From Streptococcus ruminicola (GTDB lineage: Bacteria; Bacillota; Bacilli; Lactobacillales; Streptococcaceae): a stretch of DNA of 64,000 bases. This document shows positions 1 to 64,000 of the stretch, piece by piece. The first letter of the stretch is position 1, and every line of letters starts with the position of its first letter. The notes below the pieces were generated by a model. It was not told where the DNA came from and searched no databases. It was given only the letters and a program-made list of their open reading frames with translations. The stretch is from assembly GCF_011387195.1 (NCBI RefSeq), contig NZ_CP046919.1, positions 1,302,001-1,366,000 on the forward strand, in the 5' to 3' direction. Both the position numbers and the translations under genes were made by a program.

Positions 1-580
1 GATTTGCAAAGAGTGTCAGGAAAACTTTGAAAAAATTGGTGATGACCACTGTCCAACGTGCTACCGAAAAGGCAGTAAAGAGCAGTGTGATGATTGCAAG
101 AAGTGGGCAAAAGAAAATCATAAAGTTTCGCACCGAGCACTGTATACTTACAATGAAGCCATGAAAGAGTATTTTTCAAAATACAAATTTCAAGGAGATG
201 CTATGCTAAGCCATGTTTTTGCAAAAGAAGTCAAACAAGTCTTGAAGAACTACAAGGGCTATACCATTATTCCTGTCTCACTCAGCAAAGAACGAATGAC
301 AGAAAGACAATTCAATCAAGTTACAGGCATTCTAGATGCTGCTAAGATTTCTTACTATGATATTTTAGAGAAGAAAGATAATAAAAAGCAATCTGAAAAA
401 AGTAGAAAAGAAAGACTGACAAGTGACTGTCCTTTTAGGATTAAATCAGATATTCAGATACCAGATAAAGTATTAATTATTGATGATATTTACACAACGG
501 GAGCAACTTTAAAAGGAATTTATCACTTATTTTATGAAAAAGGAGTAAAGATTGTAAAAAGTTTAACAATTGCACGGTAA
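1..580 (+). CDS. comFC: ComFC-type competence protein / phosphoribosyltransferase, 5' truncated
   Basis: The reading frame is open from the window edge (first full codon at 2), so the N-terminus is missing. Two to three CxxC pairs (CKEC, CPTC, CDDC) in the first 40 visible residues form the zinc-binding head of the family. The C-terminal part carries a PRPP-binding loop, VLIIDDIYTTGATL. ComFC acts in uptake of transforming DNA alongside the ComFA helicase, which should lie just upstream outside the window. About 190 residues are visible of a usual ~220. The stop is followed within 5 nt by the -35 box of hpf. An ATG at 161 is an internal methionine, not the start. Family call is firm; the exact biochemical role of the domain is not settled by sequence. 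Confidence 0.92.
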   Translation, partial: ICKECQENFEKIGDDHCPTCYRKGSKEQCDDCKKWAKENHKVSHRALYTYNEAMKEYFSKYKFQGDAMLSHVFAKEVKQVLKNYKGYTIIPVSLSKERMTERQFNQVTGILDAAKISYYDILEKKDNKKQSEKSRKERLTSDCPFRIKSDIQIPDKVLIIDDIYTTGATLKGIYHLFYEKGVKIVKSLTIAR

Positions 581-584
581 ATGC

Positions 585-612
585 TTGCAAATTTTCATGA
601 AAGCAGTATAAT
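585..612 (+). promoter_or_regulatory. hpf promoter
   Basis: TTGCAA (585-590), 16 nt spacer, perfect TATAAT (607-612). It starts immediately after the comFC stop, so hpf is transcribed independently of the competence operon. Confidence 0.75.
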
Positions 613-622
613 AAAAGAGTAA

Positions 623-636
623 AGAAAGCGCTTTAT
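623..636 (+). promoter_or_regulatory. Probable cre site (CcpA operator) downstream of the hpf -10 box
   Basis: AGAAAGCGCTTTAT contains the AAAGCGCTTT palindrome at the heart of catabolite-responsive elements. It lies just past the expected transcription start of hpf, where bound CcpA would block elongation. The match is by eye; the outer bases differ from consensus. Confidence 0.5.
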
Positions 637-656
637 AGCGAGAAAGAGGTGTTTTT

Positions 657-1205
657 ATGATTAAATATAGTGTTCGTGGAGAAAACATCGAAGTAACAGA
701 TGCAATCCGTAACTATGTCGAATCTAAACTCGGAAAAATTGAAAAATACTTCAATGCTGAACAAGAATTAGATGCTCGTGTTAATCTAAAAGTCTACCGT
801 GAAAAAACTGCAAAAGTTGAAGTAACAATTTTGGTTGATTCAATCACTCTTAGAGCTGAAGACGTTTCACAAGATATGTATGGATCAATTGATTTGGTAA
901 CTGACAAGATTGAACGTCAAATTCGTAAAAATAAGACTAAAATTGCTAAAAAACATCGTGAAAAAGTTCCAGCTAGCCAAATTTTCACAAGTGAGTTTGA
1001 AGCTGAACCTGTAGAAGAAGGACCAGCAGTAAACGTCGTTCGTACAAAACACGTTAGCTTGAAACCGATGGATCTTGATGAAGCGCTTCTTCAAATGGAC
1101 CTTTTGGGACATGATTTCTTTATCTACACAGATGCTGAAGATGGTGTAACAAACATTCTTTATCGTCGTGAAGACGGTGAACTTGGTTTAATCGAAGCCA
1201 AATAA
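657..1205 (+). CDS. hpf: Long-form ribosome hibernation promoting factor
   Basis: 182 residues, the length of the long HPF class. Residues 1 to about 100 are the S30AE/RaiA fold that sits in the decoding region of the 30S subunit (opening IKYSVRGENIEVTDAIRNYV). Residues about 125-182 are the C-terminal dimerisation domain (KPMDLDEALLQMDLLGHDFF) that links two 70S ribosomes into a 100S dimer in resting cells. The ATG at 657 follows an AAGAGGTG Shine-Dalgarno sequence. It is a single-gene unit between its own promoter and terminator, placed directly before the rRNA operon. A cre-like site suggests carbon-source control, fitting a stationary-phase factor. Confidence 0.96.
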   Translation: MIKYSVRGENIEVTDAIRNYVESKLGKIEKYFNAEQELDARVNLKVYREKTAKVEVTILVDSITLRAEDVSQDMYGSIDLVTDKIERQIRKNKTKIAKKHREKVPASQIFTSEFEAEPVEEGPAVNVVRTKHVSLKPMDLDEALLQMDLLGHDFFIYTDAEDGVTNILYRREDGELGLIEAK

Positions 1206-1212
1206 CCCGTAG

Positions 1213-1246
1213 AAAAATCCGCTAAATTTTTTAGCGGATTTTTTAA
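1213..1246 (+). terminator. hpf terminator
   Basis: AATCCGCTAAA pairs with TTTAGCGGATT around a short loop and is followed by a T run. It insulates hpf from the rRNA promoters that begin 9 nt later. Confidence 0.9.
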
Positions 1247-1254
1247 TTTACCTA

Positions 1255-1283
1255 TTGACAGGAATCAGGATAGATGATAAATT
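1255..1283 (+). promoter_or_regulatory. rRNA promoter P1
   Basis: TTGACA (1255-1260), 17 nt spacer, TAAATT (1278-1283). First of three promoters spaced about 100 bp apart. Like the others it is followed just after the expected start by a short imperfect hairpin (around 1290-1310). Confidence 0.7.
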
Positions 1284-1354
1284 ATTATAGTTGCTGCTTG
1301 AGAGCGAGCCTTTCAAGAGACTTAAGTTAATAACAAAAAAACTAAAAAAAGTTG

Positions 1355-1383
1355 TTGACAAAAGTAAACAGCAATGATAAACT
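1355..1383 (+). promoter_or_regulatory. rRNA promoter P2
   Basis: TTGACA (1355-1360), 17 nt spacer, TAAACT (1378-1383). The start region encodes a small hairpin, TTGTTC-GAGA-GGACAA, at about 1394-1409. Confidence 0.75.
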
Positions 1384-1455
1384 AATATAGCTGTTGTTCG
1401 AGAGGACAACGGTAACAAATTTGAAAAGAACTTGAAAATTTCTTGAAAAAAGGTA

Positions 1456-1484
1456 TTGACAACGAGTTTCAAATTTGATAGAAT
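1456..1484 (+). promoter_or_regulatory. rRNA promoter P3 and leader
   Basis: TTGACA (1456-1461), 17 nt spacer, TAGAAT (1479-1484), the best of the three. The early transcript has a perfect hairpin TTGTCTC-GGAT-GAGACAA (about 1492-1509). It is followed by GACCTTTGAAAACTGAAC (1511 onward), which resembles the boxA antitermination region of Gram-positive rRNA leaders. Confidence 0.8.
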
Positions 1485-1606
1485 ATAGAAGTTGTCTCGG
1501 ATGAGACAAAGACCTTTGAAAACTGAACAATACGAACCAAACGTGCGGGTTACGGAAGTAACCTGTCAAAAACGATAAATCTGTCAGTGACAGAATGAGA
1601 ACAAGA

Positions 1607-3161
<1,555 letters not shown>

Positions 3162-3209
3162 ATAAACGGAAGCACGTTTGGAGTATTGTTTAGTTTTGAG
3201 AGGTCTTGT

Positions 3210-3282
3210 GGGGCCTTAGCTCAGCTGGGAGAGCGCCTGCTTTGCACGCAGGAGGTCAGCGGTTCGATCCCGCTAGGCTCCA
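3210..3282 (+). tRNA. tRNA-Ala (TGC) in the 16S-23S spacer
   Basis: Starts GGGGCCT and closes AGGCTCC plus discriminator A, with a seven-pair acceptor stem. The anticodon loop is TTTGCAC and the T arm GGTTCGATCC. CCA is not encoded. A single tRNA-Ala in the spacer is the usual streptococcal arrangement. Confidence 0.98.
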
Positions 3283-3429
3283 TTGAATCGAAAGATTCAA
3301 AAGATTGTCCATTGAAAATTGAATATCTATATCAAATTCCACGATTCAAGAAATTGAATTGTAGATAGTAACAAGAAATAAACCGAAACGCTGTGATTTA
3401 ATGAGTTTAAGGTCAACAGACCAAAATAA

Positions 3430-6330
<2,901 letters not shown>

Positions 6331-6414
6331 AAAGAAACGAGTCAATATTGACAGCGAGTCGGTTTCTTGTTAGAATATATAGGTATTCAATTTTGATTGG
6401 ATAATCAATCATAG

Positions 6415-6530
6415 TTAAGTGACGATAGCCTAGGAGATACACCTGTTCCCATGCCGAACACAGAAGTTAAGCCCTAGCACGCCTGATGTAGTTGGGGGTT
6501 GCCCCCTGTTAGATATGGTAGTCGCTTAGC
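6415..6530 (+). rRNA. rrf: 5S ribosomal RNA
   Basis: The terminal stem pairs TTAAGTGAC with GTCGCTTAG. The internal sequence has the conserved CCTGTTCCCATGCCGAACAC. About 116 nt, the expected size. Ends approximate. Confidence 0.95.
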
Positions 6531-6534
6531 AAAA

Positions 6535-6607
6535 GGGAGTTTAGCTCAGCTGGGAGAGCATCTGCCTTACAAGCAGAGGGTCAGCGGTTCGATCCCGTTA
6601 ACTCCCA
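6535..6607 (+). tRNA. tRNA-Val (TAC)
   Basis: 73 nt cloverleaf opening GGGAGTT with a matching acceptor 3' strand. Anticodon loop CTTACAA. First of seven tRNAs co-transcribed after 5S. No encoded CCA. Confidence 0.97.
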
Positions 6608-6631
6608 TTAACAATGGTATATAAACCAAAA

Positions 6632-6704
6632 GGTCCCGTGGTGTAGCGGTTATCACGTCGCCCTGTCACGGCGAAGATCGCGGGTTCGATTCCCGTCGGG
6701 ACCG
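6632..6704 (+). tRNA. tRNA-Asp (GTC)
   Basis: GGTCCCG pairs with CGGGACC, discriminator G. Anticodon loop CTGTCAC between TCGCC and GGCGA. Confidence 0.97.
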
Positions 6705-6707
6705 TTT

Positions 6708-6780
6708 GACTCGTTAGCTCAGTTGGTAGAGCATCTGACTTTTAATCAGAGGGTCACTGGTTCGAGCCCAGTACGGGTCA
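6708..6780 (+). tRNA. tRNA-Lys (TTT)
   Basis: GACTCGT pairs with ACGGGTC, discriminator A. Anticodon loop CTTTTAA between TCTGA and TCAGA. Only three bases separate it from tRNA-Asp. Confidence 0.97.
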
Positions 6781-6789
6781 TATTAATAT

Positions 6790-6871
6790 GCGGGTTTGGC
6801 GGAATTGGCAGACGCACCAGATTTAGGATCTGGCGCTTAACGGCGTGGGGGTTCAAGTCCCTTAACCCGCA
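6790..6871 (+). tRNA. tRNA-Leu (TAG)
   Basis: 82 nt with the long variable arm of class II tRNAs. Opens GCGGGTT, closes AACCCGC plus A. Anticodon loop TTTAGGA. Confidence 0.96.
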
Positions 6872-6885
6872 TTAAATAAGAAGTT

Positions 6886-6958
6886 GCCGGCTTAGCTCAG
6901 TTGGTAGAGCATCTGATTTGTAATCAGAGGGTCGCGTGTTCAAGTCATGTAGCCGGCA
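6886..6958 (+). tRNA. tRNA-Thr (TGT)
   Basis: GCCGGCT pairs with AGCCGGC, discriminator A. Anticodon loop TTTGTAA. Confidence 0.97.
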
Positions 6959-6985
6959 TAACCTTTTGTTAATAGTATTAGCTTA

Positions 6986-7059
<74 letters not shown>

Positions 7060-7070
7060 TTTATTAATAT

Positions 7071-7142
7071 GGTCCGTTGGTCAAGGGGTTAAGACACCGC
7101 CTTTTCACGGCGGTAACACGGGTTCGAATCCCGTACGGACTA
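7071..7142 (+). tRNA. tRNA-Glu (TTC)
   Basis: 72 nt. GGTCCGT pairs with ACGGACT allowing one G-T. Anticodon loop TTTTCAC between CCGCC and GGCGG. Last tRNA of the operon. Confidence 0.96.
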
Positions 7143-7169
7143 TTTTATTTATTTTTGTTTAAAAGGTTT

Positions 7170-7197
7170 AAAAAAGAAGGCGAAAGCCTTCTTTTTT
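7170..7197. terminator. Bidirectional terminator ending the rRNA/tRNA operon
   Basis: Perfect AAAAAAGAAGGC / GCCTTCTTTTTT with a GAAA tetraloop. On the minus strand it overlaps the stop codon of the DUF960 gene (7196-7198), so it serves both convergent units. Confidence 0.92.
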
Positions 7198-7507
7198 AGT
7201 CTAGTTCATGTGGTAATAAAAGTGTTTCTGTTCCTGATTGATCAATCAGATAGACAATATTTGGAAAGAATGGGTCATACGGGTAATTATAATCAAAAGC
7301 AATAGTTGTTTGCTGCTTTTGATTTTGGTAGCAAATCGTTAATTTTCCTTTTTTCTCAGTTAAGCGAAAGCTGATGATTGATTCTAGTGAGATGACACCT
7401 TTTAGATAATTATCTAAGATATCCCAGAAGGTATCAATGATTTCGTGTGGAAGGCTTGTTGCTACGCCAAAACTGGCGTATCTTTCTTTACTGATTTCAA
7501 ATGCCAT
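7196..7507 (-). CDS. DUF960 family protein
   Basis: 103 residues without signal peptide or membrane segment, so a small cytosolic protein. The opening MAFEISKERYASFGVATSLP and the FWDILD helix resemble the DUF960 family of Firmicutes, whose function is unknown. It has its own Shine-Dalgarno sequence and lies downstream of the nucleoside phosphatase gene on the same strand, with a hairpin between them. Family assignment is from memory of the motif. Confidence 0.7.
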   Translation of the reverse strand: MAFEISKERYASFGVATSLPHEIIDTFWDILDNYLKGVISLESIISFRLTEKKGKLTICYQNQKQQTTIAFDYNYPYDPFFPNIVYLIDQSGTETLLLPHELD

Positions 7508-7530
7508 ATAAAACTTCCTTTCTTTAGCGT

Positions 7531-7554
7531 AAAAGCACCCCTATTGGAGTGCTC
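7531..7554 (-). terminator. Hairpin between the ntdP-like gene and the DUF960 gene
   Basis: Read on the minus strand, AGCACTCC pairs with GGGGTGCT and is followed by a short T run. Likely a partial terminator for the upstream gene. Confidence 0.55.
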
Positions 7555-7560
7555 GCAACT

Positions 7561-8094
7561 TTAACGATTCTTAAGTTCAAGATAACGTTTGTACCAAATA
7601 TTAATATAGGCTTCTGAGAATGGTCCTTTTCCATTGTTAATCCAATCAACAAGGATTTTGACATTCTCTTTTAAAATAAAATCAATGTCTGGAGAATAGC
7701 CCATTTCTGCTTTGTGTATTTCGTACTCGTCGACGTCAAGTAGCCTTTTTTCACCGTCTGCAAAGACTTTGACATCCAAGTCGTAATCGATATACTTAAG
7801 AGCTTCTTCATCCATGACGTATGGACTAGCAAGATTGCAGTAGTATGAAACACCGTTATCTCTTATCATCGCAATGATATTAAACCAGTATTTTTTATGG
7901 AAATAAACAATGGCTGGTTCTCGCGTAACCCAACGTCTCCCATCACTTTCTGTTACTAGTGTGTGATCGTTAACTCCTATAACAGCATTGTCTGTTGTTT
8001 TTAGTACCATAGTGTCGCGCCATGTTCGGTGCAAACTACCATCATGCTTATAACTTTGAATTGTAATAAAGTCGCCTTCCTTAGGTAATTTCAT
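7561..8094 (-). CDS. DUF402-family nucleoside tri-/diphosphate phosphatase
   Basis: 177 residues, matching the UPF0374/DUF402 family whose characterised Staphylococcus member hydrolyses nucleoside tri- and diphosphates. Recognisable stretches are the N-terminal [20 protein letters not shown], the central [16 protein letters not shown] strand region, and an acidic DYDLDVKVF cluster that would bind divalent metal. Soluble, single domain. The ATG at 8094 has GGTAAGGC just upstream. Exact substrate preference cannot be read from sequence. Confidence 0.82.
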
Positions 8095-8179
8095 GCCTTA
8101 CCAACTTTCTACAATTAAACTTATCTGTTATAGTTTATCATAATTTTCTGAAAAAGGACACTTAGAAATGCAATTTATT

Positions 8180-8956
8180 TCACAAATAATCTCTAAGAGC
8201 GCTCTTAATATCATCATATGAAAAGCCTTTTCGAGCGAGAGCTTGCGTTAATCGTTGATTTAGTTCATATCCTTCGTATTTTTTACTAAATTTTCGATAT
8301 TGCTTATCAAGTTCTTTATTTAAAAGTTCGAATTCTTGTTCTTCATCTTTTTCGATATCAAGTGTTTCAAAGGCATCTTTTGCTTCTGTGTATGAGAAGC
8401 CTTTATTCATCATATTTTGGATGATTTTATCTTTAAGTGTTTTTGTTGAGAGCTTGTTTTGATATTTACGTAAAAGTTTTTGAGCTGTTTTTTCAGCTAG
8501 GTCTGAAAAGTCTAATTCAGCTAATTTTTGGTCAATGAGTTGAGCATCAACTCCTTTTTGAAGTAATTTTTGTTTTAAAACGTAGCCACCCTTATCACCT
8601 GATGTTAGATTTTGTGATAAATAGGTTTCAACATATTGAGAATCATTAATCCAGTTTTCTTTTTTGAGGTTTTCAATGATTTCTGGGATATACTGACTAT
8701 CAATTTCATGTTTCTCTAAGTATTTTTTGACTTCGTCTGCGGTACGTTGCTTGAAAGAAATTTGGTAAAGTGCCAAGTTTTTACCGTATGAAAATTGAGC
8801 GTATCTTTGAATATCTTTTAAGGTTGTTTCGTCAATTTCCATATTTTTACTTAACATAAAGTGAACAATAGTGTCTTCTGTTACGTAAAGTTTATCTTTT
8901 TCATCAATTTCTAAAAGATATAGCCTTTTTTTCTTTTCGATTTTAGTGATTTTCAT
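8180..8956 (-). CDS. recX: RecX, modulator of RecA
   Basis: 258 residues, the long Gram-positive RecX type, made of repeated three-helix units. Examples are residues about 60-80 ([19 protein letters not shown]) and the repeated [12 protein letters not shown] / [12 protein letters not shown] pairs near 190 and 245. RecX binds RecA filaments and limits recombination. The gene is divergent from the TPR gene. Its ATG lies only 6 nt beyond a minus-strand TATAAT, so the mRNA is predicted to have essentially no leader and no Shine-Dalgarno sequence. Confidence 0.93.
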
Positions 8957-8962
8957 ACATTC

Positions 8963-8984
8963 ATTATAACAAAAATGTTAAAAT
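8963..8984. promoter_or_regulatory. Back-to-back promoters for recX (minus) and the TPR gene (plus)
   Basis: On the minus strand TGT-TATAAT gives an extended -10 with TATAAT at 8968-8963. On the plus strand TGT-TAAAAT gives an extended -10 with TAAAAT at 8979-8984. No good -35 box is visible for either, which fits extended -10 promoters. The two polymerase sites overlap, so the promoters probably compete. Confidence 0.65.
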
Positions 8985-9012
8985 AGTAGTGATTAAAGTG
9001 CAGGGAGGTGAT

Positions 9013-9915
9013 ATGGTGAAAGATAGTAAAATCGTTGATTTAGATGAATACCGCATGCTTAAGTCTTTAAGTGATGACCTTGAAGAGTTTCCGTTTGATG
9101 ATGACTTTTTAGAAGATGAAGAAGATGAGCTAGACTCTGAAAATTGGAATTTATTTGAGGATTTAACAGAGCTTAGAAAGCGTGTTGATTATTATGAAGA
9201 GCTTCATGAGAAGGGTGAAATATCTGAGAAAGATTATTATTTTTCAAAAGTTAATCTTGGTATGCTTTATAAGCAAAATGGACTTTATCAGAGAGCTCTT
9301 GAGCAATTTGAAGCGGTTTATGAGCTGGATTCATCGGATTTGTTTGCTTGTCGTCATGAGATAATGGCATTGTATATTTTGACGTCACAATATGATAAGG
9401 CTTTGGTATTCTTTAAGAAGCAGTCTGATATTGGACATGATATTTTACTAGAAATCCCTTTGTTAGTTGGGGCTATTTTAGATGGTCATGATGAGATGGC
9501 ACACTATTTGATTGAAGTTTTGAATGCTGATGTTAAGGATTTTGCTATTTTTTGTCAATCACCCGAGCTTTTGATGGATGATATTATGTCTGTCGGCGCA
9601 GCTGGCATTCATCGTCCAGATAGTTTAGAAGCGGTCTATGTAGGACTTTATCGTATTTTACCTTTACTGATGACTGCTGGAAATTATGTGCAAGCTTATT
9701 TGAATGATTATTTTTCAGAGCACAAGGCAGGTCAGGCAGAAGTTGAATCGTTAGCCTTTTTATCAGAATACCAAATTGAAATCTTGCTGGCGCATGATAT
9801 TTATGATTTGCAGGATTTTCAAGTTTGGACAGAAGCAGATATTTTAGCTTTACCTCAGTTTGGTAAGGCAACTTTAGAAAAATTGAAAGAAGTAGGAGTT
9901 ATATTTAGTCACTAA
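9013..9915 (+). CDS. Tetratricopeptide repeat protein of unknown function
   Basis: About 300 residues. The N-terminus is very acidic. Tandem helical repeats of TPR type follow ([20 protein letters not shown] and neighbours). The C-terminus, [20 protein letters not shown], resembles a helix-hairpin-helix. I chose ATG 9013, with GTG 9016 equally possible, because GGGAGG lies at 9003-9008; a GTG at 8989 would put the ribosome site inside the gene. It overlaps the rlmD start (TAATG), implying coupled translation. No function is known to me. Confidence 0.8.
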
Positions 9916-11267
9916 TGAATTTGAAAGTAAAACAAAGAATTCCTTTGAAAATTAAGCGCATGGGAATTAATGGTGAAGGAATTGGATTTTATAAGAAGAC
10001 TTTAGTCTTTGTTCCAGGTGCTTTGAAGGGGGAAGATATTTTTTGTCAGATTACGGCGGTTAAGCGTAATTTTGCTCAGGCAAGACTTTTGACAATCAAT
10101 AAGAAATCTAAGTTTCGTGTGGAACCGAAATGTCCCATTTATCAAAAATGCGGTGGCTGTCAGATTATGCACCTACGTTATGATAAGCAGTTGGAGTTTA
10201 AGGATGATTTGATTGGTCAATCCTTGAAAAAATTCAAACCTGCTGGTTATGAAAATTATGAAATTAGGCACACACTTGGAATGGAAGTACCGTATCATTA
10301 CCGTGCCAAATTGCAGTTCCAAACACGTTCTTTTAAAGGAAATGTTAAGGCGGGGCTCTTTGAAGAAGGTAGCCACCGTTTGGTTGATATCAAAGAATGT
10401 TTTGTTCAAGATGAACTAACGCAAGCTATTATTAATCGTGTGGCAGAATTGCTAGAAAAACATCATATTCCGATTTATGATGAGCGCAAGGTAGCTGGTA
10501 TTCGAACAGTAATGATTCGTAAGGCAAAGGCTACTGGACAAGTTCAGATTATTTTTATTACTAGTCGAGATGTCTTTTTAGCACCGCTTATTAAGCAATT
10601 AACGGCTGAATTTGAAGCTATTAAGGGAATTGCTATCAACTTTAACCGTTCAAAATCAAGTGAGATTTACGGTGGAAAAACAGAGGTTATCTGGGGAGAT
10701 GATGATATTTCAGAAGAAGTTTTGGATTATCATTTCAGTCTTTCTCCGCGTGCTTTTTATCAGTTGAATCCTGAGCAAACGCAGGTCTTGTATAGTCAAG
10801 CTGTTGCTGCGCTTGATGTGACAGAAGATGACCATGTAATCGATGCTTATTGTGGTGTCGGAACAATTGGTTTTGCTTTTGCAGGTAAAGTTAAGAGTGT
10901 TCGTGGGATGGATATCATTCCTGAAGCTATCGAGGATGCTAAGAAAAATGCACAGCGTATGGGCTTTGACAATACTTATTATGAAGCTGGTCGTGCAGAA
11001 GACATTATTCCTAAGTGGTATAAGGAAGGTTATCGTGCGGATGCTTTGATTGTTGACCCACCTCGTACTGGTCTTGATGATAAACTCTTGAATACTATTT
11101 TGAAATATCAACCTGCTAAAATGGTTTATGTGTCATGTAATACGGCGACTTTGGCTCGTGATTTGGTTAAATTAAGTAAAGTTTACGATGTTCATTACAT
11201 TCAGTCGGTGGATATGTTTCCGCATACAGCAAGAACTGAAGCAGTTGTGAAACTGGTCCGCAAGTAA
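9915..11267 (+). CDS. rlmD: 23S rRNA (uracil-C5)-methyltransferase, RlmD/RumA family
   Basis: 450 residues. N-terminal TRAM RNA-binding domain (about 1-60), then an iron-sulfur cysteine cluster ([10 protein letters not shown]), then a Rossmann methyltransferase with SAM motif [13 protein letters not shown] near 310 and the catalytic cysteine in [13 protein letters not shown] near 400. It makes 5-methyluridine in 23S rRNA; in streptococci one enzyme of this family can modify two positions. The start overlaps the stop of the TPR gene. A second, diverged copy of its last 15 codons lies 61 bp downstream. Confidence 0.93.
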
Positions 11268-11328
11268 TTCCTGTTGCTTTCTTGTTTTTAGGCAACAACC
11301 TGAAATCATCCACAGGATAATTTCACTC

Positions 11329-11376
11329 CCGCATACGGCAAGGACAGAAGCAGTTGTTAAGTTAGTCAAGAAATAA
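11329..11376 (+). pseudogene. Remnant of a second rlmD-family 3' end
   Basis: These 48 bp translate in frame as [19 protein letters not shown], against [19 protein letters not shown] at the true end of rlmD (11220-11267). I count 11 nucleotide differences, nearly all synonymous, so it came from a functional relative. It is followed directly by a terminator, as a genuine gene end would be. No start or catalytic region is present. Confidence 0.75.
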
Positions 11377-11387
11377 GAAAATGATGA

Positions 11388-11413
11388 AACGTAAGGGGCT
11401 CCTTGCGTTTTTT
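11388..11413 (+). terminator. Terminator after the rlmD remnant
   Basis: AACGTAAGG pairs with CCTTGCGTT (one G-T) around GGCT, followed by T residues. Probably the original terminator of the ancestral rlmD locus. Confidence 0.75.
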
Positions 11414-11450
11414 AATAATCGTGAATTTGACAAGTGGTGTTATGTTTATT

Positions 11451-11479
11451 TTGACACTGGGCTACTTTATCGTTATACT
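11451..11479 (+). promoter_or_regulatory. Promoter of the GNAT gene
   Basis: TTGACA (11451-11456), 17 nt, TATACT (11474-11479). Its position inside the apparent N-terminal extension shows that translation begins downstream, at 11513. Confidence 0.85.
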
Positions 11480-11512
11480 AAATTATTGATTATTTTTGGA
11501 GGACTTGTGAGA

Positions 11513-12085
11513 ATGGCCGTTACGATTCGTTTGGCAAGCTTAGATGATGCAAAAGCTCTGCTTGATATTTATCGTTATTATGTTGAAGAAACAGCTATTA
11601 CTTTTGAATATGATGTGCCGACTTTAGAGGAATTTACGGGGCGTATGCGCTCAATCATGGCTTTTTATCCTTATCTCGTGGCAGAAGAAGATGGCAAGAT
11701 TCTTGGCTATGCTTATGCTTCTAAATTCCATCCTAGAGCTGCTTATGCTTGGTCAGCAGAAGCGACGGTTTATCTGGATAAGGCTGCGCGTGGTAAGGGT
11801 GTAGGACGTCAAATCTATGGAAAGTTAGAAGATTATCTAACTCAAATGGGTATCCTCAATCTTAATGCTTGTATTGCTTCAACTGATGTCGAAGATGCCT
11901 ATCTGACAAATGGAAGCGAGAAATTCCATCGAGCACTTGGTTATCAATTGGTTGGAAAATTTCATGATTCGGGTTATAAATTCAACCGATGGTATGACAT
12001 GATTTGGATGGAAAAAATGCTTGGAGAGCATGGAGCGGACGTTGTACCAGTTAAGTCCATTCATGAGATTACAAAAAAAGCTTAA
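11513..12085 (+). CDS. GNAT N-acetyltransferase, phosphinothricin-acetyltransferase-like
   Basis: 190 residues from ATG 11513, chosen because GGAGGA lies at 11498-11503 and the promoter ends at 11479; the reading frame open from 11381 is not the real start. GNAT fold with acetyl-CoA loop RGKGVGRQIYGKLE near residue 90 and a C-terminal FHRALGYQLVGKFHDSGYKF segment typical of the Pat/Bar subgroup. Such enzymes acetylate the amino group of small molecules. The natural substrate is unknown. Single-gene unit with its own promoter and terminator. Confidence 0.87.
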   Translation: MAVTIRLASLDDAKALLDIYRYYVEETAITFEYDVPTLEEFTGRMRSIMAFYPYLVAEEDGKILGYAYASKFHPRAAYAWSAEATVYLDKAARGKGVGRQIYGKLEDYLTQMGILNLNACIASTDVEDAYLTNGSEKFHRALGYQLVGKFHDSGYKFNRWYDMIWMEKMLGEHGADVVPVKSIHEITKKA

Positions 12086-12106
12086 CTCTTTTGAGTTAGG
12101 CTTTTT
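12075..12106 (+). terminator. Terminator of the GNAT gene
   Basis: About 14 pairs (AAAAAGCTTAACTC with GAGTTAGGCTTTTT) around TTTT. The stem includes the stop codon. Confidence 0.92.
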
Positions 12107-12129
12107 GACTATGTTTGCTGATGATATCA

Positions 12130-12159
12130 AAAAAATCTGAGACTGATGTCCCAGATTTT
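12130..12159 (-). terminator. Terminator of the kinase-pnuC operon
   Basis: On the minus strand AATCTGGGAC pairs with GTCTCAGATT around ATCA, ending in a T run. Confidence 0.85.
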
Positions 12160-12168
12160 CGATTTATA

Positions 12169-12900
12169 TTAAGCAACGGTTTCTTGAGCAAGACTTTCTT
12201 GTCCTTGGCTCTTCTTCCAGATGATAATGCCTACGAAACCTTGTGCTACCATACCTAGGTAACTAAAAGCAACGATTGGGTTACCGATAGATAGGTAAAG
12301 GATAAAGCTTAGCAAATCAACAACTAGCCAAATGTAGTAGCCATCAAGGTGTCCTTTTACTTGACGTTGTTGGGCAGTAAAGGAAAGCCCATTTGTGATG
12401 GCATCTAGGATGATTTTTTGTCCGCCCATCCAATAAGAAATAAATCCTAAGCCAAATGTCCAGAAGAAGACAGCGATAAGCACGTCTTTTAGACTGAATT
12501 TTTTATCAACGACTAATTCACCATCGTCATTGCGGCGTTTTTTCCAGTTATAATGTCCGATAAATTCGGTTGCAAGGTAGTAGCAACTTTTGAACATTTC
12601 ACCGTAAACCCCTTGAATACCAGCGACTAAGATACCAGCAACATTTTGAACACCATTTGCTTTAAAGGTGTGCTGCCATTGAATCGCTAGTGTCCATGTC
12701 CCAATAAAACCAAAGATAGACATGATAATTGAGAGGACATGTAAGATGTTAAGGTCTCCTGAAAAGAGTGTCGGAATCATCCCGTATAGGGTAAATCCGA
12801 GAGAGACTAAGAAGGCAAAGATTACGAAAATCTTTTCTTTTAAGTCAAAACGATTCCAAGCGTTGTTAAATGATTCTTTAAGTGAAAGTTCTTTTTTCAA
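12169..12900 (-). CDS. pnuC: PnuC-type nicotinamide riboside/mononucleotide transporter
   Basis: 243 residues with about seven hydrophobic membrane segments and the family sequence GTWTLAIQWQHTFKANGVQN. PnuC proteins carry the NAD precursor nicotinamide riboside across the membrane by facilitated diffusion. The start is TTG (12900), 6 nt after the kinase stop. The GGAG ribosome site lies inside the end of the kinase gene, so the pair is one operon. Pairing of a vitamin/nucleoside carrier with a nucleoside kinase suggests a joint salvage role: the kinase would trap imported nucleoside by phosphorylation (inference). Confidence 0.92.
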   Translation of the reverse strand: MKKELSLKESFNNAWNRFDLKEKIFVIFAFLVSLGFTLYGMIPTLFSGDLNILHVLSIIMSIFGFIGTWTLAIQWQHTFKANGVQNVAGILVAGIQGVYGEMFKSCYYLATEFIGHYNWKKRRNDDGELVVDKKFSLKDVLIAVFFWTFGLGFISYWMGGQKIILDAITNGLSFTAQQRQVKGHLDGYYIWLVVDLLSFILYLSIGNPIVAFSYLGMVAQGFVGIIIWKKSQGQESLAQETVA

Positions 12901-12906
12901 AAAATG

Positions 12907-13545
12907 TTAATCTCCAATTCCAATTGATTTCATTTCTTGACGGATCATTTGGTACACTTTATCCCAGTCCTCAGGTTTTGTAACATCGAGGTTGTCGGTG
13001 TTAATTTTCATTTTTGGACTGTATTGGTAATCTTCATACCATTTTGTGTAGTGCTTGTGAAGGAGTTTGTAGTAATCTGTTAGACCATTTTCGTCATCTG
13101 GTTGTTCAAAATCACGTCCACGTTTTTTGATGTTGTTCATGATGTGGTCAAAACTACCTTCGAGGTAGATTAGCAAATCAGGAGCTTTTTTAGGAAGTCC
13201 GTCAATTTCCTCCATCATGTTGTCTAGCAATTCCAAGTAGATATTATATTCTTGATCGCTGATGCTTCCTTGAAGGGTATTAATGTAAGTAAATAAAGCA
13301 TCTTCGTAGATTGAGCGGTCTAAGACATTGTTGTCTGCTTCGTAAGCTTCTTTGATTGATTTGAAGCGTTTGTTCAAGAAGTAAATTTGTAAAGCAAACC
13401 CGTATTTTTCAGGGTCTTCATAGTATTTATCTAAAATTGGGTTATTATCAACAGGTTCAAAGAAAGCTGTTGTGCCAAGTTCTTTGGCTAAGAGAGAAGT
13501 GTAGGTAGTTTTTCCGACTCCTATCATTCCTGCTAGAATAATCAC
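12907..13545 (-). CDS. Deoxynucleoside kinase (dGK/dAK family)
   Basis: 212 residues. P-loop AGMIGVGKTT at 5-14, DRS motif in LDRSIYEDALF near 75, and an arginine-rich lid KKRGRDFEQ near 140. These enzymes phosphorylate deoxyadenosine/deoxyguanosine (some also deoxycytidine) to feed dNTP pools. The start shown is a GTG at 13545 with GGAGG 12 nt upstream, which is a long spacing; an ATT three codons further upstream is an alternative. It heads the operon with pnuC behind a ~245 nt leader and a promoter carrying two NrdR-like boxes. Confidence 0.92.
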   Translation of the reverse strand: MIILAGMIGVGKTTYTSLLAKELGTTAFFEPVDNNPILDKYYEDPEKYGFALQIYFLNKRFKSIKEAYEADNNVLDRSIYEDALFTYINTLQGSISDQEYNIYLELLDNMMEEIDGLPKKAPDLLIYLEGSFDHIMNNIKKRGRDFEQPDDENGLTDYYKLLHKHYTKWYEDYQYSPKMKINTDNLDVTKPEDWDKVYQMIRQEMKSIGIGD

Positions 13546-13728
13546 GATGGTAATGCACCTCCAATATGCTAATTCTGTAGTGTTTATTTAAAAATGTAAT
13601 GTGTAAAATGTATTTTTGATTGCAAAGCTATCTGTCTAGAGTAAGGTTAGTAAATGTATGTTTGGTGAGTTATTATGGTTTGGAAATAGGTGAAACAAGT
13701 CCTCCTTTCCCAGTAGAGTATCTATATG

Positions 13729-13756
13729 TGACAAAGTCAAGGCCTTGTATTTGTCA
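13729..13756. repeat. 28-bp near-perfect dyad in the leader of the kinase operon
   Basis: TGACAAA-GT-CAAGG meets CCTTG-TA-TTTGTCA with no loop, centred on CAAGGCCTTG. It lies inside the transcribed leader, about 35-60 nt after the predicted start. No T run follows on either strand, so it is not a terminator. It may be an operator or an mRNA structure. Elsewhere in 13546-13728 I see only AT-rich sequence and an AGGAGG with no suitably spaced start codon. Confidence 0.6.
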
Positions 13757-13771
13757 TAATAAATGATTTAA

Positions 13772-13818
13772 GCACAATATCTTGTGCCCGGATAAAATAG
13801 TAGCACTATATTTTGTGT
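13772..13818. promoter_or_regulatory. Two NrdR-box-like sites, 31 bp apart
   Basis: GCACAATATCTTGTGC (13772-13787) and GCACTATATTTTGTGT (13803-13818) match the NrdR consensus ACACWATATMTWGTGT at 14 and 15 of 16 positions by my count. Their starts are 31 bp apart, three helical turns, as in known tandem NrdR boxes. One box fills the -35/-10 spacer of the minus-strand promoter and the other covers the start region. NrdR normally represses ribonucleotide reductase genes when dNTP/ATP is high; here the target would be deoxynucleoside salvage. Confidence 0.65.
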
Positions 13819-13825
13819 TTGACAA
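13797..13825 (-). promoter_or_regulatory. Promoter of the kinase-pnuC operon
   Basis: On the minus strand TTGTCA (13825-13820), 17 nt spacer, TACTAT (13802-13797). Predicted start near 13790, giving a leader of about 245 nt. Confidence 0.7.
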
Positions 13826-13954
13826 GAGCGAAAACTTAATTATTTTTGACTAAAAAGTCAAAGATGGCTAAAAATCAGGCTTTTAGCGTAAGCAAAAAAA
13901 TTTTTTAAAAAAACTCAGCTAAAATGTACTGACCCCAAAAAGTTGGACAATTAA

Positions 13955-14794
13955 TTATTGAAAGGATTTAGTCCTGTATTGTACAGGGCTAAGTCCTTTT
14001 AGTTTGACTTTAATCCGTTTATTATTGTAATAATCGATGTAATGAATAATGGCTCGTTTGAGTTCATCTAGTGACTTAAAGGTCTTCTCAAAGCCATAAA
14101 ACATTTCTGATTTTAAGATACCAAAGAAAGATTCCATCATACCGTTGTCTGGGCTGTTGCCTTTGCGGGACATGGATGGACGAATTCCTTTTTGATTGAG
14201 AAATTCATGATAAAACTGGTGTTGGTATTGCCACCCTTGGTCACTGTGAAGAATCGTATTGTCATAATGTTCATCTGGAAAAGCTTTCGCTAACATAGTC
14301 TTGATTTGTTCCAAATTAGGCGAAGTTGATAGTTGATAAGCAATAATTTCACTATTATAACCATCTAAAACTGGTGATAAGTATAATTTTTGAGAGCTAG
14401 CTGGAATAGCAAATTCAGTGATATCTGTATAACATTTTTCGTAAGGCTTTGAAGCTTCAAAGTGACGTTGGATGAGATTATCAGCTTTCTTGCCAACTTC
14501 ACCCTTGTAAGAGGAGTATTTACGTTTACGGCGAATACGTGCAGTCAAATTCATACGTTTCATTAAGCGTTGTACTTTTTTGTGGTTGACCAAAAAGCCT
14601 TGGTTTCTTAGTTCCAAAGTGATGCGGCGATAGCCATAGTTGCCTTTGTGCTCGTCATAAATCATCTTGATTTTAGCTTTAAGAACCTTGTTTTTGTCAA
14701 GCTTATTTAGCTGTTTCAAGTGGTAATAGTAAGTTGAACGAGCCAAACCCGAAAATTCTAAAAGGATATCTAGTCTGAATCCTCCTCTAACCAT
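13955..14794 (-). CDS. IS150-type transposase, catalytic subunit (orfB)
   Basis: 279 residues. It has the HTH_21 segment [14 protein letters not shown], then an rve integrase core with the DDE triad in [22 protein letters not shown] and [17 protein letters not shown]. All three acidic residues are present, so the protein looks active. It begins ATG 14794 and overlaps the end of orfA by 25 nt in a different frame. No classic A6G slippery heptamer is visible in the overlap, so expression may rely on translational coupling rather than frameshifting. Confidence 0.93.
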
Positions 14795-15306
14795 TTCTCT
14801 AATTGTCGCTGTTGTTCGCGCATTTTGGCTTCGTCCCTCAAGCGAGCTGCTCTCAACTTTTTTAGGAAAACATTCTCCGTTCGTAACCGCTCATTTTCCT
14901 CTCTAAGTCGTTCTAGCTCAGTCATTTCTTCCCAGGTTTTCTTTGGTTTACGCCCCATTTTGCTTGGTCTCCCTCTTGTTTTCTCAACAATAGTATACCC
15001 ATTTTTCTTGTATTGTGCTAGCCAATTGGAAAGTGTTCCTATGTTAGGAAGAGCATATTCAAGAGAGACAGACAATTGAGTACGACCTTCAAGAAGGACT
15101 TGATTGATAATTTCTTGCTTTAGTTCAGGAGAATAATACCTATTTTTACTTTTTTTAACAATCTCTACGCCATATCGGTCCATAAGCTTAACCATGTAAC
15201 GTAGATTTCTAGGATTAACATCATAGGTTTGACCCAGCTGAGGCCAAGACAAACCTTGTTTTCTGAGTTTATAGATTTCTAGTTTATCTTCATAAGTTAA
15301 TTTCAT
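14770..15306 (-). CDS. IS150-type helix-turn-helix protein (orfA)
   Basis: 178 residues with two helix-turn-helix segments (around [20 protein letters not shown] and [19 protein letters not shown]) that bind the IS ends. A C-terminal heptad-rich coiled coil follows ([19 protein letters not shown]). This is the standard first ORF of the IS150 group. Intact. Confidence 0.92.
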
Positions 15307-15382
15307 ACAAAAAGCACCCCAATCGTTAGATTTTTTGTCTAACTTTTGGGGTGCAGTTCAAAAAAGCTGAGAGTTTTTGAGC

Positions 15383-16150
15383 TTATTTGAAGACTTGGGT
15401 GGCAAAGTGTAAGGCGATACTAGCGATGCGGTCTTTTCTTTCAAGGTCAGCGTCATTTGCAAGGGTACGTGGGTCCCATTTTTCGCTGTCAAGATTGTCG
15501 GCGGAATAGAAAAACTGAAAATGATTAATCTGTCTAAATTTAGCTAGCGCGGCAATAGCAGAGCATTCCATGTCAACAGCGATAGCACCTTGTGCCTTTC
15601 TAGCTAGCATTTTGCTTTGTGTTTCACGGTAAATGCCATCTGTAGACCAGACTTTTCCTTCAGTATAAGAGATGCTTTGATGACTAAGAAAGTTTTTAAA
15701 GCGTTCACGATAAGTTGGATTAAGAGCAATTTCATTAGTAGCAGGGGCATAGTGATAGCTTGTCCCTTCGTCGCGAATAGCAGAGCTTGGAATAATAATC
15801 GAGGTTTCTTTAATGCTATTATCAAGGACGCCACAAGTTCCAAAGACAAGGAGATTTTCTGCTCCCATGGCAATGATATCTTCTAAGACGGCAACGCAGC
15901 TACTTGCCCCGACGTAGGAGTTAAAAAAGCCGATTTTTTCTCCATGAAAGTCAAGCTCATAAATTGGAATTTCGAGATTAGCCACACTTGTTTTAGCGAT
16001 CTGACGGTGAGGGACTTCGGCTAAAATTCTAGCAAAGGTTGCTCTTGCAAAGCAGGTTACGACTGTTTTTGGAAATTGAGGAAGACTTGCCACGATGTCA
16101 CTGGGATTGATGATGGCTCTTTTTTCTGGGTCAAATTGCGATAGAATCAT
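15383..16150 (-). CDS. Purine/uridine nucleoside phosphorylase family protein
   Basis: 255 residues of the PNP_UDP_1 fold. The family motif AVDMECSAIAALA lies near 195. Phosphate/ribose-binding features include VVTCFARATFARIL near 30 and VGASSCVAVLEDII near 80. These enzymes split nucleosides with phosphate to release base and sugar-1-phosphate. Closer to the uridine phosphorylase/DeoD subgroup than to PNPs of the human type, but substrate is not certain. Its terminator has been split by the IS element. The promoter carries a 20-bp dyad. Confidence 0.85.
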   Translation of the reverse strand: MILSQFDPEKRAIINPSDIVASLPQFPKTVVTCFARATFARILAEVPHRQIAKTSVANLEIPIYELDFHGEKIGFFNSYVGASSCVAVLEDIIAMGAENLLVFGTCGVLDNSIKETSIIIPSSAIRDEGTSYHYAPATNEIALNPTYRERFKNFLSHQSISYTEGKVWSTDGIYRETQSKMLARKAQGAIAVDMECSAIAALAKFRQINHFQFFYSADNLDSEKWDPRTLANDADLERKDRIASIALHFATQVFK

Positions 16151-16190
16151 ATTGCATCTCCTTTATAAAGTGTGTCGAAATATTTTTAAT

Positions 16191-16219
16191 ATTCTACTTT
16201 AAATAGTAGAAAAAGACAA
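16191..16219 (-). promoter_or_regulatory. Promoter of the nucleoside phosphorylase gene with an operator-like dyad
   Basis: Minus strand TTGTCT (16219-16214), 17 nt, TAGAAT (16196-16191). The spacer and -10 contain the dyad TTCTACT-TTAAAT-AGTAGAA (16192-16211), a likely binding site for an unidentified repressor. Confidence 0.65.
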
Positions 16220-16358
16220 GTTTATGTGAGAAAAAAGCTGAGGGACTCTTTTTTAGCTCTATCTGAGCTTATTTTCAGAAAAATTTCTAAAAAAGGAAGG
16301 GGATTCATGGAAATCATGTTACAAATCCTTTACAAGGCTCTCATTTTTTCAAGGTTTG

Positions 16359-16367
16359 TGTTATAAT
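16359..16367 (+). promoter_or_regulatory. Extended -10 promoter of the DUF1912 gene
   Basis: TG-T-TATAAT with TATAAT at 16362-16367 and no clear -35. The Shine-Dalgarno GAGAGGT follows at about 16387. Confidence 0.65.
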
Positions 16368-16397
16368 ATGACCTAGGAAATCAGACGAGAGGTATTT

Positions 16398-16652
16398 ATG
16401 ACTTACGAACAAGAATTTTTAAAAGAATTTGAAGCTTGGGTTGATTCACAAATTACAGTTAATGAGATGGCAATGGAAGCCAGCCGTAAGATTGTGGAAG
16501 AAGATAAGGATGAACGTGCTGCTGATGCTTACATCCGTTACGAAAGCAAACTTGATGCTTACCGTTATATCCAAGGCAAATTTGCTAATTATAAAGCCGG
16601 CAAAGGTTTCCACGAATTACCAGATAATCTTTTAGGGGAGAGAAATTACTAA
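16398..16652 (+). CDS. DUF1912 family protein
   Basis: 84 residues, strongly charged and predicted helical, no membrane segment. The sequence fits the small streptococcal DUF1912 family (TYEQEFLKEFEAWVDSQITV at the N-terminus, YRYIQGKFANYKAGKGFHEL near the C-terminus). Function unknown. It is followed after 1 nt by the next gene, so the two form an operon. Confidence 0.8.
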   Translation: MTYEQEFLKEFEAWVDSQITVNEMAMEASRKIVEEDKDERAADAYIRYESKLDAYRYIQGKFANYKAGKGFHELPDNLLGERNY

Positions 16653-16653
16653 A

Positions 16654-16971
16654 ATGGCAAAGAAAAAGAATCGAAAAAAAGAGTACTTATTGAAATTAAA
16701 ACGTGCAGGTATCATCAAAACAGCTGCAACTTCAACTGTTAAAGCTGCTGCTAACGTTGTTTCAAAAGCAACTCTTAGTTTGGAAGAATTTTCAGCGATT
16801 TCTGCCGTAGAAGGCATCCGACCAAAACTTGTTGAAACACTTTACAATGAAGGAATTAAATCAGTATCTGATTTCCAAAATTACACAGAAAAAGAAGTTT
16901 TGGCCTTTAAAGGAATTGGTCCAGCAACAGTTAACAAACTTAAAGAAAATGGCGTAGCTTTCAAAGCCTAA
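16654..16971 (+). CDS. Small helix-hairpin-helix protein
   Basis: 105 residues with a lysine-rich N-terminus (MAKKKNRKKEYLLKLKRAG) and a C-terminal helix-hairpin-helix pair (AVEGIRPKLVETLYNEGIKS, FKGIGPATVNKLKENGV). That combination suggests non-specific DNA or RNA backbone binding. The stop of the previous gene and this ATG are adjacent. No characterised relative is known to me. The C-terminal motif resembles the tail of the TPR protein at 9013-9915. Confidence 0.75.
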   Translation: MAKKKNRKKEYLLKLKRAGIIKTAATSTVKAAANVVSKATLSLEEFSAISAVEGIRPKLVETLYNEGIKSVSDFQNYTEKEVLAFKGIGPATVNKLKENGVAFKA

Positions 16972-16976
16972 ACCAT

Positions 16977-17005
16977 TTGCGTTAGCTGACCAAATCTGTT
17001 AAAAT
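16977..17005 (+). promoter_or_regulatory. Promoter of the T-box GNAT-valS operon
   Basis: TTGCGT (16977-16982), 17 nt, TAAAAT (17000-17005) with an extended -10 TG at 16997-16998. Confidence 0.7.
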
Positions 17006-17011
17006 AAAAAC

Positions 17012-17200
17012 ATTCAGAGGTGTCTTGAAGACCATTTGTTACAGAAAGCGGTGGCGCTGAGAAATCCGCACAAATGTCAGGACTAGTTGCTGAGTGTTGT
17101 AACTGAATATCAAAGTTGCGAGTGCTAGTCACTCGAATGTGGGTGGTACCGCGGATTTATAAAAGTTCGTCCCTGTCGAAAGACAGGGGCGATTTTTTTA
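17012..17200 (+). ncRNA. T-box riboswitch, presumably tRNA-Val responsive
   Basis: The conserved T-box core AATGTGGGTGGTACCGCG lies at 17136-17153. It is followed by an intrinsic terminator with CCCTGTC-GAAA-GACAGGG and a T run (about 17168-17199). Uncharged tRNA would stabilise the antiterminator and switch on the downstream genes. Valine specificity is inferred from valS being the synthetase of the unit; I did not resolve the specifier codon. Confidence 0.92.
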
Positions 17201-17221
17201 TCCTAGAGTGGAGGAATTGCC

Positions 17222-17800
17222 ATGATTAAGATACTAGGTCAGATAAACGACAATAAACTTCCTGAGGTAGAGACAGAACGTCTTTACTTGCGTCAGCGTT
17301 TAGTATCAGACGCTAAAGATATTTTTGATTATGCCAGCTTGCCAGAAGTGACTTGGCCAGCCGGTTTTCCGCCTGTTAAGAATGTGGCAGAAGAGGAAAA
17401 TTACCTAGAGAATATTATGCCTAAACGTTGGAGTGAACAGAAGATTCCAGCTGGTTACGGTATTTGTCCCAGAGGTTCTAATAGAGTTATCGGCTCGGTT
17501 GATTTCAATCATCGTCATGCTGATGATGTCTTTGAAATGGGCTACTTACTCCACCCAGATTATTGGGGTCAAGGTATTATGCCAGAAGCTGCGCGTGCGC
17601 TTTTAGAAGTTGGTTTTAATCTGGTAGGCCTCCATAAAATCGAAATTGAATGTTATAGTTACAACAAAGCTAGCCAGCGTGTAGCTGAAAAACTTGGCTT
17701 TACTCTTGAATCAAAAATCCGTGATCGTAAGGATGCACAAGGAAAACGTTGTGATTTACTGCGTTACGGATTGTTAAAAAGTGAGTGGGAGAAGTTATAA
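17222..17800 (+). CDS. GNAT N-acetyltransferase, RimJ/RimL-like
   Basis: 192 residues. N-terminal RLYLRQRLVSDAKDIFDYAS, the central FEMGYLLHPDYWGQGIMPEA acetyl-CoA loop, and the C-terminal ECYSYNKASQRVAEKLGF are typical of the Acetyltransf_3 group that acetylates protein N-termini or small amines. It lies between the T-box and valS with no terminator between, so it should be induced on valine starvation with valS. The actual substrate is unknown. Confidence 0.87.
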   Translation: MIKILGQINDNKLPEVETERLYLRQRLVSDAKDIFDYASLPEVTWPAGFPPVKNVAEEENYLENIMPKRWSEQKIPAGYGICPRGSNRVIGSVDFNHRHADDVFEMGYLLHPDYWGQGIMPEAARALLEVGFNLVGLHKIEIECYSYNKASQRVAEKLGFTLESKIRDRKDAQGKRCDLLRYGLLKSEWEKL

Positions 17801-17859
17801 GCAACACCTGATAAATTGAATTGATTAACTTATTGAAAAAATTGTAGAAAGGACACATT

Positions 17860-20511
17860 ATGTCAAAAGAACTTTCACCAAAATATAACCCAGCTGAAGT
17901 TGAAGCTGGTCGTTATCAAAAATGGTTAGATGAAGATGTTTTCAAGCCTTCTGGCGATAAGAAAGCACATCCGTATTCTATCGTTATTCCACCACCAAAC
18001 GTAACAGGTAAACTTCACCTTGGTCACGCTTGGGATACAACTTTGCAAGATATTATTATCCGTCAAAAACGTATGCAAGGTTTTGATACTCTATGGCTTC
18101 CAGGTATGGACCACGCTGGTATCGCAACACAAGCAAAAGTTGAAGCACGTCTTGCTGAAGATGGTATTTCACGTTACGACCTTGGTCGTGAAAAATTCCT
18201 TGATAAAGTTTGGGAATGGAAAGATGAATACGCATCAACAATCAAACAACAATGGGGTAAAATGGGTATCTCTGTAGATTACTCACGTGAACGTTTCACC
18301 CTTGACGAAGGTTTGTCAAAAGCAGTTCGTAAAGTCTTTGTTCAACTTTACAAAAAAGGTTGGATTTACCGTGGTGAATTTATCATCAACTGGGATCCAA
18401 AAGCTCGTACAGCTCTTTCTGATATCGAAGTTATCCACAAAGATGTCGAAGGTGCATTCTACCACATGAACTACATGTTGGAAGATGGTTCACGTAGCCT
18501 TGAAGTGGCAACAACTCGTCCTGAAACAATGTTTGGTGACGTTGCCGTTGCGGTTAACCCAAATGATGACCGTTACAAAGATTTGATTGGTAAAAATGTT
18601 ATCCTTCCAATCGTTAACAAAGCTATTCCAATCGTTGGTGACGAACACGCTGACCCAGAATTCGGTACTGGTGTGGTTAAAATCACTCCTGCACATGACC
18701 CTAACGACTTCCTAGTTGGTCAACGTCACAATTTGCCACAAATCAACGTTATGAACGACGATGGTACAATGAACGAACTTGCTGGTGAATTCGCTGGTAT
18801 GGATCGTTTTGAAGCACGTAAAGCTGTCGTTAAAAAATTGGAAGAAATCGGTGCGCTTGTTGAAATCGAAAAAATGGTTCACAGCGTTGGTCACTCAGAA
18901 CGTACTGGTGTGCCAGTTGAACCTCGTTTGTCAACACAATGGTTCGTTAAAATGGATCAATTGGCTAAAAATGCCATTGCTAACCAAGACACTGATGACG
19001 AAGTGAAATTCTACCCACCACGTTTCAACGATACTTTCCTTCAATGGATGGAAAATGTTCACGACTGGGTTATTTCTCGTCAATTATGGTGGGGTCACCA
19101 AATCCCAGCATGGTATAATGCTGAAGGTGAAATGTACGTCGGTGAAGAAGCTCCAGAAGGTGACGGATGGACTCAAGACGAAGACGTTCTTGATACTTGG
19201 TTTAGTTCAGCACTATGGCCATTCTCAACAATGGGTTGGCCCGACACAGAAGCAGAAGACTTCAAACGTTACTTCCCAACATCTACATTGGTAACTGGTT
19301 ACGATATCATCTTCTTCTGGGTATCACGTATGATTTTCCAATCATTGGAATTCACAGGACGTCGTCCATTTGAAAACGTGCTTATCCACGGTCTTATCCG
19401 TGACGAACAAGGACGTAAAATGTCTAAATCACTTGGTAACGGTATTGACCCAATGGACGTTATCGAAAAATATGGTGCTGATGCCCTTCGTTGGTTCTTG
19501 TCAAACGGTTCTGCACCAGGTCAAGACGTTCGTTTCTCTTACGAAAAAATGGACGCTGCTTGGAACTTCATTAACAAAATTTGGAACATCTCTCGTTACA
19601 TCTTGATGAATAATGAAGACCTTACACTTGAACAAGCTAGCGCTAATGTTGAAAAAGTTGCTGCTGGTACAGCTGGTAACGTTACTGACCGTTGGATTCT
19701 CCACAACTTGAACGAAACAATCGCTAAAGTTACTGAAAACTTTGATAAATTTGAATTTGGTGTAGCTGGTCACATCCTTTACAACTTCATCTGGGATGAA
19801 TTTGCTGACTGGTACGTTGAATTGACTAAAGAAGTACTTTACAGCGATAATGAAGATGAAAAAGTTATCACTCGCTCAGTTCTTCTTTACACACTTGATA
19901 AAATCCTTCGCTTGCTTCACCCAATCATGCCATTCGTAACTGAAGAAATCTTTGAACAAATTTCTGAAGGTTCAATCGTAACAGCTGAATACCCAACTGT
20001 TAATCCAGCATTTGAAAATGAAGCTGCGCACAAAGGTGTTGAAAGTCTTAAAGACCTTATCCGTGCCGTTCGTAACGCACGTAGCGAAGTGAACGTTGCA
20101 CCAAGCAAACCAATCACACTTCTTGTTAAGACAAGCGACAAAGAATTGGAAGACTTCTTTAACAGCAATGTGAACTACATCAAACGTTTCACAAATCCTG
20201 AAAAACTAGAAATTTCTTCTGATATCGAAGCTCCAGAATTGGCAATGTCTAGCGTTATCACAGGTGCTGAAATCTTCTTGCCACTTGCTGACCTTCTTAA
20301 CGTTGAAGAAGAATTGGCACGTCTTGACAAAGAACTTGCTAAATGGCAAAAAGAATTGGACATGGTTGCTCGCAAGCTTGGTAACGAAAAATTCGTCGCT
20401 AACGCTAAACCAGAAGTTGTCCAAAAAGAACGTGACAAACAAGTTGACTACCAAGCCAAATACGACGCAACAGTCGCTCGTATCGAAGATATGAAAAAAT
20501 TGGTGAAATAA
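17860..20511 (+). CDS. valS: Valyl-tRNA synthetase
   Basis: 883 residues, normal for the enzyme. Class I signatures [15 protein letters not shown] (HLGH, near 47) and KMSKSLGNG (near 525) are intact, as is the editing (CP1) region with [15 protein letters not shown] near 220. The anticodon-binding domain and C-terminal coiled coil ([18 protein letters not shown]) follow. It charges tRNA-Val. RBS AAAGGA precedes ATG 17860. Its last 147 bp are duplicated at 24229-24375, on the far side of the methyltransferase island. Codon usage is that of a highly expressed gene. Confidence 0.98.
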
Positions 20512-20516
20512 ACCTG

Positions 20517-20545
20517 AAAAGTACGGTTAATAGCCGTGCTTTTTT
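20517..20545 (+). terminator. valS terminator
   Basis: AAAAGTACGG pairs with CCGTGCTTTT (one G-T) around TTAATAG, with a T run. Confidence 0.85.
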
Positions 20546-20614
20546 ATATATAAATTTTGACCCACCACTTGACAAAATTGGGTGAAAATTGCTATCCTGG
20601 TATAAGGTGAAAAT

Positions 20615-21850
20615 ATGATGAATATAATTGATTTATTTAGTGGAGCTGGGGGATTGACCGAAGGCTTTAGAAATTCAAATTTTAATATATTAGGGCATGT
20701 TGAAAAAGATACTTCTGCTTCAAAAACATTAATGTTGAGAGAGGCTTACCATTACTTAAAGAGTCAAAAGAAACTTTTACTATATAAAAGTTTTATGAAT
20801 AGAGAAATCTCCTTAGAGGAATTATTTTTAAAAGTTCCCAAAGAAGTATTGGATAAAACTATCAATTTGGAGATAAATGATCAGAATTTGAGTAATATTT
20901 TTAACTATTTTGATAATTTTTTAGGAAATGTAGATGGTATTATCGGTGGACCTCCCTGTCAAGCTTATTCTACGATTGGTAGGGCGAGAAATGCAGGTAA
21001 GAAAGATTCAGATGGAAGAATTTATTTATATAAGTATTATATTAAATTTTTAAAGAGATATAATCCTAAATTTTTTGTTTTTGAGAATGTAAAAGGATTA
21101 TTGAGTTTTAAAGATTCAACTGGTGAGAAATTACTCCCAAAGATGGAAATGGAATTTTTAGAAGCAGGTTATAGTATAGAGTATAAAATCTTAAATACTA
21201 AAGATTTTGGTGTACCTCAGTCAAGAGAGAGGTTAATTATTTTTGGTGTTCAAAAAAAATATAAAGGAGCTACAAATAATTTTTTTGAACAGCTTGAAGA
21301 GTTAGTTGAACCTGAAGTTAGTGTCCGAAGTGCTTTTAAAGATTTACCTTTTTTAACGTCTGGAGAAGAAAATAATTTTTATTTACCAATTAGTAATGAG
21401 TATATAGTGAAGTACTTTAGACAGGATGATAATCTTCCGCTAACTCAAAATATTTCTAGGAAGAATAATAGTAATGACTTGAAAATTTATCACTTAGTTG
21501 CAAAAGCAAAGAGTAGAGGTAAGAATCTCAAGTATGATGAACTAGATACAACTTTACAAACTCACCGACACACAGATAAATTCTTGGATAGATTCAAGGC
21601 ACTTTCTTGGGATTCCCCTTCTCATACTATAGTTGCACATATAGCAAAGGATGGTCATCATTATATACATCCTGATATAAAGCAAAATCGTTCGATTACT
21701 GTTAGAGAAGCTGCACGCTTGCAAGGGTTCCCTGATAACTACTATTTTTTAGATTCACGGACAAGTGCATTTACACAAATAGGTAATGCTGTACCACCTA
21801 TATTTAGCAGAAAAATAGCAGAAGCTATTGTAAACTTAGGAGATTTCTAA
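20615..21850 (+). CDS. DNA (cytosine-5-)-methyltransferase
   Basis: 411 residues with all core motifs of m5C methyltransferases: I (DLFSGAGGLTEGF, 6-18), IV with catalytic Cys115 (GGPPCQAYS), VI (FVFENVKG, ENV at 157-159), VIII (QSRERLIIFG, 202-211), IX (TVREAARLQGFP) and X (QIGNAVPP). The 211-365 stretch is the target-recognition region. An extra helical insert of about 60 residues separates motifs I and IV. ATG 20615 or 20618 follows AAGGTG; a TTGACA at 20569 with TATCCT 18 nt on is a possible promoter. The DNA is visibly more AT-rich than valS. Convergent with the GHKL ATPase gene; no classical restriction nuclease adjoins it. Confidence 0.95.
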   Translation: MMNIIDLFSGAGGLTEGFRNSNFNILGHVEKDTSASKTLMLREAYHYLKSQKKLLLYKSFMNREISLEELFLKVPKEVLDKTINLEINDQNLSNIFNYFDNFLGNVDGIIGGPPCQAYSTIGRARNAGKKDSDGRIYLYKYYIKFLKRYNPKFFVFENVKGLLSFKDSTGEKLLPKMEMEFLEAGYSIEYKILNTKDFGVPQSRERLIIFGVQKKYKGATNNFFEQLEELVEPEVSVRSAFKDLPFLTSGEENNFYLPISNEYIVKYFRQDDNLPLTQNISRKNNSNDLKIYHLVAKAKSRGKNLKYDELDTTLQTHRHTDKFLDRFKALSWDSPSHTIVAHIAKDGHHYIHPDIKQNRSITVREAARLQGFPDNYYFLDSRTSAFTQIGNAVPPIFSRKIAEAIVNLGDF

Positions 21851-21888
21851 CTAAAAATGGTCAACAATCTAGTTGACCATTTTTAGTT
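21849..21888. terminator. Bidirectional terminator between the methyltransferase and the GHKL ATPase
   Basis: A perfect 17-bp stem (AACTAAAAATGGTCAAC / GTTGACCATTTTTAGTT) with loop AATCTA. It spans the stop-codon ends of both convergent genes. Confidence 0.93.
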
Positions 21889-23670
21889 ATTCATATCATC
21901 AAATGCATACATAAGTTGAGGGGAAACACAATTCCAAATTATTTTTAATGTATCAAATTGAGGAAAATTTTCTGCATCATGCATTAATAAATCTAGGTGT
22001 TTATTAACTTTATTATTTTCAAATTCATCAATTAAGCTACTCACTCTACGATTAGTAATTTTACCATGTTTTGATAATAGTTGTACCATTATCTTGTATT
22101 TAATTGCGAAAGCAAGAGTATCAATTTCGCTTTCGTTTTTGGGAAGTTTACAATTATAATTTTTTTCTTTAATTATGTCAGTAGCCTCTTGAAAATTTTT
22201 TCTAAGGTATATTGTTGTGGTGCTTTCAATCATTGCTCGTAGTAATAAACCTTGAGTTAGTATGAAACGATTAACTTCTTTTTCTTCAGCAGCCTCTATC
22301 ATTTCTTCTCGTAACATTTGTATCTTAGTGCCAACATAACTAGGAACATTGAAGTTCTTAGGAATCAATTCTTTGTAGACACTATGATCTTTTTTATAGG
22401 ATTGGGTTGACTTCGTTACAGTGTCAAGAATTTTTTGTTTGTCGGAATCAGAGATAGTAATATTGTCATCTTCTAATTTTTTACTGATATTATTTATGAC
22501 TTTAGAATCTTCAACTGAAAGGTTTGTTTGTAGAATAATGTGATTTCTTTTGATGGTATTTTCAGCTTTAACGTCTCTAGCTTTTTTACGTTTTTGCTTC
22601 CATTCACGTTGAATAATACCAATCAACTTGTTGAGATTACTTTTGATATTTAATAATTCTTCATCGGCTTCCCAGCGAATAGATTGTCTATCTGTTGAAA
22701 TAAAGTCTTTAAAATTATCATCATCTAAGTAGTCTATATTGAAATATCCAACAGCATATGTATAGAAATAGTCGTTTGATCGATTATCAAACTGCGTAGT
22801 AGATTGTTCGCTAGCCAGTTTTCCCCTCGATAAAACCGAAAAACCTTGTTTATTAGCTGCTAAAGGAGTTTTCTTGGTAAAGACAACCCCTGTAATACCA
22901 TAATTTTTTAGTACTTGGATAACATTTCTTGATTGATTACTTTCTATATTTGTAAAATCTTCAGGAAAATTAAAAGTAAATTCAGTTTCCTCTTTTTTAG
23001 GTTGAATACTTTTTATAAATGCTTTTTCATCTAGTTCAAAAGTAGTTCCATCGTTAGATGTTAGAGTGACTAAAAAATTTTCACGAGAATATTTATTAAA
23101 ACGCTTTGAGAGACTATCATATAGGGTATCCAATCTTGTTATGCTTTTTAATGTTATATCTTTAATTGTTATTTTAGTACCATTCTTTTCTGAAGTATCA
23201 AAATTATATAGAAGAGTTTTTGGGTGATATGTAGCTTCAGAAGAATTTTGAATTTTTTTATAGTTTAACTCGAAAGAATTTCGCTTACCATTCTGTATGC
23301 TATCGATTATAATTGTATCAGCAATACCAAATAAGGCTAATTTTCCTAATCCTTTTTTTCCAGTTACTTTTCTTCCTAATTTTGAGAGTCCATATTCTTT
23401 TGTTTCTTTATTTTCAACATCCGACAATCTTCTATTGCGGGCAATGGTTAGGAAATTTTCGTTTAATTCTTTTGCAGACATACCATTACCATCATCAGAT
23501 ACGACAATAATCTTTTTTTTATAGTCGATTGAAATTTGAACATTATGACTATCAGCATCCCAAGAATTACTAATCAGTTCGGCAATTGCTTGTGGAAGCT
23601 GTTTATATAGACCAATACCAAGATGTTGGATAGTTGCTGCATGATAATTCAATGAAAATTCTTCTGACAT
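21883..23670 (-). CDS. GHKL (MutL/MORC/Hsp90-type) ATPase, probable partner of the methyltransferase
   Basis: 595 residues. The N-terminal ATPase has the Bergerat-fold boxes: ELISNSWDADSHNV (31-44; Glu31, Asn35), VSDDGNGMS (57-65) and GKKGLGKLALFGIAD (104-118). A transducer region reaches to about 350. Residues about 350-430 are charged and helical. The C-terminus (about 430-595) is an unrecognised helical domain (FILTQGLLLRAMIESTTTIY). No PD-(D/E)XK, HNH or GIY-YIG nuclease motif is obvious. GHKL ATPases next to DNA methylases are known from restriction-like systems, so an ATP-driven defence role is plausible but not shown. The start ATG 23670 follows TAGGAGTG; a minus-strand extended -10 (TGA-TATACT) lies near 23700. 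Confidence 0.85.
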   Translation of the reverse strand: MSEEFSLNYHAATIQHLGIGLYKQLPQAIAELISNSWDADSHNVQISIDYKKKIIVVSDDGNGMSAKELNENFLTIARNRRLSDVENKETKEYGLSKLGRKVTGKKGLGKLALFGIADTIIIDSIQNGKRNSFELNYKKIQNSSEATYHPKTLLYNFDTSEKNGTKITIKDITLKSITRLDTLYDSLSKRFNKYSRENFLVTLTSNDGTTFELDEKAFIKSIQPKKEETEFTFNFPEDFTNIESNQSRNVIQVLKNYGITGVVFTKKTPLAANKQGFSVLSRGKLASEQSTTQFDNRSNDYFYTYAVGYFNIDYLDDDNFKDFISTDRQSIRWEADEELLNIKSNLNKLIGIIQREWKQKRKKARDVKAENTIKRNHIILQTNLSVEDSKVINNISKKLEDDNITISDSDKQKILDTVTKSTQSYKKDHSVYKELIPKNFNVPSYVGTKIQMLREEMIEAAEEKEVNRFILTQGLLLRAMIESTTTIYLRKNFQEATDIIKEKNYNCKLPKNESEIDTLAFAIKYKIMVQLLSKHGKITNRRVSSLIDEFENNKVNKHLDLLMHDAENFPQFDTLKIIWNCVSPQLMYAFDDMNN

Positions 23671-23779
23671 ATAACACTCCTAGATTTTATGTTAAACTTA
23701 GTATATCATAAATATTTTACAGAATTACAGTCGATCCATGTTTTTTATATATTATTGTAAAATTGCAAAAGGAGTCCCT

Positions 23780-24226
23780 ATGTCATTTGAATCAGATATT
23801 TTTAGAAAGAAGCGTGTGGTGTTTGAGTGCTTGGTGGTGTTTGGATTTGAGAAAAATCAGGCTGGTTATGACTACGCGGAGCTGATTTTGAATGGCGATT
23901 TTGAGGTGCGAGTTCATGTTTCACTGGATGGTCAGGTGTCAGCAAGGGTGATTGATACCGATTTAAATGAAGAGTATCTTGCTCTTCATGTGGCTGGTTC
24001 GAGTGGCAGTTTTATTGGGAAGGTTCGTGAAGCTTATCAAGAGGTTCTTGAAAGAGTGGCTGAAGCTTGCTTTGAAGCTCTGCCATTTCTCAATCCACAA
24101 ACCAATCGTCTCGCACACTACTTGCAAGCGACATATGGCGACATGTATGACCATCCTTTTGAAAAATATCCTGAGTTTTCGTCTTACCGTTACTCGAAGA
24201 ATCATAAGTGGTATGCGTTGATATGA
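23780..24226 (+). pseudogene. Truncated copy of the YjbR-EVE gene
   Basis: 148 codons from ATG 23780 (RBS AAAAGGAG). They match the first ~146 residues of the intact protein at 27751-28836 closely (for instance EAYQEVLERVAEACFEALPF in both). The match stops at KWY, and the frame closes after two or three junction codons. The remaining YjbR signature and the whole EVE domain are missing. The break abuts the duplicated valS end, so truncation and duplication arose in the same recombination. It might still be translated as an N-terminal fragment. Confidence 0.85.
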
Positions 24227-24228
24227 TA

Positions 24229-24375
24229 GTCGCACGCAAACTTGGCAACGAAAAGTTCGTCGCTAACGCTAAACCAGAAGTTGTCCAAAAAGAACGTGAC
24301 AAACAAGTTGACTACCAAGCTAAATACGACGCAACAGTCGCTCGTATCGAAGATATGAAAAAATTGGTGAAATAA
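24229..24375 (+). pseudogene. Duplicated 3' end of valS
   Basis: 147 bp aligned without gaps to valS 20365-20511. I count six differences, all third-position and synonymous, five of them in the first 27 bp. It encodes the last 48 residues and stop of ValRS. It is an allele from a functional valS of a related strain, left without its front part. No promoter or start serves it. Confidence 0.93.
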
Positions 24376-24503
24376 GTTTAAGGTTTCTGCAAGGATTCGT
24401 TAAGATTGCCTTAAGTGAGGAAATCTATACTATAAACAATCCTAGTTAACTTTCTTTTTCACAGATAACTACAAACAACCTAAATCCACAATAGTTATCA
24501 AAA

Positions 24504-24538
24504 ATAGCCCCACTTCAAAAAATGAAGTGGGGTTTTTG
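24504..24538. terminator. Terminator downstream of the HTH gene
   Basis: CCCCACTTC / GAAGTGGGG around AAAAAAT, with T runs usable in both directions. The 24376-24503 stretch holds a TATACT-like box but no gene. Confidence 0.85.
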
Positions 24539-24550
24539 GTATGTTAACCA

Positions 24551-24757
24551 TTAAAAGTAAAACAGGTCTTCGAATTTTTTATCTAGAGCGATGCATAAAA
24601 GTAGAGCTAATTTGGCTGTTGGACTAAATTGTCTCGTTTCAATTGAGCTTATGGTATTTCTAGAAACCCCAACTAGTTTTGCAAGAGCTGCTTGTGATAA
24701 ATGTTGTTCTAATCGAGCCTGTTTAAGATTGTTTTTTAATTCAAGTTTATTAGTCAT
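24551..24757 (-). CDS. Small XRE-family (Cro/CI-type) transcriptional regulator
   Basis: 68 residues consisting almost only of a helix-turn-helix domain: LKQARLEQHLSQAALAKLVG and SRNTISSIETRQFSP, then LLLCIALDKKFEDLFYF. This is the compact YgzD/Xre-like type common in Firmicutes that usually controls its own operon. It starts 3 nt after the membrane-protein stop, so the two are co-transcribed. Confidence 0.88.
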   Translation of the reverse strand: MTNKLELKNNLKQARLEQHLSQAALAKLVGVSRNTISSIETRQFSPTAKLALLLCIALDKKFEDLFYF

Positions 24758-24760
24758 TTG

Positions 24761-25066
24761 TTAATATCCTATAAAGAAATAAATTGTAGAAATCAGTGCA
24801 ATAATAAACATAACAATCGCAAAAAATAAATCTTGTTTATCCTTTAGTTTAGCATAACGATAAGCTAATGTTGTACCGACGGAAGCAGAAACTGTAGCTG
24901 TTAAATCAGCTATAGGAAATCCATGAAGAGATTTAAAGAAGCTAAACAGGCCAGCCACAATAACCATAACCAGATATGACCACGTCATTGATTTATCTTT
25001 GATATGTAACTCCATTTCATCTCTTTTTTCGCTTTGAGCCATTTTTAAAATATCTTCCTTATTCAT
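24761..25066 (-). CDS. Small membrane protein, partner of the XRE regulator
   Basis: 101 residues. A charged, cytosolic N-terminus of about 28 residues precedes three hydrophobic segments (about 29-46, 52-70, 80-100). It resembles DUF6442-type proteins found with XRE regulators; this family label is tentative. The start has a strong GGAGGAC. A membrane protein plus tiny HTH repressor often forms a sensor-regulator pair, but no signal is known here. Confidence 0.7.
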   Translation of the reverse strand: MNKEDILKMAQSEKRDEMELHIKDKSMTWSYLVMVIVAGLFSFFKSLHGFPIADLTATVSASVGTTLAYRYAKLKDKQDLFFAIVMFIIALISTIYFFIGY

Positions 25067-25224
25067 AAGTGAGTCCTCCTGCCAAGTTTTGTTGTCATAA
25101 TAATTATAAAATTGCCAAGAAAACTTGTCAAATGATAACTAGTTTGTGAATTGACTATTGCTTATTTTAAAAGTGAATTTTTCTTTTGTAGTATAATAAA
25201 GGAAAAAGGGATAAGAGGGGTATT

Positions 25225-25788
25225 ATGACTCAGGTTACCAAACGGGCTTTAGAAGATTCTTTGAAGCATTTGTTGTTAAAAAAGCCACTCACTAAGATTA
25301 CTATTAAAGATATCGCAGAGGATTGTGGGATTAATCGCATGACTTTTTATTATCATTTCAAGGATATTTATGATTTGGTGGAGTGGTCTTGTGTTGAGGA
25401 TGCTCAAAAAGCTTTGGGCGAGAATAGGCACTATGATAGCTGGGAAAATGGGCTTCTTGATATTTTTAAGGCAGTTAAAGAGAATAAGCCATTTATTATG
25501 AATGTCTATCATTCTGTTAGTCGAGAACAAATTGAATGTTACCTTTATCAGTTAACTTATCAATTAATGCTTGATGTTGTTGAAGAAAAAGCTGTCGGGT
25601 TAATGGTAAGTGATAAGCAAAAAGAATTTATTGCTGATTTTTACAAGTATGCTTTGGTTGGATTAATGTTAGATTGGATAAAAAATGATATGAAAGAAAA
25701 GCCAGAAGATATCGTTGAACGGCTAGCTATTCTGGTTCATGGCAATATTGTGTCAGCTTTAAATCACTATCATCAAAAAAATAATTAA
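25225..25788 (+). CDS. TetR-family regulator, probable controller of the oleate hydratase gene
   Basis: 187 residues. The N-terminal HTH (TKITIKDIAEDCGINRMTFYYHFKD split around residues 20-46) is typical TetR/AcrR. The C-terminus is the ligand domain of the DhaS-like subgroup. A TATAAT at about 25191 precedes the GAGGGG-type ribosome site. It lies directly upstream of, and on the same strand as, the fatty acid hydratase gene. It therefore probably senses a fatty acid or acyl-CoA (inference from position). Confidence 0.87.
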   Translation: MTQVTKRALEDSLKHLLLKKPLTKITIKDIAEDCGINRMTFYYHFKDIYDLVEWSCVEDAQKALGENRHYDSWENGLLDIFKAVKENKPFIMNVYHSVSREQIECYLYQLTYQLMLDVVEEKAVGLMVSDKQKEFIADFYKYALVGLMLDWIKNDMKEKPEDIVERLAILVHGNIVSALNHYHQKNN

Positions 25789-25790
25789 TC

Positions 25791-25832
25791 AAAAGACTTT
25801 AAATGATAAAAAATTTATCATTTGGTCTTTTT
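25791..25832 (+). terminator. tetR terminator containing a perfect dyad
   Basis: AAATGATAAA-AAA-TTTATCATTT (25801-25823), flanked by AAAGAC / GGTCTTT and a T run. The AAATGATAA half also occurs upstream of tetR at 25130-25138, so the dyad could double as a TetR operator. Confidence 0.75.
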
Positions 25833-25838
25833 TGTTTA

Positions 25839-25868
25839 TTGAAGTAAAATCTTTGAATTATCTATAAT
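25839..25868 (+). promoter_or_regulatory. Promoter of the oleate hydratase gene
   Basis: TTGAAG (25839-25844), 18 nt, perfect TATAAT (25863-25868). It abuts the dyad at 25801-25823. Confidence 0.7.
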
Positions 25869-25899
25869 GAAGGTAACAAAAAAGATGGAGGTTCTCGAT

Positions 25900-27678
25900 A
25901 TGTATTATTCAAGTGGTAATTATGAAGCATTTGCCCGTCCGTTGAAGCCAGAAGGTGTCGATCACAAATCAGCCTATATTGTAGGTGCTGGTTTGGCAGC
26001 TTTGTCTGCAGCATGCTTTTTAGTGAGAGATGCTCAAATGCCTGGTAAAAATATCCATATTCTTGAAAAAGAGCCCATTTCTGGTGGTGCTTGTGATGGT
26101 TACCAATATAGTGACATTGGTTATGTCATGCGTGGTGGTCGTGAAATGGATAATCACTTCGAGTGTATGTGGGAATTATTCCGTTCGATTCCTTCAATTG
26201 AGACAGAAGGTGTTAGTGTCTTAGATGAATTTTATTGGTTAAACAAAGCAGATCCAAATTATTCTCTTTGTCGAGCGACTGAAAAGCAAGGTCAAGATGC
26301 TCATACGGATAAAAAATTTGGATTGTCTGATAAAGCAGCTCTTGAAATTATGAAACTTTATTTTACGCCAGATGAAGAATTGTATAACAGAAGAATTGAT
26401 GAATTCTTTGATGATGAAGTGTTTGGATCAAATTTTTGGCTATACTGGCGAACAATGTTTGCTTTTGAAAATTGGCATTCAGCCTTAGAAATGAAACGTT
26501 ACCTTAAACGCTATATTAACCATATTAGTGGTTTACCAGATTTTACTGCTTTGCGTTTCACACGCTATAATCAATACGAATCAATGATTTTGCCAATGGT
26601 AAAATACCTAGAATCATTTGGAGTTGTTTTCCATTACAACACAAAGGTGATTAACGTCGAATTTGATTGTCAAAAGGATAAAAAAGTTGCTAAACGGCTT
26701 GATATTCTTTCTGATGCTGAAAAAAGTAGTATTGATTTGACTGAAAATGATTTTGTGTTTATCACAAATGGTGGTTGTGTTGAAAATTCAAGTTATGGTA
26801 GTCAAGATAAGCCAGCTTGCTTTAATAAAGACATCAAAGAAGGAAATGGCTGGGATATGTGGCGAAAAATTGCGGATCAAGATGAGTCATTTGGTCATCC
26901 GGATAAGTTTTGTTCGTCACCTGAAAAATCAAATTGGATGAGCGCGACCGTGACTACCTTGGATGATAAGATTCCAACATTTATTCAAAAAATCTGTAAA
27001 CGTGATCCGTTTTCTGGCAACATTGTGACTGGGGGGATTGTTTCGGTAAAAGATTCAAATTGGCTTTTGAGTTGGACTGTTAACCGACAACCACAATTTA
27101 GAAATCAACCTAAAAATGAGTTAACTGTCTGGGTTTATGCGCTTTTTACTGATAGGGAAGGAAATTATATTAAAAAGCCAATGCGTGATTGTACAGGACA
27201 AGAGATTTGTGCAGAGTGGCTCTATCATTTAGGAGTTCCAGTTGAGGACATTGACAAGTTAGCTGCAAATAGTGCAAAGACCGTTCCATGTATGATGCCT
27301 TACATTACAGCTTTCTTTATGCCACGCGAAAAAGGTGATCGTCCTGATGTTGTTCCAGATGGCGCTATTAATTTTGCTTTCTTAGGTCAATTTGCTGAGA
27401 CAGAACGCGATACTATTTTTACGACAGAGTATTCTATCCGAACTGCCATGGAAGCCGTTTATACTTTGTTTAATGTTGATCGAGCAGTCCCAGAAGTTTG
27501 GGCAAGTACTTATGATATTCGTGATCTTTTACATGCGACAGTTGCTCTAAGGGATGGAAAACCAATTACTGAGATGAACTTAAATTTTGTTGAAAAATTT
27601 ATCTTAAAACAATTCTTACGAAAAGTTGAAGGAACAGACATTGAAAAACTTTTACGAGATTATCACTTGATTAAATAA
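25900..27678 (+). CDS. ohyA: Oleate hydratase (67-kDa myosin-cross-reactive antigen)
   Basis: 592 residues from ATG 25900, preferred over ATG 25867 because GGAGG lies at 25887 and family members start MYYSSGNYEAFARP. N-terminal FAD site IVGAGLAALSAACFLV near 30 and the family run DGYQYSDIGYVMRGGREMDN near 75. The enzyme adds water to the cis-9 double bond of oleate or linoleate, making 10-hydroxy acids and detoxifying host unsaturated fatty acids. It acts at the inner membrane face. Monocistronic with its own terminator, and likely regulated by the adjacent TetR protein. Confidence 0.96.
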   Translation: MYYSSGNYEAFARPLKPEGVDHKSAYIVGAGLAALSAACFLVRDAQMPGKNIHILEKEPISGGACDGYQYSDIGYVMRGGREMDNHFECMWELFRSIPSIETEGVSVLDEFYWLNKADPNYSLCRATEKQGQDAHTDKKFGLSDKAALEIMKLYFTPDEELYNRRIDEFFDDEVFGSNFWLYWRTMFAFENWHSALEMKRYLKRYINHISGLPDFTALRFTRYNQYESMILPMVKYLESFGVVFHYNTKVINVEFDCQKDKKVAKRLDILSDAEKSSIDLTENDFVFITNGGCVENSSYGSQDKPACFNKDIKEGNGWDMWRKIADQDESFGHPDKFCSSPEKSNWMSATVTTLDDKIPTFIQKICKRDPFSGNIVTGGIVSVKDSNWLLSWTVNRQPQFRNQPKNELTVWVYALFTDREGNYIKKPMRDCTGQEICAEWLYHLGVPVEDIDKLAANSAKTVPCMMPYITAFFMPREKGDRPDVVPDGAINFAFLGQFAETERDTIFTTEYSIRTAMEAVYTLFNVDRAVPEVWASTYDIRDLLHATVALRDGKPITEMNLNFVEKFILKQFLRKVEGTDIEKLLRDYHLIK

Positions 27679-27681
27679 TGA

Positions 27682-27719
27682 AAAGAAAGGGCTGGAAAAT
27701 GTTATTCCAGTCTTTTTTT
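27682..27719 (+). terminator. ohyA terminator
   Basis: AAAGGGCTGGAA pairs with TTCCAGTCTTTTT around a loop of about seven bases. Confidence 0.85.
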
Positions 27720-27750
27720 GCTATACTTATGCTAAATGAAAGGAGCTTCT

Positions 27751-28836
27751 ATGTCAGTTGAGTCGGATTTTTTTGCTAAGAAGCGGGTGGTCTTTGAGCG
27801 CTTGGTGGCGTTTGGATTTGAGAAATCTGAGGCTGGTTATGACTATACGAAGTTGATTTTGAATGGTGATTTTGAGGTTCAGCTTCATATTTCAGCAGAC
27901 GGTCAGGTCAGTGGCAAAGTGATGGACACAGACCTAGGAGAAGAGTATTTGGCGCTTCATGTGCCAGCAGCGAGTGGGAATTTTGTCGGACAAGTCAGAG
28001 AAGCTTATCAAGAGGTTCTTGAAAGAGTGGCTGAGGCTTGCTTTGAAGCTCTGCCATTTGCTAGTGACCAAATGAATCGTCTTGCAAATCACCTAAAGGC
28101 AACTTATGGCGATGATTTTGACCATCCTTTTGAAAAATATCCTGAGTTCTCTTCTTTTCGCTATCCTAAAAATCAGAAGTGGTATGGTCTTGTGATGACG
28201 CTTGCGCGTGGCAAATTAGACCTTGGTGAGGAGCAGTGGTCGCAAGAAGCGCTGGATGACAAAGTTGAAATAATCAATATTAAGGTTGAACAAGCTAAGT
28301 TGCCTGAATTGATTGAAATCACGGGCGTTTATCCGTCTTACCACATGAATAAGAAGTCTTGGGTGAGTGTGGTTTTAGATGAGACAGTTCCTGATGAGCT
28401 CCTTTTTTCTTTGGTGGATAATAGCAGAGCTTTGGTAGCTGGAAAGGCCTTGGGGAGCAGTAGTGGTCCAGATTATTGGTTAATTCCAGCCAACCCCAAG
28501 TATTATGATATTGATGCTGAATTTGCAGCAAAGAAGGTTATTTTATGGACACAAAAAGCAAGCATTAAAAAAGGTGATTTTGTGGCGATTTACATGACAG
28601 CACCGACTAAGGCAGTGCGGTATTTTTGCCAAGTCTTAGAAGCTGATTTGCCAAATGATGCTTATCGAGATGATACTTCTATTAAGAAACTAATGAAAAT
28701 TGAATTGCTTTATACTTTCTCAGATGAGCAAGTGACTTTTGAAACGTTAAAAAGTTATGGCGTCAAAGCCGTTCGTGGTCCACGTCGTATGACAAAAGAA
28801 TTAATTGAAAAAATCGATTCACTCAGGAAAGAATAA
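27751..28836 (+). CDS. MmcQ/YjbR-like protein with a C-terminal EVE-like domain
   Basis: 361 residues from ATG 27751 (RBS AAAGGAGC; an in-frame ATG at 27736 lies before the ribosome site). N-terminal ~145 residues are of unknown fold. Residues about 150-225 contain the YjbR signature YPSYHMNKKSWVSV. Residues about 235-335 (DYWLIPANPKYYDID, AAKKVILWTQK, KKGDFVAIYM) resemble EVE domains, which bind modified bases such as 5-methylcytosine. A copy truncated before the YjbR signature lies at 23780. The coexistence with a 5mC methyltransferase nearby is suggestive. Function unproven. Confidence 0.75.
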   Translation: MSVESDFFAKKRVVFERLVAFGFEKSEAGYDYTKLILNGDFEVQLHISADGQVSGKVMDTDLGEEYLALHVPAASGNFVGQVREAYQEVLERVAEACFEALPFASDQMNRLANHLKATYGDDFDHPFEKYPEFSSFRYPKNQKWYGLVMTLARGKLDLGEEQWSQEALDDKVEIINIKVEQAKLPELIEITGVYPSYHMNKKSWVSVVLDETVPDELLFSLVDNSRALVAGKALGSSSGPDYWLIPANPKYYDIDAEFAAKKVILWTQKASIKKGDFVAIYMTAPTKAVRYFCQVLEADLPNDAYRDDTSIKKLMKIELLYTFSDEQVTFETLKSYGVKAVRGPRRMTKELIEKIDSLRKE

Positions 28837-28838
28837 AG

Positions 28839-28866
28839 TAACCGTGCTAGTAGGTGCGGTTTTTTG
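28839..28866 (+). terminator. Weak terminator after the YjbR-EVE gene
   Basis: AACCG...CGGTT stem with an internal mismatch and a run of six T. Confidence 0.55.
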
Positions 28867-28886
28867 AAAATAAAATTGAAAGAATA

Positions 28887-28915
28887 TTGCAAAAATAGTT
28901 TTTGAAGAGTATACT
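28887..28915 (+). promoter_or_regulatory. Promoter of the MFS gene
   Basis: TTGCAA (28887-28892), 17 nt, TATACT (28910-28915). Confidence 0.75.
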
Positions 28916-28937
28916 ATCTAACAATCGGGAGGTGCTT

Positions 28938-30146
28938 ATGAGGAAAATCGAACGAAAAAATACAGGTCTTTTAGTAACGAGCAGTACGATTTCAAAGATA
29001 GGTGATACTTTATTTGATTATGTGAATAATTCGTTTTTAGCGAGTATGAACGTGAAATCAATGATGTTGGTGGGAATTTACCAGGCACTTGAAAATATCA
29101 TTGGAGCCCTGTTTAATTTATTTGGCGGAGTGATTGCGGACCGTTTCAGACGAAAGAAAATTATCATTTTAAGTGATTTTTTGAGTGGCTTAATTTGTCT
29201 GTGCTTGTCTCTTATTTCCAAGCAAACTTGGCTCATCTATGCGGTCATTTTAACCAATGCTTTACTAGCATTTTTGTCAGCATTTTCGACACCAGCCTAC
29301 AATGCCTTTACCAAAGAAATCGTCGAAAAGGACAATATTACTCGAGTGAATTCTTACCTTCAAACGCTTGCGACTCTGGTTAAAATCATTGTCCCGATGC
29401 TTGCTTTAGGAATTTACCACATGATTGGTATCCGAGGAGCCTTGAGTCTTGATGGGTTGTCCTTTTTATTATCAGCTTTGATTGTTGCTTTTGTTCAACC
29501 TATTTTAGAAGAGACAAGTAAGAATGATGATTTTTCAGCCAAGGTCATTATCGATGATTTGGTTAGTGGCTTTAAGTATGTTATCAGTAATCGCCAGATT
29601 TATCTTCTGATTGCTCTTTCTGCTGGGGTTAACTTTTTTATGGCTGGTTACAGTCTTTTACTGCCTTATAGTAATCAAATGTTCCCAAAAATCACTGGAA
29701 ATAGTTATGCTATGTTTTTAACAGCTGAGGCGATTGGTGGAGTGATTGGAGCGGTTATTAGCGGAAAAATTAGATACAAATTATCGACTGGTCAATTAAT
29801 GGCACTTTTGTCTATTTTTGGAGGATTTGTTGCCTTAGCTCCCGTTCTTTATTTTTTGAAACCGAGTATTTTTCTTTTGGCACTGTCGCCAGTTGGTTCT
29901 GGAATTTTTATGACCTTGTTTAACATTCATTCTTTTTCGCTTGTTCAAAGAGAAGTAGCAAGTGAGTATCTGGGGCGAGTGCTGGGAATCGTTTTTACCG
30001 TTGCTATTTTATTTATGCCACTTGGAACAGCTCTTTTCACGCTGATTTTCACACCAAGTAATCCATTTAATTTCTTCTATATTGGTTGTTCGGTTATTAT
30101 TTTGAGTTTTATCTTTTTAAAATTGTTACAAGGGTCAAAAGAGTGA
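28938..30146 (+). CDS. MFS transporter (MFS_3 / macrolide-efflux-like)
   Basis: 402 residues from ATG 28938, chosen because GGGAGGTG precedes it and the promoter ends at 28915. Twelve hydrophobic segments with the MFS loop GGVIADRFRRKKIIILSD after the second helix. The closest familiar relatives are MefA-like and enterobactin-exporter-like (MFS_3) carriers that export hydrophobic compounds by proton antiport. The substrate is not predictable. Monocistronic. Confidence 0.87.
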   Translation: MRKIERKNTGLLVTSSTISKIGDTLFDYVNNSFLASMNVKSMMLVGIYQALENIIGALFNLFGGVIADRFRRKKIIILSDFLSGLICLCLSLISKQTWLIYAVILTNALLAFLSAFSTPAYNAFTKEIVEKDNITRVNSYLQTLATLVKIIVPMLALGIYHMIGIRGALSLDGLSFLLSALIVAFVQPILEETSKNDDFSAKVIIDDLVSGFKYVISNRQIYLLIALSAGVNFFMAGYSLLLPYSNQMFPKITGNSYAMFLTAEAIGGVIGAVISGKIRYKLSTGQLMALLSIFGGFVALAPVLYFLKPSIFLLALSPVGSGIFMTLFNIHSFSLVQREVASEYLGRVLGIVFTVAILFMPLGTALFTLIFTPSNPFNFFYIGCSVIILSFIFLKLLQGSKE

Positions 30147-30200
30147 TATTTGATAACTGTCGCTATTTAAACACTATTTTGACAACGGTTTAATTATTAG

Positions 30201-30241
30201 AAAAAAGTTGAGCTATTTTTGTTTGATGGTTCAATTTTTTT
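30201..30241 (+). terminator. MFS terminator
   Basis: AAAAAAGTTGAGC pairs with GTTCAATTTTTT using two G-T pairs. The rest of the gap to asnA (30242-30380) holds only AT-rich sequence and a small dyad TGTTAG-GTTAT-CTAACA at 30303-30319. Confidence 0.65.
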
Positions 30242-30380
30242 AATACTATAAAGTGAAATTTTCTTCTAAAAAATGCTTATAAATAGCCGATTTTCCATCC
30301 TTTGTTAGGTTATCTAACATAAAATTCAAAAATATTGCGAAAATTTGCAAAAAAGTGTTTATTTTTTAAAAACATAGGTG

Positions 30381-30459
30381 TATAATAGCTCTATCGTTGT
30401 AAAGCGATCACGAAATACAAAATATACCTCACTATCGTTCATTATCATTTTGGTATTTC
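30381..30459 (+). promoter_or_regulatory. asnA -10 box and structured leader
   Basis: TATAAT at 30381-30386 without a good -35. The ~100 nt leader encodes a 12-bp stem, GAAATACAAAAT (30412-30423) with ATTTTGGTATTTC (30447-30459, one bulge), and a smaller ATCGTT/AGCGAT hairpin before it. No T-box core or terminator T run is visible, so its mechanism is unknown. Confidence 0.5.
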
Positions 30460-30489
30460 AAATTTAAAAAAATTTTTAAGGAGGAGCAT

Positions 30490-31482
30490 ATGAAGAAAAG
30501 CTTTATTCATCAACAGCAGGAGATTTCTTTTGTCAAGAATACTTTTACTCAATATTTGATTGATAAACTTGGCATCGTTGAAGTGCAAGGACCTATTCTT
30601 AGCCAGGTCGGGGATGGTATGCAAGATAATTTGAACGGCGTTGAACATCCTGTATCTGTGCACGTTAAACGTATTCCTGATGCTGAATATGAAGTTGTTC
30701 ATTCACTTGCTAAGTGGAAACGTCATACCTTAGCACGTTTCGGCTTCAATGAAGGAGAAGGGCTTTTCGTACACATGAAAGCTCTCCGTCCAGATGAAGA
30801 AGAATTAGACCCAATCCACTCAATTTATGTCGACCAATGGGATTGGGAAAAAGTTATTCCAAATGGTCGTCGCAACATCGAATACTTGAAAGAAACTGTT
30901 GAACAAGTTTACAAAGCTATTCGTTTGACAGAACTAGCAGTAGAAGCACGTTTTGATATTGAAGCTGTTTTACCTAAGAAAATTACTTTCATTCACACAG
31001 AAGAATTGGTAGAACGTTATCCAGATTTGACACCAAAAGAACGTGAAAATGCTGCTGCTAAAGAATTCGGTGCGATTTTCCTTATTGGTATTGGTGGTAT
31101 TTTGCCAGATGGTCAACGCCACGATGGTCGTGCACCTGACTACGATGACTGGACTTCTGAATCTGAAAATGGATACCATGGTCTTAACGGTGATATTATT
31201 GTTTGGAACGAAGTGCTTGGCTCAGCTTTTGAATTGTCATCAATGGGTATTCGTGTTGACGAAGAAGCTCTTAAACGCCAAGTCAAAATTACTGGTGACG
31301 AAGATCGTTTGCAACTAGAATGGCACAAAGCTCTTCTTAACGGTCTCTTCCCACTTACAATCGGTGGTGGTATCGGTCAATCACGTATGGCAATGTTCTT
31401 GCTTCGTAAAAAACACATTGGTGAAGTACAATCAAGTGTTTGGCCAAAAGATGTTCGTGATACTTACGAAAACATTCTTTAA
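30490..31482 (+). CDS. asnA: Aspartate--ammonia ligase (asparagine synthetase A)
   Basis: 330 residues, the usual length. Class II synthetase-like fold with [17 protein letters not shown] near 37, [12 protein letters not shown] near 76 and [14 protein letters not shown] near 290. It makes asparagine from aspartate, ammonia and ATP (the glutamine-independent enzyme). GGAGGAG precedes ATG 30490. Monocistronic with a leader and strong terminator. Confidence 0.97.
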
Positions 31483-31506
31483 TAGAAGAAACTTAATTTA
31501 AGGACT

Positions 31507-31541
31507 AAAAAAGGTCGGCTGGCACTCCAGTCGACCTTTTT
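31507..31541 (+). terminator. asnA terminator
   Basis: AAAAAGGTCGGCTGG / CCAGTCGACCTTTTT, 15 pairs with one G-T, loop CACT. Confidence 0.93.
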
Positions 31542-31545
31542 GAAT

Positions 31546-31575
31546 ATAAAAACTGAGATGATATTTATCTCAGTT
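31546..31575 (-). terminator. Terminator of the secreted repeat protein gene
   Basis: AACTGAGAT / ATCTCAGTT stem, followed on the minus strand by a T run. Confidence 0.8.
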
Positions 31576-31584
31576 AATCATTTT

Positions 31585-32439
31585 TTACCATGGCAAGCCA
31601 GCAGCTGCAATTTCTGCTTTTGAAGCGTATTGTCCATTTGGGCGGTGCCATCTACCGCGATAATCTCTTTTATATCCACCAGCAGCTTGTTGTTGTTGTT
31701 GCGCTTGTTGAGCGGCAGCAGCAGCTTGTTCCTGTGCTTGACGAGCAGCTTCAGCGGCAGCTTGCTCTTGTGCTTGACGTGCAGCTTCAGCTTCTTGAGC
31801 TTTTTTTGCCTCTTCGGCTTGTTTTGCTGCCTCAGCTTCTTTGGCATCGATAGCTGAAACGACAGCATTGATACGGTTATTAAAGGCTTCCTTTTTAGCT
31901 GAATCAGATACCGCGTTTACTTTATTTTTAGCGTCATCGACGTTTTCACGTTTTTGGTCGCTTTCGAGTTTTTTAACAGCTGTTTCAGCCGCATTGATAA
32001 CTTCTTGTTGTTTTTTAGCTTCGATGGCTGTTTTTACAGTTGCAATGCGTTTTTGAAGCTTTTCTTTAACCTTGCTATCTGTGACAGCATTCACTTTATT
32101 AGTTGCAGCATCGAGGTTAGCTTGAGTTTGATCATTTTCAAGCTTTGTGACAGCAGCTAGGGCTTCATCTTCGATAGCTTTGACTTTTTGGTATTCTTTT
32201 TTACCAATTTCAATGTATTTGGCGTTTTCTTCTTTGAAATCGCTGAGTTCGTTTTGACTATCAATTAAGTCTGATTTGGTATCGTCAATTTCTCGGCTGA
32301 GTTGTTCAATCTTAGTTTCAGCTTGGGAAAGTTCATGATCTTTACTTCCTTGAGCAGAGAAGCTACCAATCAATAAGACTGACAAGACAGTAAGGGCAAT
32401 ATTTTTCTTGTCTTTAAAGATTTTTTTAAAATCCATCAT
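31585..32439 (-). CDS. Secreted or membrane-anchored coiled-coil protein with two internal repeats
   Basis: 284 residues. One hydrophobic segment at about 13-30 (NIALTVLSVLLIGSFSAQ) acts as signal peptide or N-terminal anchor; no lipobox or LPXTG. A coiled coil spans about 38-75. Two ~50-residue helical repeats follow (KLENDQTQANLDAATNKVNA and KLESDQKRENVDDAKNKVNA). Next is an A/E/Q-rich run of about 65 residues, then a C-terminal tail RDYRGRWHRPNGQYASKAEI that I recall from other streptococcal extracytoplasmic proteins. Function unknown; the repeats resemble three-helix adhesin or binding modules. RBS AAAGGAG. Confidence 0.75.
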   Translation of the reverse strand: MMDFKKIFKDKKNIALTVLSVLLIGSFSAQGSKDHELSQAETKIEQLSREIDDTKSDLIDSQNELSDFKEENAKYIEIGKKEYQKVKAIEDEALAAVTKLENDQTQANLDAATNKVNAVTDSKVKEKLQKRIATVKTAIEAKKQQEVINAAETAVKKLESDQKRENVDDAKNKVNAVSDSAKKEAFNNRINAVVSAIDAKEAEAAKQAEEAKKAQEAEAARQAQEQAAAEAARQAQEQAAAAAQQAQQQQQAAGGYKRDYRGRWHRPNGQYASKAEIAAAGLPW

Positions 32440-32552
32440 AACTCCTTTACCCTAAAAAACTTTGATAATTAAAATTATCCTATTCATCATATCAAATCTT
32501 ATTTTTAGTGTAAACCTTATCAATAATTTTTTAAGGCATTTTAGGTTAATTT

Positions 32553-32561
32553 TGTTATAAT
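32553..32561 (+). promoter_or_regulatory. Extended -10 promoter of rsmD
   Basis: TG-T-TATAAT with TATAAT at 32556-32561 and no convincing -35. Only 7 nt separate it from ATG 32569. Confidence 0.7.
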
Positions 32562-32568
32562 GGTTCTT

Positions 32569-33108
32569 ATGAGAGTTGTAGCAGGAAAATTTGGTGGGCG
32601 TCCCTTGAAGACGCTCGATGGAAAAATTACTCGTCCGACAACTGATAAGGTTAAGGGCGCTATTTTTAATATGATTGGCCCATTCTTTGATGGTGGGCGT
32701 GTTTTGGATTTGTTTTCTGGTAGCGGTAGTCTTGCTATTGAAGCTATCTCACGTGGGATGGATGAAGCGGTCATGGTTGAACGCAACCGTAAGGCGCAAG
32801 CTATTATCACAGAAAATATCAAAATGACGAAATCTGAACAGCAATTTCATTTGATGAAGATGGATGCTAATAAAGCGCTCGGCATGGTCAAAGGACCATT
32901 TGATTTGGTTTTGTTGGACCCGCCTTATGCGAAAGAGGAAATCGTTAAAAATATCACTGACATGGAAGAAGCTGGGCTTTTGTCTGAAGATGTGATGATT
33001 GTATGTGAAACAGATAAAGCTGTGGATTTGCCAGAAGAGATTTCAAGCTTTGGCATTTGGAAACAAAAAACATACGGAATTAGTAAGGTGACGGTTTACA
33101 TTAGATAG
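32569..33108 (+). CDS. rsmD: 16S rRNA (guanine-966-N2)-methyltransferase
   Basis: 179 residues from ATG 32569. The in-frame ATG at 32560 lies inside the -10 box and cannot be the start. SAM-binding region VLDLFSGSGSLAIEAISRG near 45 and catalytic motif LVLLDPPYAKEE near 115. It methylates G966 of 16S rRNA in the 30S head. Predicted to be translated from a leaderless mRNA: no Shine-Dalgarno sequence, and the start codon lies at the expected transcription start. coaD and sepM follow, so it heads a three-gene operon. Confidence 0.93.
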   Translation: MRVVAGKFGGRPLKTLDGKITRPTTDKVKGAIFNMIGPFFDGGRVLDLFSGSGSLAIEAISRGMDEAVMVERNRKAQAIITENIKMTKSEQQFHLMKMDANKALGMVKGPFDLVLLDPPYAKEEIVKNITDMEEAGLLSEDVMIVCETDKAVDLPEEISSFGIWKQKTYGISKVTVYIR

Positions 33109-33139
33109 TAAATGTCATGATATCCTTGATGGAGGCAAT

Positions 33140-33619
33140 ATGACAAAAATTGGTTTGGTGACGGGATCTTTTGACCCTGTGACAAATGGACATCTTGATA
33201 TTATAGCGCGTGCGAGTCGACTATTTGATACGCTTTATGTAGGGATTTTATATAATAGAAATAAATCTGGTCTGTTTACGATTGCTGAGAGAAAACAGAT
33301 GCTAGAAGAGGCAGTAGAACCTTATTCAAATGTTAGCGTAGTGACAGCACATGATTCTTTGGCTGTTGATGTGGCAAGAGAATTAAAGGCTGGTTATTTG
33401 GTCAGAGGAATTCGAGATGCTAAAGATTTGGAATATGAAGGGAGTATGGATTTCTTCAATCATCATCTAGCTAGTGATATTGAGAGTGTTTATTTACTCA
33501 CCTCTCCAGAATGGCATTATGTGTCGTCTAGTCGTGTGCGTGAATTGATACATTTTCAGGCTGATATTTCAGCATTTGTCCCAGAGAGTGTTGTGAAAAA
33601 AAGTGGAGGAAAAATATGA
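33140..33619 (+). CDS. coaD: Phosphopantetheine adenylyltransferase
   Basis: 159 residues. Nucleotidyltransferase motif GSFDPVTNGHLDI (TNGH) near 10 and SSSRVREL near 130. It makes dephospho-CoA from phosphopantetheine and ATP, the fourth step of CoA synthesis. GGAGG precedes the ATG. The stop overlaps the sepM start by 4 bp (ATGA). Confidence 0.97.
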   Translation: MTKIGLVTGSFDPVTNGHLDIIARASRLFDTLYVGILYNRNKSGLFTIAERKQMLEEAVEPYSNVSVVTAHDSLAVDVARELKAGYLVRGIRDAKDLEYEGSMDFFNHHLASDIESVYLLTSPEWHYVSSSRVRELIHFQADISAFVPESVVKKSGGKI

Positions 33620-34701
33620 CAATCTTAAACGCATTTAAAGGGATTTTGAAAAAGTTAGGTCGTATTTTATACCGCTTTAAATGGTGGATACTAGGAGTAG
33701 TGGGAACTGTATTTCTCATCTTTAGTTTATTTTATCCCCTCGACTATTATGTTGAAATGCCTGGGGGTGCTTATGATGTTCGTAGTGTTTTAACCGTTAA
33801 TAACAAAACAGATAAAGACGAAGGTTCCTATAACTTTGTAGCGGTGACAGTGAGCCAAGCGACGCTTGCTCAGCTGGTTTATGCTTGGTTAACACCGCAT
33901 ACGGAGATTTCAACGGCTGCCGCAACAACAGGTGGCTACAGTAATGAAGATTACATGCGTATTAATCAATACTACATGGAAACTTCACAAAATACAGCGA
34001 CCTACCAAGCTTTAACCCTAGCAGGAAAAGACGTTAAGCTTGATTATCAGGGTGTCTATGTCCTAAATGTAACCAAAAATTCAACCTTTAAAGGACTTTT
34101 ACATCTAGCTGATACGGTTACTGGTGTAAATGGTAAAACGTTCAAGAGTTCACAAGAATTGATGGCTTATGTAGCAGACTTGGATCTTGGCTCTAAAGTC
34201 ACTGTTCAAGAAATTTCAAACGGTAAAACCAAAGAGGTTTCTGGTAAAATCATTGAATTGCCAAATGGTAAAAATGGTATCGGTATTGGTCTGGTCGATC
34301 ATACCAAGGTGTCATCTGATGTCGATGTGACTTTTGATACCAGTGGTGTTGGTGGACCTAGTGCAGGCTTGATGTTTACCCTTGATATTTATGATCAAGT
34401 TAATAACGAAGATCTTCGTAAAGGTCGTAAAATTGCTGGTACTGGTACCATTGAATCAGATGGTTCTGTTGGTGATATCGGCGGAGCAGGCTTAAAAGTT
34501 GTCTCAGCTGCCAAATCTGGTGCAGATATTTTCTTTGTTCCAAATAATCCAGTCGATAAAGAAACATTGAAAAAAGATCCTGATGCTAAGACAAATTACG
34601 AAGAAGCCAAAGAAGCTGCTAAAGACCTTGATACAGACATGAAAATTGTCCCTGTCAAGAATGTCCAAGAAGCGATTGATTACCTAAGAAGTACAAATTA
34701 A
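33616..34701 (+). CDS. sepM: SepM/YlbL-type PDZ and Lon-like membrane protease
   Basis: 361 residues. One N-terminal membrane helix (about 25-45), a PDZ domain (about 130-200, GVYVLNVTKNSTFKGLLHLA), then a Lon-type S16 domain (about 230-350). The catalytic Ser is in GGPSAGLMF and Lys in GLKVVSAAKSG. In S. mutans SepM trims the competence-stimulating peptide on the cell surface; the same role here is inferred. Operon with coaD. Confidence 0.93.
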   Translation: MTILNAFKGILKKLGRILYRFKWWILGVVGTVFLIFSLFYPLDYYVEMPGGAYDVRSVLTVNNKTDKDEGSYNFVAVTVSQATLAQLVYAWLTPHTEISTAAATTGGYSNEDYMRINQYYMETSQNTATYQALTLAGKDVKLDYQGVYVLNVTKNSTFKGLLHLADTVTGVNGKTFKSSQELMAYVADLDLGSKVTVQEISNGKTKEVSGKIIELPNGKNGIGIGLVDHTKVSSDVDVTFDTSGVGGPSAGLMFTLDIYDQVNNEDLRKGRKIAGTGTIESDGSVGDIGGAGLKVVSAAKSGADIFFVPNNPVDKETLKKDPDAKTNYEEAKEAAKDLDTDMKIVPVKNVQEAIDYLRSTN

Positions 34702-34710
34702 TACAAGAAG

Positions 34711-34746
34711 CATCTCTTTTAGACTAGCTAAAAGAGGTGTTTTTTG
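34711..34746 (+). terminator. sepM terminator
   Basis: CATCTCTTTTAG / CTAAAAGAGGTG around ACTAG, followed by a T run. Confidence 0.92.
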
Positions 34747-34831
34747 ATGCATCAGTTAACTTTTTCTTAAGCTTTATTGTTTACAATGGTTTAAAATGAA
34801 GAGGTGGAATACTAATAGATTGGAGGAGTGT

Positions 34832-35080
34832 ATGACAAACTGGCAGAAACGTTTGGTGATTGGCTTTAATATTGCAGCCCTGTTTATCTTTTTAGATGTT
34901 AGTTTGTTAATTTTTATTAGATCTGTAAATGGTCATGGTATTTATCAGACCTTAGGTATGAAGTGGCTGACTTTCTCAGCTTGGGTACTTTGTTATGCTT
35001 CCTTATGGATGGTCCAAGGAATTGCTTATATGTTTGTTAAACGTCTCTCCTTGGCAAAAGAACAGCGAAATAGTCGCTGA
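34832..35080 (+). CDS. Small membrane protein (possibly DUF3272)
   Basis: 82 residues from ATG 34832 (RBS GGAGGAG; the ATG at 34796 has none). Two hydrophobic helices, about 9-29 and 44-66, with a positively charged tail KRLSLAKEQRNSR. It may belong to the streptococcal DUF3272 family; that label is uncertain. Single gene with its own terminator. No function known. Confidence 0.75.
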   Translation: MTNWQKRLVIGFNIAALFIFLDVSLLIFIRSVNGHGIYQTLGMKWLTFSAWVLCYASLWMVQGIAYMFVKRLSLAKEQRNSR

Positions 35081-35086
35081 GTATTG

Positions 35087-35116
35087 AAAAGCTAGATTTT
35101 TTATCTAGCTTTTTTG
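35087..35116 (+). terminator. Terminator after the small membrane protein gene
   Basis: AAAAGCTAGAT / ATCTAGCTTTTTT stem with a T-rich loop. Confidence 0.88.
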
Positions 35117-35167
35117 GTTGATAATCGATTTGTAAAACCACTGAAATATCACTATTGGGGTGGAAAA

Positions 35168-35176
35168 TGCTATAAT
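35168..35176 (+). promoter_or_regulatory. Extended -10 promoter of the metallophosphatase gene
   Basis: TG-C-TATAAT with TATAAT at 35171-35176 and only 6 nt to ATG 35183. Confidence 0.7.
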
Positions 35177-35182
35177 ATTGCT

Positions 35183-36511
35183 ATGACAGAAAAGCTAACG
35201 ATTTTACATCTGAATGATTGGCATTCTCATTTTGAAAATTATCCAAAAATCAAACGTTTTTTTCAAGAATATCCTGAGACAAATGAAGTTATTCGCCTTG
35301 ATATTGGTGATAATATTGACCGCTGGCATCCAATGACGGATATTAGTAAAGGAAAATGTAATGTTCAATTTTTAAACGAGCTTAAGATTGACTTTGCGAC
35401 CATTGGTAATAATGAAGGAATTGGTCTGGCAAAACATTGGTTAAATGAGGTTTATCAAGAGGCTGACTTTGATGTTATTTTAGGAAACTTAGAAGACGAT
35501 AATGGTCGCCCCGACTGGGCAGTACCTTATAAAATTTATGAGACCAAAGCAGGAACTAAAATTGCTTTTTTAGCCTATACTTTTCCTTATTATTTGACTT
35601 ATAAACCAGGTGGTTGGACAGTTCTTGATCCCTTAGAGTGTTTAAAAAGAGATCTTGCAATCAAGGAAGTACAAGAAGCTGATTTTAGGATATTGCTTAG
35701 TCACCTAGGACTTCCTTGGGATGAGAAGATTACTGCAAAATGCCCAGAGATAGATCTTATTATAGGAGCACATACGCACCATGTCTTTGAAGATGGGGCA
35801 TGCCTTAATGGCACTTACATGGCAGCTGCAGGAAAATACGGTCAGTTTGTCGGTGAAATTAATCTCAGCTTTGATAATCATGAAATGACTGATATCACAA
35901 TCCACGCTCATGAAACTAGTCATATGGCAAGTAAACCAGGAGATAAAGAATGGATTGAAAAAATTGTTTCAGATGGTCGCAAGCTTTTAGGTGAAGAAGA
36001 AATCAAACAATTTGATGAAGACTTGACTTTAGAGTCTTCTTGTCAGCTAGTGATGGATGCTATGAAAGACTATGCCAAAGCAGATATTGCCATGATAAAT
36101 TCTGGCTTGGTTGTAGAGCCTTTTACTAAGGACATTACTAAAGATACTTTGCACCATTCGCTTCCGCATCAAATGCGACTAGCAAGGTTAGAAGTAAGTA
36201 CCGATGAGTTAGCCGAAATCTGTCAAGATGTTTATTCGCAAGCAGAATTGTTAGCAAGACAACAAATCCGTGGCATGGGATTTCGCGGTAAAGAATTTGG
36301 GACCGTTTTAACGAGTGGCTTTGCTTACAAAAACGGAAAAATAGTGTATAATGAAAAGGTTACGAATGAAAAGGAGACTGTCAATCTAGTCTTGGTTGAT
36401 CAATATTATTTTGCTCGTTATTTTGAAAGCATTAAATCACATCAAGCTGAGCTGCTTTTTCCTGAATTGCTTCGAGAACTGGTAGAAGACTACCTCAGAC
36501 ATAAAGAATAA
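35183..36511 (+). CDS. Cytoplasmic bifunctional metallophosphatase/5'-nucleotidase, YunD-like
   Basis: 442 residues from ATG 35183; the frame open from 35114 precedes the promoter and is not translated. Metallophosphoesterase motifs in order: LHLNDWHSHF near 7, LDIGDNIDR near 34, IGNNEG near 75, LSHLG near 174 and GAHTHHVF near 195. The 5_nucleotid_C domain fills about 280-440. No signal peptide, unlike the secreted CD73 class, so it acts inside the cell on nucleotides or related phosphoesters. Predicted leaderless mRNA. yutD follows closely. Confidence 0.9.
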   Translation: MTEKLTILHLNDWHSHFENYPKIKRFFQEYPETNEVIRLDIGDNIDRWHPMTDISKGKCNVQFLNELKIDFATIGNNEGIGLAKHWLNEVYQEADFDVILGNLEDDNGRPDWAVPYKIYETKAGTKIAFLAYTFPYYLTYKPGGWTVLDPLECLKRDLAIKEVQEADFRILLSHLGLPWDEKITAKCPEIDLIIGAHTHHVFEDGACLNGTYMAAAGKYGQFVGEINLSFDNHEMTDITIHAHETSHMASKPGDKEWIEKIVSDGRKLLGEEEIKQFDEDLTLESSCQLVMDAMKDYAKADIAMINSGLVVEPFTKDITKDTLHHSLPHQMRLARLEVSTDELAEICQDVYSQAELLARQQIRGMGFRGKEFGTVLTSGFAYKNGKIVYNEKVTNEKETVNLVLVDQYYFARYFESIKSHQAELLFPELLRELVEDYLRHKE

Positions 36512-36540
36512 GTTTTACGATGGATGAAGAGAGGAGACCG

Positions 36541-37101
36541 ATGAGAAAAGATATCTCTCCTGAAATGTACAATTACAATAAATTTCCTGGTCCACAATTC
36601 GTGGCATTTTCTGATCGTGTCAAAAGCGATGATATCGAGTTGTTGATTTTAGCCAATGAAAAAGATGCTTTTAACGCAACTGTGTTTAGTCAACGATTTT
36701 CAGAGATTTTGCTTAAATATGACTACATCGTCGGAGATTGGGGAAATGAACAGCTACGTCTAAAAGGTTTTTACAAAGATGACCGCGACGTTAAAAAGGC
36801 TAATCGTATTTCACGTTTAGATGATTACCTTAAAGAATATTGTAACTTTGGCTGTGCTTATTTTGTTCTTGAAAATAAAGAGCCACGTGCTGTGAAGTCT
36901 GAAGAAGAAAAACAATCGAGACGCCATAAATCACAAAAACGTTCATCTGGTAAGAAAAAAGCTGACCATTCAGGAAATCAACATTTTACCAGCCAAAAAC
37001 GTAAAGAAAGCAAAGGACGCAGTGAGCGTCACCAAAAACGTGAACAACAAAAAGAAATTCAGTCGGCAAAACAATTTGTCATTCGCCGCAAAGAGAAATA
37101 G
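36541..37101 (+). CDS. YutD family protein with a basic C-terminal tail
   Basis: 186 residues from ATG 36541 (RBS GAGAGGAG); the ATG at 36520 lacks one. Residues 1 to about 105 are the YutD domain (YNKFPGPQFVAFSDRV near 11, YDYIVGDWGNEQLRLKGFY near 60). Residues 110-186 are low-complexity and Lys/Arg-rich (SEEEKQSRRHKSQKRSSGKK), suggesting RNA or ribosome contact. Function unknown. It lies 20 nt before rlmN and is probably co-transcribed with it. Confidence 0.88.
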   Translation: MRKDISPEMYNYNKFPGPQFVAFSDRVKSDDIELLILANEKDAFNATVFSQRFSEILLKYDYIVGDWGNEQLRLKGFYKDDRDVKKANRISRLDDYLKEYCNFGCAYFVLENKEPRAVKSEEEKQSRRHKSQKRSSGKKKADHSGNQHFTSQKRKESKGRSERHQKREQQKEIQSAKQFVIRRKEK

Positions 37102-37121
37102 GAAGGAAATAAATTTACAGA

Positions 37122-38222
37122 ATGCAAACAGAAACTAAGGACATGAAGCCCTCTATTTACGGTTTAACACGTGATGAACTCATCGAATGGGCAATCGAAC
37201 ACGGTGAAAAGAAATTCCGTGCAACACAAATTTGGGATTGGCTTTACCGTAAACGTGTCCAATCTTTTGAAGAAATGACAAACATTTCAAAAGATTTTAT
37301 CGCTATTTTAAATGAAAATTTCTGCGTTAACCCATTGAAACAACGTGTCGTCCAAGAAGCATCAGATGGTACCGTCAAATACTTGTTTGAATTGCCTGAT
37401 GGGATGTTGATTGAAACAGTTTTGATGCGTCAACACTATGGTTTGTCTGTCTGTGTGACATCACAAGTCGGTTGTAACATGGGTTGCTCATTCTGTGCCA
37501 GCGGTTTGATTAAAAAACAACGTGATTTGACAAGTGGTGAAATCACTTCACAAATCATGATGGTACAAAAATACTTTGATGAACGTGGTCAAGATGAGCG
37601 CGTGAGTCACGTCGTTGTTATGGGGATTGGTGAACCATTTGATAACTACGACAACGTGCTTCGCTTTGTTCGTACGATTAACAATGACAATGGTCTTGCT
37701 ATCGGTGCACGTCACATCACAATTTCAACATCAGGTTTGGCACACAAAATCCGTGAATTTGCTCATGAAAGCTTGCAAGTTAACTTGGCTGTTTCACTTC
37801 ACGCGCCAAACAATGAATTGCGTTCACAAATCATGCGTGTTAACCGTTCATTCCCACTTGAAAAACTCTTTGCTGCGATTGAATACTACGTTGAAACAAC
37901 TAATCGTCGTGTGACGTTTGAGTATATCATGTTAAATGATGTTAATGACTCACCAGAAAATGCACAAGAATTGGCTGATTTGACGAAAAAAATCCGCAAA
38001 TTGTCTTACATCAACTTGATTCCATATAACCCAGTTTCTGAACACGACCAATACCGTCGTTCAAGTAAAGAACATGTTGCAGCCTTTTACGATGTTCTTA
38101 AGAAAAATGGTGTTAACTGTGTCGTTCGTCAAGAACACGGAACTGATATTGATGCAGCATGTGGTCAGTTGCGTTCAAATACAATGAAACGTGACCGCCA
38201 AAAAGCTGCTAAAGCAAAATAA
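37122..38222 (+). CDS. rlmN: Dual-specificity rRNA/tRNA adenine-C2 methyltransferase
   Basis: 366 residues. Radical SAM cluster motif CNMGCSFC (CxxxCxxC) near 122 and [12 protein letters not shown] near 170. The methyl-carrying cysteine is in the C-terminal AACGQL region near 350. It methylates A2503 in 23S rRNA and A37 in some tRNAs, affecting the peptidyl-transferase site. The ATG at 37122 has a distant GGAAGG; an in-frame ATG at 37143 is a weaker alternative. Confidence 0.96.
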
Positions 38223-38231
38223 GAAGGTAAA

Positions 38232-38738
38232 ATGAGAAAGCTATTTGATGAAGAACTTGAGTTGACAAGCTTAGGGCGTAAGGTGGCAATAACTTTGGTG
38301 GGGATTTACATCCTTGCCCTTTGCTTCTTGTGTTTTAGTCCGCAACCATTTAAAATCGATGGGGTTGAGACACCCAATATCATTTATTATGGACGCTTAC
38401 GTTTGCTTTTGGTGCCGTTTAACAGTTTGATTGGTATTGGTCAGCTTGATAGTGCCTTTGAAGCATTTTGGGTCTTTGCACAAAATGTCACAAATATGTT
38501 TCTTGTTTTTCCATTGATGTTTGGCTTGATTTGGCTATTTCCAAAACTACGTCATTGGAAGAGAGCTTGGCTATTTGCTTTTGGAGTGAGTCTAGTGATT
38601 GAAACGACTCAATTGCTTGTAGATTTACTCTATAATGCTAATCGGGTCTTTGAAATTGATGATCTTTGGACTAATTCATTAGGTGGCTTACTAGCTTTGG
38701 GGCTTTACACAGTTATTTACAAAAAATATCACAAGTAG
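38232..38738 (+). CDS. VanZ family membrane protein
   Basis: 168 residues with four to five membrane helices. The VanZ core ends FEIDDLWTNSLGGLLALGLY near 140, with FGVSLVIETTQLL before it. VanZ of Enterococcus gives low-level teicoplanin resistance, but most relatives have no assigned function. It starts 9 nt after rlmN, an association I recall as conserved in streptococci. Confidence 0.88.
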   Translation: MRKLFDEELELTSLGRKVAITLVGIYILALCFLCFSPQPFKIDGVETPNIIYYGRLRLLLVPFNSLIGIGQLDSAFEAFWVFAQNVTNMFLVFPLMFGLIWLFPKLRHWKRAWLFAFGVSLVIETTQLLVDLLYNANRVFEIDDLWTNSLGGLLALGLYTVIYKKYHK

Positions 38739-38746
38739 TTATTTAT

Positions 38747-38774
38747 AGGTCAGGAAAAACTCCTGACCTTTTTC
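38747..38774 (+). terminator. rlmN-vanZ terminator
   Basis: AGGTCAGGA / TCCTGACCT around AAAAC with a T run. Confidence 0.92.
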
Positions 38775-38852
38775 ATATGAGAAGCTTAGGGCAGGAAACT
38801 TGACTTAGAGTCTACTCAAGGGTGTATAATATCAGCTAGAAAGCAGGTTTTA

Positions 38853-40598
38853 ATGAAAATTATAAAGGATCTCTGGTGGTTTTTTAGGCTGGAGAAAAAA
38901 CGGTATATTATTGGAATTCTTGCTCTTATTTTGGTGGCAATTTTAAACCTTGTCCCTCCAAAAGTTATGGGCGGAGTTATTGATCGAGTGACATCTGGTG
39001 AGTTAACACAAGGGCAATTGCTGATGAGCTTATTCTTGTTGGTTTTATCAGCTTTTGCTATGTATTTTTTACGTTATATTTGGCGAATGTATATCTTGGG
39101 AACGTCGTATCGTCTTGGTCAGATTATGCGTTTTCGCTTATTTGATCATTTTACAAAAATGTCACCTAGTTTTTATCAAAAACATCGTACGGGTGATTTG
39201 ATGGCGCATGCTACCAATGATATTAATGCGCTGACACGTTTAGCAGGCGCTGGAGTTATGTCAGCAGTAGATGCGACAATTACGGCTTTTGTGACTTTGG
39301 TGACAATGGCTTTTAGTATTTCTTGGCAAATGACCTTGGTAGCGGTGATTCCTTTGCCATTTATGGCATATGCAACAAGTCGTTTAGGACGAAAGACTCA
39401 CCAAGCGTTTGGAAAATCTCAAGCTGCCTTTTCAGAATTAAATAATAAGGTTCAGGAGTCCGTGTCAGGTATCAAAGTAACCAAGTCATTTGGGTATCAA
39501 GAAGATGAACTTCAGTCTTTTCAAGAAATCAATGACATGACTTTTGTTAAGAACATGAAAACCATGAAATATGATGTCATGTTTGATCCTTTAGTGCTTT
39601 TATTTATCGGGGCAAGTTATGTTTTGTCATTGTTGATGGGAGCTTTTATGGTATCAGCCGGTCAAGTGACGGTTGGTAATTTAGTAACCTTTATCACTTA
39701 CTTAGATATGCTAGTTTGGCCCTTAATGGCAATTGGTTTTCTTTTTAATATGATTCAACGCGGTTCTGTCTCTTATAATCGTATTAATCGTCTTTTGAAA
39801 GAAACATCTGATGTCCAAGAAAGTAATCAGCCTTTGCAGACTATTCAGAATGGTACTTTGGTTTATGATATTGATTCGTTTTATTATGAAAATGAGGAGA
39901 CGTTATCAGATATTCATTTTGCTCTAGAACAGGGGCAAACGCTGGGATTAGTTGGGCAGACCGGTTCTGGTAAGACTACCTTGATTCGTTTGTTGTTACG
40001 TGAATATGATTTGACTGATGGTCGGATTATGCTTGATGGCAACAATATCAAGGATTACAAGTTATCTGATTTACGCCGTTTGATTGGTTATGTCCCACAG
40101 GATCAATTTTTATTTGCCACTAGTATTTTAGAAAATATTCGTTTTGGAAATCCCGATGCCTCTTTAGAAAAGGTTGAAGCAGCAACGAAGTTATCTCGAG
40201 TTTATGATGACATCGTAGCCATGCCAGATGGGTTTAAGACCTTGATTGGTGAGAAGGGTGTGAGTCTTTCTGGTGGGCAAAAACAAAGGATTGCGATGAG
40301 TCGAGCTATGATTTTAAATCCTGAAATTTTGATTTTGGACGATTCTTTGTCAGCAGTAGATGCTAAGACAGAACATGCTATTATTGAGAATCTTAAGCAA
40401 ACTCGTCAACATAAATCGACAATTATCACAGCACATCGTTTGAGTGCGGTGGTTCATGCTGATTTAATCTTAGTCTTGCAAGATGGGCATATCATTGAAC
40501 GAGGGCGTCATGAGGATCTTATTAAGCAAGGTGGCTGGTATGCAGATACTTATGAAGCTCAGCAATTAGAAATGGAAGGAGATAGTGATGAAGAATAA
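38853..40598 (+). CDS. ABC exporter half-transporter, subunit with the degenerate ATPase site
   Basis: 581 residues. Six membrane helices in 1-310, then an ATPase domain with Walker A GQTGSGKTTL near 372, signature VSLSGGQKQRIAMSR near 472 and Walker B ILILDDSLSAVDAKTE near 495. The residue after the Walker B Asp is Asp rather than catalytic Glu, as in the non-hydrolysing half of heterodimeric exporters such as BmrC/BmrD. A TATAAT at 38825-38830 precedes it. It overlaps the partner gene. Probable multidrug or lipid export. Confidence 0.92.
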   Translation: MKIIKDLWWFFRLEKKRYIIGILALILVAILNLVPPKVMGGVIDRVTSGELTQGQLLMSLFLLVLSAFAMYFLRYIWRMYILGTSYRLGQIMRFRLFDHFTKMSPSFYQKHRTGDLMAHATNDINALTRLAGAGVMSAVDATITAFVTLVTMAFSISWQMTLVAVIPLPFMAYATSRLGRKTHQAFGKSQAAFSELNNKVQESVSGIKVTKSFGYQEDELQSFQEINDMTFVKNMKTMKYDVMFDPLVLLFIGASYVLSLLMGAFMVSAGQVTVGNLVTFITYLDMLVWPLMAIGFLFNMIQRGSVSYNRINRLLKETSDVQESNQPLQTIQNGTLVYDIDSFYYENEETLSDIHFALEQGQTLGLVGQTGSGKTTLIRLLLREYDLTDGRIMLDGNNIKDYKLSDLRRLIGYVPQDQFLFATSILENIRFGNPDASLEKVEAATKLSRVYDDIVAMPDGFKTLIGEKGVSLSGGQKQRIAMSRAMILNPEILILDDSLSAVDAKTEHAIIENLKQTRQHKSTIITAHRLSAVVHADLILVLQDGHIIERGRHEDLIKQGGWYADTYEAQQLEMEGDSDEE

Positions 40599-42333
40599 TG
40601 CAAATCAGTGGCGTGTATTTAAGCGCCTCATGAGCTATCTCAAACCTTATAAATTCTTAACCGCCTTAGCTCTAGGTCTTTTACTACTAACAACGGTTGT
40701 TAAGAGTCTGATTCCACTGATTGCTTCTTACTTTATTGATCATTTTTTGATGGATATGAATCAGACTGCTATGCTGATTTTAGTTGGTTATTACCTCATG
40801 TATGTCTTGCAGACGCTTATCCAGTATTTTGGAAATTTCTTCTTTGCGCGTGTGTCTTATAGCATTGTTAGAGATATTCGAAGAGATGCCTTTGCAAACA
40901 TGGAAAAACTCGGTATGGCTTACTTTGACAAAACTCCTGCGGGTTCTATTGTCTCTCGTATTACAAATGATACTGAAGCTATTAGTGATATGTTTTCAGG
41001 CCTTTTATCAAGCTTTATTTCGGCTATTTTTATCTTTTCAGTAACTCTGTTAACCATGTTGAAATTGAATGCGACATTGACAGCTTGGGTTGTGATTTTC
41101 TTACCATTTATCTTTGTTTTGGTTAATCTTTATCGCAAAAAATCGGTAAGTGTGATTGAAAAAACACGTGGATTGTTGTCAGATATTAACAGTAAATTGT
41201 CTGAGAGCATCGAAGGGATCCGAATTATTCAATCCTTTAGTCAAGAAGAGCGTTTGAAAGATGAATTTGAAGCTATCAATGAAGAGCATGTGTTTTATGC
41301 TAATCGTTCGATGGCATTAGATAGTCTTTTCTTGCGCCCTGCTATGTCACTTCTGAAGTTATTAGCATATGCTATTTTAATGGCATATTTTGGTTTTCGT
41401 GGAATGGAAATTGGTATTTCTGCTGGTTTGATGTATGCCTTTATCCAATACGTTAATCGTCTTTTTGATCCTTTGATTGAAGTGACTCAGAATTTTTCAA
41501 CTTTGCAAACCTCAATGGTTTCAGCTGGACGGGTGTTTGATTTGATTGATGAACAGCAATATGAACCTGAACAAAATGGTGTGTTAGATTTTGTGCAAGA
41601 TGGCAATATTGAGTTTAAAAATGTGAGTTTTTCTTATGATGGAAAACGCCGGATTTTAGACAATATTTCCTTTAAGGTTAATCAAGGTGAGACGATTGCC
41701 TTTGTAGGATCGACTGGATCAGGAAAGTCATCAATTATTAATGTCTTTATGAGGTTTTACGAGTTCCAATCAGGTCAAGTTTTACTGGATGGTAAAGATA
41801 TTCGTGATTATTCTAAAAAAGCTTTGCATAAAAATGTTGGTTTGGTACTGCAAGAACCATTCTTGTATCATGGTACTGTGAAATCTAATATTAAAATGTA
41901 TCAGGATATTTCTGAAGATGCTGTTCAAGCTGCCGCAGCCTTTGTGGATGCTGATCAGTTCATTCAAAAATTACCTGATAAATATGAGACAAAAGTGACA
42001 GAACGTGGTTCAAGTTTTTCAACAGGTCAACGTCAACTTTTGGCATTTGCAAGAACCGTAGCTAGTCAGCCGAAGATTTTAATTTTGGATGAAGCGACAG
42101 CAAACATTGATTCAGAAACGGAAAACACTGTTCAAGAGTCTTTGAAGAAAATGCGTCAAGGCCGTACAACCATTGCCATTGCTCACCGCTTATCAACCAT
42201 TCAAGATGCTGACTGTATCTATGTCCTAGACAAAGGTAAGATTATTGAGTCAGGAACTCATGATGAATTGCTAAGTTTGAAAGGAACTTACCATCGTATG
42301 TATCAACTGCAAGCAGGTATGATGGAAAATTAA
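40588..42333 (+). CDS. ABC exporter half-transporter, catalytic subunit
   Basis: About 581 residues from ATG 40588, which is 6 nt after AAGGAG; a GTG at 40585 is the alternative. Membrane domain about 1-320. Walker A GSTGSGKSSI near 378, signature SFSTGQRQLLAFAR near 478, and Walker B ILILDEATANIDSETE with canonical Glu. Its own signature motif reads STGQ instead of SGGQ. With the preceding gene this gives one competent and one degenerate ATP site. The two genes overlap by 11 nt, so translation is coupled. Confidence 0.92.
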   Translation: MKNNANQWRVFKRLMSYLKPYKFLTALALGLLLLTTVVKSLIPLIASYFIDHFLMDMNQTAMLILVGYYLMYVLQTLIQYFGNFFFARVSYSIVRDIRRDAFANMEKLGMAYFDKTPAGSIVSRITNDTEAISDMFSGLLSSFISAIFIFSVTLLTMLKLNATLTAWVVIFLPFIFVLVNLYRKKSVSVIEKTRGLLSDINSKLSESIEGIRIIQSFSQEERLKDEFEAINEEHVFYANRSMALDSLFLRPAMSLLKLLAYAILMAYFGFRGMEIGISAGLMYAFIQYVNRLFDPLIEVTQNFSTLQTSMVSAGRVFDLIDEQQYEPEQNGVLDFVQDGNIEFKNVSFSYDGKRRILDNISFKVNQGETIAFVGSTGSGKSSIINVFMRFYEFQSGQVLLDGKDIRDYSKKALHKNVGLVLQEPFLYHGTVKSNIKMYQDISEDAVQAAAAFVDADQFIQKLPDKYETKVTERGSSFSTGQRQLLAFARTVASQPKILILDEATANIDSETENTVQESLKKMRQGRTTIAIAHRLSTIQDADCIYVLDKGKIIESGTHDELLSLKGTYHRMYQLQAGMMEN

Positions 42334-42339
42334 ACTGAT

Positions 42340-42371
42340 AACCAATTTGCTCAAGAGCAGATTGGTTTTTT
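42340..42371 (+). terminator. Terminator of the heterodimeric ABC operon
   Basis: AACCAAT-TTGCTC / AGCA-GATTGGTT with a run of T. Confidence 0.88.
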
Positions 42372-42381
42372 GTTGCCAAAA

Positions 42382-42410
42382 ACATGACAAAAGTCATGTA
42401 ATGTCATGAC
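42382..42410. promoter_or_regulatory. Inverted repeats upstream of the ABC/two-component operon
   Basis: ACATGAC-AAAA-GTCATGT (42382-42399), then palindrome GTCATGAC (42403-42410), giving three ATGAC-type half-sites and a fourth overlapping. They lie 75-100 bp before the first gene, next to an ATTATAAG box. A likely binding site for the operon's own NarL-type regulator. Confidence 0.55.
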
Positions 42411-42485
42411 ATTATAAGCTAAAAAGCTCAGCTATTTTTTTCTAAAATAAAATCATCAAATAAAGAGAAAAATGGAGCTTATGAA

Positions 42486-43364
42486 ATGATTACGGTTGAA
42501 AATATCTCAAAGACCATTAAAGGAAAAACTATTTTACAGGACATCTCATTTGAAGTGGCTGACGGAGATTGTGTGGCTCTGATTGGCCCAAATGGTGCCG
42601 GGAAAACCACTTTGATGTCATGCTTGTTAGGAGATTTGAAAATTAGTAAAGGAAAGATTGTCATCAATGGTTTAGCCCCAAATAGTCAGCAATTAAAAGA
42701 TTCAGTAGCTGTTTTACCACAAGAAAATCGCTTGCCAGAAAAATTGAGAGTATGTGAATTAATTGCATTTTTTAAAGCGATTAGCAAGACCCCTTTAACT
42801 GATAAAGAGATTGATTACATTTTGCAATTTAGCAAGGAACAAAAAAATCAGCTAACTGAGAAATTATCGGGTGGTCAAAAGCGCTTGTTGGCTTTTACTT
42901 TGTGCCTTATTAGCCAACCCAAAATTCTTTTCTTAGACGAACCAACAGCAGCAATGGATACTTCAACGAGACAACATTTTTGGCAAATTATCCAATCGTT
43001 AAAGGGAAAAGGCGTGACCATTATCTACTCAAGTCATTATATCGAAGAAGTCGAACACACGGCTGAGCGCATTTTAGTTTTACATCGTGGAAAGTTGCTA
43101 CGTGATACGACTCCATTTGCTATGAGAGAAGCTGCACATGAAAAACAAGTTACCTTGCCAAAAACATTTTTATCATTTGTTAACGGTCTAGCAAATAGTT
43201 ATAGCATTAAAGTAAAGAATGACTCAGTTACTTTTATGACAAAAGAGATTGATAGTGTCTGGCAGAAATTACAGAAACAAGGTTGCCAGATTTCTGATAT
43301 TGAAATTCAAAATAAAACCTTATTAAATACATTATTTGACCAAACACAGGAGAATGAAAAATGA
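42486..43364 (+). CDS. ABC transporter ATP-binding protein
   Basis: 292 residues. Walker A GPNGAGKTT near 38, signature KLSGGQKRLLAF near 132, Walker B ILFLDEPTAAMD near 152. The C-terminal ~80 residues form an accessory domain. It pairs with the following permease, whose ATG overlaps its stop by 4 bp. The four-gene order (ATPase, permease, histidine kinase, regulator) resembles B. subtilis yvfRSTU and similar antibiotic- or lipid-sensing units. Confidence 0.92.
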   Translation: MITVENISKTIKGKTILQDISFEVADGDCVALIGPNGAGKTTLMSCLLGDLKISKGKIVINGLAPNSQQLKDSVAVLPQENRLPEKLRVCELIAFFKAISKTPLTDKEIDYILQFSKEQKNQLTEKLSGGQKRLLAFTLCLISQPKILFLDEPTAAMDTSTRQHFWQIIQSLKGKGVTIIYSSHYIEEVEHTAERILVLHRGKLLRDTTPFAMREAAHEKQVTLPKTFLSFVNGLANSYSIKVKNDSVTFMTKEIDSVWQKLQKQGCQISDIEIQNKTLLNTLFDQTQENEK

Positions 43365-44092
43365 TTGCTTTATTAAAAGTTGAATGGATTAAAACGAAAC
43401 GTACTTGGATAACTTTTGTATTATCTATTGGAATGCCGGTTTTCCTTTTCTTGTTCTTTTCTGGGATGGAACTCTCTCCAGATTTAAAAGAGCAGAAGGT
43501 GCTGGTGATGAGTTATATGTTAACCATGACAGCATTTTCAATGTCAAGCTTTGGCTTCTTCTCATTTCCAGCTATGCTTGTGGAAGATAAGACTAGCTAT
43601 TGGATGACTTATATTGAACATTCTTCGGTTTCAATTTGGCAGTATTATCTATCAAAAGTGATTCGAGTTTTGGTTTGCTTTTTATTGTCTATTTTAGCAA
43701 CGTTTTTATTTGGTGCGATTTTTCGTGGGGTGACAATGTCGCTTAGCCGCTGGTTGGGTTCAGCAGCCTTATTGTTATTGTCAAGTTTGCTATTTCTAGC
43801 TTTTGGTTTGTTAATTTCGCAAATGAAATCACAACAGTTAATGACAATTGTCGGTGATATTGCCTTTTTTGGATTGGCTATTATCGGTGGTTCTTGGATG
43901 CCAATCGAGACCTTTCCAGATTGGATGCAAAAGTTATCCAAAGTAACACCGATTTATCATGTGAATACCTTGGTGACAGACTTCGCTAAAAATGCTCAAT
44001 TAAATTGGCAGTCCTTGATTATCGTGCTTGGCTATGCCATAATAATAGCAGCGTTAGCGCTTATGATTAAGAATAAAACTGAGGTTAAATGA
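43361..44092 (+). CDS. ABC-2 type permease
   Basis: 243 residues with six hydrophobic helices, beginning with the cytosolic MIALLKVEWIKTKRTWITF typical of ABC-2 permeases. ATGA overlaps on both sides (with the ATPase and the kinase genes) show tight coupling. Probably exports a peptide, lipid or antibiotic; substrate unknown. Confidence 0.88.
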   Translation: MIALLKVEWIKTKRTWITFVLSIGMPVFLFLFFSGMELSPDLKEQKVLVMSYMLTMTAFSMSSFGFFSFPAMLVEDKTSYWMTYIEHSSVSIWQYYLSKVIRVLVCFLLSILATFLFGAIFRGVTMSLSRWLGSAALLLLSSLLFLAFGLLISQMKSQQLMTIVGDIAFFGLAIIGGSWMPIETFPDWMQKLSKVTPIYHVNTLVTDFAKNAQLNWQSLIIVLGYAIIIAALALMIKNKTEVK

Positions 44093-45180
44093 TGTTGAAA
44101 AGGATTAGGAATGTTCATCCCTTATTTTATATGCCCTTAGCTTTCTTAGCTTTTCCTATTTTGGGTGTTTTCTTTTTAGGTTATCCAGTTTGGACTCTGG
44201 GGATAACAGCGGCTTTTTTGCTTGGCTACCTTTTTCTTGTCAATTTTGAAGAAAATCCCTTAACCAATTCTTGCTGGTTACTCATGCTATCTTATATTAT
44301 CTACATGACACTTTGTGTTGATGGTGGCATGATGTGGTTTACTTTTTATTTTAATAGTTTGCTTGTTTTTCAATTTCAAGATGATTATCGCTCATTTCGT
44401 TTTATTTCCTACGATTTAGCCATGCTTTTCATGATGTTTGTAGGAATGACTTTGACAGAAGATATAACGACTCGTGTGATGATTTTTCTTGTTCCTGTTG
44501 TGAATTATGCCATTTTATTTCACTGGATGAATGCTCGAAAAAATGAAGCACAAGAAAAAGCTATCATGGAAAAGAATCGTACCATTAATTTGTTACTAGC
44601 TGAAAATGAGCGAAACCGTATTGGCCGTGATTTGCATGATACTTTGGGACATGTTTTTGCTGCCATGACTTTAAAAACAGAGTTAGCACTTAAGCAATTA
44701 GAGAAAGGAAAATACGACCTTGTCAAAAAGCAATTAGAAGAATTAAACCAAGCTAGCCGCTCTTCGATGCATGATGTTAGAAATATCATCAATAATCTCA
44801 AGTTTAGAACACTTGAAGAAGAGATTGAGCAGTTGGAGCATTTCTTTGCTATGACGGAGATTGATTATCAGCTGCAAAATGATTTGAATTTAGAAGCGAT
44901 GGCGCCTGTCTTGCAATCGACTTTGTGCATGATTTTGCGAGAACTAAGCAATAACGTCATTAAGCATAGTCAGGCTAATCAATGCCGTTTTCATTTATTT
45001 GAAAAAGAAGATAAGGTATTTGTCAGAGTAGAAGACAATGGTGTTGGTTTTGGAAAATTAACAGGGAATGAACTCCAATCTATTCGTGACAGACTTCTCT
45101 TAGTTGAGGGAAAAATTCAGATTCTGTCACAAGCTCAACCGACACTTATCCAAGTTGAATTGGGATTAAAGGAGAAATAG
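44089..45180 (+). CDS. Sensor histidine kinase, HisKA_3 (NarL-partner) type
   Basis: 363 residues. The N-terminal ~150 residues contain about five to six membrane helices with almost no extracellular domain, as in DesK-like intramembrane sensors. The phospho-acceptor His is in [20 protein letters not shown] (near 185). The HATPase has [13 protein letters not shown] (near 285) and VEDNGVGFG (near 320). The partner regulator starts 1 nt after the stop. It probably senses the cargo of, or damage repaired by, the adjacent ABC transporter (inference). Confidence 0.92.
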
Positions 45181-45181
45181 G

Positions 45182-45778
45182 ATGAAATTATTAGTTGCTG
45201 AAGATCAATCCATGCTGCGAGATGCTTTGTGTCAGCTGTTGCTTATGGAAGATGATGTTGACGACGTTTTGCAGGCTGGGGACGGTGAAGAGGCTATTGA
45301 ACTAGTCAAAACTAACTCAATAGATGTAGCGATTCTTGATGTTGAAATGCCTAAAAAATCAGGACTTGATGTTTTAGAATGGATTCGAGAGCATAAGGAT
45401 TTGAAAGTGATTATTGTGACTACCTTTAAACGAGTTGGTTACTTTGAACGTGCAGTAAAGGCAGGTGTTGATGCTTATGTGTTGAAAGACCGTTCAACTT
45501 CTGAGTTGATGTCAACAATCCACACAGTGCTTGCAGGCAAAAAAGAGTATTCACCGGAATTGATGGAATCTATGATAAGCCAGGATAATCCGTTGAGTCC
45601 TCAAGAAAAGCGTATTTTACAATTGATTTCACTTGGAAAATCGAATCAAGATATTGCTGATACCCTTTATCTTTCAAATGGAACGGTGAGAAATTACACA
45701 TCATCAATTTTTAATAAATTATCAGCCAATAATCGTGTTGAGGCGGCTAGAATTGCTAAAGACAAAGGTTGGTTATAA
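45182..45778 (+). CDS. Response regulator, NarL/FixJ family
   Basis: 198 residues. Receiver domain with acidic pair EDQ at 7-9 and the phosphorylated Asp in [13 protein letters not shown] near 54, plus Lys in VLKDRS near 102. The LuxR-type HTH is at the C-terminus ([20 protein letters not shown]). It likely binds the inverted repeats at 42382-42410. Confidence 0.95.
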
Positions 45779-45786
45779 AGTAAATT

Positions 45787-45812
45787 AGAACTCGGTCAAA
45801 TGGGTTCTTTTT
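45787..45812 (+). terminator. Terminator of the ABC/two-component operon
   Basis: AGAACTC / GGGTTCT (one G-T) followed by a T run. Confidence 0.75.
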
Positions 45813-45870
45813 TATTTTCCTCAATTAAAAAACGATTTCTGATTTTTGACATTTTGTTTACAGTTCCTGT

Positions 45871-45899
45871 TTTACAAGTAGTCATTAGCATAATATAAT
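45871..45899 (+). promoter_or_regulatory. Promoter of the DUF998-like gene
   Basis: TTTACA (45871-45876), 17 nt, TATAAT (45894-45899). ATG 45906 begins 6 nt after the -10. Confidence 0.8.
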
Positions 45900-45905
45900 G
45901 AAGGT

Positions 45906-47063
45906 ATGGAAAATAAAAAATTAAGTATTGTGCTAGATCAGGCAGTTGTCGATCAGTTAAATCTGAGTAAAGGGCAGCAATTAAAAGCTGAATTATACAA
46001 TGATAAATTGGTTCTTCAAAAAGAGGGAAAACCAAAACAAGGACGTTTATCAAGCTGGGTTTTAATTTTATCAACTGTCATTTTATGTGTCTTATTTTAT
46101 GCAGTGAGTTCTATTGAGAAGATGGATCAGATTTTGTTAGTTGGGGATTATTCTATTATTACCTTCTTGATTGGTTTTGGTGGGATACTTGGAATGACCA
46201 TTTTTACAACAACGCTCATTCGCAACCGGACAGTCTTTCTTGGTGGCATCAAAGCGCGAGTTTTTTGGCGCATGCTTCCTGTTATTGTTGCCTCGTTTGC
46301 AGTGATTTTACTGTTAGCTCTTCTCGGCTTTGGCTGGCTGCTGGAGCAGATTTTCACGGGTGCTTCTTTTGACAAGTTAACTTCGAGTTTGATTTTAGGT
46401 GCATCAATCTATGCGGTCAGTCTTTTTTGGGGGCAAATAGCAGAGATGATTAGGGCGACTTGGTTGACAACCGTTTTTACAGTGATTATGGTCAGTGGTG
46501 TCTTTGTCGCAATGGCGACGAATCGATCTTTGCAGTGGTGGCATTTCAACTTAAGCTTTTTGGGAACACAAGCTGCTAAGGAAAGTTGGCAATTTAATCT
46601 GACTTTGATTTTGTCAGCCTTGGTTTTGGTTGCTTTGGTGGATTACTTGTTTGTCGCTTTAGGTGAAAAATATGGTAAAAACTGGAAATTAAGAGCTATA
46701 CGTATCATGTTGACCATCTTAGGGATTGATTTGGGAGCAGTTGGCTTTTTCCCGAATGACGCTAGCTCACATCTCTTGCATACCAGAGTAGCAGGGTATC
46801 TGGTTTTGATTATCATTGCCTTAATTATCAGTGTTAAATGGCTTTTGCCAGAAGTAACGCGAGATTTCTTGATTATGTCTTATGCTATTGGTGGCATGTT
46901 GGTTGGATTAGAAATCGCCTTTCAGGGTATTCATTACTTATCTTTAACAGCTTTTGAATTGAGTGCCTTCTTACTTGCTTTTGCTTGGTTGATTCGATTA
47001 ATCACCCATTTAGAAGGACTCTTATCCCCTGAAACAAAAGAAATTACTTTAACCCTTGAATAA
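45906..47063 (+). CDS. Polytopic membrane protein (DUF998-like) with an AbrB/MazE-like N-terminus
   Basis: 385 residues. Residues 1-40 (LSIVLDQAVVDQLNLSKGQQ) look like one swapped-hairpin AbrB/MazE half, usually a DNA-binding or antitoxin fold. Residues about 48-370 hold about ten membrane helices in DUF998 style. The combination suggests a cytosolic protein-interaction head rather than DNA binding. The promoter position predicts a leaderless mRNA. Function unknown; family names are by resemblance. Confidence 0.65.
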   Translation: MENKKLSIVLDQAVVDQLNLSKGQQLKAELYNDKLVLQKEGKPKQGRLSSWVLILSTVILCVLFYAVSSIEKMDQILLVGDYSIITFLIGFGGILGMTIFTTTLIRNRTVFLGGIKARVFWRMLPVIVASFAVILLLALLGFGWLLEQIFTGASFDKLTSSLILGASIYAVSLFWGQIAEMIRATWLTTVFTVIMVSGVFVAMATNRSLQWWHFNLSFLGTQAAKESWQFNLTLILSALVLVALVDYLFVALGEKYGKNWKLRAIRIMLTILGIDLGAVGFFPNDASSHLLHTRVAGYLVLIIIALIISVKWLLPEVTRDFLIMSYAIGGMLVGLEIAFQGIHYLSLTAFELSAFLLAFAWLIRLITHLEGLLSPETKEITLTLE

Positions 47064-47180
47064 ATTCTAAATCTCTGAGTTTGACTTAGCGTTCTTGCTA
47101 GGAAAAACTTAGAGATTTTTTAATTAAATCAACAAAACAATGAAAAATGTTGAATTTTTAGAAAATTCATAAAAAAACGC

Positions 47181-47209
47181 TTGACAAGTCAAAATCAGGT
47201 GTTTATAAT
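47181..47209 (+). promoter_or_regulatory. trp operon promoter
   Basis: Perfect consensus: TTGACA (47181-47186), 17 nt, TATAAT (47204-47209). High basal initiation suits control by transcription attenuation downstream. Confidence 0.9.
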
Positions 47210-47215
47210 GGTAAC

Positions 47216-47470
47216 CAATCAGAAAGTAGCAAGGATTTGCTTACAGGGAGCTCGTGGTTACTGTGAACGAGTAGCAGGTGGTTGTGAAATTGGGCTGATG
47301 GTATATTGTTGAAGATAAGAAATATTTTTCAGGTAGGCACCCCTTATCGTGCAGCTCCTTGTTAGAGGAGATAGAGATGGCGGATTATAGTATTTCCGTT
47401 AAGTTGAGGTGGCACCGCGCTATACATTAGACGTCCTCGCACAGAAGTTTTTTCTGTGTGAGGTTTTTTG
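47216..47470 (+). ncRNA. T-box riboswitch 1 of the trp operon (tRNA-Trp)
   Basis: Leader of about 255 nt with stem I region (47216-47330) and the conserved core GAGGTGGCACCGCG (47406-47419). The intrinsic terminator is CCTCGCACAGAA / TTCTGTGTGAGG plus a T run (47435-47470). TGG triplets occur in the stem I region but I could not place the specifier loop. Tryptophan specificity follows from the operon. Confidence 0.92.
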
Positions 47471-47688
47471 TTTAGTGAATTAAGTGGAAGTGAAAAAGAT
47501 TTCAAGATACAAGTGAGATAAACACTAGTTGTCAGTGGTAAGTCTCAGGGTAGGCACCCCTTATCGTGCAGCTCCTTGTTAGAGGAGATAGAGATGACGG
47601 AGTATATATTTCCGTTAAATTGAGGTGGCACCGCGCTATCATTAGACGCCCTCACACAGAAGGTTTTTTCTGTGTGGGGATTTTTTGT
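47471..47688 (+). ncRNA. T-box riboswitch 2 of the trp operon, shortened stem I
   Basis: Repeats the 3' half of T-box 1 from TAGGCACCCCTTATCGTGCA (47551 against 47334). It has its own core GAGGTGGCACCGCG at about 47622 and its own terminator (47649-47688, CACACAGAA / TTCTGTGTG with a T run). Only about 80 nt separate terminator 1 from the repeated part, against about 115 nt in copy 1, so stem I is reduced or altered. Confidence 0.85.
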
Positions 47689-47706
47689 TTAAAAAGGGAG
47701 GAAATC

Positions 47707-47745
47707 ATGAAAAGAAGAGATAAAGGCTGGCAAATCAGCGACTAG
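47707..47745 (+). CDS. Tiny ORF with one Trp codon, between the T-boxes and trpE
   Basis: ATG 47707 to TAG 47745 encodes MKRRDKGWQISD (12 residues) behind a strong Shine-Dalgarno AAGGGAGGAAATC. The Trp codon is the eighth. Position and size recall trp leader peptides. However, no alternative terminator follows it, so attenuation by ribosome stalling is doubtful; it might couple ribosome loading or mRNA stability to Trp supply. Conservation is untested. Confidence 0.5.
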   Translation: MKRRDKGWQISD

Positions 47746-47791
47746 AATTTACAAAAAATACAATTAAAACTTCATGTAGAGAGGACATGAC

Positions 47792-49147
47792 ATGCGAAAA
47801 ATTCTAACTGCTGATACCTTAACACCTATTCTTGCTTATATGCGAGTTCAGGGCGAGCATAAGGTTATTCTTGAATCAATTCCACGAGAAAAAGAGAACG
47901 CTCGTTTTTCAATTGTGGCTTACAACCCGGTCTTTGAAATCAAATATGAAAATGGTCAACTGACAGAAAATGGTCAAGTTATTGCTGGTGACCCGCTTGA
48001 CTACCTCAATCAAGTAACAGTCAAAGGAGCTAGTAGTGATTTGCCATTTGGTGGCGGCGCAATTGGTTTTGTCGGTTATGACATGATTGGGCTTTATGAA
48101 AATATTGGTGAGATTCCAGAAGATACTATTGGAACGCCGGATATGCATTTCTTTGTTTACGAGTCTTATCTAATTTTTGACCACAAGACTGAAAAAGTCT
48201 ACGTGGTAGAAGATAATATTTACAGTAAACGTGATAATGATGCAACGCGCCAAGCACTTGGTAAGGTAGTGAAAGATTTGCAGACGCAAGCGCCAAACGA
48301 ATTTTCACCACAGGAATTGCATTCTCTTGAGTTTAAACACCACATTGAAAAAGAAAAATTTGAAAGCATGGTTGATACAGCCAAACAATTGATTCGACAA
48401 GGGGATATGTTCCAATGTGTGTTGAGTCAACGTTTTTCAAGCCCATTTGCTGGTGATCCACTTGATTATTATCGTAATTTGCGCGTGACTAATCCATCAA
48501 ATTATCTTTATTTCTATGATTTTGGTGACTATCAGATTATTGGCGCAAGTCCTGAAAGTTTGGTTTCTGTGAAAAATGGTGAAGTGACAACGAATCCAAT
48601 TGCAGGAACTCGTCCAAGAGGTTGTGATGAAGCTGAAGATGCTGCGCTAGCCAAAGACTTGCAAGCTGATATCAAAGAAACAGCTGAACATCGTATGTTA
48701 GTTGATTTAGGACGAAATGATATTGGAAGAATTTCTCAAAATGGTACGGTCAAGGTAACTAAGTACATGGAAGTAGAATATTTCCGCTATGTCATGCATT
48801 TAACCAGCGTGGTGAAGGGGCAGTTGCTAGCAGATGTGCAGAGTATTGATGCTTTGAAAACAACATTGCCAGCTGGTACAGTCTCTGGCGCACCAAAAAT
48901 TCGTGCGATGAAACGTATCTATGAATTAGAACGTGAAAAACGCGGCGTCTACGCTGGTGCAATTGGTTATCTTTCGGCAACTGGAGATATGGATTTTGCC
49001 ATTGCCATTCGCACGATGATTCTCAAAAATCAAAAAGCTTATGTTCAAGCAGGAGCAGGTATTGTTTACGACAGTGTACCAGAAAACGAATTTTACGAAA
49101 CCATCAATAAAGCCAAAGGCATGACACGGATAGGGGATAGCAAATGA
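47792..49147 (+). CDS. trpE: Anthranilate synthase component I
   Basis: 451 residues. The N-terminal feedback-binding motif VILESIPREKENARFS marks tryptophan inhibition. Chorismate-site motifs follow: QCVLSQRFSSPF near 205, IAGTRPRG near 270, and PAGTVSGAPKIRAMK near 360. With TrpG it converts chorismate and glutamine-derived ammonia to anthranilate. First gene of trpEGDCFBA. RBS AGAGGA; the stop overlaps trpG (ATGA). Confidence 0.97.
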   Translation: MRKILTADTLTPILAYMRVQGEHKVILESIPREKENARFSIVAYNPVFEIKYENGQLTENGQVIAGDPLDYLNQVTVKGASSDLPFGGGAIGFVGYDMIGLYENIGEIPEDTIGTPDMHFFVYESYLIFDHKTEKVYVVEDNIYSKRDNDATRQALGKVVKDLQTQAPNEFSPQELHSLEFKHHIEKEKFESMVDTAKQLIRQGDMFQCVLSQRFSSPFAGDPLDYYRNLRVTNPSNYLYFYDFGDYQIIGASPESLVSVKNGEVTTNPIAGTRPRGCDEAEDAALAKDLQADIKETAEHRMLVDLGRNDIGRISQNGTVKVTKYMEVEYFRYVMHLTSVVKGQLLADVQSIDALKTTLPAGTVSGAPKIRAMKRIYELEREKRGVYAGAIGYLSATGDMDFAIAIRTMILKNQKAYVQAGAGIVYDSVPENEFYETINKAKGMTRIGDSK

Positions 49148-49713
49148 TTTTATTAATTGATAATTACGATTCTTTTACCTATAACCTAGCGCAATACCTT
49201 GGGACTTTTGCCGAAGTTAAGGTCTTGCGAAATGATGCTGACGCATTAGAAAAAGCAGCCAAAGAAGCATCTGCTATTGTTTTATCACCGGGTCCAGGTT
49301 GGCCGGCTGACGCTGGAAAAATGGAAGAGGTGATTCAAACTTTTGCTGGTAAAAAGCCAATGCTAGGAATTTGTCTGGGGCATCAAGCGATTGCTGAAAG
49401 TTTTGGTGGCAAGCTTGGTTTAGCTAAAAATGTCATGCACGGCAAGCAAAGTGATATTGATGTTCTCAGCCAATCACCTATTTTTGCTGGGCTTGCCAAA
49501 AATATGCCAATTATGCGTTATCACTCAATTGTGGTGACAGACATGCCAGATGATTTTGAGGTAACTGCAAAAACGACTGATGATCAAGAAATCATGGCTA
49601 TCCAGCATAAACAGTTACCGATTTATGGCCTTCAATTTCACCCAGAAAGTATTGGGTCACCAGATGGGCTTAAAATGATTGAAAACTTTGTACGATTAGT
49701 TGTTGAAAAGTAA
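49144..49713 (+). CDS. trpG: Anthranilate synthase component II (glutamine amidotransferase)
   Basis: 189 residues. Class I amidotransferase with the nucleophile Cys in GICLGHQAIAE near 79 and the His-Glu pair in LQFHPESIGS near 168. Supplies ammonia to TrpE. It may also serve folate synthesis (PabA role), since none is seen elsewhere in the window. Starts within the trpE stop. Confidence 0.96.
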   Translation: MILLIDNYDSFTYNLAQYLGTFAEVKVLRNDADALEKAAKEASAIVLSPGPGWPADAGKMEEVIQTFAGKKPMLGICLGHQAIAESFGGKLGLAKNVMHGKQSDIDVLSQSPIFAGLAKNMPIMRYHSIVVTDMPDDFEVTAKTTDDQEIMAIQHKQLPIYGLQFHPESIGSPDGLKMIENFVRLVVEK

Positions 49714-49728
49714 AGCGAGGGATGGACA

Positions 49729-50733
49729 ATGAAAGAACTCTTTAACCAAATTGCAAATAAGGAAGATTTATCAGAAGAACAAGTTGAAAGTTTATTTGAT
49801 AGTATCTTAAATAACTCGATTTCAGAAAGTGAGATTGCTGCCTTTTTGATGGGACTCAAAGTGAAAGGTGAAACACCTTCTGAGATTACTGGTATTGTAC
49901 GAGCTCTTAAGAGTCACGCTGTCGATTTACCACAGGATTTTGGGGATGCTATGTGTAACTGCGGAACAGGAGGTGACCAGTCTTATAGCTTTAACATTTC
50001 AACAACAGCTTGCTTTATTTTAGCAGCAGGTGGTATTCGTATTGCCAAAGGTGGTAATCGTTCGGTGTCATCAAAATCAGGTTCTGCTGATGTTCTTGAA
50101 GCTTTGGGCATTAATATTGCTGCTTCACCAGCAACATTATCAAAAGCTCTTGATGAAGTTGGACTTGCTTTTATCTTTGCGCAAACCATGCACCCAGCCA
50201 TGCGTTTTATTGGTCCCGCACGTAAAACACTTGGGATTCCAACTATTATGAATATCGTTGGTCCTTTGGCAAATCCGCTTGACCTTGAAACGCAGTTGAT
50301 GGGCTTGTATCGGGCAGACCTCCAAGAAACAGCAGCGCAAGTCATGCAAAAACTCGGACGCAAACGTGCCATTATTGTCACAGGTCCAAATAACATGGAT
50401 GAAGCAGCGCTTTACGGCAAAAATACTTATACATTGTTAGAAGACGGTCAAATCACTCAACACAGCTTTACTTACAAAGACCTTGGTATGCCAAGAGTTG
50501 AGTTAGATGACATTGTTGGCGGAGATGCTAAGCAAAATGCAGATATTTTAGTCAGCGTTCTTGAAAATCAGGCTAGCCCTTATCTTGAAACAACCGTGCT
50601 AAATGCTGGTCTTGGCTTTTATGCTAACGGTAAAGTTGATAGTCTAGCAGAAGGGATTGACCTTGCTCGTCAATTAATCGCGGATGGTTCTGCTCTTGCT
50701 AAACTACACCAATTGCAAGAGGTACAAGTATGA
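49729..50733 (+). CDS. trpD: Anthranilate phosphoribosyltransferase
   Basis: 334 residues. PRPP-binding glycine loop CGTGGDQSYSFNIST near 80 and KGGNRSVSSKSGSADVLEAL near 107. The position usually read as KHGN in this family is KGGN here. It transfers phosphoribose to anthranilate. The stop overlaps trpC by 4 bp. Confidence 0.96.
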   Translation: MKELFNQIANKEDLSEEQVESLFDSILNNSISESEIAAFLMGLKVKGETPSEITGIVRALKSHAVDLPQDFGDAMCNCGTGGDQSYSFNISTTACFILAAGGIRIAKGGNRSVSSKSGSADVLEALGINIAASPATLSKALDEVGLAFIFAQTMHPAMRFIGPARKTLGIPTIMNIVGPLANPLDLETQLMGLYRADLQETAAQVMQKLGRKRAIIVTGPNNMDEAALYGKNTYTLLEDGQITQHSFTYKDLGMPRVELDDIVGGDAKQNADILVSVLENQASPYLETTVLNAGLGFYANGKVDSLAEGIDLARQLIADGSALAKLHQLQEVQV

Positions 50734-51497
50734 GTAAAGAATTTTTACCAACCATTTTAAAGCAAAAAGAAAAAGAAGTTGCCTCTCTAGAACTTGAGCC
50801 ACTGCAACCTCTTCGCGAGACTTATAAGCTCTACGATTACCTTAAAAATAATGCGAATAAGCTGCAAATTATCGCTGAGGTAAAAAAAGCCAGTCCCAGT
50901 CTTGGTGACATTAATCTCGAAGTTGATATTGTTAAGCAAGCCAAAATTTACCAAGATAGCGGTGCTGTGATGATTTCTGTTTTGACAGACCCTTTCTTTT
51001 TCAAGGGGGACATTGATTATCTTCGTCAGATTTCAAATCAAGTAAAAATTCCAACCTTGGCAAAAGATTTTATCATCGATGAAAAACAGATTATTCGTAG
51101 TCGAAATGCAGGAGCAACTGTTATTTTACTGATTGTGGCAGCTCTTTCTGAGACGCGTTTAAAAGAACTTTACGATTTCGCAACTGGCCTTGGCCTAGAA
51201 GTTTTGCTTGAAACGCATAACTTAGCAGAGTTGGAAGTGGCTCATCGCATTGGTGCTAAGATTATCGGAGTTAACAATCGTAACTTGGTGACCTTTGAAA
51301 CGGATATCAATACAAGCTTGGAGCTATCAACATATTTTAAAGAAGGTCCAGTTTATATTTCAGAGTCAGCTATTTTTACTAAAGAAGATGCTGAGCTCGT
51401 TGCTCCATTTTTCAATGGTATTTTAGTTGGTACGGCTTTAATGACTGCTGAAAATGTAGCCGAGAAAGTGAAGGAGTTGCAAATTGACAAAGGTTAA
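50730..51497 (+). CDS. trpC: Indole-3-glycerol-phosphate synthase
   Basis: 255 residues, a monofunctional TIM barrel with [14 protein letters not shown] near 48, LAKDFIID near 110, GVNNRNL near 180 and ESAIFTKED near 210. Closes the ring to indole-glycerol phosphate. Separate from trpF, unlike the enteric fusion. Confidence 0.96.
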
Positions 51498-52065
51498 AAT
51501 TTGCGGACTTTCAACCAAAGAAGCTGTTGAACAAGCGGTTAAAAGCGGAGCTGATTATATTGGTTTCGTCTTTGCCAAAAGTAAACGTCAAGTCGGCATA
51601 AAACAAGCTAGCCATTTAGCTCAGTTGATTCCAGAAACTGTCCAAAAAGTGGGTGTTTTTGTAAGTCCGACTCTCTTGGAACTTCAAGAAGCTATTAGCC
51701 AAGTACCTCTTGATTTGGTGCAAATTCATGGAGAATTTGCTGATGAGGACTTTGAAAAAATTGGAGTTCCAAGTATTCGTGCCATTCCTGTCCAAAAAAC
51801 ACTGGAAGAAATTCACACTAAAGCGGATTTTCTATTATTTGACGCCCCCCTAGCTGGTTCCGGAAAGACATTTGATTGGGAGCTGCTAAAGGATAAAAAA
51901 ATAGCGAAGCCATATTTTTTAGCAGGTGGATTGAGTGTCGATAATGTCGGACAAGCTATAACTTTCTTTCGACCCTACGCTGTTGATGTTTCTTCTGGTG
52001 TTGAGACGGATGGTAAAAAAGATTTATTGAAGATTATGAGATTTATAGAAAGTGTGAAAAAATGA
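51484..52065 (+). CDS. trpF: Phosphoribosylanthranilate isomerase
   Basis: 193 residues from a TTG start at 51484 (AAGGAG just upstream), overlapping the end of trpC by 14 nt. Motifs [12 protein letters not shown] at the N-terminus, QIHGEF near 80, and [11 protein letters not shown] near 141. No ATG lies near the conserved N-terminus, so TTG is the real start and probably tunes TrpF level. Confidence 0.95.
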
Positions 52066-53264
52066 GCTATAACCAACCAGATATTAATGGATTTTATGGA
52101 AAATTCGGTGGACAGTTTGTCCCTGAAACGCTGATGACTGCAGTTATTGAACTTGATAAAGCTTATCGCAAAGCAAAAGCTGACCCAAGCTTTCAAGAAG
52201 AACTCGATGAATTGCTTAAAAATTATGTTGGTCGTGAAACACCGCTATATTATGCAGAGCGCTTAACTAAGCATATCGGTGGTGCTAAGATTTACCTTAA
52301 ACGTGAAGACCTTAACCACACTGGTGCTCACAAAATCAACAACGCCCTTGGTCAAGTTCTCCTTGCAAAACGCATGGGTAAAAAGAAAATCATTGCCGAA
52401 ACTGGTGCTGGTCAACACGGTGTGGCAACAGCTACAGCAGCTGCACTTTTTGACATGGAATGTACTATTTACATGGGTGAAGAAGATGTCAAACGTCAAG
52501 CCCTCAATGTTTTTCGTATGGAGCTGCTCGGTGCTAAAGTACACGCTGTCACAGATGGTTCACGTGTTTTGAAAGACGCTGTTAATGCAGCTCTTCGCGC
52601 GTGGGTAGCAAATATCGAAGATACTCACTATATTATGGGGTCAGCACTTGGACCTGCACCATTTCCTGAAATCGTACGTGACTTTCAATCAGTTATTGGT
52701 AAAGAAGCCAAAAAACAATATGCTGAAATTTCTGGTGGAAAGCTACCTGATGCGGTTCTAGCATGTATCGGTGGCGGCTCAAATGCAATTGGTCTTTTTT
52801 ATCCATTTGTCGAAGATGAATCTGTCGCACTTTACGGTGCTGAAGCAGCAGGACATGGTCTTGATACTGAAGAGCACGCAGCAACTTTTGCCAAAGGTCG
52901 TCCAGGCATTTTGCATGGAGCTTTGATGAATGTTCTCCAAGACCGCCATGGACAAATTATGGAAGCATTCTCTATTTCAGCTGGTCTTGATTATCCTGGG
53001 GTTGGTCCTGAACACTGTCACTTCAAAGATATTGGACGTGCAACATATGATTCGATTACAGACGATGAAGCACTTGAAGCTTTCATGCTTTTGTCGCGAC
53101 TTGAAGGGATTATCCCAGCGCTTGAATCAAGTCACGCTGTTGCGCTTACCCAAAAAGTTGCTAAGGAGCTTGGGCCAGACAAATCAATTATCGTTTGTCT
53201 ATCAGGACGCGGAGATAAGGATGTTGTTCAAGTAAAAGAACGTTTGGAAGCAGAAGGGAAGTAA
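52062..53264 (+). CDS. trpB: Tryptophan synthase beta subunit
   Basis: 400 residues. PLP-lysine motif [20 protein letters not shown] near 85 (HKxN), [13 protein letters not shown] near 115, and phosphate cup [10 protein letters not shown] near 233. Joins indole and serine. Standard TrpB1 type that pairs with TrpA. ATGA overlap with trpF. Confidence 0.97.
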
Positions 53265-53267
53265 ACG

Positions 53268-54050
53268 ATGACTAAGACACTTACAAAACATCTTCAAGAG
53301 ATTAAAGCTAGCGGCAAAGGAATTTTTGTTCCTTACATTATGGCAGGTGACCATGACAAAGCTTTAGACGGTTTATTTGATACCATTACTTTTTTGGAAA
53401 ATAGCGGAGCTTCTGCCATTGAAGTAGGGATTCCATGGTCTGATCCCGTCGCTGATGGCCCAGTTATTGAATTAGCTGGTCAACGAAGTCTTGCTAAAGG
53501 CGTTAATTTGACTGCGATTGTTGAAAAATTACAAGAACAAACAGTCGAAGTGCCTTTGGTCATTATGACTTACATCAATCCTGTTTACCAATACGGCATT
53601 GAAAAATTTGTTAAAGATTTGGCCAATACCTCTGTTAAAGGTTTGATTATTCCTGACTTGCCACATGAGCATGAAAATCTTATCAAGCCATACCTTGATA
53701 ATACAGATATTGCCCTTGTTCCACTGGTTAGCTTGACTACTGGCATCGAACGCCAAAAGACTTTGTGTCAAAATGCTGAAGGTTTCATCTATGCGGTTGC
53801 TATCAACGGTGTTACAGGTAAAACTGGTAATTACCGAGATGATTTGGATAAACATTTGGCAAATCTTGAAGCTGTTGCTGACATTCCAGTATTAACAGGA
53901 TTTGGAGTGTCAACAAAAGCTGATATCGAGCGTTTTAATAAGGTGTCAGATGGCGTCATTGTCGGAACTAAAATTGTTCGAGATTTACACGAAGGTAAAG
54001 CAGATGACGTCGCAGCATTTGTAACATATGGCTCAAATTATCAAAAATAA
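53268..54050 (+). CDS. trpA: Tryptophan synthase alpha subunit
   Basis: 260 residues, TIM barrel. Catalytic Glu in [18 protein letters not shown] near 49 and Asp in [10 protein letters not shown] near 127. Splits indole-glycerol phosphate to indole. Last gene of the operon. Confidence 0.97.
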
Positions 54051-54053
54051 AAG

Positions 54054-54079
54054 AAAACCACTCAATGAGTGGTTTTTTG
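54054..54079. terminator. Bidirectional terminator between trpA and mntH
   Basis: AAAACCACT / AGTGGTTTTTT around CAATG, with T-rich sequence on both strands. Shared by the two convergent units. Confidence 0.88.
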
Positions 54080-54083
54080 GGGT

Positions 54084-55424
54084 TTAAAACAAATCAATAA
54101 TTAATTTTAAGTTTAAGACAGTTAAAATGATTGCTACTAAGTAGCCTAAAATAGAATTCCATTTGCTATTGACGAAGTCTCCCATAATCTTGCGATTTGA
54201 TGTGAAATACACCAAAGGGAAAATAGAGAAAGGAAGTGCAAGAGATAGGAAGACTTGCGAGTAAACAATTAATTGATCAAGGACACTTTCTTGACTACCG
54301 TAAAGAAGTGCGATAATCAAGACTGGAGCTAAGGCAACTAAGCGCGTGACTAGTCGGATTAACCATTGAGGTAATCTCAGTTTTAAGAAACCTTCCATAA
54401 CGATTTGCCCCGTTAGGGTTCCTGTGATGGTAGAATTCTGCCCGCTAGCTAATAAGGCGACAGCAAATAAGGTTGATAAAGCAGCGCTAGCAACTGTACC
54501 TGCAATGTTTGAATCTTGAAGGGCATCATACATTTGTGAAAAAGCGTTAATGTCATTTGCGTGTCCATAAAAGAGTGATGCTCCCAAGATAAGAAGAAGT
54601 GAGTTCACCACAAAAGCAACTGTTAGTTGAATATTAGAATCCCAAGTCATAAAACGAACCGCTTGTTTAATAGAAGATTGACTGGAATAATCAACTTTAC
54701 GTGTTTGTGAAATAGATGAGTGAAGATAGAGATTATGTGGCATTACGGTTGCACCAATAATCCCTAAAGCAAGTGTCAATTTACTATTAACACCACTTTG
54801 ATGCAAATCTATGATAGACGGCTGAGGAATATAGCCATGTAAAATACCTGAGAAACTTGGTTTTGATAACAAGACTAGATATAAGAAGATAATCAAAATC
54901 GTTGCAATCAAGGTTGAAACCAGAGCTTCAATTTTACGAAAGCCAAGCTTCATCAAGGATAAGAGAATAAAAACATCTAAGATAGTTATTAAAATGGAAA
55001 ATAGCAACGGCCATCCAAATAGTAAATGGAGCGCAATCCCAGATCCAATAACTTCTGCCAAATCAGTCGCCATCAAGGCTAATTCAATGACAACAAATAA
55101 AAAGTAACGTAACTTTTTTGGCAAATGAGCAGCAGTTGCTTGCGCTAAATCCTTTTGAGTCACAATACCTAGTTTTCCTGCCATCTGCTGCAATTGCATA
55201 GCAATTAAAGATGAGATTAAAACAACTGATAAAAGTAGATATTTATAAGTAGCTCCACCAACAACACTAGTAATCCAGTTACCTGGATCCATATAACCAA
55301 CAGCCACTAAAGCTCCTGGTCCGATAAAAGCTCGAAGTGTTTGCCAAAATGAGGCATTTTTTGGAACAGCAATACTTTGATTGACCTCGCTAAGTGATTT
55401 TTGAGAATTGACAGTAGTTTCCAA
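54084..55424 (-). CDS. mntH: Nramp-family manganese/divalent metal transporter
   Basis: 446 residues, eleven to twelve membrane helices. The metal-binding signature in helix 1 is VGYMDPGNW (DPGN) and in helix 6 MPHNLYLHS (MPH). Imports Mn(II) with protons. The start is TTG at 55424, needed to include the conserved N-terminal helix; AGAGGG lies upstream. The promoter carries a 21-bp perfect dyad that suggests a metal-responsive repressor. Confidence 0.95.
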
Positions 55425-55461
55425 AGGCAGCCCTCTTTTCTAAAACTCTTATTCAAGGCCT

Positions 55462-55499
55462 ATTATAGCAGAAGAATTTTAAAAATAAAGTATTTTTAA
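55462..55499 (-). promoter_or_regulatory. mntH promoter with a 21-bp perfect dyad
   Basis: Minus-strand extended -10 TG-C-TATAAT (TATAAT at 55467-55462). The dyad TTAAAAATA-AAG-TATTTTTAA spans 55479-55499 over the -35 region. It differs from the SloR/ScaR sites I recall but has the size of a DtxR/MntR-family operator. Confidence 0.6.
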
Positions 55500-55517
55500 C
55501 TATATTTAATAAAAAAA

Positions 55518-56168
55518 TTAAGCGCACTTAAAAATTATAACTAAAAGATAGCCTAAAAATAGAAAAGGAACAAAGGGAATGCGTTTGTTTTTATCAAAAA
55601 GGCAATACAGAATTCCTACCAAAGAACCCAGTTCAACAATCCATAAAATGTTCTCCAAATCAAGAAAAAGACTCAAACTGGCTAGGTAGAAAAAATCACC
55701 GCTACCGATTTTTATGTCAAAAAGCTCAGCTATGATCCCAAGTAAAAGAAGAATAATACTTACCGTATTAAGAGGAAGAAAAAGGAGTAAAAAAGCACTG
55801 GGTAGTAACCAGATTAATAGGGGAAAGGACTGGTTTTTTAAATCATATAAACTAAGTGTCATGCTAAAGAAGAAAATAAAGAGACTAGATGGAGCTATGA
55901 TATCGTGGTAATAAAGAGCAGTTGCGAGCCCACAGACAAATTCAAAAATGCCATACCATAAAGGAATTTTACTTTTACAAAAATGGCAGCGAGAACGGTT
56001 AAAAATCTGAGAAAAAACTGGAATCATGTCCAGCGGTCTCAGCGGTTTGCCACAGGTATTACAATGACTAGCAGGAAATAAAATAGATTCCTTCGGAAAA
56101 CGATCAACAACTAATCCGATAAATGAAGCAAGCGATGCTCCAAGAAAAAAGAATAACAAAGTGTCCAT
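55518..56168 (-). CDS. pilD: Type IV prepilin peptidase of the competence pilus
   Basis: 216 residues, an A24 aspartyl protease with eight predicted membrane helices. N-terminal cytosolic zinc motif with two CxxC pairs (CNTCGKPLRPLDMIP, CHFCKSKIP). Catalytic Asp candidates are in SLYDLKNQSFPL near 107 and DIKIGSGDFFY near 150. It processes the ComGC-type pilins for DNA uptake and is called CclA or ComC in other streptococci. Directly preceded by a ComX-type box. Confidence 0.92.
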   Translation of the reverse strand: MDTLLFFFLGASLASFIGLVVDRFPKESILFPASHCNTCGKPLRPLDMIPVFSQIFNRSRCHFCKSKIPLWYGIFEFVCGLATALYYHDIIAPSSLFIFFFSMTLSLYDLKNQSFPLLIWLLPSAFLLLFLPLNTVSIILLLLGIIAELFDIKIGSGDFFYLASLSLFLDLENILWIVELGSLVGILYCLFDKNKRIPFVPFLFLGYLLVIIFKCA

Positions 56169-56175
56169 ACCTTAT

Positions 56176-56183
56176 TATTCGAA
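56176..56183 (-). promoter_or_regulatory. ComX (SigX) cin-box
   Basis: TTCGAATA on the minus strand, matching the streptococcal competence consensus TNCGAATA. It lies 7 nt before the pilD ATG, so the transcript would start at or next to the start codon. Confidence 0.75.
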
Positions 56184-56214
56184 AAAAATTTTTTAAAATT
56201 TGTGAGCATATTAC

Positions 56215-56243
56215 TTGCTACTTATTTAGAATTATTCTAAAAT
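56215..56243 (+). promoter_or_regulatory. dpr promoter with a perfect PerR box
   Basis: TTGCTA (56215-56220), 17 nt, TAAAAT (56238-56243). TTAGAATTATTCTAA (56226-56240) matches the Per box TTANAATNATTNTAA exactly and covers the spacer and -10, so PerR would block polymerase until peroxide stress. Confidence 0.9.
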
Positions 56244-56308
56244 AGAACTATAAAGAAAAGGAAATATTTCCTAAAACCATTGATTTTATTTTTTAGAGGA
56301 GGTCGCTT

Positions 56309-56833
56309 ATGACTCAAACAATGACTGAAACTATTTACGCATCTGTAACACATAACATTTCACAAAATACAAAAAACGCTAAAACAAAGGCTGTGCTTAA
56401 TCAAGCAGTAGCAGATCTTTCAAAAGCTGCTTCAATCGTTCACCAAATCCACTGGTACATGCGTGGTGCTGGATTCTTCTACCTTCACCCAAAAATGGAT
56501 GAATTGATGGACGGACTTAACGCTAACTTGGATGAAATCAGCGAACGTTTGATTACAATCGGAGGCGCACCATTCTCTACACTTAAAGAATTCGATGAAA
56601 ACTCTAAATTAGAAGAAACTGCTGGTTCATTCGATAAGACAATGGACGAAAATCTTGCTCGTTTGGTTGAAGTTTACACTTACCTTACAGCTCTTTACCA
56701 AGTTGGTCTTGATGTGACTGACGAAGAAGGAGATGCCCCATCAAATGACATCTTCACAGCAGCAAAATCTGATGCTGAAAAAACAATTTGGATGCTTCAA
56801 GCCGAACGCGGACAAGCTCCAGGACTTAAATAA
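56309..56833 (+). CDS. dpr: Dps-like peroxide resistance protein
   Basis: 174 residues of the Dps four-helix fold. Ferroxidase residues are in HQIHWYMRG near 48, [18 protein letters not shown] near 70, and matching histidine/aspartate pairs across the dimer interface. It forms a dodecamer that stores iron and consumes hydrogen peroxide, protecting catalase-negative streptococci. Strong AGGAGG RBS, high-expression codon use, single gene. PerR control is shown by the operator. Confidence 0.96.
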
Positions 56834-56848
56834 TTAAGAAAAAACGTG

Positions 56849-56877
56849 ATAGTGGGCCGAAAGGTCCACTATTTTTT
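56849..56877 (+). terminator. dpr terminator
   Basis: ATAGTGGGCC-GAAA-GGTCCACTAT (one G-T) with a T run. Confidence 0.93.
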
Positions 56878-56927
56878 CATGAAAACAAATGAAAACGTAA
56901 AAATAAAGAAAACGATTGCATATCCTA

Positions 56928-56956
56928 TTGAAAAAGAGTCTTATTTTTGATAAAAT
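56928..56956 (+). promoter_or_regulatory. Promoter of yqgQ-glcK
   Basis: TTGAAA (56928-56933), 17 nt, TAAAAT (56951-56956) with extended -10 TGA. The yqgQ ATG is 7 nt further. Confidence 0.78.
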
Positions 56957-56963
56957 GCTTTGT

Positions 56964-57173
56964 ATGAAAACTTTATTTGACGTGCAGCAACTGTTGAAAC
57001 GGTTCGGCATTTTTGTCTATATCGGTAAACGTCTTTATGATATAGAAGTCATGAAACTTGAACTTGAGAAATTGTATGAAAATGGGTTGATTGACAAGGC
57101 TGACTACCTGAATGCAGAATTAATTTTGCGTCGCGAGCACCGTTTAGAAATGGAGAAAGAAAATAATGACTAA
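56964..57173 (+). CDS. yqgQ: YqgQ family protein
   Basis: 69 residues from ATG 56964; the frame open from 56916 precedes the promoter. The sequence MKTLFDVQQLLKRFGIFVYI is characteristic of the YqgQ (DUF910) three-helix family, implicated only loosely in nucleic-acid binding. It overlaps glcK by 8 nt, a pairing typical of Firmicutes. Predicted leaderless. Confidence 0.9.
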   Translation: MKTLFDVQQLLKRFGIFVYIGKRLYDIEVMKLELEKLYENGLIDKADYLNAELILRREHRLEMEKENND

Positions 57174-58134
57174 AAAACTTTTAGGGATTGACCTAGGTGG
57201 AACAACGATTAAATTCGGTATCCTAACTCTTGAAGGTGAAGTTCAAGAAAAATGGGCAATCGATACAAATACACTTGAGGATGGAAAACACATCGTTCCT
57301 GATATTGTTGAATCAATCAAACACCGTTTGAACCTTTACGGTTTGACAAAAGATGATTTTGCAGGTATCGGTATGGGTTCACCAGGTGCTGTTGACCGTG
57401 AAAACAAAACTGTTACAGGTGCCTTCAACTTGAACTGGGCTCACACTGAAGAAGTTGGTTCAGTTATCGAACGCGAACTTGGTATTCCATTTGCTATCGA
57501 CAACGATGCTAACGTAGCTGCTCTTGGTGAACGTTGGACAGGTGCTGGTGCTAACAACCCTGATGTTGTTTTCGTAACACTTGGAACTGGTGTTGGTGGT
57601 GGTGTTATCGCTGACGGTAACCTTATCCACGGTGTTGCAGGTGCTGGTGGAGAAATTGGTCACATGAACGTTGAACCAGTTGATGGTTTTGAATGTACAT
57701 GTGGTAACAAAGGATGTCTTGAAACAGTTGCTTCAGCAACAGGTGTTGTTCGTGTAGCTCGTCACTTGGCAGAAGAATACGAAGGTGATTCAAAAATCAA
57801 AGCTGCTATCGACAATGGTGATGTGGTAACAAGTAAAGATATCTTCGTAGCTGCTGAAGCTGGTGACCACTTTGCTGACTCAGTTGTTGAAAAAGTTGGT
57901 TTCTACCTTGGACAAGCAACTGCTAACATTGCAAACATCTTGAACCCAGACTCAGTTGTTATCGGTGGTGGTGTATCAGCTGCAGGTGAATTCTTGCGTA
58001 GCCGTGTTGAAAAATACTTCGTTACTTACGCATTCCCACAAGTTCGTAAAACAACTAAAGTGAAAATCGCTGAACTTGGTAACGATGCTGGTATCATCGG
58101 TGCTGCAAGTCTTGCAAGCCAATTTGTAGATTAA
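57166..58134 (+). CDS. glcK: Glucokinase (ROK family)
   Basis: 322 residues. N-terminal ATP loop LGIDLGGTTIKFGI, catalytic Asp in IDNDANVAALGE near 108, ROK signature and zinc motif CTCGNKGCLE near 180. Phosphorylates intracellular glucose and may contribute to carbon signalling. Translationally coupled to yqgQ, with the rhodanese-like gene 10 nt downstream. Confidence 0.97.
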   Translation: MTKKLLGIDLGGTTIKFGILTLEGEVQEKWAIDTNTLEDGKHIVPDIVESIKHRLNLYGLTKDDFAGIGMGSPGAVDRENKTVTGAFNLNWAHTEEVGSVIERELGIPFAIDNDANVAALGERWTGAGANNPDVVFVTLGTGVGGGVIADGNLIHGVAGAGGEIGHMNVEPVDGFECTCGNKGCLETVASATGVVRVARHLAEEYEGDSKIKAAIDNGDVVTSKDIFVAAEAGDHFADSVVEKVGFYLGQATANIANILNPDSVVIGGGVSAAGEFLRSRVEKYFVTYAFPQVRKTTKVKIAELGNDAGIIGAASLASQFVD

Positions 58135-58144
58135 GAGGCCAAAA

Positions 58145-58525
58145 ATGAACTGGATGATTTTTCTAATTGCTTTAGTCGTTATCATTGGTTGGTTCGCATG
58201 GACATACATTAGTGTTCGTCGTTCAGCTAAATTCATTGATAATGCAGAATTTGAAAGCATGATTCACACAAGTCAATTGATTGATGTTCGTGAAGCAGCA
58301 GCTTTCAAAACAAAACATATTATGGGAGCACGTAATCTCCCAGCTAGCCAAATTCAATTGTCTTACTCAGCTATTCGTAAAGACAAACCAGTTCTTTTAT
58401 ATGACAGTAGTAGAAGTGCTGCCCTTCCACGTGTTATCAAAACATTGAAAAAAGCTGGTTACACAAATCTTTACGTCCTCAAAGATGGCTTTGATTACTG
58501 GACTGGTAAAATTAAAGAAGGTTAA
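58145..58525 (+). CDS. Membrane-anchored rhodanese-like protein lacking the catalytic cysteine
   Basis: 126 residues. One N-terminal membrane helix (about 3-20), then a rhodanese fold: LIDVREAAAFKTKHIMGARN near 43 and the active-site loop LLYDSSRSAALP near 85. The loop position where sulfurtransferases have Cys is occupied by Asp/Ser, so sulfur transfer is unlikely. Probably a binding or scaffold role. Last gene of yqgQ-glcK. Confidence 0.9.
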   Translation: MNWMIFLIALVVIIGWFAWTYISVRRSAKFIDNAEFESMIHTSQLIDVREAAAFKTKHIMGARNLPASQIQLSYSAIRKDKPVLLYDSSRSAALPRVIKTLKKAGYTNLYVLKDGFDYWTGKIKEG

Positions 58526-58526
58526 T

Positions 58527-58557
58527 AAAAAGAAAGTCTATCTGACTTTCTTTTTTC
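58527..58557 (+). terminator. Terminator of the yqgQ-glcK operon
   Basis: AAAAAGAAAGTC / GACTTTCTTTTTT around TATCT. Confidence 0.93.
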
Positions 58558-58661
58558 TTTTCAAAAAAGAACATTTATGAGCCTTTGATGAATATTTAAT
58601 AGTAAAATCTATTTCTGAAAACATTTACACAGCTTTTAACGATGTTTTTTCAGGTGAAATA

Positions 58662-58670
58662 TGATATAAT
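58662..58670 (+). promoter_or_regulatory. Extended -10 promoter of typA
   Basis: TG-A-TATAAT with TATAAT at 58665-58670; no clear -35. Confidence 0.65.
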
Positions 58671-58708
58671 TCAAAAGTTAGAATAAATTAAAAATAAATC
58701 GAGGAATC

Positions 58709-60553
58709 ATGACTAAATTAAGAGAAGATATTCGTAACGTGGCGATTATCGCCCACGTTGACCACGGGAAAACAACCCTTGTTGATGAATTGTTGAAACA
58801 ATCACACACACTTGACGAACGTAAAGAATTGCAAGAACGTGCAATGGACTCAAACGATCTTGAAAAAGAACGCGGAATTACAATCCTTGCTAAAAATACT
58901 GCAGTTGCTTACAACGGTGTTCGTATCAACATCATGGACACACCAGGACACGCGGACTTCGGTGGAGAAGTTGAACGTATCATGAAAATGGTTGATGGTG
59001 TTGTTCTTGTTGTCGATGCTTACGAAGGTACTATGCCTCAAACACGTTTCGTGTTGAAAAAAGCTCTTGAACAAAACTTGACACCAATCGTTGTTGTTAA
59101 CAAAATTGATAAACCATCAGCTCGTCCAGCAGAAGTTGTTGACGAAGTTCTTGAACTTTTCATCGAACTTGGTGCCGATGATGATCAACTAGAATTCCCA
59201 GTTGTTTACGCATCAGCTATCAACGGTACATCATCACTTTCTGATGATCCAGCTGATCAAGAACACACAATGGCTCCTGTCTTTGATACAATCATTGACC
59301 ACATTCCAGCTCCAGTTGACAACTCAGAAGAACCACTTCAATTCCAAGTGTCACTTCTTGATTACAACGATTTCGTTGGACGTATCGGTATCGGACGTAT
59401 CTTTCGTGGTACTGTTAAAGTTGGTGACCAAGTTACTCTTTCTAAACTTGATGGCTCAACTAAAAACTTCCGTGTTACGAAATTGTTTGGTTTCTTCGGA
59501 CTTGAACGTCGTGAAATCCAAGAAGCTAAAGCTGGTGATTTGATTGCTATCTCAGGTATGGAAGATATCTTCGTTGGTGAAACAATCACTCCAACTGATT
59601 GCGTTGAACCACTTCCAATCCTTCACATTGATGAACCAACTCTTCAAATGACATTCTTGGCAAATAACTCACCATTTGCAGGTCGTGAAGGTAAATTCGT
59701 AACATCTCGTAAAGTTGAAGAACGTTTGCTTGCTGAATTGCAAACTGACGTATCACTTCGCGTTGATCCAACTGATTCTCCAGATAAATGGACTGTATCA
59801 GGTCGTGGTGAATTGCACTTGTCAATCCTTATCGAAACAATGCGTCGTGAAGGATATGAACTTCAAGTATCACGTCCAGAAGTTATCATCAAAGAAATCG
59901 ATGGCGTAAAATGCGAACCATTCGAACGTGTTCAAATCGATACACCAGAAGAATACCAAGGTTCAGTTATCCAATCATTGTCAGAACGTAAAGGTGAAAT
60001 GATTGACATGCAATCAACTGGTAACGGTCAAACTCGCCTTGTCTTCTTGGCACCAGCTCGTGGACTTATCGGTTACCCAACTGAGTTCCTTTCAATGACT
60101 CACGGTTACGGTATCATGAACCACACGTTCGACCAATACATGCCAGTTATCAACGCTGAAATCGGTGGACGTCGTCGTGGTGCTCTTGTATCTATCGATA
60201 CTGGTAAAGCAACAACATACTCAATCATGTCTGTTGAAGAACGCGGAACAATCTTCGTTAACCCAGGTACTGAAGTATACGAAGGTATGATCATTGGTGA
60301 AAACTCACGTGAAAACGACTTGACAGTTAACATCACTAAAGCTAAACAAATGACAAACGTTCGTTCAGCTACGAAAGACCAAACTGCTGTTATCAAAACT
60401 CCACGTATCTTGACTCTTGAAGAATCACTTGAATTCTTGAACGATGACGAATACATGGAAGTTACACCAGAATCAATCCGTTTGCGCAAACAAATTCTTG
60501 ATAAAAACTTGCGCGCTAAAGCAGCTAAAAAGAAAAAATCAGCTGAAGAGTAA
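58709..60553 (+). CDS. typA: Ribosome-binding GTPase TypA/BipA
   Basis: 614 residues. G1 [10 protein letters not shown] near 16, switch region [13 protein letters not shown] near 54, G3 DTPGHADF near 76, G4 NKIDKP near 130. Domains II, III and V follow, then the BipA-specific C-terminal domain ending in a Lys-rich tail. It acts in 50S assembly and stress or cold adaptation. High-expression codon use. Single gene. Confidence 0.97.
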
Positions 60554-60576
60554 AATAGTCTGCTAGACTATTTTAG
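60552..60576 (+). terminator. Hairpin after typA
   Basis: AAAATAGTC / GACTATTTT around TGCTA. The T run is only four bases, so termination may be partial. Confidence 0.6.
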
Positions 60577-60642
60577 TTCCAAACTTAAAATAAACTCGGA
60601 AAACAATACACATAAATTTGAATTGTAGGAAGGAATCATGAA

Positions 60643-60915
60643 ATGTTTTATTTAATTATTGCAATCTTAATTATTTCATACTATATTTTCATGGCTCCTA
60701 AAACAATTCGTAATACTCTTGGGATGATTGGTTTTGTTGGCTTAGTTGCAATGCTACTTGTTTTAGCAGTAATGAGCTTTGTTAAAATCATGCAATCACC
60801 ACCAGAAATTTTTCTTGCACTTGCTATGGTTGCCTTGGGATTTTTCGCGCTAAGGGATGTCTATCGCTTACCTGTTAAGAAAAATGAAAATGAGCAATAT
60901 AGCGAAAGAGGCTGA
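60643..60915 (+). CDS. DUF3165 family small membrane protein
   Basis: 90 residues with hydrophobic helices at about 2-16, 26-48 and 52-72 and a charged tail. It fits the streptococcal DUF3165 family found next to murD. A possible ATG at 60638 gives only a five-codon frame, so 60643 is used (RBS GGAAGGA). Function unknown; the constant position next to cell-wall genes hints at envelope work. Confidence 0.82.
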   Translation: MFYLIIAILIISYYIFMAPKTIRNTLGMIGFVGLVAMLLVLAVMSFVKIMQSPPEIFLALAMVALGFFALRDVYRLPVKKNENEQYSERG

Positions 60916-60936
60916 GTATTTACTCAGCTTTTTTTG
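60905..60936 (+). terminator. DUF3165 gene terminator
   Basis: GCTGAGT / ACTCAGC around ATTT with seven T. Confidence 0.9.
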
Positions 60937-60994
60937 TCATAAACACTCTATCAGACATTGCGACACTAAGATTGTCTTAAATGCCGTAGAATGA

Positions 60995-61023
60995 TTGAAA
61001 AACACCTTAAATAAAGGTAGAAT
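60995..61023 (+). promoter_or_regulatory. murD promoter
   Basis: TTGAAA (60995-61000), 17 nt, TAGAAT (61018-61023). Confidence 0.72.
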
Positions 61024-61057
61024 ATTATTATATTTGCAATGTTAGAATGGATATATT

Positions 61058-62413
61058 ATGAAAAAAATTGAAACATTTGAAAATAAAAAAGTCTTAGTTC
61101 TTGGTTTAGCAAAATCTGGAGAAGCTGCAGCGCGTCTCCTTGAAAAATTAGGTGCTATCGTTACAGTTAACGACGGTAAACCATTTGATGAAAATCCAGC
61201 TGCACAATCTCTTCTTGAAGAAGGCATCAAAGTTATCTGTGGTAGCCATCCACTAGAACTTTTGGATGAAAACTTTGAATTGATGGTTAAAAACCCAGGA
61301 ATTCGTTACGATAATCCAATGGTGGCTCGCGCTATTGAAAAACATATTCCAGTTATCACAGAAGTTGAGTTGGCTTACATGATTTCAGATGCACCAATTA
61401 TTGGTATCACTGGTTCAAATGGTAAAACAACAACAACAACTATGATTGCTGAAACATTGAACAATGGTGGTAAATCAGGTCTTCTTTCAGGAAATATTGG
61501 TTTTCCTGCTTCTGAAGTGGCACAGACTGCTACAGATAAAGACACTTTGGTTATGGAATTATCTTCTTTCCAATTGATGGGAACAGATACTTTCCACCCA
61601 CACATGGCTGTTATTACAAACCTTATGCCAACACATATTGACTACCATGGTAGTTTTGAAGAATATGTTGCTGCAAAATGGAATATTCAAAAGAATATGA
61701 CAGCAGAAGATTATTTGGTACTTAACTTTAACCAAGATTTGGCAAAAGAATTAGCACAAAAAACAGCAGCACAAGTTGTCCCATTCTCTACAACTGAGAA
61801 AGTTGACGGTGCTTACCTAGATGGTGATACTTTGTATTTCAAAGATGAAGCTATCATGAAAGCATCTGAAATCGGTGTTCCTGGTAGCCACAACGTTGAA
61901 AATGCTTTGGCAACAATTGCAGTTGCAAAACTCTCAGGAATTGCAAATGAAGCTATTAAAGAAACTTTGTCACATTTTGGTGGGGTTAAACACCGTCTTC
62001 AAGCTCTTGGTGAAGTTAACGGCATTAAATTCTATAACGATTCTAAATCAACAAATATTCTAGCAACTCAAAAAGCTCTTTCAGGATTTGATAATTCAAA
62101 AGTTATCTTGATTGCTGGTGGTCTTGACCGTGGTAATGAATTCGACGAACTTGTTCCAGATATTACAGGTGTTAAATTGATGGTTATTCTTGGAGAATCA
62201 GCTCCTCGTGTGAAACGCGCAGCTGATAAAGCACAAGTTCCGTACGTTGATGCTAAAGATGTCGCAGATGCTGCTCGTATTGCTTACAGTAAAGCTGAAG
62301 TTGGAGATGTTGTTCTCTTGAGCCCTGCTAATGCAAGCTGGGATATGTATAAGAGCTTTGAAGTTCGTGGTGATGAATTTATCGCAACCTTTGAAGCTAT
62401 TAAAGGAGAATAA
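61058..62413 (+). CDS. murD: UDP-N-acetylmuramoylalanine--D-glutamate ligase
   Basis: 451 residues. N-terminal UDP-binding domain ([17 protein letters not shown] near 14), ATP loop [12 protein letters not shown] near 111, C-terminal ligase domain with GGVKHRLQ and NDSKSTN near 305-325. Adds D-Glu to UDP-MurNAc-Ala in peptidoglycan synthesis. First of murD-murG-divIB, 2 nt before murG. Confidence 0.97.
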
Positions 62414-62415
62414 GC

Positions 62416-63492
62416 ATGGCTAAAAAAATCGTATTTACCGGTGGTGGTACAGTTGGCCATGTTACCTTGAACTTGATTCTTATCCCAAAATTTATCAAAG
62501 ATGGTTGGGAAGTTCACTATATTGGTGACAAACATGGAATTGAACACGAACAAATTGAAAAATCAGGTCTAGATGTAACCTTCCATTCTATTGCAACAGG
62601 AAAATTAAGACGTTATTTTTCATGGCAAAACATGCTTGATGTGTTCAAAGTTTCATTTGGAATTCTTCAATCAATTGCAATTATCGCTAAAATTCGTCCA
62701 CAAGCTTTATTCTCAAAAGGTGGCTTTGTATCTGTCCCACCAGTCATTGCGGCAAAAACACTTGGAGTTCCTGTTTTTGTGCACGAATCTGACTTATCAA
62801 TGGGCTTAGCCAATAAAATTGCCTATAAATTTGCGACAACGATGTACACAACCTTTGAACAAGCCAAAGGCTTGGTGAAAGTAAAACACGTTGGTGCGAT
62901 TACAAAAGTTGGTAGCAAAGTTGCTTATGATAGAAGCAAAATTGAAGAAATTAAAGCACACTTTAACCCTGAATTGAAAACACTTCTTTTCATCGGTGGT
63001 TCTGCGGGGGCACGTGTTTTTAATGACTTTATTACAAATACCCCTGAATTGGTTGAACACTACAATGTTATCAATATTTCAGGAGATAAAAGTTTAAACG
63101 GATTGAGTCAAAATCTCTATCGAGTTGATTATGTCACAGACCTTTATCAGCCTTTGATGGACATGGCAGATGCTGTTGTGACACGCGGTGGTTCAAATAC
63201 TATTTTTGAGTTGGTTGCCATGAATAAATTACACTTGATTGTGCCTCTTGGAAAAGAAGCTAGTCGAGGAGACCAACTGGAAAATGCTGCTTATTTTGAG
63301 AAAAAAGGCTATGCTCGCCAACTTTCTGAAGACAAGCTAACATTTTCAAATTTAGAAGAAGAGTTAACACAACTTTTTGAACAAGAAAATAGCTATCACA
63401 CACAAATGAAAAATTCCACTGAAATCAAGTCACAAGAAGAATTTTATGATCTGCTTAAACAAGATATTTCTAAGACTGCAAAAGGAATTTAA
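62416..63492 (+). CDS. murG: UDP-GlcNAc:undecaprenyl-PP-MurNAc-pentapeptide GlcNAc transferase
   Basis: 358 residues of GT family 28. N-terminal glycine loop [13 protein letters not shown] near 7 (GGTVGH where many bacteria have GGTGGH), acceptor-binding [13 protein letters not shown] near 98, and donor site [11 protein letters not shown] near 195. Converts lipid I to lipid II at the inner membrane face. divIB begins at the stop. Confidence 0.96.
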
Positions 63493-64000
63493 ATGACAAA
63501 AAAGAAAGAGCCTAAAAAAGGTCAAAAAGCTAAATCAGAAAAAAAATCAGCTTTGACGGAATGGCAAAAACGTAATATTGAGTTTCTAAAGAAAAAAGAA
63601 GCTGAAAAAGCGGAAAAGAAAAAACGCCAAGAAAAATTACGCTTAGAGCGCAAGCCGAAAGCAACAGATACTGATACCAAAGCTGAAAAAGTCGAAGAAA
63701 AAGCTTTGACTGCAGAAGAAAAGAAAAAGGCTAAGGAAGCTAAAAAAGAAGAAGCTAGAGAAGCTAAAGAGGCTAAAAAATTACAAAAACTGGAAGCTAA
63801 AAAAGAGAAAACGCCTCTTCAAAAAGCGATTCATCATGCGCTACCAGTTATCATCACTTCTGCGGTTGTTCTTTTAATTTCAATCTTTTTGGTAACCCCA
63901 TTTAGTAAAAAGAAAATTGTTACGGTTACGGGTGCGACAACGGTTAGTCAGGAAGAAGTGATTAGAGATTCAGGAATTAAACCGTCTAACTATCTCTTTT
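63493..64000 (+). CDS. divIB: Cell-division protein DivIB/FtsQ, 3' truncated by the window
   Basis: Open from ATG 63493 to the window end (169 codons visible). A very Lys/Glu-rich cytoplasmic N-terminus of about 115 residues precedes one membrane helix (VIITSAVVLLISIFLV). The start of the POTRA domain follows (TVTGATTVSQEEVIRDSGIK). DivIB forms the divisome subcomplex with DivIC and FtsL. The charged N-terminus is long but normal for streptococci. Confidence 0.93.
   Translation, partial: MTKKKEPKKGQKAKSEKKSALTEWQKRNIEFLKKKEAEKAEKKKRQEKLRLERKPKATDTDTKAEKVEEKALTAEEKKKAKEAKKEEAREAKEAKKLQKLEAKKEKTPLQKAIHHALPVIITSAVVLLISIFLVTPFSKKKIVTVTGATTVSQEEVIRDSGIKPSNYLF

What the first reader, a model, noticed from the sequence alone, without database searches (positions are those of the whole stretch)
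20560..24375. Methyltransferase plus GHKL/MORC-like ATPase island: candidate undescribed defence or modification system
A complete cytosine-5 methyltransferase (catalytic PCQ, ENV, QSRER motifs) converges on a 595-residue GHKL ATPase with intact N, DGNG and GKKGLG boxes. The pair is AT-rich, sits alone between two valS 3' ends, and has no recognisable nuclease. GHKL ATPases next to DNA methylases are known from restriction-like systems, so the ATPase and its unassigned C-terminal helical domain are the likely effector. The two-gene, nuclease-free form is unusual to me; novelty is inference.
Basis: partly seen in the sequence, partly recalled or inferred. Interest (0 to 1): 0.78.

Follow-up and report, generated by a model that had tools for sequence, protein, structure and literature searches.

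The report
DNA methylase paired with HEPN-tailed ATPase
A two-gene Streptococcus island pairs a DNA-marking enzyme with a MORC-like ATPase that, where its relatives carry a DNA-cutting part, carries a helical domain resembling RNA-cutting toxins, suggesting a restriction-like defence that may act through a different weapon.

Summary
In detail: an intact 5-methylcytosine methyltransferase (20615-21850 +) converges on an intact 595-aa GHKL ATPase (21883-23670 -), between valS and a 150-bp copy of the valS end. It is not a wholly unknown system. The ATPase N-terminal part belongs to the paraMORC / BbrUII-HgiDII restriction-enzyme group, and a cytosine methylase lies within one gene of the ATPase in 14 of 15 other genomes found, directly adjacent in 13. 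What is unusual is the C-terminal domain. Relatives with 54-55% identical methylases carry a nuclease-type tail there. This family has a helical domain without a Pfam match above cut-off in the window protein. Its predicted structure (pLDDT 91.8) gives a VIA-align list headed by 18 HEPN rows, but Foldseek and sequence profiles give no significant match, and the canonical HEPN Arg is missing. Related pairs at the same valS site carry a SpbK/TIR-type tail. A version sits beside a Lactiplantibacillus prophage integrase. Best reading: restriction-like defence with a MORC-like sensor gating an exchangeable effector. ParaMORC-HEPN fusions were noted in 2013, so: new variant of a known kind.

The parts
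20615..21850 (+). C5-cytosine DNA methyltransferase, 411 aa (self-marking enzyme)
   Evidence: Pfam PF00145 3.8e-61; PADLOC DrmMII PDLC02649 1.1e-138; HaeIII methylase structure 4e-33
21848..21889 (.). perfect 18-bp inverted repeat spanning the two convergent stops, probably a shared bidirectional terminator
   Evidence: repeat I8; terminator role inferred
21883..23670 (-). GHKL/S5 ATPase with C-terminal helical domain, 595 aa (paraMORC-type)
22546..23670 (-). GHKL + S5 module and following long helix (residues 1-375), shared with BbrUII/HgiDII restriction enzymes
21886..22398 (-). C-terminal all-helical domain, residues 425-595, HEPN-like predicted fold; invariant R478 (22237-22239) and H564 (21979-21981)
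   Evidence: AF2 pLDDT 91.8; VIA first 18 rows HEPN; Foldseek none at E<=0.001; conservation
20362..20511 (+). 3' end of intact valS, left copy of the 150-bp flanking repeat
   Evidence: repeat D2
24226..24375 (+). second copy of the last 150 bp of valS, right border; what follows matches the empty site of a relative
   Evidence: empty site in G450
23738..24226 (+). truncated copy of a yjbR/EVE-like gene, probably carried in with the island
   Evidence: 78% to the complete copy at 27739; in G448 an intact yjbR-like gene directly follows valS

Best explanation
A mobile two-gene defence cassette of restriction-modification logic. Step 1 (from family membership; target site unknown): the methyltransferase puts 5-methylcytosine on host DNA. 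Step 2 (inferred from MORC, Hsp90 and BbrUII relatives): the ATPase dimerises through its GHKL/S5 module, clamps DNA and recognises unmarked target sites or another phage DNA state. Step 3 (inferred): ATP binding or hydrolysis releases the C-terminal HEPN-like domain. Step 4 (inferred, weakest): that domain does not cut DNA like its nuclease-tailed counterparts but acts as an RNase-type or other growth-arresting effector, so the infected cell stops supporting the phage. The methylase doubles as the antidote that keeps the ATPase silent on self DNA.
For: Restriction-family N-module. A cytosine methylase within one gene of the ATPase in 14 of 15 other genomes with an ATPase hit, directly adjacent in 13, and directly adjacent in 4 of 4 loci with this C-terminal type whose context I saw, window included. 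Different tails on related sensors: nuclease-type, SpbK/TIR-type, histidine-kinase-like in L034, HEPN-like. Methylases 98% identical stand beside a nuclease-tailed and a different 720-aa GHKL protein in otherwise matching loci. Prophage copy beside the integrase. ATPase residues, R478 and H564 invariant in 51 of 51. In S. sanguinis the ATPase is broken and the methylase intact, as expected if the ATPase is the costly half. Analogies: the DISARM ATPase is stimulated by unmethylated and reduced by methylated DNA (PMC9142583 passages); PrrC is an RNase held latent by a restriction system (PMC3506569 passages).
Confidence: 0.48

Rival explanations
1. Ordinary type II restriction-modification system: the ATPase is a divergent BbrUII/HgiDII-like restriction enzyme that still cleaves DNA, with its nuclease site hidden in the helical domain or formed with a host nuclease.
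For: N-module scores 207.6 bits to the restriction-enzyme model and 7e-24 to PADLOC REase_II; linkage with a 5mC methylase as in known type II systems.
Against: Score is below the family cut-off of 550 and the match stops at residue 373 of 595, whereas L023, L024 and L033 match profile positions 1-650 or 2-649. The ELK nuclease motif seen by eye in relatives is absent. No Pfam nuclease family reaches its cut-off in the window protein; weak GhoS endoribonuclease matches occur in 12 of 51 members (best E 0.015, place not shown) and not in the 16 isolated C-terminal domains.
Confidence: 0.27
2. HEPN-like domain is structural or DNA/RNA-binding only; the pair is a modification system in which the ATPase loads, releases or regulates the methylase, or condenses DNA like eukaryotic MORCs.
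For: Canonical HEPN Arg missing; MORC2/MORC3 structural similarity of the N-module; no recognised nuclease.
Against: Invariant His at the end of the penultimate helix and invariant Arg in an earlier helix in 51 of 51 look like a retained site; an H-only HEPN family is on record (Parep1/8, PMC3710099 passages); sister proteins carry toxic-type tails.
Confidence: 0.2
3. Decaying or passenger DNA left by transformation at a recombination hotspot, with no current role.
For: Patchy distribution; frameshifted ATPase in S. sanguinis; duplicated valS end and truncated yjbR mark a messy insertion.
Against: Window copies intact; dN/dS about 0.11 against S. oralis, with dS near saturation; catalytic residues invariant.
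Confidence: 0.05

Closest known systems
BbrUII/HgiDII family restriction enzymes (NCBIfam NF050001)
   Same: GHKL/S5 module over residues 6-373 and a neighbouring 5mC methylase
   Different: No nuclease-type C-terminal half; score 207.6 against cut-off 550; HEPN-like domain instead
paraMORC ATPases (Iyer 2008, PMC2292703)
   Same: GHKL + S5 architecture, restriction-modification neighbourhood, family-specific C-terminal extension
   Different: Not paraMORC3 (RE-fold tail) nor paraMORC4 (TIR tail) by the scans run; paraMORC1, 2 and 5 not compared
Ymh-HEPN fused to paraMORC (Anantharaman 2013, PMC3710099)
   Same: HEPN-type domain at the C-terminus of a paraMORC in a restriction-modification locus
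   Different: This domain has no PF09509 hit, no significant profile similarity to 8 Ymh loci and no canonical Rx4-6H
GHKL-Shedu / VcSduA (PMC12137116)
   Same: GHKL ATPase with a C-terminal effector; anti-phage activity shown there (passages)
   Different: Effector there is a DUF4263 nuclease, independent system; here HEPN-like with a methylase partner
DISARM (DrmMII methylase)
   Same: Best PADLOC hit is DrmMII; a 60% identical methylase on an L. plantarum plasmid lies beside genes annotated helicase-related and DUF1998
   Different: No such genes beside the pair in the window
PrrC/RloC coupled to restriction systems
   Same: HEPN-type RNase held by a restriction system is the functional analogy (passages)
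   Different: ABC-type ATPase rather than GHKL; separate gene

Membership tests
C5-cytosine DNA methyltransferase | PF00145 match with PCQ, ENV and QxRxR motifs | tested here: met
   3.8e-61; motifs in translation
BbrUII/HgiDII restriction enzyme (NF050001) | score at or above the equivalog cut-off, full-length match | tested here: not met
   207.6 against 550 bits, profile 2-373 of 659
BbrUII/HgiDII restriction enzyme (NF050001) | nuclease-type C-terminal half | tested here: not met
   profile match ends at residue 373; ELK motif seen by eye in relatives L074 and L076, absent here
paraMORC ATPase | intact GHKL motifs followed by an S5 domain | tested here: met
paraMORC ATPase | restriction-modification gene neighbourhood | tested here: met
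paraMORC3 / Shedu type I-D | RE-fold (DUF4263) C-terminal nuclease | tested here: not met
   no such Pfam hit in the window protein at E<=1
paraMORC4 | TIR C-terminal domain | tested here: not met
   no spbK/TIR hit in the window protein at E<=1; spbK hits in L027, L028, L031, L032
HEPN domain | HEPN fold | tested here: inconclusive
HEPN domain | Rx4-6H motif at the end of helix 3 | tested here: not met
   H564 invariant at a helix end but no conserved R at the right spacing; such a motif anywhere in the C-terminal part in 5 of 51
HEPN domain | sequence-profile similarity to HEPN families | tested here: inconclusive
   no HEPN Pfam family listed for 51 members (first 25 of 38 families shown) or 16 isolated domains; hhalign to HepT-like (26 of 30 loci) and Ymh (8 loci, one with an empty core) not above reversed controls
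DISARM | DrmA helicase and DrmB DUF1998 next to the methylase | tested here: not met
   neighbours are valS, the ATPase and a yjbR fragment
Type II restriction-modification system | site-specific DNA cleavage blocked by the methylase | not testable with these tools
   needs biochemistry

The most novel reading that the evidence does not exclude
A family of 'restriction-like' systems in which one MORC-type, methylation-licensed sensor module is combined with exchangeable effectors (DNase, TIR, kinase-like, and here a HEPN-like domain with a relocated Arg), so that unmarked DNA triggers cell-wide arrest rather than DNA cutting.
Probability: 0.38. Interest if true: 0.68.

Novelty: new variant of a known kind. 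Interest (0 to 1): 0.52.

Why it matters
If true, it shows that a restriction-modification architecture can trade its DNA-cutting half for a growth-arrest effector while keeping methylase and sensor, and gives a compact two-gene model for how MORC-type ATPases read DNA methylation. The nuclease-, TIR- and HEPN-like-tailed relatives are a natural domain-swap series that makes the sensor's trigger directly testable. It also points to the valS 3' flank as a Streptococcus site for such cassettes.

Tried and rejected
Pfam, NCBIfam and PADLOC scans for a nuclease in the C-terminal domain: none above cut-off in the window protein. Among 51 members (E<=10, first 25 of 38 families shown, positions given only for the window protein) families other than the ATPase ones matched at most 12 members: GhoS endoribonuclease 12 (best E 0.015), SACS 2 (0.0015), one single-member hit at 8.3e-05; I take these as chance. 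In 16 isolated domains the best E was 0.016. PDB sequence search with the C-terminal profile: only E 0.089 and above. Search for the C-terminal domain in other architectures: found in this ATPase family, in 8 shorter proteins that look like pieces of it, and in one 943-aa protein with other domains (P0121); 1 of 398 Bacilli genomes, the window's own. The two protein searches depend on shared 5-residue words, so distant architectures may be missed. HEPN sequence membership (Ymh, HepT-like): not supported. TIR tails of L027, L028, L031, L032: Pfam at E<=0.1 listed no TIR family, so this rests on the PADLOC spbK model (that SpbK is a TIR protein is recalled); the loop reads H-T-x-x-D, which resembles but does not fit the Hx[ST]xD motif given for paraMORC4. 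Phage records: one 28.9% N-module hit annotated ParaMORC3. Plasmids: no record with one place covering 80% of the query for four ATPase queries. Viral contigs: three further ATPase queries found no relative; the alignment and the methylase query found three loci each. A direct type II restriction reading was kept as a rival. Poly-A phase variation in the ATPase linker was considered: one S. sanguinis frameshift there and a 373-aa S. suis protein ending near the same place (P0024); too little to claim. Papers: all ten searches listed no title that is a report of this pair; the papers I opened I saw only in sections or passages, so this is not proof of absence. The BbrUII primary paper, a B. cereus R-M paper and the Shedu Mol Cell paper are not held. 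Origin of the 150-bp valS duplication: copy 1 differs from the empty-site relative G450 by 1 base, copy 2 by 8; mechanism left open. HEPN labels of the rows: 1ylm, 1jog, 1wwp and 2q00 are named HEPN in PMC3710099 and several rows say HEPN in their titles; Roquin (ranks 1-4), the MntA-HepT rows and SO_3166 are recalled. Several of the 18 rows are the same protein.
Full report
1. What is there. The window is G000:C1:1302001-1366000 of a 2.05-Mb genome. I take it as Streptococcus because two same-genus genomes, G510 and G009, have contigs of the same length as the named records of S. oralis DD24 and S. sanguinis B14863032 found (210346 and 318984 bases). After valS (17860-20511 +) comes a 411-aa C5-cytosine methyltransferase (20615-21850 +), then, converging on it, a 595-aa ATPase (21883-23670 -). 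The 32 bp between the stops lie inside a perfect 18-bp inverted repeat. To the right are a truncated copy of a yjbR-like gene (23738-24226; 78% to the complete copy at 27739) and a second copy of the last 150 bp of valS (24226-24375, 95%). A relative, G450, has the empty site: its valS runs straight into the sequence that follows the second copy. The pair is AT-rich (29.8% GC against 41.0% for valS).

2. The methyltransferase. It matches Pfam DNA_methylase (3.8e-61) and, best in PADLOC, DrmMII (1.1e-138). Its relatives serve several systems. A 60% identical enzyme on an L. plantarum plasmid lies near genes annotated helicase-related and DUF1998 (DISARM-like). Others sit beside GHKL ATPases with various tails. 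The target sequence is unknown.

5. Active-site residues. R478 and H564 (end of the penultimate helix) are invariant in 51 of 51; position 482 is D or E in 51 of 51. [quoted passage not shown] The canonical Rx4-6H Arg is missing: such a motif appears anywhere in the C-terminal part in 5 of 51. The survey lists a HEPN family with H but without R, Parep1/8, structure 2q00, which is among the VIA rows. Whether R478 has taken over is inference; I had no coordinates to measure.

6. Effector exchange. L023 and L024 (46-48% in the N-module; methylases 54-55% identical) match the BbrUII profile from 1 to 650; in two related tails I read a PD-(D/E)XK-like ELK motif by eye (L074, L076), while Pfam gives L023 and L024 only weak nuclease matches below cut-off (NucS_C E 0.0043 at best). 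More distant pairs, with a methylase 23-26% identical, carry a tail matching the PADLOC spbK model at 1.7e-19 to 3.2e-24 (L027, L028, L031, L032), although Pfam lists no TIR family for them at E<=0.1 and the loop motif H-T-x-x-D does not strictly fit the paraMORC4 motif. In G390 and G148, loci with the same HaeIII-type neighbours have methylases 98% identical but a nuclease-type ATPase in one and, in the other, a 720-aa GHKL protein plus a 425-aa gene, neither of which I scanned. One sensor-plus-methylase design is thus used with several effectors.

7. Co-occurrence. Searches (different thresholds) gave 15 genomes other than the window's with an ATPase hit. A cytosine methylase homologue is directly adjacent in 13 of 15 (12 of the 13 loci, and G202); in G148 it is one gene away; in G006 a different, adenine-type methylase (motif recalled) lies near a GHKL gene that looks split. 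For this C-terminal type, context was visible in 4 loci: window, S. oralis, S. sanguinis (ATPase frameshifted) and an L. plantarum prophage contig; the methylase is adjacent in 4 of 4. The prophage pair lies next to an integrase (PF00589 3.9e-28). A result against the antidote idea: in viral contig L116, which has another tail, the methylase reads as two pieces while the ATPase is open.

8. A site for such cassettes. Directly downstream of valS, methylase-GHKL genes of three kinds occur in 6 genomes: this type in G000, G510 and G009; TIR-type in G307 and G035; the split one in G006. The other nine loci have no valS in the stretch read (G390, G279, G623, G158, G148, G094, G019, G023, G014). The S. 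oralis and S. sanguinis methylases differ little (dS 0.07) while their valS genes differ more (dS 0.79), so the cassette moved between these species recently. Between window and S. oralis both genes show dN about 0.23 with dS about 2: constrained, though dS is near saturation. At E<=1e-20, 4 of 284 Streptococcus genomes have an ATPase hit, 3 with this tail.

9. How it probably works. Shown: a methylase and an intact GHKL ATPase in recurrent linkage, a shared restriction-type N-module, and no recognised nuclease domain. Inferred: 5mC marks self; the ATPase clamps and tests DNA; unmarked DNA frees the HEPN-like domain; that domain arrests the cell or attacks RNA. Analogies: GHKL-Shedu VcSduA, where both the ATPase and nuclease sites are needed for anti-phage activity (PMC12137116 passages); the DISARM ATPase, reduced by methylated DNA (PMC9142583 passages); PrrC, an RNase kept latent by a restriction system (PMC3506569 passages).

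10. Verdict. Real, functional-looking and linked; not an unknown kind. The 2013 survey states that Ymh HEPN domains are fused to paraMORCs in restriction-modification loci, so the idea is in print; I did not find this domain family, its fold or its place in an effector-exchange series in the held library (searches listed in Tried and rejected). On checking, the split methylase of L116 and the weaker TIR evidence led me to lower the main confidence from 0.50 to 0.48 and the novel case from 0.40 to 0.38, and to raise the type II rival from 0.25 to 0.27. New variant of a known kind; interest moderate.

Noticed in passing
L027:5225-8565 and L032:5380-8727: At the valS 3' flank of two other Streptococcus genomes, a different cytosine methylase is followed by a GHKL protein with a SpbK/TIR-type tail and a 132-aa gene.
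   Followed up: partly
L023:4293-9524 and L029:2368-9127: Matching loci with a HaeIII-type methylase and endonuclease (PF09556 tested in L023), whose second methylases are 98% identical but whose GHKL partners differ.
   Followed up: partly
window 23738-24375: Truncated yjbR copy joined to a duplicated valS tail: trace of how the island arrived, perhaps one-sided recombination during transformation (inference).
   Followed up: partly
L026:7722-9505: S. sanguinis ATPase is frameshifted in the lysine-rich linker while its methylase is intact; short proteins that look like C-terminal pieces exist elsewhere.
   Followed up: partly
L115:3986-8405: L. plantarum prophage contig carries the same type of pair in tandem beside its integrase.
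   Followed up: yes
L116:3935-7132: Nuclease-type relative whose methylase reads as two overlapping pieces while the ATPase is open.
   Followed up: no
L071:4296-7985: Another valS-flank island: adenine-type methylase and a GHKL/histidine-kinase-like gene that looks split.
   Followed up: no
window 25225-27678: A 603-aa protein that looks like an oleate hydratase with a TetR-like gene upstream (both recalled resemblances).
   Followed up: no
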